Shown here piece after piece: positions 1 through 33,247 of a DNA stretch of 33,247 nucleotides. Numbering within the stretch: position 1 is the stretch's first letter; the number at the start of each line of letters is the position of its first letter. The notes beneath the pieces are model-generated. The model had not been told where the DNA came from and made no database searches. It saw nothing but the letters and a program-made list of their open reading frames with translations. Location of the stretch: contig JABMNR010000098.1 of NCBI GenBank assembly GCA_013203465.1, positions 1 to 33,247 on the forward strand. Reading direction: 5' to 3'. The DNA comes from Alphaproteobacteria bacterium. Its GTDB lineage: Bacteria > Pseudomonadota > Alphaproteobacteria > Thalassobaculales > Thalassobaculaceae. A program made the translations under genes and the position numbers.

Positions 1-26
1 ATCCATCAAAACCTGGGACCAAACAT

Positions 27-944
27 CTAGAACCCGCTTTCCCGCGCCCGGATCAATCCCGCCACCGTGGCGTTAATCGGCGCCGCCAGGCCGACCTTCG
101 CCGCCTCGCGCGGCACAGCACCGTTGATGGCGTCGATCTCCGAACGCCGTCCGGCCAGATGGTCGAGCAGCATCGAGGGCCGGGCGTTGGGGATCTTGGC
201 GCCGAAGGCGCGGATGTAGGCCTCAACATCCTCGAAACCCAGTGCGATACCCTTGGTCCGAGCGACCGTATCGGCCTCGGCGGCGCAGGCCCGGGCGATC
301 GGCCAGGCATCGTCGCTGTCCATCACCTGACCCACCGTCAGGCCGGTGATCGCGCACGGCCCCGAGAAGGTGCAGTTGCAGATGAACTTCTCCCAGATCA
401 GCTGGTCGATGTCGGCATAGCCCTTGGCGGTAAAGCCGCTGTCTTCCCAGATCTTGACCACCTTGGCCAAACGCTCGGACTCGCCACCGTTCATCTCGCC
501 AATGCGCACCAGCTCCATGCCGTTGTGATGGGCGTGGCCCGGACCCTTCATCGAGGCACCGAAGCCGCCGACCACGCCGATCATCACCCGATCGGTCGGG
601 ATCGACTCGGCGATCCGATCGGCGGCACCCAGGCCGTTCTGGATGGTCAGGATCACGGTGTCCGACCCGGTCAGGCCAAGCGCGGTTTTTGCCGCCCCGG
701 CCACACCATCGGCCTTGGTGGCGACAATCACCAGATCGCACACCCCGATGCCGGAACCGTCGGTGGCGGCATTGACCTTGACCGTGCGGTCGCCCGACTT
801 GCCCTCGACCCGCAGGCCGTTGGCGTTGATCGCGTCGACATGCTCCTTCCAGGTGTCGACCGCCCATACCTCATTGCCGGCACTGGCCATCAGCCCGGCA
901 TAGATCGAGCCCATGGCCCCGCATCCGATGATCGCGATCTTCAC
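27..944 (-). CDS. Ketopantoate reductase-like (ApbA/PanE family) dehydrogenase
   Basis: The product is a 305-aa NAD(P)-dependent 2-dehydropantoate 2-reductase-family protein; the pantothenate-pathway enzyme reduces ketopantoate to pantoate in the cytoplasm. The N-terminus has the Rossmann motif IIGCGAMG (residues 5-12). IWEKFICN (183-190) carries the expected catalytic lysine K186. SMLLDHLAGRRSEIDAING (257-275) is the C-terminal family signature. The reading frame is open far upstream, but the protein homology begins at a GTG (944-942) preceded by GGAGG with a 5-base spacer, so I chose that start. It diverges from the nitroreductase gene. Paralogues act on other 2-oxo acids, so the substrate is not certain and I give no gene symbol. 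Confidence 0.9.
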   Translation of the reverse strand: MKIAIIGCGAMGSIYAGLMASAGNEVWAVDTWKEHVDAINANGLRVEGKSGDRTVKVNAATDGSGIGVCDLVIVATKADGVAGAAKTALGLTGSDTVILTIQNGLGAADRIAESIPTDRVMIGVVGGFGASMKGPGHAHHNGMELVRIGEMNGGESERLAKVVKIWEDSGFTAKGYADIDQLIWEKFICNCTFSGPCAITGLTVGQVMDSDDAWPIARACAAEADTVARTKGIALGFEDVEAYIRAFGAKIPNARPSMLLDHLAGRRSEIDAINGAVPREAAKVGLAAPINATVAGLIRARESGF

Positions 945-1064
945 GGCGTCCTCCGAATTTCTTTTTTGCTCGTCCGCCAGCCTAAGACCGCAGGCCGGTA
1001 GCGGCAACGGATGACGTTCGCTCCACCGCGCGCCATCATGCCCGCCGCCATTGGGAGGAACCGC

Positions 1065-1901
1065 ATGACCGACAAGACCATCGCCGATCTGATCGAGGAC
1101 CGCTTCGGGTTGCCGACCGAAGACGGCAAGGACATGCCAGCCGAGGGTGAGCTGGCGGCGATTCTGCGGCATCGCAGCCACCGACAGTTCACCGACACGC
1201 CGGTGCCGGACGAGCTGGTGCGGATCGCCCTGGCCGCCGCCTTCTCCGCCCCCGCCAAGTCCGACCTGCAACAAGCCTCGGTCATCGTGGTCGAGGATCC
1301 GGCGGCGCGGGCGGCACTGAACGAACAGATCAACGATCCCTGGGTGACGGCCGCCCCCAAACTTCTGGTGTTCTGCGGCGACAGCCGACGCCTCCGACGG
1401 ATATCCGAAGCGCGCGGCAAACCGTTCCCCAACGATCACCTGGACGCGTTCCTGAACTGCGCGGTCGATGCCGGGATCGTGCTCGCTACCTTCATCCGGG
1501 CGGCCGAGGCGCTGGGTCTCGGCTGCTGCCCGATCAGCGTGATCCGCAACAAGATCGAGCATGCCTCGGACGTGCTGGGTCTGCCGGACCACGTCTTCCC
1601 GCTGGCCGGGATGGGGCTCGGCTGGCCGGCGCGCGACGGCTGGATCAGCCTGCGCCTGCCGCCATCGGTCACCGTCCACACCGACCGCTACGACGACAGC
1701 GCGCTGCTCCCGGAGATCGACGCCTATGACCGCCGGCGCGACGCCCGGTTTTCGATTCCGGCCGAGAAGCAGCGCCTGACGGAGGTCTACGGGGTGGCGG
1801 ATTTCTACGGCTGGTCGGAGGACAAGGCCCGGCAATACGCGGTACCGCAGCGCAAGCAATTGGCGGCATTCCTAAAATCCAAAAGATTCAATCTCGATTG
1901 A
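1065..1901 (+). CDS. Nitroreductase family FMN oxidoreductase
   Basis: The product is a 278-aa NfsA/Frp-type nitroreductase. These FMN enzymes reduce flavins, nitro compounds or quinones with NAD(P)H. The family's FMN-contact segments are visible: HRSHRQF (36-42), SAPAKSDLQQ (61-70), and a C-terminal stretch with ALGLGCCPISVIR followed by LPDHVFPLAGMGLGWPA. The frame is open from 1011, but the ATG at 1065 has GGGAGGAA at 1053-1060 and is the better start. The gene lies upstream of livK on the same strand with a 196-base gap, so co-transcription is possible but not shown. The physiological substrate cannot be read from the sequence. Confidence 0.9.
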   Translation: MTDKTIADLIEDRFGLPTEDGKDMPAEGELAAILRHRSHRQFTDTPVPDELVRIALAAAFSAPAKSDLQQASVIVVEDPAARAALNEQINDPWVTAAPKLLVFCGDSRRLRRISEARGKPFPNDHLDAFLNCAVDAGIVLATFIRAAEALGLGCCPISVIRNKIEHASDVLGLPDHVFPLAGMGLGWPARDGWISLRLPPSVTVHTDRYDDSALLPEIDAYDRRRDARFSIPAEKQRLTEVYGVADFYGWSEDKARQYAVPQRKQLAAFLKSKRFNLD

Positions 1902-2012
1902 GAACGATCGCCATGGAATTTCGGTACAATCCCGTCTGTCGCGGCGCCGAGACCGTGGTGCCCGCGCGAGAATCCCTTTGCAAGCGTCCCCGGGAATCCC
2001 TACGGTCTTGCC

Positions 2013-2040
2013 TTGAAAAACCGTCACAAGATGGTACTCG
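2013..2040 (+). promoter_or_regulatory. Weak sigma70-like promoter candidate before livK
   Basis: TTGAAA (2013-2018) is followed after 16 bases by TACTCG (2035-2040), which has TGG directly before it, like a poor extended -10. A second possible -10 (TACAAT, 1925-1930) has no well-spaced -35. The 196-base gap before livK suggests that the importer has its own promoter. The exact site is a guess. Confidence 0.25.
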
Positions 2041-2097
2041 CGGCCACGCCCGCGAAATCGGGTTCAAGACAGGGACCAAATCAAAGGGAGGCTTTCC

Positions 2098-3345
2098 ATG
2101 TTTGTCTCGCGTAAATACATGCGCGCCGTGACCGCGACACTCGCGGGCGTCGCGGCTCTCGGGTTCGCCACGACCGCCGACGCCAAGGTCGAGGGCGACA
2201 CCATTATCCTCGGCTCGGCGATCTCGCTAACCGGCAAGTACTCGACCAACGGCATCCACGCTCAGCGCGGCTATGATTTCGCCGTCGACCGCATCAACGA
2301 GATGGGCGGCGTGAAGGTCCGTGGTAAGAGCTACAAGTTCAAAATCGTCTACTACGACGATGAGTCGACCCCGGCGCGCGGCGCCCAGTTGGCCGAGCGT
2401 CTGATCAGCCAAGACGGCGTTCAGTACATGCTTGGCCCGTATAGCTCGGGCTTGACCAAGGCCATCGCGCCGGTCACCGAGAAGTACAAGATTCCGATGG
2501 TGGAAGCCGAGGGCGCTTCGCGCTCGCTGTTCACCCAGGGCTACAAGTACATATTCGCGGTACTCTCGACTTCCGAACAATATCTAGCGAGCTCGATCGC
2601 GCTGGCCGCCGAGCAGGCCGAGGCCCAGGGCAAGAAAGCAAGCGACGTGACGATCGCCATGGCGTTCGAGAACGATCCGTTCTCGCTCGATGTGCGGGCC
2701 GGCGTGGTTGCCGACGCCAAGAAGTTCGGCATGAAGATCATCATCGATGACAAGCTGCCGCGCGATCTGTCCGACATGACCGGCACGCTGACCAAGGTCA
2801 AGGCGCTGAAGCCGGATCTGCTGGTTGTCTCGGGCCATTCCAAGGGTGCCGCCACCGCCGCCCGGCAATTGGCCGAGATGCGGATCACCACGCCAATGGT
2901 CGCCATGACCCACTGCGAGGCCGCCAAGATCATCGAGAAGTTCGGGGCCTCGACCGATGGTCTCCTATGCCCGACGCAATGGGCCGAGACCTTGAGCTAT
3001 CGCGACGACATGTTCGGCAGCGCCGCCGACTACGACAAGGCGTTCAAGGCGGTTTACCCGGACTACAAGAACGTGCCGTACCAGACCGCCCAGGCAACCG
3101 CCGCCGTGATGGTCTGGAAGGACGCGTTCGAGCGAGCCAACACGTTCGACAAGGAAATGCTGCGTGACGCTCTCGCGGACACCGACATGCGAACCTTCTA
3201 CGGCAACATCAAGTTCTCCGAAGCCGGTAACAACATCGCCAAGCCGATGGTGTTGCGGCAGATCCAGAACGGTAAGTTCAATGTGGTGGCGCCGACCAAG
3301 TGGGCATCGGCCAAGGTGGAATTCCCACGCAAGCCGATGTTCTGA
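2098..3345 (+). CDS. livK: Liv-type ABC transporter substrate-binding protein
   Basis: The product is a 415-aa periplasmic binding protein of the branched-chain amino acid/amide family (Periplas_BP_6 fold). It has a typical signal peptide: RK near the N-terminus, a hydrophobic core, and a likely cut after ADA (27-29). The mature start, DTIILGSAISLTGKYS, is characteristic of LivK-like proteins, as is ISQDGVQYMLGPYSS. GGGAGG at 2086-2091 sits 6 bases before the ATG. It is the first gene of the liv cassette and would deliver substrate to LivHM. The ligand may be a branched-chain amino acid, an amide, urea or another polar compound; the sequence does not decide. Confidence 0.93.
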   Translation: MFVSRKYMRAVTATLAGVAALGFATTADAKVEGDTIILGSAISLTGKYSTNGIHAQRGYDFAVDRINEMGGVKVRGKSYKFKIVYYDDESTPARGAQLAERLISQDGVQYMLGPYSSGLTKAIAPVTEKYKIPMVEAEGASRSLFTQGYKYIFAVLSTSEQYLASSIALAAEQAEAQGKKASDVTIAMAFENDPFSLDVRAGVVADAKKFGMKIIIDDKLPRDLSDMTGTLTKVKALKPDLLVVSGHSKGAATAARQLAEMRITTPMVAMTHCEAAKIIEKFGASTDGLLCPTQWAETLSYRDDMFGSAADYDKAFKAVYPDYKNVPYQTAQATAAVMVWKDAFERANTFDKEMLRDALADTDMRTFYGNIKFSEAGNNIAKPMVLRQIQNGKFNVVAPTKWASAKVEFPRKPMF

Positions 3346-3368
3346 TCGACGGCCGGGACACGATAAAG

Positions 3369-3396
3369 AACGGGAGGGCTCTCGGGTCCTCCCGTT
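3369..3396 (+). terminator. Hairpin between livK and livH (attenuator or mRNA stabiliser)
   Basis: A perfect 9-bp stem, AACGGGAGG / CCTCCCGTT, encloses a 10-base loop 23 bases after the livK stop codon. No T-run follows, so it is probably a partial terminator or a 3'-end stabiliser. Such elements let the binding protein be made in excess over the membrane subunits. Confidence 0.6.
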
Positions 3397-3439
3397 CGCG
3401 TACCAGCGGAGCGTGTGATCAACGTCACGCCGCCCGGCG

Positions 3440-3468
3440 CTTAATCGGGTCTGCACGCCTTAATCGGG
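3440..3468 (+). repeat. Short direct repeat before livH
   Basis: CTTAATCGGG occurs at 3440-3449 and again at 3459-3468, a 19-base period, just upstream of the livH start. The second copy ends near the weak GGGGA ribosome-binding region. It could be a replication-slippage duplication or a regulatory site. No function can be assigned. Confidence 0.5.
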
Positions 3469-3479
3469 GACGATAACCG

Positions 3480-4382
3480 ATGCTCGACAATATCCAGGTG
3501 CTCATCGTGGCACCGGTCTTCGCCGTGGACCTGCTGCTCCAGGGCCTGTTCATCGGCGCTATTTTCGCGCTCGCCGCCTACGGCTTGGCCCTGGTCTGGG
3601 GCGTGATGAACGTGAAGAACCTGTGTCAGGGCGATTTCGTCATCATGGGCGGCTACATCGCCTTCACGATGTCGTGGTTCGATATCCACCCGATCATCGC
3701 GTTGCCGGTGGCTTTCGTGCTGATGTTCGCCTTCGGTTGGATCGTCTATCTGCTGATCATCAAGCGCGTGGTCGACCGCGACATGTTCACCTCGCTGCTG
3801 GCGACCTTCGGGCTCAGCCTGCTGATTCAGCAGGTTTTGCAGTTGATCTTCGGTCCCGAAGTACAGACCACGGATGCCGGGTTCGACAGCATCGTCTTGG
3901 CCGACAGCATGATCATCCTGCCGTGGGCTCGTATTATCAGCCTGATACTGGCGTCCGTGCTTGCGCTCGGTATCATCGTGTTCATGAAGTATAGCCGCAT
4001 GGGCCGCGCCATCCGCGCCACCGCCCAGGACCCGCGCGCCGCTCGGGTTCTAGGGGTCGACACCAATCTGGTCTATGCCTTTACCTACGCGTTGAATGCC
4101 GCGATCTGCGGCGCCGCCGGCGTGCTGGTGGCGATGATCTGGGTGATTCAGCCCTACTACGGCATCGTCCACTCGATCCGCGCCTTCGTGATCGTCACGG
4201 CGGCCGGGTTGGGCAATCTGCCCGGCGTGATCGCCGCCGGTTTCGGCCTGGGTATCGCCGAGAAATACGCCGACTTCGTGTTCGGCGCCGAGTTCGCGGT
4301 CGCCGCCGTGGTCTCGATGCTGATCATCGTGTTGGTGTATCGCCAACTCCAACTCTACCGCTTGCGCCAGGTGGTCCGGTGA
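3480..4382 (+). CDS. livH: Liv-type ABC transporter permease LivH
   Basis: The product is a 300-aa inner-membrane permease of the LivH family with about eight hydrophobic segments. The N-terminal region reads LFIGAIFALAAYGLALVWGV and continues into MNVKNLCQGDFVIMGGYIA, both characteristic of LivH. RAIRATAQDPRAARVLGVD is the cytoplasmic loop that contacts the ATPase. Only a weak GGGGA precedes the ATG. The stop codon overlaps the GTG start of livM (GTGA, 4379-4382), so the two permeases are translationally coupled and should form the LivHM channel. Confidence 0.93.
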   Translation: MLDNIQVLIVAPVFAVDLLLQGLFIGAIFALAAYGLALVWGVMNVKNLCQGDFVIMGGYIAFTMSWFDIHPIIALPVAFVLMFAFGWIVYLLIIKRVVDRDMFTSLLATFGLSLLIQQVLQLIFGPEVQTTDAGFDSIVLADSMIILPWARIISLILASVLALGIIVFMKYSRMGRAIRATAQDPRAARVLGVDTNLVYAFTYALNAAICGAAGVLVAMIWVIQPYYGIVHSIRAFVIVTAAGLGNLPGVIAAGFGLGIAEKYADFVFGAEFAVAAVVSMLIIVLVYRQLQLYRLRQVVR

Positions 4383-5434
4383 ACAAGACAGCCCACGACG
4401 GCAAGATCTTCGCGGGCCTGATCGCCTTCGGAATCCTCGGCCCATTGCTGTTCCCGGACTACACGCTGCAGATCGCCCTGATGTGGTTGATGATCCTGAT
4501 GGCCTCGACCTGGGACATCATGGGTGGACAGGCCGGCTACAATTCGCTCGGCAACATTTTCTTCTTCGGCATCGGCATGTATGTGTCGGCGATCGCGCAG
4601 ATCGGCATGGTCTACGACGTAGCGGCGTACACCTCCGCCTTCGGCGCCATTGTGGTCGAGTTCACCGACACGCAGTACTTCACCGGGCTCGTGCTGGGCA
4701 TCATCCTCGCGGGGATCGGCGCCTCGGCGTTGTCGATTCTGTTCGGTGTGACCGTATTCGGGCTGCGCGGACCGTATTTCGCCATCGGTACCCTTGGCGT
4801 CGCCCTGGCCGCGGGCGAGTTGATCAGTGGTTGGGGCTATGTCGGCGGCGGCGGCGGCATCTCCATGCCGGTTTATCCGGGCGAGGCCGGGGCATCGTCA
4901 AAAACGTTCTACGCCCTGTTCTTCGTTCTGGCGATTTCCGCGCTAGGCGTGATCCGCTGGCTTCTGGGCACCCAGTTCGGCCTCGCGCTGAACGCCATTC
5001 GCGACGACGAGGACAAGGCCGAGGCGATGGGCATTCACACCCTGCGCTACAAGCTGATTGGCTGGTCGATCGCGGCGTTCTTCATGGGCATGGCGGGCGC
5101 GATCTTCGGCAACATGATCGGCTTCATCGAGCCGCTGGAGGTCGCCTTCCCGACCACCACCTTCGGCATCTTCATGGTCGCCATGGCGCTGCTGGGCGGC
5201 AAGGGAACGCTGTGGGGCCCCGTGCTGGGCGCCATCCTGTTCCATGTGGTCAAGGAGCTGACCTGGACTTATCTGCTGGGTTGGCAGTGGGTGGCGCTGG
5301 GTCTGATCATCGTCGTCAACATCGTCTATTTCCAGCAGGGCCTGCTGGGTTGGGCCCGCGACAAATGGCCGGAGGCGTTCGGCCTGAAAGTGGACACCGA
5401 TGCCGGCGCCGCCGCGCGGGAGGCGGCGGAATGA
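4379..5434 (+). CDS. livM: Liv-type ABC transporter permease LivM
   Basis: The product is a 351-aa inner-membrane permease of the LivM family. Hydrophobic segments run throughout. GGQAGYNSLGNIFFFGIGMY is the family's N-terminal signature. FGLALNAIRDDEDKAEAMGI is the ATPase-contact loop, and GTLWGPVLGAILFHVVKE is a conserved C-terminal segment. Translation starts at GTG 4379, overlapping the livH stop, with AGGTGG close upstream. Its stop overlaps the livG start (ATGA, 5431-5434). It would pair with LivH in the membrane. Confidence 0.93.
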   Translation: MNKTAHDGKIFAGLIAFGILGPLLFPDYTLQIALMWLMILMASTWDIMGGQAGYNSLGNIFFFGIGMYVSAIAQIGMVYDVAAYTSAFGAIVVEFTDTQYFTGLVLGIILAGIGASALSILFGVTVFGLRGPYFAIGTLGVALAAGELISGWGYVGGGGGISMPVYPGEAGASSKTFYALFFVLAISALGVIRWLLGTQFGLALNAIRDDEDKAEAMGIHTLRYKLIGWSIAAFFMGMAGAIFGNMIGFIEPLEVAFPTTTFGIFMVAMALLGGKGTLWGPVLGAILFHVVKELTWTYLLGWQWVALGLIIVVNIVYFQQGLLGWARDKWPEAFGLKVDTDAGAAAREAAE

Positions 5435-6198
5435 ACGCGGCCACCGCCAACGGCGGTAACATCATCGAGGTCCACGGCGTCTCCAAATCCTATGGCGGCG
5501 TCCAAGCCAACACCGACATCTCGATCAACGTGCCCTATGGCAAGATTACCGGCCTGATCGGGCCGAACGGCTCCGGCAAGACGACGCTGTTCAACTCAAT
5601 TGTCGGCTATCACCCGATCGACGAAGGCTCGATTCAGTTCGAGGGGCGGGAAATTTCCAAGCTCCGGGTGCCGCAGATCGCCCGGCTCGGCATGCTACGC
5701 ACGTTCCAGCAGACCCGGATCTACTCGAAGATGAGCTGCATGGACAACATGCAGATCTCGGTCAGCCAGCGGAACAGGCCGATGACCGACATGTTCAAGG
5801 CGCGCGACAAGGGCGCGATCGTCGAGCGGGCCGAACAATTGTTGGAGTTCGTCGGACTGTATCAAAAACGGTTGTTGATTTCCGGCGACCTCAGCTTCGG
5901 CCAGCAAAAGCTGCTCGAGTTCGCCATGGCGCTGATGAACGAGCCCAAGGTTCTGCTGTTGGACGAACCGACCGCCGGCATCAACCCGACCCTGATCAAC
6001 GGGTTGATCGACCGCCTGAAGCGCGCCAACGAGGAGTTCGGGGTTACCCTGTTCGTGATCGAGCACAACATGCGGGTGATCATGAACCTGGCCGAGCAGA
6101 TTTCCTGCCTCGCCCATGGCGAGATGTTGGCGACCGGCACGCCGGACGAGTTGCAAAACGATCAGCGTGTGATCGACGCCTATCTGGGGGCGCACTGA
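5431..6198 (+). CDS. livG: Liv-type ABC transporter ATP-binding protein LivG
   Basis: The product is a 255-aa ABC ATPase of normal LivG length. The Walker A motif GPNGSGKT is at 44-51. The Q-loop region reads RTFQQTRIY, the signature LSFGQQKLLEFAMAL, and Walker B VLLLDEPTAG. The switch histidine is in VIEHNMRVIM. The frame is open well upstream, but the real start is the ATG at 5431, which has GGGAGG at 5418-5423 and overlaps the livM stop. Its stop shares one base with the livF start (TGATG). It drives transport together with LivF. Confidence 0.94.
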   Translation: MNAATANGGNIIEVHGVSKSYGGVQANTDISINVPYGKITGLIGPNGSGKTTLFNSIVGYHPIDEGSIQFEGREISKLRVPQIARLGMLRTFQQTRIYSKMSCMDNMQISVSQRNRPMTDMFKARDKGAIVERAEQLLEFVGLYQKRLLISGDLSFGQQKLLEFAMALMNEPKVLLLDEPTAGINPTLINGLIDRLKRANEEFGVTLFVIEHNMRVIMNLAEQISCLAHGEMLATGTPDELQNDQRVIDAYLGAH

Positions 6199-7085
6199 TG
6201 AGCGACGAAAGCCAAACCGGCCAGGCCGGCGGCGTGCCCGATGGCGTGCGCGGTTATGGCAGCGGCGGTGTGTCCACCGTCATCTCGGTCGAGGACGTGG
6301 CCCGCGAGGCCAAGAAGATCGCCGAGGAAGGCCCGACGGTCGTGGCGTTGGAGGGGCTGGCCAAGAACGACGCGTTCCTGACCATCAACGACCTGCGGGC
6401 CGGCTACGGCAAGATGGAAATCCTGCACGACTTCAATCTGCGCATCGCCAAGGGCCAATCGCTCTGCCTGATCGGGCCGAACGGCGCCGGCAAATCGACC
6501 GTGCTGCACTCGATCTTCGGCTTCACCAACATCTTCGGCGGCAGCATCGTCGCCGGCGGCCAGGATGTCACCGCGCTATCGCCGCAGCAGAAGCTCAAGA
6601 ACGCCGGCATCGCCTACATCCTGCAGGAAAAGTCGGTGTTCCCCGGCATGACGGTGGAGGAGAACCTGCTGATGGGCGGGTTCCTCAAGGACAGCGTCGA
6701 CCAGGCGCGCGAGGCGACGGAGCGGGTGTTCCAGAAATATGACCGTCTGGCCGAGCGCCGGAACAAGCCGGCGGGCGTGCTGTCCGGCGGCGAGCGGCGC
6801 CTGCTGGAAATCAGCCGCGCGTTGGTGATGGAGCCGGAGATCCTGCTGGTCGACGAGCCGTCGATCGGCCTGGAGCCGCGCTTCATCGACATGGTGTTCG
6901 AGATCCTCGACGACCTGCAGCGGGTCGAGGGTAAGACCATCGTCATGGTCGAGCAGAACGCCAAGAAGGGCTTGGAATTCGCCGATATCGGCTATGTGCT
7001 GGTGTCCGGGGAGACCGCTCTCGCCGGCACCGGTGACGAACTGTTGCAGAACCCGGAGGTCGGGCGGCTGTTCCTCGGCGGCTAA
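6198..7085 (+). CDS. livF: Liv-type ABC transporter ATP-binding protein LivF with N-terminal extension
   Basis: The product is a 295-aa ABC ATPase. The core starts near residue 60 (FLTINDLRAGYGKMEIL). It has Walker A GPNGAGKST (93-101), signature LSGGERRLLEISRAL, Walker B ILLVDEPSIGLEP and switch region MVEQNAKKGLEF. Typical LivF proteins are about 235 residues. Here about 58 extra residues precede the core, first Gly/Ser/Val-rich, then a charged segment around VEDVAREAKKIAEEG. No internal ATG would restore normal length, and the start overlaps livG as expected in a coupled operon. It ends 26 bases from the convergent sulfurtransferase gene with no clear terminator. Confidence 0.92.
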   Translation: MSDESQTGQAGGVPDGVRGYGSGGVSTVISVEDVAREAKKIAEEGPTVVALEGLAKNDAFLTINDLRAGYGKMEILHDFNLRIAKGQSLCLIGPNGAGKSTVLHSIFGFTNIFGGSIVAGGQDVTALSPQQKLKNAGIAYILQEKSVFPGMTVEENLLMGGFLKDSVDQAREATERVFQKYDRLAERRNKPAGVLSGGERRLLEISRALVMEPEILLVDEPSIGLEPRFIDMVFEILDDLQRVEGKTIVMVEQNAKKGLEFADIGYVLVSGETALAGTGDELLQNPEVGRLFLGG

Positions 7086-7111
7086 CGCCCGCAACCAACC
7101 GGCGATCCAGC

Positions 7112-7996
7112 CTACCCCGTCTCCATCGGCAGGGTCGGATCGGTCACCCACTCGCCGAGCGAGTTGTCGTACAGCGCCACGTCCTGCTTGCCGAGCCGGG
7201 TCAGCCAGAAGGTGGTGATCGACGCCGCGATGCCGCCACCGCAGTACGGCACCACCCGCTCGGCGTTCATCGCCCCCGCCGCCCGCATCGCCGCCTCGAT
7301 CTCGGCTCGTGGCTTGAACGCGCCGGTCTCCGGGTCGATCAAGCCGCCGCTTGGCACGTTGCTGGAGCCGGCGATGCGGCCGGGACGTCCGTAGTGCATA
7401 CCCTCACCCCGGTGTTGCTCGGCCGACAGCGCGTTGACCACGCATGCGCCGCTCTTCATCGCCTCCAGCACCCCCTCACGGCCGACCACCAGTTCCGGAC
7501 GCGGGTGCGGGGTCATGACCGCTGGCGGCAGGGTGGCTGTCCCGGTCTCCACCGGCCGGCCCTCGGCCCGCCATTTCCTCAACCCGCCATCCAGCACGGC
7601 GGCTTGGTCGAAGCCCGCGACCCGCAGCATCCACCACATCCGCGTGGCCCAGTTCGGGTTATCGGCGGCGTACAGCACCACCGCATGGCCGTCGCCGATG
7701 CCGTGGGCGCCGAACCGCTCGGCCAGCACCTCCGGGCTCGGCATGGTGAAGCGGAACGGGCTGTCGGGATCCGAGAGGTCGCCGGTGAGGTCGAGAAACC
7801 CGGCGCCGGGAATATGCGCCTGCTGGTAGGCGCTCCGCCCGCTCTCCGCCCGCAGGGTGGTTTTCGGGTCCGGCACCAGGAAGCAGGTGCAGTCGAACAC
7901 CCGCAATCCCTCGGCGCCGAGATTGGCGGCGAGCCATTCGGTGGAAACCAGTGTGTCCGGTAAGACGATGGCGCTTGATCCAGTCATGGCGGGCAT
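7112..7996 (-). CDS. Two-domain sulfurtransferase (rhodanese / mercaptopyruvate sulfurtransferase type)
   Basis: The product is a 294-aa tandem rhodanese-domain protein. It moves a sulfane sulfur from thiosulfate or 3-mercaptopyruvate to an acceptor via a cysteine persulfide. The N-terminal domain has HIPGAGFLDLTGDLSD and the interdomain region VLDGGLRKWRAEGRPVE, both typical. The C-terminal domain holds the active loop CGGGIAAS with catalytic C252. That loop resembles the SseA-type CG[S/G]G more than the CRKG of bovine rhodanese, which favours mercaptopyruvate. AAGGGAG lies 1 base before the first ATG but 10 before the second (7987), so the true start may be 7987. Confidence 0.9.
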   Translation of the reverse strand: MPAMTGSSAIVLPDTLVSTEWLAANLGAEGLRVFDCTCFLVPDPKTTLRAESGRSAYQQAHIPGAGFLDLTGDLSDPDSPFRFTMPSPEVLAERFGAHGIGDGHAVVLYAADNPNWATRMWWMLRVAGFDQAAVLDGGLRKWRAEGRPVETGTATLPPAVMTPHPRPELVVGREGVLEAMKSGACVVNALSAEQHRGEGMHYGRPGRIAGSSNVPSGGLIDPETGAFKPRAEIEAAMRAAGAMNAERVVPYCGGGIAASITTFWLTRLGKQDVALYDNSLGEWVTDPTLPMETG

Positions 7997-8056
7997 GCTC
8001 CCTTGTGAATAGAGTCGCTCGGCGCGTTCCGCGCCTTCTCACCTGGACTGTAGCGC

Positions 8057-9004
8057 ATGCCACCGGTCGCTCAACTGCGCGTCGCTTTCGACAAGGTGCC
8101 GCCCAACGTCCAAGGAATGTTCTGGATCGTGCTGTCCGGGCTGATCTTCTCCAGCTTCATGGCGCTGGTCCGCCATGTCGGCTCGACCATGGACCCGGTG
8201 CAACTGTCGTTCCTGCGCTACGCCTTTGGGCTGGTATTCCTGGCGCCGTTCTTCCTGCGCCTGCGCATGGCCGAGGTGCGGGAGGTGCACTGGAAACTGC
8301 ATCTGTTGCGCGGCGTGTTCCACGGCACCGGCGTGATGCTGTGGTTCTACGCCATGAGCCGGATTCCGATCGCCGAGGTGACGGCCATCGGCTTCACCAA
8401 CCCGTTCTTCGCCACCATCGGGGCGGTGATTTTCCTAGGCGAGGCGATCCGGATACCCCGCATCACCGCCGTGGTGATCGGGCTCGGCGGCGCGATGCTG
8501 ATCATCCGGCCGGGGATCGAGGTGGTGGACGCCGGCGTCATTGCCATGCTGATCGCGGCGCCGATCTTCGCCGGCTCCGATCTGGTGGCCAAGGCCTTGT
8601 TGACCCGACGCGAGAGCGGCCCGGCGGTGGTCGCCTATCTCTCGATCATTGTCACGCTTGTGACCCTGGTGCCGGCGCTCCTGGTTTGGACTTGGCCGAC
8701 AGCGGAGGAATGGCTGATGTGCGTGGTGATCGCCGGTCTTGCCACCATCGGCCATCTGGCGATGACCCAGGGCTTCAAGGTCGGCGAGATCTCGGCGATC
8801 GCGCCGGCCCGCTATATCCAACTTCTATGGTCGGTGCTGATCGGCTACGCCCTGTTCGCCGAGGCGCCGGGGATGTGGACCTATATCGGCTCCATCGTGG
8901 TGGTCGCCAGCGCGCTGTACATCGCCCGGCGCGAGGCCCTGGCGCGCGAACGCGGCCGCAAGACCGTTCAGCCGGCCCAGTCGAACTCGGCGAACACCGG
9001 ATAG
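8057..9004 (+). CDS. DMT superfamily transporter (EamA type)
   Basis: The product is a 315-aa inner-membrane protein with about ten hydrophobic segments in two EamA repeats. The segments SFLRYAFGLVFLAPFF and IPIAEVTAIGFTNPFF are typical of the first repeat. The second ends in ISAIAPARYIQLLWSVLIGY, followed by a last helix and a basic tail. Such proteins usually export metabolites or drugs; the substrate is unknown. No good ribosome-binding site precedes the ATG. The last 37 bases overlap the convergent hydrolase gene. Confidence 0.87.
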   Translation: MPPVAQLRVAFDKVPPNVQGMFWIVLSGLIFSSFMALVRHVGSTMDPVQLSFLRYAFGLVFLAPFFLRLRMAEVREVHWKLHLLRGVFHGTGVMLWFYAMSRIPIAEVTAIGFTNPFFATIGAVIFLGEAIRIPRITAVVIGLGGAMLIIRPGIEVVDAGVIAMLIAAPIFAGSDLVAKALLTRRESGPAVVAYLSIIVTLVTLVPALLVWTWPTAEEWLMCVVIAGLATIGHLAMTQGFKVGEISAIAPARYIQLLWSVLIGYALFAEAPGMWTYIGSIVVVASALYIARREALARERGRKTVQPAQSNSANTG

Positions 9005-9840
9005 TGGTCCGAGGCGATCACGCCGTCGGCGATCCAGCTCTTGGTCACCGCCGCCGCCAAATCGGGCGTGGCCAGCAGATGATCGATCTTGAAAGCCGTG
9101 TCCTTGATGTGAAAGGTCGACGGCGTGAACGGGTCGTGACCGGCGGCGGCGTAGGTATCGACCAACTGGTCGGCGCGGCGCAGACGGCCGCGCTTCTCCA
9201 CCCACTCGCCGCACAGCCGGGCATATTCCTCCGACGCCGGGGTACAGTTGAAATCGCCACCCAACAGCAACGGCGCCGGCAGCGGCGTAGGCACGCAATC
9301 CTGCGCCCAAGGCTCTGGAGCGGTGCCGTCGAACGGCCGGGCGTCATAGACACCGCGACGAATGAAATCCGCCAGCACATCAACCTGCGGCAGACGTTGG
9401 CCGGTCGAGATGTGCGACAGATGCACACTGTACGCACGCAACCCACCGACCGGGGTGTCGATCACCGCCTCGACCACGCAGCGCTGCACATCCATGGTGT
9501 CCGGCAGCGCGTATTTCGGCAGCGTCTGGGTGCGCGACGACAGGATCGGCCAGCGGCTCGCCACCATGTTGCCGAAGGTCTTGCGCCGGTTGACGACACG
9601 TCCGTCCTCCATCGTGCTGGCATCCATGTCGAAGGTCGAGCCGAACACGACGTAACGGTTCAACCGCTCGGCCAAGGCTGCCACCTGATCCTTGCCGTCG
9701 TTGCGTTGCCAGTGCTGACACACCTCCTGAAACAGGATGATGTCGGCCTCGGCCACCCCGTCGGCGATCCGGTTGATGTCGAACCGGCCGTCCTGGCCGA
9801 GCCCGTATTGGATGTTGTAGCTGGCGACGACGAGACGCAT
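8968..9840 (-). CDS. Endonuclease/exonuclease/phosphatase family hydrolase
   Basis: The product is a 290-aa protein of the DNase I-like fold. All core motifs are present: SYNIQYG (N9), DIILFQEV (catalytic E39), GNMVASRWPI (90-99), YSVHLSH (H140), GDFNCTP (D196, N198) and SDHYPV (D278, H279). The family hydrolyses phosphodiester or phosphomonoester bonds in DNA, phospholipids or inositol phosphates with Mg2+. There is no signal peptide, so it is probably cytoplasmic. GGAG lies 8 bases before the ATG. Its 3' end overlaps the DMT transporter gene tail-to-tail. Confidence 0.88.
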   Translation of the reverse strand: MRLVVASYNIQYGLGQDGRFDINRIADGVAEADIILFQEVCQHWQRNDGKDQVAALAERLNRYVVFGSTFDMDASTMEDGRVVNRRKTFGNMVASRWPILSSRTQTLPKYALPDTMDVQRCVVEAVIDTPVGGLRAYSVHLSHISTGQRLPQVDVLADFIRRGVYDARPFDGTAPEPWAQDCVPTPLPAPLLLGGDFNCTPASEEYARLCGEWVEKRGRLRRADQLVDTYAAAGHDPFTPSTFHIKDTAFKIDHLLATPDLAAAVTKSWIADGVIASDHYPVFAEFDWAG

Positions 9841-9918
9841 GACAGGCTCCGCATGATGTGGGCATCACTATGCCCGAACCCGATGACGATGGGATGACGT
9901 TTGGGGCGAGGATAGTGC

Positions 9919-10971
9919 CTAGCGCGGCGACGGCACCGTGACTCCTAGTTTCCCGGCCCAATCGGCCAACGCCTCGGCGATCCCTGGATATAGCGCCACC
10001 CCATCGGCCAAGGCCGCGCGTTTCCGCGCCAACGCGCCGTCACCGGGCAGGCGGACCTTGTCGACACCCGGACGCGGCGGGTTGCCGCGACAGGCCTCGG
10101 CCAGATGATCGGTCTGACGGGTGAAACCCGCCATCCCGGCGAAAGCGGTCGGGTCCTGGACCTGCACCCAGACCCCGGCACCCCAGCCTTCCGGCGGGTC
10201 GGCCCGGCCATGGCCGGGAAAGCCCTGGGTCAACGCCTCGACGATCAACGCCAGGCCATACCCTTTGTGTCCATGATCGAGCCCGCCGACCGGCAGGATG
10301 GTGCCCGGCGGATCGGTGAACAGCACCGCCGGATCGTTCGACGAGTTGCCGCCGGCGTCGAGCAGCCACGTGTGCTCAAGTTTCCGGCCTTCGTTGTACA
10401 GCCGGCCGGTCAGGCCGTTGGTGGTGATCGAGGCCGAAATATCGACCATAATCGGGTCGCCACCGGTTGGAATGCCGACCGCGATCGGGTCCGGCGTATA
10501 GGTCGCCCGGGTGCCGCCGAACGGCGCGACACTGGCGACCGACGGGTCCGAGCAGGCCAACGTGATCATCATGCCGTGCCGGGTCGCCCGCTCCAGGAAC
10601 GCCGCCAGACACGCGATGTGGTGCGCCCGCCGGATCGCCACCGTGCAGGTGCCGTACATCCGCGCCCGCTCGACCGCCAGATCGATCGCACTCGCCGTCA
10701 GCCACACCCCCGACAGCCGCTTGCCGTCCCAGGTCACCACCGGTCCGCGATCGGAAAGCACCGCCGGCTGTCCCACGGCCGTCATCGAGCCGTCCGCCAA
10801 CGCGCCCAGATAGGCCGGCACCAGCTGCAAGCCGTGGGTGGTGTGGCCCATCAGATCGGCCTCGACCATCAACGGGCCGACCATCTCGGCTTTCTCCACC
10901 GCCAACCCGGCGGCGGTGAACAGCGCCGTGGCATAGACGGTCAAATCCTCGGCGGCGTAGCGTTTGGTCAT
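9919..10971 (-). CDS. Ldh2 family malate/lactate/ureidoglycolate dehydrogenase-like oxidoreductase
   Basis: The product is a 350-aa NAD(P)-dependent oxidoreductase of the Ldh_2 family, which oxidises 2-hydroxy acids such as malate, lactate or ureidoglycolate. Family features are EADLMGHTTHGLQLVPAY near the N-terminus, the histidine pair in IRRAHHIACLAAF, DPIAVGIPTGGDPIMVDIS and GGLDHGHKGYGLALIVEAL. A GTG at 10980 is in frame, but GGGGAG sits 8 bases before the ATG at 10971, so I prefer 10971. The substrate cannot be told. The neighbouring genes do not form a clear pathway with it. Confidence 0.88.
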   Translation of the reverse strand: MTKRYAAEDLTVYATALFTAAGLAVEKAEMVGPLMVEADLMGHTTHGLQLVPAYLGALADGSMTAVGQPAVLSDRGPVVTWDGKRLSGVWLTASAIDLAVERARMYGTCTVAIRRAHHIACLAAFLERATRHGMMITLACSDPSVASVAPFGGTRATYTPDPIAVGIPTGGDPIMVDISASITTNGLTGRLYNEGRKLEHTWLLDAGGNSSNDPAVLFTDPPGTILPVGGLDHGHKGYGLALIVEALTQGFPGHGRADPPEGWGAGVWVQVQDPTAFAGMAGFTRQTDHLAEACRGNPPRPGVDKVRLPGDGALARKRAALADGVALYPGIAEALADWAGKLGVTVPSPR

Positions 10972-11052
10972 CAATGACACTCCCCATTCAGCGAACTGCT
11001 AGGACCTTAAACAACCCAACAACAGGGCACTAGACCTCGGTCGAGCAACCGA

Positions 11053-12078
11053 TCAGGAGACCACGAAACCGTAACCGTAACCGGCCATCAGCGATCCCAA
11101 CACCGCAATCGTGAGGTACAGCAAGAACGGCTTGAATTGGATGACCGGGAAGATCGCAATCGCTCCCCAGATGCTAACCACCCCGCCCGATACCAGGAAC
11201 GCCATTGCCGCGCCCTGGGACATACCAAGGTCAATCATTCCTCGGACGAGCGGGAGCGCGGCGTAGCCGTCGAGATAAATCGGCGACCCAACGAATACCG
11301 CCAACGGAATCGCCCACGGCGTGTCACCGCCGACATATGCGGCCATCGCGTTTGGCGGCAGTAAATCCTTCAGCGCGTATTCGGCGACGAAGGCAAAACT
11401 TAGACAGATCAGAACGAGACGCCCGGTTGAGACGATCTCGACAACGAACCGGCGGCGCCGGCTTGGATCACGCCAGAAAGCCGCCCGAAATCCCGCGGCC
11501 GCGCAACTTCCGGTATTTTGATCGCCGGGAAGGGCGGCGCGTCGTCGTAACGGCTCCATCACCCAGCGCCTCGTGGCCAACCGATGGGTTATCGCGCCAC
11601 CGAAAACGCCCATCGCAAAAGCCACGATGGTCTTGCCCAGTGCCATTGGCAGCCCGAGCATTGCCACCGTCGCGGCGAGCATGGCCGGATCGGTGATCGG
11701 CGAGGACAGCCAGAACGCCATCACCGGCGCCAACGGCACCCCTGCCACCAGCAAACCACTCATCAGCGGAAGCACCGTGATCCCGCACACCGGTGTTACC
11801 GCACCAATCGCCGATGCGATCAGGATTGCCTGAAATGCTCGGCCTTGGAACGCATCGGCAGCGACCGAACCCGCACCCGTCGCCACCACCCACGCGGCGA
11901 CCAATAGACCAACCGCCACGACCGGCGCCACGGAGATCAGGTTGCCGATCACGAATTGGCCGGCTCCCATCACGAACTCCACCGGCAGAACGGCCAGCGA
12001 GATAAACGAGAGAACAACCGCGATCACACGGAACGAAACACGATGAGCGCGGGTGATGAAGGTCTTGATCAGTTGCAT
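11053..12078 (-). CDS. DUF318/ArsP-like permease (UPF0718 family)
   Basis: The product is a 341-aa inner-membrane protein with about eight hydrophobic segments. It resembles the COG0701 permease family, whose studied members include the organoarsenical exporter ArsP. The family shows a duplicated pattern. Here the halves read GAVTPVCGITVLPLMSGLL followed by PLAPVMAFWLSSPITDP, and YLDGYAALPLVRGMIDLGMS followed by GAAMAFLVSGG. The PVCGIT segment has one cysteine where ArsP proteins have PxCxC, so the cargo may differ. The frame is open from a TTG at 12105. I chose the ATG at 12078, though no strong ribosome-binding site is seen. It diverges from a LysR gene that is its likely regulator. Confidence 0.78.
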   Translation of the reverse strand: MQLIKTFITRAHRVSFRVIAVVLSFISLAVLPVEFVMGAGQFVIGNLISVAPVVAVGLLVAAWVVATGAGSVAADAFQGRAFQAILIASAIGAVTPVCGITVLPLMSGLLVAGVPLAPVMAFWLSSPITDPAMLAATVAMLGLPMALGKTIVAFAMGVFGGAITHRLATRRWVMEPLRRRAALPGDQNTGSCAAAGFRAAFWRDPSRRRRFVVEIVSTGRLVLICLSFAFVAEYALKDLLPPNAMAAYVGGDTPWAIPLAVFVGSPIYLDGYAALPLVRGMIDLGMSQGAAMAFLVSGGVVSIWGAIAIFPVIQFKPFLLYLTIAVLGSLMAGYGYGFVVS

Positions 12079-12117
12079 GCCGATACACTGGCATGTCACT
12101 ATCAAGCTGAAAAATTA

Positions 12118-12130
12118 ATAGTTCTTCTAT
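12118..12130. promoter_or_regulatory. Candidate LysR operator between permease and regulator
   Basis: ATAG-N5-CTAT (12118-12130) is an interrupted palindrome with the T-N11-A layout of LysR-type sites. It lies in the 57-base gap between two divergent starts. Another CTATC occurs at 12099-12103. The gap is AT-rich, as expected for a promoter. The site is found by pattern and position only. Confidence 0.4.
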
Positions 12131-12135
12131 CATCC

Positions 12136-13026
12136 ATGAATTCTACAAATGCCTCAACGCTGACCGATCCACTTGATAGCGAGCTGCTGCGAACGTTCCT
12201 CGCCATCGCTGACGCGGGCAGTTTCACGCGGGGAGCGGAGCGGGTGTCACGCACGCAATCGGCGGTTAGCCTCCAGATCAAACGTTTGGAGCAACAGCTC
12301 GGTCAGCCGGTGTTCGACCGGCATCCGCGCGGCGTGACTCTCACCGTAGCAGGCGAACGGCTGAAGGACGCCGCGGCACGTGTCGTCTCACTGCTCGATT
12401 CCACCCTGCGGGAGCTTACCTCGAAGCATCTGGTCGGCGTGATCCGAATCGGAGTACCGGACGAATATGGTGCAACCATCCTGCCCGGCACGATCGCTCG
12501 GTTCGCGGAAGCTCATCCCCATGTGGAGGTTTCGGTTCGCTGCGGCTTCAGTACCGATTTTCCAAGGGCGATCGAATGCGGTGAACTGGATCTCGCCGTC
12601 CACGCGACCGAGACGCCGCGACATGGTGCTCAAATCCTGGTGCACGAACGAACCTTCTGGATGTGCTCGCGTCGGCATGCCCCCTACAAACGCGACCCTG
12701 TTCCCGTCGCGCTCTTCGATCGGGCCTGCTGGTGGCGAGATCGTGCCATCGAAACTTTGGAGGCCGCAGGTCGCGGCTATCAAGTGGTTTATACGAGCGA
12801 AAGCGTCGCCGGGGTGAAGGCGGCGATCCAGTCGGGCGCTGCGGTCGGCGTGCTCGCGGAGCGATCGCTCGATGATGATCTTCGCCGATTGACCGTCAAG
12901 GAGGGCTTCCCATCCTTACCGAATTCGGCACTCGAACTGTGCAAGACAACCCGCAAGGCCAATGTTGTTATCGACGCCATGGAGGCCGCGATTGTTCACG
13001 CATTCAGGTTCTCCGGTGCTCTCTAG
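12136..13026 (+). CDS. LysR family transcriptional regulator
   Basis: The product is a 296-aa LysR-type regulator. The N-terminal winged helix-turn-helix covers about residues 12-75: LRTFLAIADAGSFTRGAE, then QSAVSLQIKRLEQQLGQPVF. The co-inducer-binding domain follows from about residue 95 (IRIGVPDEYGATILPG). The frame is open from 11956, but the LysR fold begins at the ATG at 12136. It diverges from the DUF318/ArsP-like permease gene with a palindrome between them, so that permease is the most likely target. The effector is unknown. Confidence 0.9.
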   Translation: MNSTNASTLTDPLDSELLRTFLAIADAGSFTRGAERVSRTQSAVSLQIKRLEQQLGQPVFDRHPRGVTLTVAGERLKDAAARVVSLLDSTLRELTSKHLVGVIRIGVPDEYGATILPGTIARFAEAHPHVEVSVRCGFSTDFPRAIECGELDLAVHATETPRHGAQILVHERTFWMCSRRHAPYKRDPVPVALFDRACWWRDRAIETLEAAGRGYQVVYTSESVAGVKAAIQSGAAVGVLAERSLDDDLRRLTVKEGFPSLPNSALELCKTTRKANVVIDAMEAAIVHAFRFSGAL

Positions 13027-13059
13027 TGACACACCACCGCTGCAGGTAACGTTGCCCTT

Positions 13060-13989
13060 ATGAAGTCGCTTCGCCAACTCCTGCCGTCGGCCAACGCGCT
13101 CGTGGTGTTCGAGAGCGCGGCACGTCTGGCTAGTTTCACTCGGGCGGCGGAAGAGCTGGGCATCAGCCAGCCGGCGGTCAGCCGGCATGTGGCCAATCTG
13201 GAGGATTTCGTCGGCCGTCCGTTGTTCGAGCGGCGGCACAACCGGCTGGCACTGACCGATGTCGGCGCCGGCCTGCGCGACGCGGTGTCGCTTGGCCTGG
13301 GGCATGTCGCGGCGGCCCTGGAGGCCGCGCGCGACGTACCCAGCCCGCAAGAGCTGCGGATCGCCTGCAATTTCGGCTTCGCCTATACATGGCTGATGCC
13401 TCGGTTCTCCCGGTTGCGCGAGGTGCTGGCGGACAGGAGTCCACGGCTGATCACCTCGGACGTGGCACTCGATTACGACTCCGGCGATATCGATGTCTCG
13501 ATCCGGTTCGGCAACGGCCAATGGCCCGGCCGCCGGGCCCGGCAAATTATCAGCGAGGCCGTGGTGCCGGTGGCGACACCCGACGTCGCCGCCCGGTATG
13601 GCCTGGACGCCGCCACACCCGCGTCCGATCTGCCGCCCCTTCCCTTGCTGCATTTCGACCGCGGGATCGCCGGCTGGCTAACCTGGCCGTTGTGGTTCGA
13701 GGCTCAAGGTATCAGCCATGCGCCGAAAGAGACGCCGTACTATTTCGGCAACTACGCCTTCCTGTTGCAAGCGGCGTTGGAAGGCCGGGGGATCGCGCTT
13801 GGTTGGCGTTCTCTGATCGACCCGTATCTCGACGGCGGCTCGCTGGTCGTCGTCGGCCCGCAGGTCGAACGACCCGGACACGGCTATTGGCTGGTATGGA
13901 ATCCCGATTACCTACCGGCCTCGGTCGCCGAGCGCATGTCCGTGTGGTTCGATACCGAGCTGTCGAGCGACGCCCGTGTCACCCGGTAG
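13060..13989 (+). CDS. LysR family transcriptional regulator (GcvA-like)
   Basis: The product is a 309-aa LysR-type regulator. The start MKSLRQLLPSANALVVFESA resembles the GcvA/AmpR subgroup. The helix-turn-helix is near residues 20-65 (SFTRAAEELGISQPAVSRHV, then LFERRHNRLALTD). The effector domain includes DIDVSIRFGNGQWPG, a common GcvA-type segment. It follows the other LysR gene by 33 bases. Its last 82 bases overlap the convergent oxygenase gene, which makes that gene a possible target. This is inferred from position only. Confidence 0.9.
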   Translation: MKSLRQLLPSANALVVFESAARLASFTRAAEELGISQPAVSRHVANLEDFVGRPLFERRHNRLALTDVGAGLRDAVSLGLGHVAAALEAARDVPSPQELRIACNFGFAYTWLMPRFSRLREVLADRSPRLITSDVALDYDSGDIDVSIRFGNGQWPGRRARQIISEAVVPVATPDVAARYGLDAATPASDLPPLPLLHFDRGIAGWLTWPLWFEAQGISHAPKETPYYFGNYAFLLQAALEGRGIALGWRSLIDPYLDGGSLVVVGPQVERPGHGYWLVWNPDYLPASVAERMSVWFDTELSSDARVTR

Positions 13990-15065
13990 AGGCTTTCCGG
14001 CCCGTCATGCTCGATATAGCAGCCTTGCAGGTGACGGGCCCCGTTGGCGTGGAAGGCGGTTCGGCCGTGTAACAGGCGGTGATTGTCGAACATCACCGTG
14101 TCTCCCGGCTCCAGGCGGAACCGGACCTCGAACCGCGGGTCACCCAGCAGCGCGCCGAATGCCGCCCGGGCCCGATAAAACGCGTCCAGCCGTCCCGCCG
14201 TGGTCGGCACCACGTATTCGACTCGGGGGTTGAAGCGCACGCGGCACACCGCGCCTTCTTCATCGATCTCGATCATGCGGCCGACATCCTCCAGAACCGA
14301 GCCATCGCCGTCGTAACGGTAGCGGATGTCGGTCGTCGTCAGCGCCTGGAAGCCGTCGGGGTCGGCGTCGCGCATGGCGTTGGCCACCGCGAGGCCGTCA
14401 ACCAAGGTCGAGTCGCCGCCCCGCGCATCGTTGCGCACGCAGCTCAAGAATTGGATGCCCGGGATCGGCTTACGGTACGGGTTGTCGGTATGCGCGAACA
14501 GCGCCAACGGCGTGTAGGCCAGATCGACCGGGTTCTCCTCGACCCGCACCTCGAACAGCACGCCGAAATTGGTTTCCCGCACCGGCCCGAAACGCCGCGC
14601 CACCGTCAGAATAGTGCCCGGCTCGGTCCCCGTGCCGCGAATCAAGCCGGCGCCCAAGCCCAGGAACCCGTCGAGGAAGCGCACCAACCCCGGTCCAGTA
14701 TCGAGTTCGGCCGCCGTCGCGGTGGGAAGCGTTAAACCCTCGGCGGTCCAGGGTATCCGGGGCGGCAGTGCGTCCGGATCGCGTGACGGGTCGAGTTCGC
14801 GCTCCACAGCGGCAAGGTCGAAGCGCGCGGCGTGGCCGTCGGAAAACCGAACATCGACGTCGACCCCATCGGCCGGGCCAACCGAGAGCACCCTTAGGTC
14901 GGTGGGCAGGCGCCAAGGGTCGTACAGCCGCTGACGACACCCGGAGTCATAATCCTCCAGGTTCTGACTCCGTTCGCGCAGCCACATCGGGTGCAGCGCA
15001 ATCCCGACCCCATCGGAACGGTGGAAGATGACGCCACCGGCTCGCAACGACAACGCACCAGCCAT
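13908..15065 (-). CDS. Gamma-butyrobetaine hydroxylase-like 2-oxoglutarate dioxygenase (TauD/TfdA family)
   Basis: The product is a 385-aa Fe(II)/2-oxoglutarate oxygenase. An N-terminal DUF971-like domain (about 10-90, with ALHPMWLRERS) precedes the TauD domain. The iron ligands are H192 and D194 (AHTDNPYR) and distal H333 (LLHGRTAF). R344 is a likely 2-oxoglutarate contact. This layout is that of gamma-butyrobetaine hydroxylase and trimethyllysine hydroxylase, the carnitine-pathway enzymes. Only one cysteine (C43) is in the N-terminal domain, so the zinc site of human BBOX1 is not evident. The ATG at 15065 has GAGGAGGG just upstream and is preferred to the in-frame ATG at 15089. The substrate is unproven. 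Confidence 0.85.
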   Translation of the reverse strand: MAGALSLRAGGVIFHRSDGVGIALHPMWLRERSQNLEDYDSGCRQRLYDPWRLPTDLRVLSVGPADGVDVDVRFSDGHAARFDLAAVERELDPSRDPDALPPRIPWTAEGLTLPTATAAELDTGPGLVRFLDGFLGLGAGLIRGTGTEPGTILTVARRFGPVRETNFGVLFEVRVEENPVDLAYTPLALFAHTDNPYRKPIPGIQFLSCVRNDARGGDSTLVDGLAVANAMRDADPDGFQALTTTDIRYRYDGDGSVLEDVGRMIEIDEEGAVCRVRFNPRVEYVVPTTAGRLDAFYRARAAFGALLGDPRFEVRFRLEPGDTVMFDNHRLLHGRTAFHANGARHLQGCYIEHDGPESLYRVTRASLDSSVSNHTDMRSATEAGR

Positions 15066-15218
15066 CGGTCCCTCCTCATCTATCCGCATAAGGATGAGAG
15101 CGGATCGTCTTCCTGAAAACCGTCAATTTTTCGAGGCTACGGATCAGGTTTTGTTATGCGTGGACGCGCGCCGCCGACCGTGCTTCGCTCTCCCTCTTCA
15201 CTATTGGGAGTCCGGTTC

Positions 15219-16037
15219 ATGTTTCGCGCCAATCACTTGAAAGCCACCATCGAAGCGGGCGAGCCCGCGCTTGGGGTTTGGCTGCAACTCGGGGAGCCGT
15301 CGATCGCCGAAATCGCCAGTCTTGCCGGCTACGATTTCCTGATCCTCGACAACGAACACGGGCCCGCCTCGATCGAAACCACGATCCAGTGCATGCGCGC
15401 CGCCCAGGCCGGCCGCGCCACCGTCATGATCCGCGCAGCAGGCCAGGACCCGGACTACTTGAAGCGCATCCTTGACGCGGGAGCCGAGGCGCTGATGATC
15501 CCGATGGTGGAAACCGCCGAGCAGGCCAAGGCCGTGGTCGCCGCCTGCAAATACCCGCCGGAGGGCCGTCGCGGCTATTCGGCGCCGACAGTGCGGGCAT
15601 CCGGCTATGGCACCGACCCGGCGTACGCCGCCAAGGCCAACGACACCTTGTTCATCTGCATCCAGATCGAAAGCGCCAAGGCGATCGCCAACGCCGGCAA
15701 GATCGCGGCGGTGCCCGGCGTCGACATGGTGTTCATCGGCGTTGCCGATCTGGCCGGCGATCTCGGTCTGCTCGGTCAGTTGGGCCACGCCAAGGTCTCC
15801 GCCCAGATTGCCAAGGCCGAGATGGCGGTCAAGAAGGCCGGCAAGCCACTGGGCACCATCCCGCGACCGGGCCATACGCTTAACGATCTGGCCGCCGAGG
15901 GCTATCGCCTGGTTGCCGGTACCGCCGACGCCGCCGCCCTGCGGCTGACGTTCGAGGCCGACGTGAAGGCCTTCGCGCCAAGCAAGGTGAAGGGCGCGCG
16001 CAAGGACAAGAAACCCGGCAAGAAGAAAAAGAGTTAA
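15219..16037 (+). CDS. HpcH/HpaI family aldolase
   Basis: The product is a 272-aa metal-dependent class II pyruvate aldolase, cleaving 2-keto-4-hydroxy acids to pyruvate and an aldehyde. Key residues of the family are present: H47 in DNEHGP, R72 in VMIRAAGQDP, metal ligand E151 in IQIESAKAI and D177 in FIGVADLAGDLG. The frame is open from 15156, but the ATG at 15219 has GGGAG at 15206-15210. The last 18 residues are mostly Lys with Gly/Ala/Pro and lie beyond the usual end of the fold. The true substrate is not predictable here. Confidence 0.9.
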   Translation: MFRANHLKATIEAGEPALGVWLQLGEPSIAEIASLAGYDFLILDNEHGPASIETTIQCMRAAQAGRATVMIRAAGQDPDYLKRILDAGAEALMIPMVETAEQAKAVVAACKYPPEGRRGYSAPTVRASGYGTDPAYAAKANDTLFICIQIESAKAIANAGKIAAVPGVDMVFIGVADLAGDLGLLGQLGHAKVSAQIAKAEMAVKKAGKPLGTIPRPGHTLNDLAAEGYRLVAGTADAAALRLTFEADVKAFAPSKVKGARKDKKPGKKKKS

Positions 16038-16079
16038 GGAAATTTAACCAAAACCGCATGCAACACTGGAAGAACTGTC

Positions 16080-16108
16080 TTGACTAAATCGCCTAATAGA
16101 CGAATATT
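16080..16108 (+). promoter_or_regulatory. Sigma70-like promoter before the 141-aa gene
   Basis: TTGACT (16080-16085) is followed after 17 bases by AATATT (16103-16108), inside an AT-rich gap between the aldolase and the next gene. The -35 is good and the -10 moderate (4 of 6 consensus bases). It would drive the unknown gene that starts at 16140. Confidence 0.45.
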
Positions 16109-16139
16109 AAAGCCTCGAATTTAGCCATTAGGAAACGCC

Positions 16140-16565
16140 ATGGGATCCGCTGCCGAAAATAGGATCGCGCAACTTTGCACCAACCCGCGGTTGGCGCTGG
16201 ATTCCACGCCGTACATTCATTTGCCGGGCGAACTCCAGTTGACGATGCTCGAATGGATGCAGCAGGAAGCCAGCGGCTTTCCCAACGTCATGAGCAATGC
16301 CGTGTTGATCGGCCGCCGGCCGTTCATCTTCGCCACCGATGGGCTGAAGCTGACGAACGAGAAATACCTGCACGACCAGTTCGAGGAGCCGGCGGTCGCC
16401 ATCGCCATGGCGAAGGAGCTGATGGAATTGGTCGGTGTGGTCGATCAACCCTTGGCCATGCGCTTTCAGGTGCGCCGCGCCACGGAGGTGCGCGCGCATT
16501 TCGTGATTCTGCCGGTGATGGTTTGTGGGCGGGAGTTTCAAATTCTCCGAGTTGCCGGATGGTGA
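16140..16565 (+). CDS. Hypothetical protein, 141 aa
   Basis: I do not recognise the family. The protein is soluble, with no signal peptide or membrane segment. Its GC content and codon use match the surrounding chromosome, and the ATG is preceded by TAGGAAA and a promoter-like sequence. A central stretch reads SNAVLIGRRPFIFATDGLKL, and the C-terminal half alternates hydrophobic and basic residues (MRFQVRRATEVRAHFVILPV). It ends just before a GC-rich remnant and then an AT-rich island, so the original 3' end could have been changed. Confidence 0.6.
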   Translation: MGSAAENRIAQLCTNPRLALDSTPYIHLPGELQLTMLEWMQQEASGFPNVMSNAVLIGRRPFIFATDGLKLTNEKYLHDQFEEPAVAIAMAKELMELVGVVDQPLAMRFQVRRATEVRAHFVILPVMVCGREFQILRVAGW

Positions 16566-16646
16566 TGCGCCCGGACCACGTTTTCCGCCGCGGCGGCGAT
16601 CGTCTCGCCGTTGACCATGCTGAGTTACGAAAGTGGTGAGGATAGT

Positions 16647-16928
16647 ATGTCCCGTGCTTTTGATAGAACGTTTACCGATGACACGATCAAGATCGGTGTT
16701 AAATACCATGGTAACAACTTTGTTGTTGGGCCAGACAACGAAATACTTAAATTAAAAAAACTGTGCTATGACCCATTTTCTTTTAGCCTGAAAAATCCAT
16801 ATGACATTTCCGTGACTGATATATGGTCTATTCTAGATAAAAGAAAAAAATCTAAAGAAAGTATATTTGGACTAATACATATCATTAACTGTTCGTTTGA
16901 TGACCCTAGAAATTTTGAGTTCGAATAA
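16647..16928 (+). CDS. Small AT-rich unknown gene, 93 aa
   Basis: I do not recognise the product. It is a small, charged, soluble protein with KLKKLCYDPFSFSLKNPYD in the middle and a lysine cluster LDKRKKSKES, ending in acidic EFE. The coding DNA is strongly AT-rich (AAA, AAT, TTT, ATA codons), unlike every neighbour, so it was probably acquired. The frame is open from 16611, but the ATG at 16647 has GAGGA at 16638-16642. The next small gene starts 6 bases after its stop. Confidence 0.55.
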   Translation: MSRAFDRTFTDDTIKIGVKYHGNNFVVGPDNEILKLKKLCYDPFSFSLKNPYDISVTDIWSILDKRKKSKESIFGLIHIINCSFDDPRNFEFE

Positions 16929-16934
16929 TACGGA

Positions 16935-17210
16935 ATGTCTTCAAAAATAGAATGGAAAAGGGATTTTTCCAAGAAAAGAGTCGGTTCATCGAACATTCGT
17001 GCTTTAGTTGATTTTGGCTCTGCCGAATATGAAAGAGCCAAAAAACTAGGCGTGCCTGACTTGACAGAAGTAAAATATGAGCTCGGTAGCGATATTATTT
17101 CATATCGTAAGTTGATGGTGCCTTTGTCCACGAGTGGGTGCGAGGTCACGCATCTTTTGGTCGGGATGGCGATGCAAGAGACTGAGATCATTGGCGGCGC
17201 GTCTCAATAA
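16935..17210 (+). CDS. Small AT-rich unknown gene, 91 aa, probably chimeric 3' end
   Basis: I do not recognise the product. The first 55 or so residues (KIEWKRDFSKKRVGSSNIRA, then VDFGSAEYERAKKLG) are encoded by AT-rich DNA like the gene just upstream. From about 17105 the base composition returns to the chromosomal level, and this frame runs antisense to the end of the GNAT-like gene for 111 bases. The C-terminal 35 residues are therefore probably not original: the gene looks cut by an insertion junction. Only a CGGA next to the ATG could serve as ribosome-binding site; it may be coupled to the gene upstream. Confidence 0.45.
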   Translation: MSSKIEWKRDFSKKRVGSSNIRALVDFGSAEYERAKKLGVPDLTEVKYELGSDIISYRKLMVPLSTSGCEVTHLLVGMAMQETEIIGGASQ

Positions 17211-17864
17211 ATGATCCCCCGGATACTCGGCCGAATAGATCAACTCCCGTTGGCCTTTCGGGGCAAACCAGCCGTCGATTAGCACGCGACAGCTTTTAGC
17301 ACCGTATTTCAACGGCAGACCCTTGTCGTGGATATCCGAGAAAATAACGCTGGCAATCCAGTCGACGCCCCATTCTATTTGCGACCATGCCTGATTAAGG
17401 CGGGGCACGAGCCACGAGAGACCGATCCGGCGATAGTCTGGATGCACCCACAGGCCGCCACTGTGCGCGAGCAGACCAGCGGGACCGGATTCTGATATTA
17501 AAATGTCGATCGGCTCTTCGCCTGGCGGTTTGCACCATAGCAACCCCTGCCGTACGTACTCATAGTACCCTGTGTTCGCCTCAATCAGCTTCGACGCCGC
17601 GACGGCTACCACCTGACCACGCGCCTCAACGCACAGCCAGAAGGCGTCGAGCGCCGAGCCCGTTTGGTCGGGGTCAAAGCTTGGATTGACGCCATTCGTG
17701 GCGGGAGCGTGTCGTAAGATCGACGCCCACTCGCGCATGTCTGTTCGGATCGAAAGTTTGAAGCCCTCCCGCAAAAGCGATGCCCCAGCGGCAGCGGCAT
17801 ATGCGTCCAGGATGGAATTGGTGACATCGACCGGGTGATGGCGAGATACCGATGTGACGGGCAT
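17100..17864 (-). CDS. GNAT-like N-acetyltransferase family protein
   Basis: The product is 254 aa. The segment GGLWVHPDYRRIGLSWLVPR (136-155) resembles the acetyl-CoA-binding motif A of GNAT enzymes (a V-x-P-x-[YW]-[RQ]-R-x-G pattern). ALDAFWLCVEARGQVVAVAA fits the preceding central beta strands. The substrate is unknown. GGAGGT lies 5 bases before the ATG, so the start is good. The last codons lie at the edge of the AT-rich island and overlap the small plus-strand gene, so the C-terminus may be altered. The call is moderately sure; a strongly diverged member is possible. Confidence 0.6.
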   Translation of the reverse strand: MPVTSVSRHHPVDVTNSILDAYAAAAGASLLREGFKLSIRTDMREWASILRHAPATNGVNPSFDPDQTGSALDAFWLCVEARGQVVAVAASKLIEANTGYYEYVRQGLLWCKPPGEEPIDILISESGPAGLLAHSGGLWVHPDYRRIGLSWLVPRLNQAWSQIEWGVDWIASVIFSDIHDKGLPLKYGAKSCRVLIDGWFAPKGQRELIYSAEYPGDHLLRRAANDLSLLHRHPDQKMRDLAPTRGQRHHQLTI

Positions 17865-17929
17865 GACCTACCTCCATGAACCTACTGGTTAAGAGACTAG
17901 TCATCGAGCCGTGTGTAACGCGAGTCTGT

Positions 17930-17959
17930 TTGCTGCTGAAGGTTGTTCCTCGGCAGCAA
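17930..17959 (-). terminator. Hairpin downstream of the nucleoside operon
   Basis: TTGCTGCTGA pairs with TCGGCAGCAA (10 bp including one G-T pair) around a 10-base loop, 48 bases after the last gene of the minus-strand operon. No T-run follows on the minus strand. It may be a terminator or a 3' RNA-end stabiliser. Confidence 0.4.
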
Positions 17960-18007
17960 TAATATATGAACGGGTAAAACCAAGGAGCATGAGCGCGTTT
18001 AAATTGA

Positions 18008-18517
18008 TCAGCCGACGCGGCGTCGGCCGCGCTGACCCCGGCTAGCGAGACCGATCAAGCCGCTGACCGCGGCATGCAACAGCCAGCCAACCGCCAAACC
18101 GATCGCTCCCCAACGGGGATCGAGGGTCAGGTTCGGCGTCCATTGCGCGTAGGCGTTCTCAAGGATGGCGCGATCATGATCCAGGGCGATGACCACCGGG
18201 CGTTTCCACGGGCCCGCTACCGCCAATGCACCCTGCAGGGCCGCCAATTGTTCAACGCGCGCGACCACGCCATCCACCGCCTGAGCGGTGGCGCGGACAG
18301 CCCCGTCATCGCTATCATGCAAGCGAAATCGATAGTCCGCGAAGGATAAGTCGGCGCGCGCCGCCGCCCGCTCAAACTCGCCGAGGGTGCGGCGCGCTTC
18401 ATCCAAAGCACCACCAAGCCGCTGGGCATAGGCGTCGGCGAAGTTGGGGATTTGCGAGCCGAGAACGGCACCTCCCAATACGAACAACAGAAAAACAAGG
18501 TCACGGACGGCACTCAT
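18008..18517 (-). CDS. DUF2937 family membrane protein
   Basis: The product is a 169-aa protein matching the DUF2937 pattern. It has an N-terminal membrane segment, then SQIPNFADAYAQRLGGALDE, a helical middle region, and a second hydrophobic segment near the C-terminus (WGAIGLAVGWLLHAAVSGLI) before a basic tail. The function of the family is unknown. It starts one base after the stop of the PhyH-like gene and so is the last gene of the nucleoside salvage operon. It may have been placed there without sharing the function. Confidence 0.78.
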   Translation of the reverse strand: MSAVRDLVFLLFVLGGAVLGSQIPNFADAYAQRLGGALDEARRTLGEFERAAARADLSFADYRFRLHDSDDGAVRATAQAVDGVVARVEQLAALQGALAVAGPWKRPVVIALDHDRAILENAYAQWTPNLTLDPRWGAIGLAVGWLLHAAVSGLIGLASRGQRGRRRVG

Positions 18518-18518
18518 C

Positions 18519-19406
18519 TCAACCGCTCTCCGCCTCGAATCCTCGGAACGGCATATCCGGGTCGCGCTTCAACCAATTGTCCGGACTCCAGCGCGCCGCG
18601 CCGTCGACGGCGTGCAGGGTGTAAGCCAACCGCGACCGATCCGAGGTGTTCGCCGCGCTGCCATGGGGCAGGTGTCCGTGCAAGGCGATGATCGTGCCCT
18701 TGCGCACCGGCAACGCCACTTTGGCCGCCTCGTCGAACGGCGTCTCGTCGAGGGTTTGCACCGCCAAGTCCTCCCCGACTTGGCGAAACCGCTGGCGCAG
18801 GGGCCCTCGGTGCCCGCCGGGGATCGCATACAGACAGCCGTTACGCGTATCCGCGTCCTCAAGCGCCAACCAAAACCCGATCACCGTATCCGGCTCGGTG
18901 ATCAGGAAGGTCGCGTCCTGATGACACACCACCTCACCGCCGATGCTGGGCGGCTTCCAAACAACCATCGACTGCACCAACCGCGGGTCGGCCAGGCCAA
19001 GACCATGCGCCAACCTAGCCAACATCGGTCGCCGGGATACCGTCGCGAACACCGGGTCCAGATCATGCATCGCGTGGCCGATCTTGTTCACCGCCAGGCG
19101 CTTTGGTTGGGTCAGCCGACCGCTGTCGTCAACCGCGCCTGCTTCCAGGAACACCCGGATGCTGTCGCCCGAGCCGCGAAAATACGCCTCGGCCGCGTGC
19201 TTGGGAGCGGTGGTCGAGAACACCGCCGAGCCCGCCTCGGGATCCCAGGCGTCGACGATGGCCAAGGAGCGTTCGATCAACGCGTCGCAATCGGTCGGAT
19301 CGATCGCATCCTCGACGACAAGCAAGCCGTCCCGCCGCCACGCCTCGGTCATGGCAGGCGTTGGCGTGGTGCCGGACGGCGCGGCGAAGCGCGGCAAGCC
19401 GGTCAT
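18519..19406 (-). CDS. Phytanoyl-CoA dioxygenase family (PHYHD1-like) 2-oxoglutarate oxygenase
   Basis: The product is a 295-aa Fe(II)/2-oxoglutarate oxygenase. The iron site is H162 and D164 in CHQDATFL and H248 in [13 protein letters not shown]259 (SRLAYTLH) is the likely 2-oxoglutarate-binding arginine. [20 protein letters not shown] and [12 protein letters not shown] match the PHYHD1-type subgroup. The frame is open upstream, but the ATG at 19406 forms an ATGA overlap with the deoB stop, which argues for coupled translation. The substrate of this subgroup is not established. Its place in a nucleoside operon suggests, without proof, a substrate linked to nucleosides or pentoses. Confidence 0.88.
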
Positions 19407-20626
19407 GCGATGCCGTCCAAACGGCTGGTGCCATGCGGCCCCCCGGGAAGACCAAGATGCGCCCCAAGGGTCGCCGCCAGATCGGTGAAGGCGAGCGTTC
19501 CCAACGACCCCGAGGGTGCCGCCGGTCCGGCCAGCAGGATCGGTACCTGTTCGCGGGTATGATCGGTTCCCGCCCACGTCGGATCACAGCCGTGGTCGGC
19601 GGTCAGCGCCACCAGATCGGCGTCGCACAGCCGGTCGAGAAACTCTGGCAGCCGCCGGTCGAACGCCTCCAACGCCGCCGCATAGCCCGAAACATCGCGG
19701 CGGTGACCATACAGCATGTCGAAATCGACGAAATTAGCCACCACCAGCGCGCCGTCGGGCGCCCGGTCGGTCACCGCCAGCAGCGCCTCGAACACCGCGT
19801 CATTACCCGAGGCCTTGATCTCCTCGCCGGTGCCAACGTGGGCGAAGATGTCGCCGATCTTGCCGATCGAAATCACCGTCCCGCCGGCCTCGGCGTGACG
19901 CTGCAGCAGGGTGGGCGATGGCGGCGGCACGGCGAGGTCCCGGCGGTTGCCGGTGCGAACGAAATCGGCGGCGGACGACCCGATAAACGGCCGGGCGATG
20001 ATACGCCCCACCGTCGCCGGCACCAACCGGCGGGCTCGGGCGCAGAGATCGTACAGCCGCTGCAATCCGAACGCCTCCTCGTGGGCGGCGATCTGCACCA
20101 CGCTGTCGGCCGAGGTGTAGAAGATCGGCTTGCCGGTGGCGATGTGCTCCTCGCCCAGCCGGGCGATGATGTCGGTGCCGCTGGCGTGGCAGTTGCCGAG
20201 GATGCCAGGGAGACCGGCCGCTCGGATCAACGTCTCGGTCAACGCCGCTGGAAAGGTCGGCACGGTCTCGGGAAAATAAGTCCACTCAAAACTGACGGGC
20301 ACGCCGGCCAATTCCCAATGGCCGCTCGGCGTGTCCTTGCCGCGCGAGCTCTCGACCGCGTGACCCCAGGCACCAACGCGCGCCGTCGCGGCTTCCAAGC
20401 CCGGAGGCTCCGTCCCGGCCGCGTCCCGGTGCGCCGCCCCGAGGCCGAGGCGCAACAGGTTGGGGATCGTGAGCGGACCGGACCGGTCGGGGCCATCGCC
20501 GTTTCCAGCGGCGCACGCCTCGGCGACGTGGCCCAGTGTGTCGGCGCCGGCGTCGCCAAACTGCCCGGCGTCCGGCGCGCCGCCGATACCGACCGAGTCG
20601 AGCACGACGAAGAATGCCCGGCCCAT
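19403..20626 (-). CDS. deoB: Phosphopentomutase
   Basis: The product is 407 aa, the usual DeoB length. It interconverts (deoxy)ribose 1-phosphate and 5-phosphate using two Mn2+. Visible sites are D10 in [12 protein letters not shown]99 in [10 protein letters not shown] (the residue phosphorylated in the family), D301/H308 in [12 protein letters not shown]344/H345 in [10 protein letters not shown] and H356 in [12 protein letters not shown]. The start shares one base with the deoA stop (TGATG). It takes the sugar phosphates released by the two phosphorylases encoded just upstream. No deoC aldolase gene is in the window. Confidence 0.97.
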
Positions 20627-21942
20627 CAGGCGCTTCCGGTTCGGCGTTCGAGCACCACCGGTCGCAGCACCGGCGCCGCGCCCAACCTGATCGCCGCCCG
20701 CACCGCCGCCGCCGCGCGCTCGGCCGAGGCGTCATCACGGGCGTGGACCATGGCCAGGGGCGCGTCCGGCCCGGCACTCTCACCCAACCCCGCCACCCGG
20801 TCGAGCCCGACCGCGTAGTCGATCCCGTCCGCCGCCCGCCGTCGCCCGCCGCCCAACTCGATAACCGCAAGACCGAGCGCGCGGGTGTCGATCGCCGCCA
20901 CCGTCCCCGCCACCGCCGGCAGGACGGGAAGCACGACGGGAGCGGTGTCCAGATACCGGTCGAAACGATCGACGAAATCATTCGGCCCGTCCAGGGCGGC
21001 GATCATGGCGTCGAAGCGCTCGGCGGCGCGGCCGTCCTCCAGTGCCTGGTGTGCCTGGGCTTCCCCGGCATGGGCGGTCTCCGCCAACCCGCCCAACACC
21101 AACATCTCGCCGGCCAGGGCCAGGGTCACCTCAAGCAACCGCGGCTCGCGCTCGGCGCCGGTCAGGAACGCGACCGCCTCGCGCACCTCCAACGCGTTGC
21201 CGGCGGCACGGCCAAGCACCTGGTTCATGTCGGTAATCAGCGCCGTGGTCGGCAAACCGGCGGCGGCGGCGGTGCCGACAATGGCGTCGGCCAGATCGCG
21301 GGACCCATCCACTCCGGCCATGAAGGCGCCGGTGCCGGTCTTCACGTCCATCACCAAGCCTTGCAGCCCGGCCGCCAACTTCTTTGACAGGATCGAGGCG
21401 ACGATCAGCGGGATCGACTCCACCGTCGCCGTCACGTCGCGGATGGCGTAGAGGCGGCGGTCGGCCGGCGCCAAATCGCCGGTCTGGCCGATGATGGCGC
21501 AACCCACCTCACGCACCACCCGCTCGAAGCGAGCCAAATCCGGATCGGTGCGGTAGCCCGGAATGGCATCAAGCTTATCCAGCGTGCCGCCGGTGTGCCC
21601 AAGCCCACGCCCCGAGATCATCGGCACGTACCCACCGCACGCCGCGACGATGGGGGCGAGCATCAGGCTCACCTTGTCGCCGACCCCGCCGGTCGAGTGC
21701 TTGTCCAACACCGGCCCGTCCAGCCCGTCCCAGCGCAGCACCGTGCCGCTGTCGGCCATCGCCCGGGTCAATGCCGCGCGTTCGGTCGCATCCATGCCTT
21801 GGAAGAACACCGCCATGGCCAAGGCCGCCGCTTGGCCCTCGGTGATCGAGCCGTCGGTCAACCCGGCGACGAACGCCGCGATGGCGTCCGGCGCCAGCCG
21901 ACCTCCGTCACGTTTGGCTCGGATCAGTTCTTGCGGCAACAC
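20626..21942 (-). CDS. deoA: Thymidine phosphorylase
   Basis: The product is a 438-aa pyrimidine nucleoside phosphorylase. It splits thymidine (and deoxyuridine) with phosphate to base and deoxyribose 1-phosphate. [10 protein letters not shown] (81-90) is the phosphate-binding loop. [16 protein letters not shown] (110-125) is the family signature, and [11 protein letters not shown] (198-208) is also typical. Translation begins at GTG 21942; the sequence [12 protein letters not shown] aligns with the normal N-terminus. A GGAAAGG stands upstream at modest distance. The gap to the purine nucleoside phosphorylase gene is 78 bases, the longest inside this operon. Confidence 0.96.
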
Positions 21943-22020
21943 GCTCGGTTACCTTTCCCTATTGTCTCGGCTCGTGCCGCCCCGGCGGCAGTGACCGCCC
22001 GGCGAGCCATGGCGAGACGC

Positions 22021-22857
22021 TCAAAAGACATCGGCGTTGTCCGCCAGGAAGCGGGAGAGAAGCCGAGTCAGATCCTCGGCCATGGCGGTGCCTTGGGTCA
22101 TGGTCTCGGCGTGGTCGAGGGCCGAGCCCGCCACCATGCCGGCGGCGAGGTTGGTGATGCCGGAGAGGCCGACCACCCGCACGCCCATGTGGCGCAGGGC
22201 GATGGTTTCCGGCACCGTCGACATGCCGACCGCGTCGGCCCCCAGCACGCGAAACGCCCTGATTTCGGCCGGGGTCTCGAAGCTCGGCCCCGGATACCAG
22301 AGATACACCCCCTCGGCCAGCGGCAGGCCCTCGGCCTCGGCGGCGGCGTGCAACCGAGCGCGCAGTTCGGAATCGTAGGCGGCGCTCATATCGATGAAGC
22401 GCTGTCCCAAGCCGTCATCGTTCGGACCAATCAACGGGTTGATGCCCGACCAGTTGATGTGATCGGTGATCGCCATCAGTTGCCCCGGCCCGACCTCCGG
22501 CCGCAGGCTGCCGGCGGCGTTGGTCAGGATCACCGTCGAGCAGCCGAGCCGCGCCAACGCCCGCACCGGTCGCACCACATCGGCCAGCGGATGTCCTTCA
22601 TAGACATGCGCCCGGCCCTGCAACACCGCAACGGAGGCGCCGCCCAGCGCGCCCAGCCGTAACAACCCGGCATGGCTCGACACGCCGGGGCGCGGAAAAC
22701 CGGGAATGATGTCGTAGGGAACGTCGACCGGATCGATGACCGCGTCGGCGACCGCCCCCAACCCGGAGCCGAGCACCAGCCCGACGCGCGGCGCGGCCTC
22801 GGGTGCCGCCGACCGAATTGCGTCGACGGCGGCATCGAGGGTCGGCGCGTCCGCCAT
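22021..22857 (-). CDS. Purine nucleoside phosphorylase (trimeric type)
   Basis: The product is a 277-aa purine nucleoside phosphorylase, converting inosine or guanosine (and deoxy forms) and phosphate to base and pentose 1-phosphate. LGSGLG (29-34) and GRAHVYEGH (81-89) bind phosphate. TNAAGSL (112-118), GPSFETPAE (190-198) and GMSTVPE (211-217) belong to the purine site. AAGGAG lies 8 bases before the ATG at 22857 and only 2 before an in-frame ATG at 22863, so I prefer 22857. The permease gene ends at the same point. The equivalent gene is named punA, deoD or xapA in different species. Confidence 0.95.
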   Translation of the reverse strand: MADAPTLDAAVDAIRSAAPEAAPRVGLVLGSGLGAVADAVIDPVDVPYDIIPGFPRPGVSSHAGLLRLGALGGASVAVLQGRAHVYEGHPLADVVRPVRALARLGCSTVILTNAAGSLRPEVGPGQLMAITDHINWSGINPLIGPNDDGLGQRFIDMSAAYDSELRARLHAAAEAEGLPLAEGVYLWYPGPSFETPAEIRAFRVLGADAVGMSTVPETIALRHMGVRVVGLSGITNLAAGMVAGSALDHAETMTQGTAMAEDLTRLLSRFLADNADVF

Positions 22858-22859
22858 CT

Positions 22860-23834
22860 TCATCGCTCCTTCACATAAGCTCGGCCGATCGCCTTGGGCG
22901 CGATCGCCTTGCCGATGAAGCCGGCCAGCAGGATCACCGTGAGCGCGTAGGGCAACGCCTGGATCAACGCCACCGGCGCCTCGCCGATGCCGGGGATATC
23001 CACCCCCTGCAGGCGCACCGCCACCGCGTCGAGAAAGCCGAACAGCAAGCAGGCCAGGAGCGCCGGAACCGGCCGCCACTTGCCGAAGATCATCGCCGCC
23101 AGCGCGATGTAGCCCTTGCCCGCCGTCATGTCGCGCACGAACCCGGCGGATTGTCCGGTCGACAGATAGGCCCCGGCAATGCCGCACAGGATGCCGGTGA
23201 TGATCAGCGCCCGATAACGCAGCCATTCGACCTGGATACCGGCCGTATCGACCGCCGCCGGGCTCTCCCCCACCGCCCGCAGGCGCAAGCCGAAGCGGGT
23301 GCGATACACCACCCACCAGGTGAACGGCACCGACAGCAGCGCCACGTAGACCAATATGTTGTGACCGGCGATCACCTCGTACCAGATCGACCCGAGGATC
23401 GGGATGCCGCGCAAAAAGCCGACCTCCGGCATATGGTGGGACTGGAACCGGGCGTCGGAGGCGAGCGGCGGGGTCTGGCCGCCCTGGTCGAACCAGGCGA
23501 TGCCGAGCACGATGGTCAACCCGGCGACCAGCACGTTGAGCGCGACGCCGCTGACCACCTGATCGCCCTTGTGAGTGATGCAGGCGAAGCCGTGCAGCAT
23601 GGCCAGCGCCACCGACACCAGCACCGCGGCCCCAAGCCCGAGCCAAGCCGAGCCGGTAACCGCGGCGGTCGCGGCGGCGGCGAAGGCGCCGGCCAGCATC
23701 TTTCCCTCAAGCCCGATGTCGATCACCCCGGAGCGTTCGCTGAACAACCCGGCCATGGCCGCCAGGATCAACGGCGCCGAAACCCGCAGAGTGGCGTCGA
23801 TCGTCAGCAGCGTAAGCAACCACATCTCGCTCAT
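22860..23834 (-). CDS. Nucleoside ABC transporter permease (second subunit)
   Basis: The product is a 324-aa inner-membrane permease of the BPD_transp_2 family that accompanies BMP-type binding proteins. The N-terminal region SAPLILAAMAGLFSERSGV followed by IDIGLEGKMLAGAF is diagnostic. GLRLRAVGESPAAVDTAGI is the ATPase-contact loop, and GKGYIALAAMIFGKWRP is a conserved segment. The frame is open from 23867, but the ATG at 23834 has GGGGAG 8 bases upstream and forms an ATGA overlap with the other permease gene. It would be the NupC-type partner of that permease. Confidence 0.92.
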   Translation of the reverse strand: MSEMWLLTLLTIDATLRVSAPLILAAMAGLFSERSGVIDIGLEGKMLAGAFAAAATAAVTGSAWLGLGAAVLVSVALAMLHGFACITHKGDQVVSGVALNVLVAGLTIVLGIAWFDQGGQTPPLASDARFQSHHMPEVGFLRGIPILGSIWYEVIAGHNILVYVALLSVPFTWWVVYRTRFGLRLRAVGESPAAVDTAGIQVEWLRYRALIITGILCGIAGAYLSTGQSAGFVRDMTAGKGYIALAAMIFGKWRPVPALLACLLFGFLDAVAVRLQGVDIPGIGEAPVALIQALPYALTVILLAGFIGKAIAPKAIGRAYVKER

Positions 23835-24937
23835 GGCCCTGGCTCCCCGCCGCCGAACCGGCGCCACAACCGCAGCGCCATCGGATGCAGCATGTAGGCA
23901 AGCGCGCCGGAGAATAGGATCACCAGTCCCTGGATCACCACCACCAGATCGCGGGTGATGGTCTCGAACTCGAAATCAAGCTCGCTGCCGCCCTGATACA
24001 ACGCGCCGAACAACAGGCTGGCCAGCACGATACCGACCGGATGGCCGCGCCCCATCAACGCCACGGCGATCCCGGTAAAACCGTAGCCGGCGGTGAAATT
24101 CAGCAACAACCGGTGCTGCACGCCGAGGATCTCGTTGATGCCGACGAACCCGGCCAGGGCACCCGAGACGATCATGGTGCCGACGATCACCCGCTTGGGA
24201 TCGATCCCGGCGTAGACCGCCGCCCGCTCGTTATGGCCGACCGTACGGATGGCGTAGCCCCAGCGGGTTCGCCAGATCAGCAACCAGACGAACACGCACG
24301 CTACCAACGCCCACAACAGCGACAGGTTCAACGGCGAGCGCGCGATCTCGATGCCCAACCCGGCCAGCACATCATGGGCGAACGGCATCCAGGCAGACGC
24401 GTCGATCTCCCGGCTCTGCGGCGACATCTGGCCCGGCTCGATCAGCACGTTGACCATTAAATGCACCATCAGCGCCGCGGCCAGGAAATTGAACATGATG
24501 GTGGTGATCACCACGTGGCTGCCGCGATGCGCCTGCAGCCACGCCGGGATGAACGCCCAGGCGGCGCCGAACAGTCCACCCGCCGCCATGGCGATCGGAA
24601 TGACCAACCACCCCGGCAACGCGCCATCCAGCGACAGCGCCGCCAACCCGACGCCGAGCCCGCCGATATAGGCCTGGCCCTCGCCGCCGATGTTGAACAG
24701 CCCGGCGTGGAAGGCGACCGCCACCGCCAGCCCGGTGAAGATCAGGTTGGTGGTGTAGTAGAGCGTGTAGCCGATCGCCTCGTCATAGCCGAAGGCGCCG
24801 GTGACCAGCACGTCGAACGCCTCCAACGGGCTCTCGCCGACGATCAGCACCACGATGCCGGCGACCAGGAAGGCGAGCAGAATGTTGATCGCCGGAATGA
24901 CGCCGACGTCGATCCAGCGCGGCAGCTCCCGGTTCAT
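23831..24937 (-). CDS. Nucleoside ABC transporter permease (first subunit)
   Basis: The product is a 368-aa inner-membrane permease. FHAGLFNIGGEGQAYIGGLG is the typical signature of the BMP/Nup permease family. GYAIRTVGHNERAAVYAGID is the coupling loop, and YGFTGIAVALMGRGHPVGI is also conserved. About ten hydrophobic segments are visible. The start lies 3 bases after the stop of the dGTPase-like gene and the stop overlaps the next permease gene. It would act as the NupB-type subunit. Confidence 0.92.
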   Translation of the reverse strand: MNRELPRWIDVGVIPAINILLAFLVAGIVVLIVGESPLEAFDVLVTGAFGYDEAIGYTLYYTTNLIFTGLAVAVAFHAGLFNIGGEGQAYIGGLGVGLAALSLDGALPGWLVIPIAMAAGGLFGAAWAFIPAWLQAHRGSHVVITTIMFNFLAAALMVHLMVNVLIEPGQMSPQSREIDASAWMPFAHDVLAGLGIEIARSPLNLSLLWALVACVFVWLLIWRTRWGYAIRTVGHNERAAVYAGIDPKRVIVGTMIVSGALAGFVGINEILGVQHRLLLNFTAGYGFTGIAVALMGRGHPVGIVLASLLFGALYQGGSELDFEFETITRDLVVVIQGLVILFSGALAYMLHPMALRLWRRFGGGEPGP

Positions 24938-24940
24938 GGC

Positions 24941-26284
24941 TTACAACTCATCGGTGGTAGTGCCGTATCCCGGCTCGAACAGCCGCCGGTACAGCCGCTC
25001 GGCATAGGCATCGGTCATGCCGGCGATGAAATCGCACACCCGCCGCTCATCCCCCCAGGCGCCGCCGTCGTCATGGCTCAGATCGGCCCAAGCGTTTTCC
25101 GGTATCAGGCTGTGATCGGCGCAAAGCTCGTCGAACAGGTTTTGGATGACCATGTCGCCCTTGCGGCGCAACTGACGTACCGAGGCGCTCTCGATCACCG
25201 TGTGGCGCACAAAACCCTTCAGAAACTCGACAAGCCGGCCGGTTATCGGTTCGAAAACCGCGTTGTAGCGCAGCAGCGGATGCTCGAAGCCGTCATCGGC
25301 GCGGATTGCCACGTTGGTCACCAGCAGATTGACCAGACCGGCGATCGCCTGTTTACGGTCGAAGCTCGACCCCGAGAACAGTGCATCGGCCAATCCCGCC
25401 CGATTCATACCCAGGGCAACCGCGTGGGTCGTGTCGAAATCCGCCACCAGATCGGACGTCGCGAGCGCATGTTCGAACCATTCCCGGCGGATCAACCCGC
25501 GGGCGATCACATCCTCCAGATCATGCACCGCGTAGGCGATGTCGTCGGCGCACTCCATCAGCGAGCAGTCGAAATTCCGGTGCAGTGGCCGAGCATCGGC
25601 GCCAAGCGCCACGAACCGCGCCCGATCCGAGGCGGAGAACGGTTCCAACGCCCAATCGACGATACCGGCTTCACTGTCGAGGTAGCATTTGGGCGGACGT
25701 TCGTCCGGCTCACCCCCCGCCGCCTCGATCGCGACGATGCAGGTGTTGTAAGACACCGGATACTTCAGCACCGCCAGGATCAGCCGCCGGGTCGGGTTCA
25801 AACCGATTCCCGGCCGGCGGTACTTCTCGATCCGGGTGATCACGCGCAGGGTCTGGCCATTGCCCTCAAACCCGCCGTCGCCGGCCATCTTGACGTTCAG
25901 TGATATCTCGCCGCTGTGGCCATAGGGCGGATGACCAAGATCGTGGGCGTGGCACGCCGCCATCAGCAGCGACGAAGGCGGCAGCCAACGCACCAGATCC
26001 GGATCGATCGGGCCATGCCGGGTCTTCAGCAACAACCCTTCGCCGATCTGGCCGACCTCGATGGAATGGGTCAACCGGGTACGGTGAAAATCCCCCTCGC
26101 CGGTGGCCATCACCTGGGTCTTGCCCTGAAGCCGGCGAAACGCCGCCGAGTGGATCACCCGGCCCTTGTCATGATCAAACGGATCGCGCACGTCGCCGAC
26201 ACGCGACGGCTCCTCGAACCGCCGCTCCGCGAACAGACCGGGTCCGGCGCGCGCAAAACTCCGCTCCGTGGCTTCAGCGCTCAT
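24941..26284 (-). CDS. Deoxyguanosinetriphosphate triphosphohydrolase-like protein
   Basis: The product is a 447-aa HD-domain hydrolase of the dGTPase family, which cuts dNTPs to deoxynucleoside and triphosphate. Metal ligands are H73 (RTRLTHSIEVGQIG), H114/D115 (CHAHDLGHPPYGHSGE) and D247 or D248 (ECADDIAYAVHDLED). RLQGKTQVM is the usual N-terminal motif. It is placed between the ATPase and permease genes of a nucleoside importer, with an ATGA overlap to the ATPase gene and a 3-base gap to the permease gene. The location fits a role in deoxynucleoside turnover. Homologues are often annotated dgt, but this length class is better called dGTPase-like. Confidence 0.92.
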   Translation of the reverse strand: MSAEATERSFARAGPGLFAERRFEEPSRVGDVRDPFDHDKGRVIHSAAFRRLQGKTQVMATGEGDFHRTRLTHSIEVGQIGEGLLLKTRHGPIDPDLVRWLPPSSLLMAACHAHDLGHPPYGHSGEISLNVKMAGDGGFEGNGQTLRVITRIEKYRRPGIGLNPTRRLILAVLKYPVSYNTCIVAIEAAGGEPDERPPKCYLDSEAGIVDWALEPFSASDRARFVALGADARPLHRNFDCSLMECADDIAYAVHDLEDVIARGLIRREWFEHALATSDLVADFDTTHAVALGMNRAGLADALFSGSSFDRKQAIAGLVNLLVTNVAIRADDGFEHPLLRYNAVFEPITGRLVEFLKGFVRHTVIESASVRQLRRKGDMVIQNLFDELCADHSLIPENAWADLSHDDGGAWGDERRVCDFIAGMTDAYAERLYRRLFEPGYGTTTDEL

Positions 26285-27870
26285 GCCGGCGCCGCCCGGC
26301 CACGGATCTCATCCAACGGCACATTCGCCATCATCAATCCCAAGGTCCGTTCGTCGGCTTCCTCGGCCGATACCTCGCCAACCAAACGGCCGGCACACAT
26401 CACCAGGATACGATCCGACAACCCCATGATCTCCTCAAGCTCGACCGACACCAGCAGAATCGCCACCCCGGCGTCACGCATGGCAATCAGCTGCTTGTGA
26501 ATGAACTCGATGGCGCCGATGTCCACCCCCCGGGTCGGCTGGCCGACCAGCAGAAACCGTGGCGCACCGTCCAGCTCGCGGGCCAGCACCAGTTTTTGCT
26601 GATTGCCGCCCGAGAACAGGGAGGCGCGCAGCACCGGGTCGGGCGGCCGCACGTCGTAGCCCTGCATCTTGGCGAGACAATTGGCGGTGATCGCCGCCTG
26701 GTCCATCAAAAATCCGGCGTTGAAGGCCGGTTGATCCTGTTGACCAAGGATCGCGTTCTCCTCGGCCGCGAACTCGGTCACCATGCCCATCGCGTGGCGG
26801 TCCTCCGGCACATGGCCGACACGGGAGGCGCGCACGGCACGCGGATCCGACGAATGCTCGGCGTCGACGCGCAAGCCATCAATCGCGATTGTCCCGCCGG
26901 TTGGAGGGCGAATTCCCGCCAACGCCTCCAGCAGCTCGCTCTGACCGTTTCCGGACACCCCGGCCAGCCCGACGATCTCGCCCGCGCGCACCTGAAACGA
27001 CACGTCGTCGACACGGGGAACGCCGGACGGGTCGACCAGCCGCAGATGTTGCACATCCAGCACCACCTCACGCGGTGCGGCCGGTGTCTTGTCGACCCGG
27101 AACAACACCGCGCGGCCGACCATCAACTCGGCCAACTCCTCGCGGCTGGTTTCGGCGGTCTTGCGGTGCGCCACCATCTCGCCGCGCCGCATCACCGACA
27201 CCGTGTCGGTCACCGCCAGGATCTCGCGCAGCTTGTGGGTGATCAGGATGACCGTCACCCCCTCGTTCTTCAGGCCGCGCAGAATCTCAAACAACGCGTC
27301 GGTCTCCTGCGGGGTCAGCACGCCGGTCGGCTCGTCCAGGATCAGCACCCGGGCGCCGCGATACAGCGCCTTGAGGATTTCCACCCGCTGCTGCAAGCCG
27401 ACCGGCAGATCGCCCACGATGGCGTCGGGATCGACCTCAAGACCGTAATCCCGTTCCAGCCGTTCCAGCTCGGCCCGCGCCGCCGCCCGTCCCTTGGCCA
27501 AGAGCAACGCACCCTCGGCGCCCAACATCACGTTTTCCAACACGGTGAACGGCGGGACCAACATGAAATGCTGATGCACCATACCGATGCCGGCGGCGAT
27601 GGCATCGGCCGGACCGGTGATCGACACCGGCCGGCCATCCATCCGAATCTCCCCCGCGTCGGCCTCGTAGAAGCCGTACAGGATGCTCATCAGGGTCGAT
27701 TTTCCGGCGCCATTCTCGCCAACGATGCCGTGCACACTGCCTGCCGCGACCGCTAGCGAGACAGCGCGGTTGGCATGGACGGCGCCGAACCGTTTATCGA
27801 TCCCCACCAACTCGATCGCCGGCGGGCGGTCAGCGGTCGCGCCTTCGGCCGATGCCGCTTGCGTGCTCAT
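26281..27870 (-). CDS. Nucleoside ABC transporter ATP-binding protein (two ATPase domains)
   Basis: The product is a 529-aa protein with two ABC domains, as in NupA/RbsA/MglA. Domain 1 is complete: Walker A GENGAGKST (51-59), LPVGLQQRVEI (155-165) and Walker B VLILDEP (175-181). Domain 2 has a degenerate Walker A (GVSGNGQSEL, 304-313), signature LFSGGNQQK (418-426) and a Walker B replaced by FLLVGQPTRGVD (439-450). The loss in domain 2 is normal for the BMP-linked group. It follows the binding-protein gene by 34 bases and energises uptake through the two permeases. Confidence 0.94.
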   Translation of the reverse strand: MSTQAASAEGATADRPPAIELVGIDKRFGAVHANRAVSLAVAAGSVHGIVGENGAGKSTLMSILYGFYEADAGEIRMDGRPVSITGPADAIAAGIGMVHQHFMLVPPFTVLENVMLGAEGALLLAKGRAAARAELERLERDYGLEVDPDAIVGDLPVGLQQRVEILKALYRGARVLILDEPTGVLTPQETDALFEILRGLKNEGVTVILITHKLREILAVTDTVSVMRRGEMVAHRKTAETSREELAELMVGRAVLFRVDKTPAAPREVVLDVQHLRLVDPSGVPRVDDVSFQVRAGEIVGLAGVSGNGQSELLEALAGIRPPTGGTIAIDGLRVDAEHSSDPRAVRASRVGHVPEDRHAMGMVTEFAAEENAILGQQDQPAFNAGFLMDQAAITANCLAKMQGYDVRPPDPVLRASLFSGGNQQKLVLARELDGAPRFLLVGQPTRGVDIGAIEFIHKQLIAMRDAGVAILLVSVELEEIMGLSDRILVMCAGRLVGEVSAEEADERTLGLMMANVPLDEIRGRAAPA

Positions 27871-27904
27871 GCTGTCACCCGCCGCCGATGATCCGCGTTT
27901 CGCG

Positions 27905-28900
27905 TCAGGACGGGCAAGAATTGTCCGCCATGTAGTCGTGGACCTTAATCTTGCCGGCGATGATGTCGGCCTTGGCCTGATCGACTGCCTTCTTCATGGC
28001 ATCGGTGATCAAGTCCTTGTTGTGCTCGTCGAGCGCCCAGTCGACGCCGCCTTCGGCCAGTCCCAGCGCCTGAATACCGGTCGTGAACGTGTTGCTCTTG
28101 GCGTCGGAAAAGGTCTTGTAGGCGGCGACATCCACGCGCTTGAGCATGGAGGTCAGCATGGTGCCCGGATGCAGGTGGTTCTGGTTGCTGTCGACACCGA
28201 TGGCGTATTTGCCGCTGTCGGCGGCCGCCTGATAGACACCAATGCCGGTGCCGCCGGCGGCGGCATAGACCACATCGGCGCCACGATCGAATTGGCTTCG
28301 GGCAAGCTCACCGCCTTTGGTCGGGTCGTTCCACGCCGATGGGGTCGAGCCGGTCATGTTCTGAAACACCGTCGCGTTGGCGTTGGCGTGCTTCACGCCC
28401 TGCACGTAGCCGCAGGCGAAACGACGGATCAGTGGGATGTCCATGCCGCCGATAAAACCGACCTTGCCGGTCTTCGACGCCATCGCCGCCAACACGCCGA
28501 CCAGGAACGAGCCCTCCTGTTCCTTGAACACGATGGAGCGGACATTCGGCAGGTCGACCACGGAATCGATGATGGCGAACCGGGTGTTCGGATATTCCTT
28601 GGCGACCTTCTCGATCGCCGGCGCCTGGGCAAAACCGACGCCGAGAACCGGGTTGGCCCCCTTGCGCGCCATCCGGGTCAGCGCCTGCTCGCGCTGGGTC
28701 TCGTTGGTGACCTCGAACTCGCGGTAGGCGATGCCGGTTTCCTTCTTGAATTTCTCAACGCCGTTGTAAACGCCTTCGTTGAAGCTCTTGTCGAACTTGC
28801 CGCCCATATCAAAGACGACGGCCGGGTCCAATTCAGCCGCGAGCACAGGCGTTGTGACGAGAGCCAGCGCGACAGTCGCACCGATAAGTTTGTAAAGCAT
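27905..28900 (-). CDS. BMP family ABC transporter substrate-binding protein
   Basis: The product is a 331-aa periplasmic protein of the BMP/PnrA-like (Med) family, which binds purine and pyrimidine nucleosides. A signal peptide is clear (hydrophobic core, likely cut after VLA, residues 19-21) and there is no lipobox cysteine, so it is probably soluble rather than a lipoprotein. VFDMGGKFDKSFNEGVYNG, RFAIIDSVVDLPNVRSIVF and KVGFIGGMDIPLIRRFACGY are typical. It is the first gene of the operon, with AGGGG upstream of the ATG. The salvage enzymes encoded downstream support nucleosides as cargo. Confidence 0.94.
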   Translation of the reverse strand: MLYKLIGATVALALVTTPVLAAELDPAVVFDMGGKFDKSFNEGVYNGVEKFKKETGIAYREFEVTNETQREQALTRMARKGANPVLGVGFAQAPAIEKVAKEYPNTRFAIIDSVVDLPNVRSIVFKEQEGSFLVGVLAAMASKTGKVGFIGGMDIPLIRRFACGYVQGVKHANANATVFQNMTGSTPSAWNDPTKGGELARSQFDRGADVVYAAAGGTGIGVYQAAADSGKYAIGVDSNQNHLHPGTMLTSMLKRVDVAAYKTFSDAKSNTFTTGIQALGLAEGGVDWALDEHNKDLITDAMKKAVDQAKADIIAGKIKVHDYMADNSCPS

Positions 28901-28998
28901 GATCGCTACCCCTGTTCTTGTTTCCGCTCATCACGCGGTTGTCGGTTAATCTACGGCAAACGCTCGTCCGTTCCCATAGCCCGCGACAGGAAGTGCTC

Positions 28999-29340
28999 GT
29001 GACCGAAGCCCGTCTAAAGACCCATGTGATCATCCAGTCGGCGGTGCGCCGCGCGTCGATGCGCGGAGCGGCGGCGACCGTCGCCCGACGCGGTGACCCG
29101 GACGCCGGGCCAATCTACGTGAAGGTCAACCGTGGTCCTGATGTCGGCTGCACTGTGCTGGCGCCCACCCGGGACTGGGACACCGGCGCGCTCGGCTGGC
29201 GGATCGTAACCGGAGGCGAACCCGTGCCCGAGGTCGACGCCGACGCCCTGATCGACCGGGAACGCGCGATCGACCCGGATTTGTGGGTGCTGGAGATCGA
29301 GGATCGTGAGGGATGGCACCCGTTCGACATCATTTCCTGA
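28999..29340 (+). CDS. DUF1491 family protein
   Basis: The product is 113 aa and matches the alphaproteobacterial DUF1491 family, of unknown function. RLKTHVIIQSAVRRASMRG, ATVARRGDPDAGPIYVKVNR and the C-terminal IDPDLWVLEIEDREGWHPF are typical. The frame is open from 28918, but the family N-terminus starts at GTG 28999, preceded by AGGAAG with a 5-base spacer. It diverges from the BMP operon. Its 3' end overlaps the start of the next gene by 28 bases. Confidence 0.85.
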   Translation: MTEARLKTHVIIQSAVRRASMRGAAATVARRGDPDAGPIYVKVNRGPDVGCTVLAPTRDWDTGALGWRIVTGGEPVPEVDADALIDRERAIDPDLWVLEIEDREGWHPFDIIS

Positions 29341-29726
29341 ATCTGGGCATGGCTCTTGGGTTGTTGCTTGCCGACGCAACGCCGATATCGGCGTTGGAGG
29401 TGCGCAAGACCGGTGGGCCCGCTGCCCTGGTGCTTGCGCTCGGCATCGCCGGACCCTACGCGCGCGGCCATCGCCCTTGCGGCCATGCGCGGCTACCCGA
29501 CGGCGACGGGGCATGGTCGATGACGCCCACCGACTACGGTTGCCTCGGCTACGACACCTTCGTGGTGATGGTTCGTGGCGCGCCACCGCCCAACAAGCCC
29601 ACGACCACAATCGTGTCATGGTGCGAGGCCGTGGTCATGGAGCACGGGACGCTGATGCTCACCGAGGGCGCGAGCCCCGACGCGGCGATGATCTGCGCGC
29701 TGCCGTCCATCGAGACGCTGCATTGA
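29313..29726 (+). CDS. Small exported protein with four cysteines
   Basis: I do not recognise the family. The 137-aa product has a signal peptide (PVRHH basic region, LGMALGLLLADA core, likely cut near ISA). The mature part contains four cysteines (RPCGHAR, YGCLGYD, SWCEAV, ICALPS), enough for two disulfides, so it is probably periplasmic. The ATG at 29313 lies inside the DUF1491 gene, next to GAGGG. A later ATG at 29349 would remove the basic part of the signal peptide, so I keep 29313. It is likely co-translated with DUF1491. Confidence 0.65.
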   Translation: MAPVRHHFLNLGMALGLLLADATPISALEVRKTGGPAALVLALGIAGPYARGHRPCGHARLPDGDGAWSMTPTDYGCLGYDTFVVMVRGAPPPNKPTTTIVSWCEAVVMEHGTLMLTEGASPDAAMICALPSIETLH

Positions 29727-29736
29727 TCGGGCGCAC

Positions 29737-30666
29737 TCAGTCTGCTGAGGCCGTCATCCGTCTGAGCTTGGACGACAGTTGCATCAACAGAATGCCACCG
29801 ATCACCATGCCGCCGCCGATCGCCTGGGCGCTTGTCAGCGCCTCGCCATACAGCAGGAACGCGCCGCCGATCGCCGCCACCGGTTGCAGGTTGTTGAGGA
29901 TCGAGCTGGTCTCGACGCCGATGCGCGGGATTGCGGCGTAGTACAGCGGGATCGAGCAGCCCTGAAGCAGCACGACCCCTAGGGCCCCGAGCCATCCGGC
30001 GGTGGTCGTTGGCGCTGTAAAGCCGACGATCGCCAGCACCACGACGGTCAGCACGCACGCCGCCACCAGCGCCATGTGGAACATCACCACCAACGGATCA
30101 CGTCCGCCCATCACCCGGCCGATCCAGATGACATTGATGGCGCAGGCCACCCCCGCCGACAGCCCGAAGAACAGGCCGAGCGGGTCCAGGTCGTCGAATT
30201 CGACACCCAGCATGACGCCAAGCCCGCCGAACGCGATCAAAAAGCCCGAAAACCGCAAAAATCCAGGCCAGCGCCGGTCGAGGATCGCGGTGAACACGCT
30301 GACCAACGGCGGATAGATGAAGAACAGCAGCGCCGCCACGCCGACCGGAATGTATTTCACCGCGCCGATGTTGCCGAAAAACATATGGGCCAACAGGGTG
30401 CCAAGCCCCAGACAGTTCAGCCAGACCCACCACTCGACCCGGAGCGACCGGTCAGACGCCAAACACCATCCGCCAACCAACAGCACCACGAACCAGGCCC
30501 GCACCATGGCGATCGACTGTCCGTCGGTACCGCCCTCGAAGGCGATACGGGCAACCGCGATGGCGAGGCCAAGGCCGAGCGAGGCGAGGACCGCGAACCC
30601 GAAGCCGGTCAACCGATACCGCGCGGCCTCGACCTCGGTGTCAGATTCGGTCCCAGAAGGCGCCAT
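29737..30666 (-). CDS. DMT superfamily transporter (EamA type)
   Basis: The product is a 309-aa inner-membrane protein with about ten hydrophobic segments and two EamA repeats. The first repeat includes HMFFGNIGAVKYIPVGVAAL and LFFIYPPLVSVFTAILD. The second ends with ILNNLQPVAAIGGAFLLYGE. It is likely an exporter of unknown substrate. The frame is open from 30714. I chose the ATG at 30666, which overlaps the end of the epimerase gene by 26 bases. The start is uncertain because no clear ribosome-binding site is seen. Confidence 0.85.
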   Translation of the reverse strand: MAPSGTESDTEVEAARYRLTGFGFAVLASLGLGLAIAVARIAFEGGTDGQSIAMVRAWFVVLLVGGWCLASDRSLRVEWWVWLNCLGLGTLLAHMFFGNIGAVKYIPVGVAALLFFIYPPLVSVFTAILDRRWPGFLRFSGFLIAFGGLGVMLGVEFDDLDPLGLFFGLSAGVACAINVIWIGRVMGGRDPLVVMFHMALVAACVLTVVVLAIVGFTAPTTTAGWLGALGVVLLQGCSIPLYYAAIPRIGVETSSILNNLQPVAAIGGAFLLYGEALTSAQAIGGGMVIGGILLMQLSSKLRRMTASAD

Positions 30667-31651
30667 GATCCCGGATCCAACCGGCGAAATCGGCCATGGT
30701 CGCCGCCAGATCATCCGGCAACCGGTGACCGGCCTCGTCGGCCAAGCGGTTGGGTTTCATCGGGTATCGGTCGACGTCGCTCCAGAGGTTGATCGTCGGC
30801 GTCTCGCCCGCCTCGGCCAACCGATAGCTGAAGCCGGGAAACGCCGCAGCCAAATGAGAGCACATAGCCATCACGCTGATCTGGCGGGCGGAGGTGACGT
30901 TGAAGATATCGCTTTTCAGCCTGTCCGCCGGGGCCGCCATCAGCGCGGTAAGCGCGCCGGCCACATGCCGTGAGTAGGTCCAGTCGAGATGATCCTCGCG
31001 GGCGAAGGTCGCCGGTGTGCCGGCACGCGCCGCAAGCGCCGCCTGCATCGGCGCCGACAGGGTGTCGCGGGCGCCGGAATCGACCTCCCACGGCCCGAAG
31101 ATGGTGGACAGTCGCACCGACACGGCATGCAGATCGGTCAGCTCGGCATAGCGTCGGACCAGCCGTTCGGAGCCGAACTTCGTCATGCCGTAGATCTTGA
31201 ACGGCTCCTCGCGCGTGCCGTACTCGTCGAGCGGGCCGCTCCACCCGGTATCACCGAACGCGCCGGTGCCGTAGGCCGCGCCGGAGGAGATGTTGATCAA
31301 CCGCCGGACCCCCGCCTTGGCCGCCGCCTTGAGCGTATGGGCGAGGCCAACCAGATTGACCTCGATCACACTTTCCGGGGCGTCCCGCTCCCGGTCGGGG
31401 CCGGAGGTGACAGCGGCCCCATAGAACACCCGGTCGACCCGGTGGGCCCGGATCGCCTGGGCGATCGGCTCGGCTTCGCGAATGTCGCCCTGGACCAGGG
31501 TATAGGTTCCCGGCAACGCGTCGAGCCGGGCCTTGGCGACCGGGTGCAGCCCGTTGCGATCGAACAGCACGACCGTGTCACCGTCCTGCAGATGGCGTTC
31601 GGCGAGAGCGAGGCCGATGAAGCCACACCCACCCGCGATCAAGGCGGTCAT
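30641..31651 (-). CDS. NAD-dependent epimerase/dehydratase (extended SDR)
   Basis: The product is a 336-aa extended short-chain dehydrogenase. IAGGCGFIG (5-13) is the nucleotide-binding loop, with D31 favouring NAD over NADP. D56 (QGDIRE) contacts the adenine in the family. The catalytic set is S122/S123 (NISSGAAYG), Y154 and K158 (YGMTK). Such enzymes act on nucleotide sugars or on free acids such as uronates. AGGGAGA lies before the ATG. It is between the cyclophilin and the DMT exporter genes on the same strand, so the three may form an operon. The substrate is not known. Confidence 0.9.
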   Translation of the reverse strand: MTALIAGGCGFIGLALAERHLQDGDTVVLFDRNGLHPVAKARLDALPGTYTLVQGDIREAEPIAQAIRAHRVDRVFYGAAVTSGPDRERDAPESVIEVNLVGLAHTLKAAAKAGVRRLINISSGAAYGTGAFGDTGWSGPLDEYGTREEPFKIYGMTKFGSERLVRRYAELTDLHAVSVRLSTIFGPWEVDSGARDTLSAPMQAALAARAGTPATFAREDHLDWTYSRHVAGALTALMAAPADRLKSDIFNVTSARQISVMAMCSHLAAAFPGFSYRLAEAGETPTINLWSDVDRYPMKPNRLADEAGHRLPDDLAATMADFAGWIRDHGAFWDRI

Positions 31652-31693
31652 GCTCGGTTCTCCCTGTGCGTCGGCGCGATCGCGCCGACTCTG

Positions 31694-32227
31694 CTACTGC
31701 GCGTCGGCCGCGACCTGCATCTTGACGATCTGGTCCGGCTTGCGCGGCGGCTCGCCCCGGGCGATGCCGTCAACCAACTCCATGCCACCGGTGACCTGAC
31801 CCCACACGGTGTATTGGCCGTTCAGGAAGCTGCAGTCGTTGAAGCAGATGAAGAACTGGCTGTCGGCCGAGTTCGGGCTTTGGGACCGCGCCATGCCGAC
31901 CGTTCCACGGCCATAATTGGCATCGGAAAACTCGGCGTCCAGCTTGTGCCCCGAGCCGCCCCGGCCGGTGCTAGTGGGATCGCCGGTCTGGGCCATGAAG
32001 CCCTCGATCACCCGGTGGAACACCACCCCATCGTAAAACCCTTCGCGCGCCAACTCCTTGATGCGCGCGGTATGAGCGGGTGCGAGGTCATGGCGCAGCT
32101 CGATGGTCACCCGGCCCGACGCCAGGTCCATGTACAGTGTGTTTTCGGGATCCGCCGCCGCGGTCTCGTTCGTATCGGTGGTCATAAGTGCTCCAATGAT
32201 GGCTGCTGCGAACGCCAAGCGACGCAT
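31694..32227 (-). CDS. Secreted cyclophilin-type peptidyl-prolyl isomerase
   Basis: The product is a 177-aa cyclophilin that isomerises X-Pro bonds. The N-terminus has RR, a hydrophobic core and a likely cut after TAAA (22-25), so the enzyme is probably periplasmic, like PpiA. Catalytic motifs are FHRVI (70-74), FMAQTGD (77-83), GMARSQSPNSADSQFFI (111-127) and W142 in VWGQV. The frame is open to 32353, but the ATG at 32227 has AGGGAGA with a 7-base spacer and begins the signal peptide. Its stop lies 42 bases before the epimerase start. Confidence 0.92.
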   Translation of the reverse strand: MRRLAFAAAIIGALMTTDTNETAAADPENTLYMDLASGRVTIELRHDLAPAHTARIKELAREGFYDGVVFHRVIEGFMAQTGDPTSTGRGGSGHKLDAEFSDANYGRGTVGMARSQSPNSADSQFFICFNDCSFLNGQYTVWGQVTGGMELVDGIARGEPPRKPDQIVKMQVAADAQ

Positions 32228-32685
32228 CGACAGTCTCCCTTGGTTGAGTTTAGCGGCAAGCCGCGCGGTGACGATCCCTTCTGCAATCGGATCGCAAAAG
32301 TCAAGAGCGGGCCAGTCATAAGGTTGCGGCTTAGTCCCTTGGTGCTTCACCAACCGAGGTTATCAAACACGCCGATACCCCTATTGGATCAGCCGATATA
32401 CCCACTCTTCCAACAATCTAGCACATCCTCGGTTGGCGCGAGGCAAACATCTCTGTTCACACTGGAGAAAATCACCGGTTACGCGGCAGACTTTGAACCC
32501 CCAAACGTGGATTGTTCGAGCAAAGCGGCGACCGTTCGGAGCGTCGTTCATGGTGGATGAGCGAGCACACCGACGCAGTCGTTCTACTCTTCACGGATCA
32601 ACCCCATGAAGTGGAATTTCAATTCAACAAGCCTGGAACAAGAACGCCGTTTTGTATTTAGTGCACAGCCTGTTCTTCACGGAGA
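32228..32685. other. Non-coding stretch of 458 bases
   Basis: This gap separates the cyclophilin start from the end of the DUF1036 gene. It must contain the cyclophilin promoter. I see no convincing gene; a 50-codon open frame starting at 32607 lacks support. A 10-bp inverted repeat and two GCCGATA copies (32371 and 32392, 21 bases apart) are the only structures noted. Base composition falls toward AT on the right side. Confidence 0.6.
32350..32436. repeat. 10-bp inverted repeat with 67-base spacer
   Basis: CCAACCGAGG (32350-32359) is matched by its exact reverse complement CCTCGGTTGG (32427-32436). The spacer carries two copies of GCCGATA exactly 21 bases apart. It could be an RNA stem, a protein-binding array or the ends of a small inserted element. 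There is no direct evidence for any of these. Confidence 0.5.
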
Positions 32686-33102
32686 TCAATCGACAAGATT
32701 AGTGGTCCATGATCTCGATTCTTTTGTATCAACCTCGATAAATCCTTCAGTATCGTAACTCCGGCCCTCGCAATTCAAACTATCGCCACTGGATCTGTTT
32801 TTTATCGTAAAAGCATTATCGGAAACACAGAAATTGTAATCTCCGCTCCATTCACCACCCACTTCCAAATGGGCCGCATAATAGTAGTAATATTTATTGG
32901 CAAGATCTCCAGAGACTACAGCTAGACATTCTCCACCAGGATCAATTTCCCACCAACCCTCCGACCACCAAACCTTACCTTTCGCGTATCCAATAGCAAC
33001 CTGTACTGGATAGCCGGTCTTATTGCATATATTCCAGTCGGCCGACGCCATAGATGTCATGGAAACCCAGGCGACTAGTCCGATTATTAGTCTATAGGTC
33101 AT
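32686..33102 (-). CDS. Secreted DUF1036 family protein
   Basis: The product is a 138-aa protein with a signal peptide (likely cut after ASA, 19-21) and a mature domain of the DUF1036 type: DWNICNKTGYPVQVAIGYA, WWSEGWWEIDPGGEC, and a Tyr-rich AHLEVGGEW region. Four cysteines (26, 58, 91, 110) suggest two disulfides. The function of the family is unknown. The coding DNA is distinctly more AT-rich than the rest of the window, which suggests transfer or relaxed codon selection. GGGGG is very close to the ATG. Confidence 0.85.
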   Translation of the reverse strand: MTYRLIIGLVAWVSMTSMASADWNICNKTGYPVQVAIGYAKGKVWWSEGWWEIDPGGECLAVVSGDLANKYYYYYAAHLEVGGEWSGDYNFCVSDNAFTIKNRSSGDSLNCEGRSYDTEGFIEVDTKESRSWTTNLVD

Positions 33103-33134
33103 CTACCCCCGGATTTCCCATGTGCACCGTTCAT

Positions 33135-33170
33135 TTGACGCCAGCACTGTGCGATTGTGGTATACATATC
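33135..33170 (+). promoter_or_regulatory. Promoter/operator-like sequence before the last gene
   Basis: TTGACG (33135-33140) is followed by TATACA (33161-33166), but the 20-base spacing is too long for a normal promoter. TGGTATACAT (33158-33167) resembles the core GTATAC of FadR-subgroup GntR operators. Both ideas rest on short matches. Confidence 0.25.
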
Positions 33171-33201
33171 AGTATGTTGGGTTGGTTGGAGGGCGGGTAA
33201 G

Positions 33202-33247
33202 ATGCGGAACCCAGAGGGTGAAGCCAATATGCCGCCTTTGCGCCTCG
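33202..33247 (+). CDS. Start of a gene cut by the window edge
   Basis: An ATG at 33202 has a strong GGAGGG (33188-33193) 8 bases upstream and an open frame to the end (MRNPEGEANMPPLRL). Fifteen residues are too few to identify the product. It diverges from the DUF1036 gene. Confidence 0.4.
   Translation, partial: MRNPEGEANMPPLRL

Follow-up and report, generated by a model that had tools for sequence, protein, structure and literature searches.

A stop-interrupted PAS-like gene sharing 111 bp with a convergent putative GNAT acetyltransferase gene at an alphaproteobacterial locus

LuxI, the partner of the regulator LuxR, has a GNAT-like fold. In the "R2" topology, luxR and luxI are convergent and overlap by 2–79 bp, according to the excerpted text of PMC3386692. 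The locus described here resembles that arrangement in that a sensor-type gene faces a synthase-like gene and the 3' ends of the two overlap. It differs in its proteins and in the length of the overlap: the PAS-like protein encoded here is without a DNA-binding domain, the facing GNAT protein has no LuxI Pfam match, and PAS/GNAT overlaps are 64–222 bp long at 23 loci and 11 bp at one.

Two other described cases are close to parts of this locus. Among 178 long convergent overlaps (more than 60 bp) in prokaryotes, 54 were classed as possibly real, and conservation was mostly limited to very close species, as far as the excerpt of that study goes (PMC2478687). The PAS/GNAT pair is like those cases in being convergent and in having both gene lengths conserved in orthologues, a criterion of that study; unlike most of them, its overlap persists between genera, at 30–48% identity of the GNAT proteins. 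MopJ of Caulobacter is, like the product of the PAS gene, a small single-domain PAS protein of Alphaproteobacteria (PMC4432633). The match of the present family to NCBIfam NF051868 is weak (1 of 16 members, E 0.0044), and the abstract of the MopJ paper, unlike the pair described here, mentions no convergent GNAT partner. A search of the open-access literature for a PAS/GNAT gene pair found no paper, judged by titles and the openings of abstracts.

The features of the locus are listed in Table 1. Positions refer to the window, which is the whole stretch of 33,247 nucleotides that was analysed; G, C and L numbers are our handles for the genomes, contigs and loci compared. Overall, the locus is likely to be a single stop-broken PAS gene in an inserted three-gene unit, sharing 111 bp with a GNAT gene. 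Its anatomy – one PAS gene, the unit and the overlap – is very probably correct, as judged by comparison of the sequence with those of relatives.

Table 1. Features of the three-gene unit and its flanks (positions in the window)
Feature	Position	Strand	Remarks
HpcH/HpaI aldolase gene, left flank, intact	15156..16037	+	Pfam PF03328, E 1.2e-41; beside DUF2937 in relatives
Gene 1 of the unit, 141-aa protein UP	16140..16565	+	In BAL199, T. fulvum and G035 a full-length homologue immediately precedes PAS; broken homologue in G022
Gap between gene 1 and PAS, 81 nt	16566..16646		62% GC; where relatives have a gene of this kind, it mostly adjoins PAS directly
Gene 2, PAS-fold gene (predicted)	16647..17210	+	187 codons ahead of the final stop, including the in-frame TAA; the two "genes" of the preliminary description
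In-frame TAA	16926..16928	+	At the place of the residue just before the conserved YG
ORF2, C-terminal half of the PAS gene	16935..17210	+	ATG 6 nt past the TAA; possible reinitiation
Convergent overlap, 111 bp	17100..17210		In codon register; encodes the final 36 residues of both PAS and GNAT
Gene 3, GNAT acetyltransferase (putative), 254 aa	17100..17864	-	Full length; GGAGGT ribosome-binding site
DUF2937 gene, right flank, intact	18008..18517	-	Pfam PF11157, E 1.8e-30

The three-gene unit and its insertion site

The unit consists of the gene for UP (ca. 140 aa), then the PAS gene, then the convergent GNAT gene, and it fills the ca. 1.97 kb between 16037 and 18008. The two flanking genes, for the aldolase and the DUF2937 protein, are convergent neighbours in seven relatives, and in none of the seven is the PAS-GNAT unit at their junction. 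In alphaproteobacterium BAL199 they are 4 bp apart, with nothing between them. In G003, G005, G010 and G015 the distance is 283–474 bp, with a short ORF between. In Thalassobaculum fulvum (T. fulvum) they are 1.4 kb apart, separated by a 446-aa transporter-like ORF (L183:4768-6147), and in G022 the distance is similar to that in T. fulvum, roughly 1.4 kb between approximate ends. BAL199 and T. fulvum carry the PAS-GNAT unit on other contigs. These empty sites indicate that the unit either entered the site in the lineage of the window or left it in the other lineages; the former is simpler.

The preliminary description of this DNA had proposed a small insertion, made up of the AT-rich patch, that cut at least one gene. 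There is evidence of an insertion, with empty sites in relatives, for the whole unit of ca. 1.97 kb and not for the AT-rich patch alone. No gene was cut – the GNAT gene is full length when compared with its relatives, and the aldolase and DUF2937 genes on either side are intact. Finding the same genes in relatives had been named in advance as an argument for an ancestral region. The PAS/GNAT pair is indeed present in relatives in the same arrangement, but at other genomic sites.

The aldolase/DUF2937 junction (16038–18007 in the window) holds different cargo among the relatives, and it may be a tolerated insertion site. A 10-bp direct repeat (16056–16065 and 18072–18081) brackets the unit. By our estimate about two such pairs are expected by chance in a region of this size, and the repeat was not accepted as a target-site repeat. 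There is no tRNA gene in the window.

At several loci outside the genomes named for gene 1 in Table 1, an ORF similar in size to that gene ends ca. 10 nt or less from the start of the PAS gene, and its likeness to UP is marginal at best (E 0.007 and worse). The upstream ORFs of L026, L030, L031, L033-L035 and L043 are very divergent, mostly ca. 135–150 aa long, and many have a hydrophobic end. Possibly these divergent ORFs and the one at 16140–16565 in the window form one fast-evolving family. UP was also considered as a second PAS domain and rejected, the hhalign probability being 0.65%.

One PAS gene, its stop codon and its base composition

The two small genes in tandem, 6 bases apart, of the preliminary description are two halves of one gene. 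The spacing had been given correctly (ORF1 ends at 16928 and the ATG of ORF2 is at 16935), and ORF2 does run into the antisense of the GNAT-like gene, the stop codon of which (17100–17102) is the right edge of the AT-rich island. However, ORF1 (16647–16928) and ORF2 are in one frame, their ATGs are 96 codons apart and a single TAA separates them, and relatives have one continuous ORF over both. Searches of each half against 98 genomes gave matches in 3 and 6 genomes, with the query genome included. In three copies in G004 (C142, C4, C48) and one in G014 (C409), a single ORF contains the counterparts of the two halves one after the other. The intact open frames in these two genomes are 176–198 aa long, and the PAS-fold gene in relatives encodes ca. 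170–200 aa. A profile built from 16 relatives and run against 385 genomes of the class detects the window copy in a single match that spans the one TAA; this profile has matches in 81 of the 385 genomes, many of them probably to members of the wider PAS family. Since both halves are continuous in relatives, the TAA does not mark a border between two genes; it is either damage to one gene, an unusual split of it or an artefact of the assembly.

The low GC content and the small size of the ORFs had also suggested a two-gene foreign insertion, such as a toxin-antitoxin, immunity or phage module. This is extremely unlikely: the relatives have a single gene here, the PAS/GNAT pair is conserved in the family, and the profile search gave no PHROGs hit and an Imm30 match (E 0.074, 13.6 bits) far below the cut-off of 27.

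The frame that contains the stop codon is otherwise open. Mononucleotide shuffles of the part of the PAS gene outside the overlap have a mean of 11.7 stops, and none of the 2000 has one or fewer; the real sequence has one. The openness of the split frame is therefore not due to chance. Decay with many stops was ruled out, as there is one stop only.

The window copy does have several signs of erosion. In a tree of the non-overlapping part of PAS, with the stop entered as X, its end branch is 0.93, compared to 0.40 for the sister copy (join 85/85), and its residue make-up is deviant. For GNAT the corresponding end branches are 0.46 in the window and 0.64 in the sister. The window PAS keeps 13 of the 18 columns that are conserved in at least 80% of the relatives, while the sister keeps 18 of 18; the other members keep between 13/23 and 18/19 of their conserved columns. 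Arg145, which is invariant in 16 relatives, is Lys in the window. The long branch, the deviant make-up, the lost columns and the Lys at 145, taken with the stop, favour a gene that is losing its function. A degenerate copy is accordingly the reading we prefer, with fair probability, over a split gene that still works or an error of assembly. With one stop in 187 codons and those 13 of 18 residues kept, the gene must have been selected for until a short time ago; simple decay alone therefore does not explain its 35% GC.

An appreciable, though lesser, chance remains with the reading in which the organism has an unbroken PAS gene and the TAA arose through an error in sequencing or assembly. In favour of it, the window comes from a draft genome (4.48 Mb, 238 contigs, 2.49% contamination), and PAS has just one stop, with the reading frame preserved before and after it. 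The doubled branch, the deviant make-up, the 13 of 18 columns and the replaced Arg145 are separate signs of erosion that speak against this. It is improbable that the gene works as a split gene, with termination at the TAA, a restart at the ATG 6 nt further on and assembly of the two halves into a PAS domain. The short distance from stop to start and the retention of most conserved residues in both halves are in keeping with it, but PAS is unsplit in every other member of the 16-sequence alignment, the restart ATG is preceded by a weak GGA only, and the stop replaces a residue – variable in the alignment, just before the conserved YG – that is inside the PAS sequence.

As to composition, the AT-rich island is confirmed by GC and codon usage: 16647–17099 has 35% GC and a GC3 of 0.32, relative to 64% GC for the window. 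The 453-bp stretch with the lowest GC in the window starts at 16658 (34%), and outside this region the minimum is 43%, reached at about 32.6 kb, where the contig ends. This contig end (32400–33247) is a second AT-rich stretch, with 44–51% GC and strong negative GC skew. In the region 30000–30600 the AT skew is very high (0.42–0.50), unlike the rest of the window.

Both edges of the island are positions at which coding changes. The left edge is the PAS start codon, and since the gap just before it is GC-rich the AT drift of PAS is not regional. The right edge is where GNAT coding begins, and GC goes up to 52% in the overlap. We infer that the DNA of the overlap is restricted by both proteins, and the remaining part of PAS by PAS alone. 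The AT-rich DNA is thus PAS coding sequence that is used by one protein alone, and it ends at the GNAT tail. Of the fourfold sites in the window PAS, 19 of 52 end in G or C, compared to 62 of 70 in UP and 83 of 118 in GNAT. This GC deficit is found at most of the loci compared – the non-overlapping part of PAS is GC-poorer than its surroundings at 15 of 17 loci, equal at one and richer at one. The extremes are the window (0.39 with the upstream extension included, against 0.64) and G004 (0.49 against 0.64).

The preliminary description had interpreted the edges as chimeric junctions. The sharp change in GC at both ends and the restriction of AT-rich codon usage to the PAS gene would fit a chimeric gene, the AT-rich 5' part of which had been swapped in by recombination with an AT-rich donor. 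This is very improbable, because the N-terminal part of PAS, its C-terminal part and GNAT all have their nearest relative in G004, the right junction coincides with the start of the double-coding stretch, and the G004 copy is also GC-poor (49%, with 64% in its surroundings). A sharp-edged AT-rich "island" can come from differing coding constraint, and not from a junction with foreign DNA.

The convergent PAS/GNAT overlap

There are 30 distinct loci in which both genes are found within ca. 2 kb. At 24 of these the genes are convergent and overlapping, at four they are convergent without overlap (Ferrovibrio and its kin L059, L063 and L064, and L037 at 1.5 kb), and at two they are on the same strand. 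In this count L050 and L058, which repeat L139 and L138, are each counted once with them; loci at which PAS gave no hit are excluded, as is the second GNAT copy at L042; and three loci (L029, L032, L037) have a broken GNAT, the C-terminal piece being used to measure the overlap at L029 and L032. The overlapping arrangement is kept in orthologues, as in a true long convergent overlap.

The length of the overlap is divisible by three at 22 of the 24 overlapping loci (72–222 bp). The overlaps of L044 (64 bp) and L061 (11 bp) are out of codon phase. According to the excerpted text of PMC2174442, 33% of convergent overlaps of at least 5 bp share the codon register, so the phase alone is unremarkable.

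Broken GNAT copies were observed elsewhere in the family (L032:4087-5214, L029:4526-5396, L037:3804-4640), each with a stop or frameshift. The second copy in BAL199 (L032) has a TAA in GNAT, while in G022 (L029) and at the third BAL199 locus (L037) GNAT is split between frames. The PAS-GNAT unit seems prone to breakage.

Selection on the overlap was examined in pairs of copies, 17 for PAS and 13 for GNAT, the latter being those with both copies whole. In close pairs there is almost no change at the middle codon position within the overlap, and change at third positions is mostly rarer there than in the rest of the gene. Four close pairs were picked from these after inspection, one or two per clade so that shared branches are not counted twice, and pooled; the independence of the branches is an assumption. 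In the pooled pairs, 19 of 90 GNAT-frame fourfold sites are changed in the overlap, compared to 174 of 341 outside (one-sided Fisher test, p = 1.7e-7). For PAS-frame fourfold sites the counts are 27 of 95 in the overlap and 91 of 235 outside (one-sided Fisher test, p = 0.049). One of the four pairs, G012/G031, has no drop at PAS fourfold sites (8/31 vs 17/72). The divergent pair of the window and G004 has the same trend in the overlap, less clearly. By these site counts, constraint on the PAS frame appears clear in the stretch shared with GNAT; for the GNAT tail, constraint in the overlap is probable but weak.

The openness of the antisense frame was considered as proof of selection and rejected. 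Under synonymous resampling the probability of a stop-free GNAT frame by chance is 0.07–0.89 over 14 loci, which makes its openness ordinary; what speaks for a selected GNAT tail is therefore the borderline p value of 0.049.

Predicted proteins and their proposed roles

The PAS fold was modelled on the nearest relative, L046 of G004. The AlphaFold2 model has a pLDDT of 84.5, and PAS/LOV chains head its list of PDB matches (best E 1.1e-3, probability 1.00, TMq 0.30–0.44). L046 is thus predicted to have a PAS fold, at modest scores. Weak matches to Pfam PAS_4 occur in three of the 16 close members (best E 0.0014); none of the 16 matches a Pfam HTH model, and none matches PAS_5 (PF07310) at E <= 0.5. 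The PAS_5 cut-off is passed only at the distant locus L068, by the PAS gene next to a GNAT relative (L068:1744-2673, 23 bits vs 22). At L068, two ribbon-helix-helix genes with PAS-profile matches (L068:1744-2673 and L068:3481-4293) are found on either side of one GNAT relative. The PAS-side gene that overlaps GNAT at this distant locus carries a ribbon-helix-helix DNA-binding domain, and so does the gene that passes PAS_5. These genes support a putative regulatory or sensory role for the PAS family.

The window GNAT protein is predicted to have the GNAT fold. Its model has a pLDDT of 87.8 and aligns to many GNATs with Z ca. 12 over residues ca. 28–232, including the NatE chain 4xpd_B (Z 12.1, rmsd 3.0, 159 residues). 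The putative acetyltransferase contains a conserved HxGGLWVHPxxRGxGLS stretch. In a Pfam scan of all 13 GNAT members at E <= 0.5, four families were matched – Acetyltransf_1, LAMTOR, Acetyltransf_7 and DUF6107 – and the autoinducer-synthase (LuxI) domain was absent from all 13. LuxI-type synthases are not among the chains listed in the fold comparison, which is therefore uninformative on this point. Searching the PDB by sequence with UP, PAS and GNAT gave weak hits only. GNAT relatives without a PAS neighbour exist, for example in Actinobacteria.

In the history that we propose for the window, the PAS gene would have drifted to AT-rich codons and to less conserved residues, and the stop codon would have been acquired recently, or would be apparent through an assembly error. 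Such a copy would be translated into a truncated protein or, should translation resume at the ATG 6 nt past the stop, into two halves. In relatives with an intact gene, the PAS protein may bind either a small ligand or another protein as its partner, and may work with the co-inherited GNAT, which would transfer an acyl group from acyl-CoA to a substrate. The overlap would tie the two genes together, in that few mutations could separate them without harm to one. Convergent transcription through the overlap could make PAS and GNAT antagonise each other.

A partnership of sensor and acyltransferase is a tentative proposal based on the genes and their arrangement, and a rather doubtful one. Going further, the three genes could be an undescribed signalling unit, in which GNAT would make an acylated small molecule or modify a protein, PAS would sense the result, and the overlap would keep both together through relocation and the repeated breakage of single genes. 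This is quite unlikely as a complete account. Such a unit would have a division of labour like that of LuxI and LuxR, on unrelated sequences.

The broken PAS copy is itself ordinary, and the noteworthy part is the conserved long antisense overlap. Long antisense overlaps of two real genes are rare and are usually confined to very close species. The PAS/GNAT family has a natural series of overlaps across genera, 11–222 bp long and nearly all in one phase, together with the non-overlapping Ferrovibrio pairs. With this series, the origin and upkeep of double coding become testable on one gene family.
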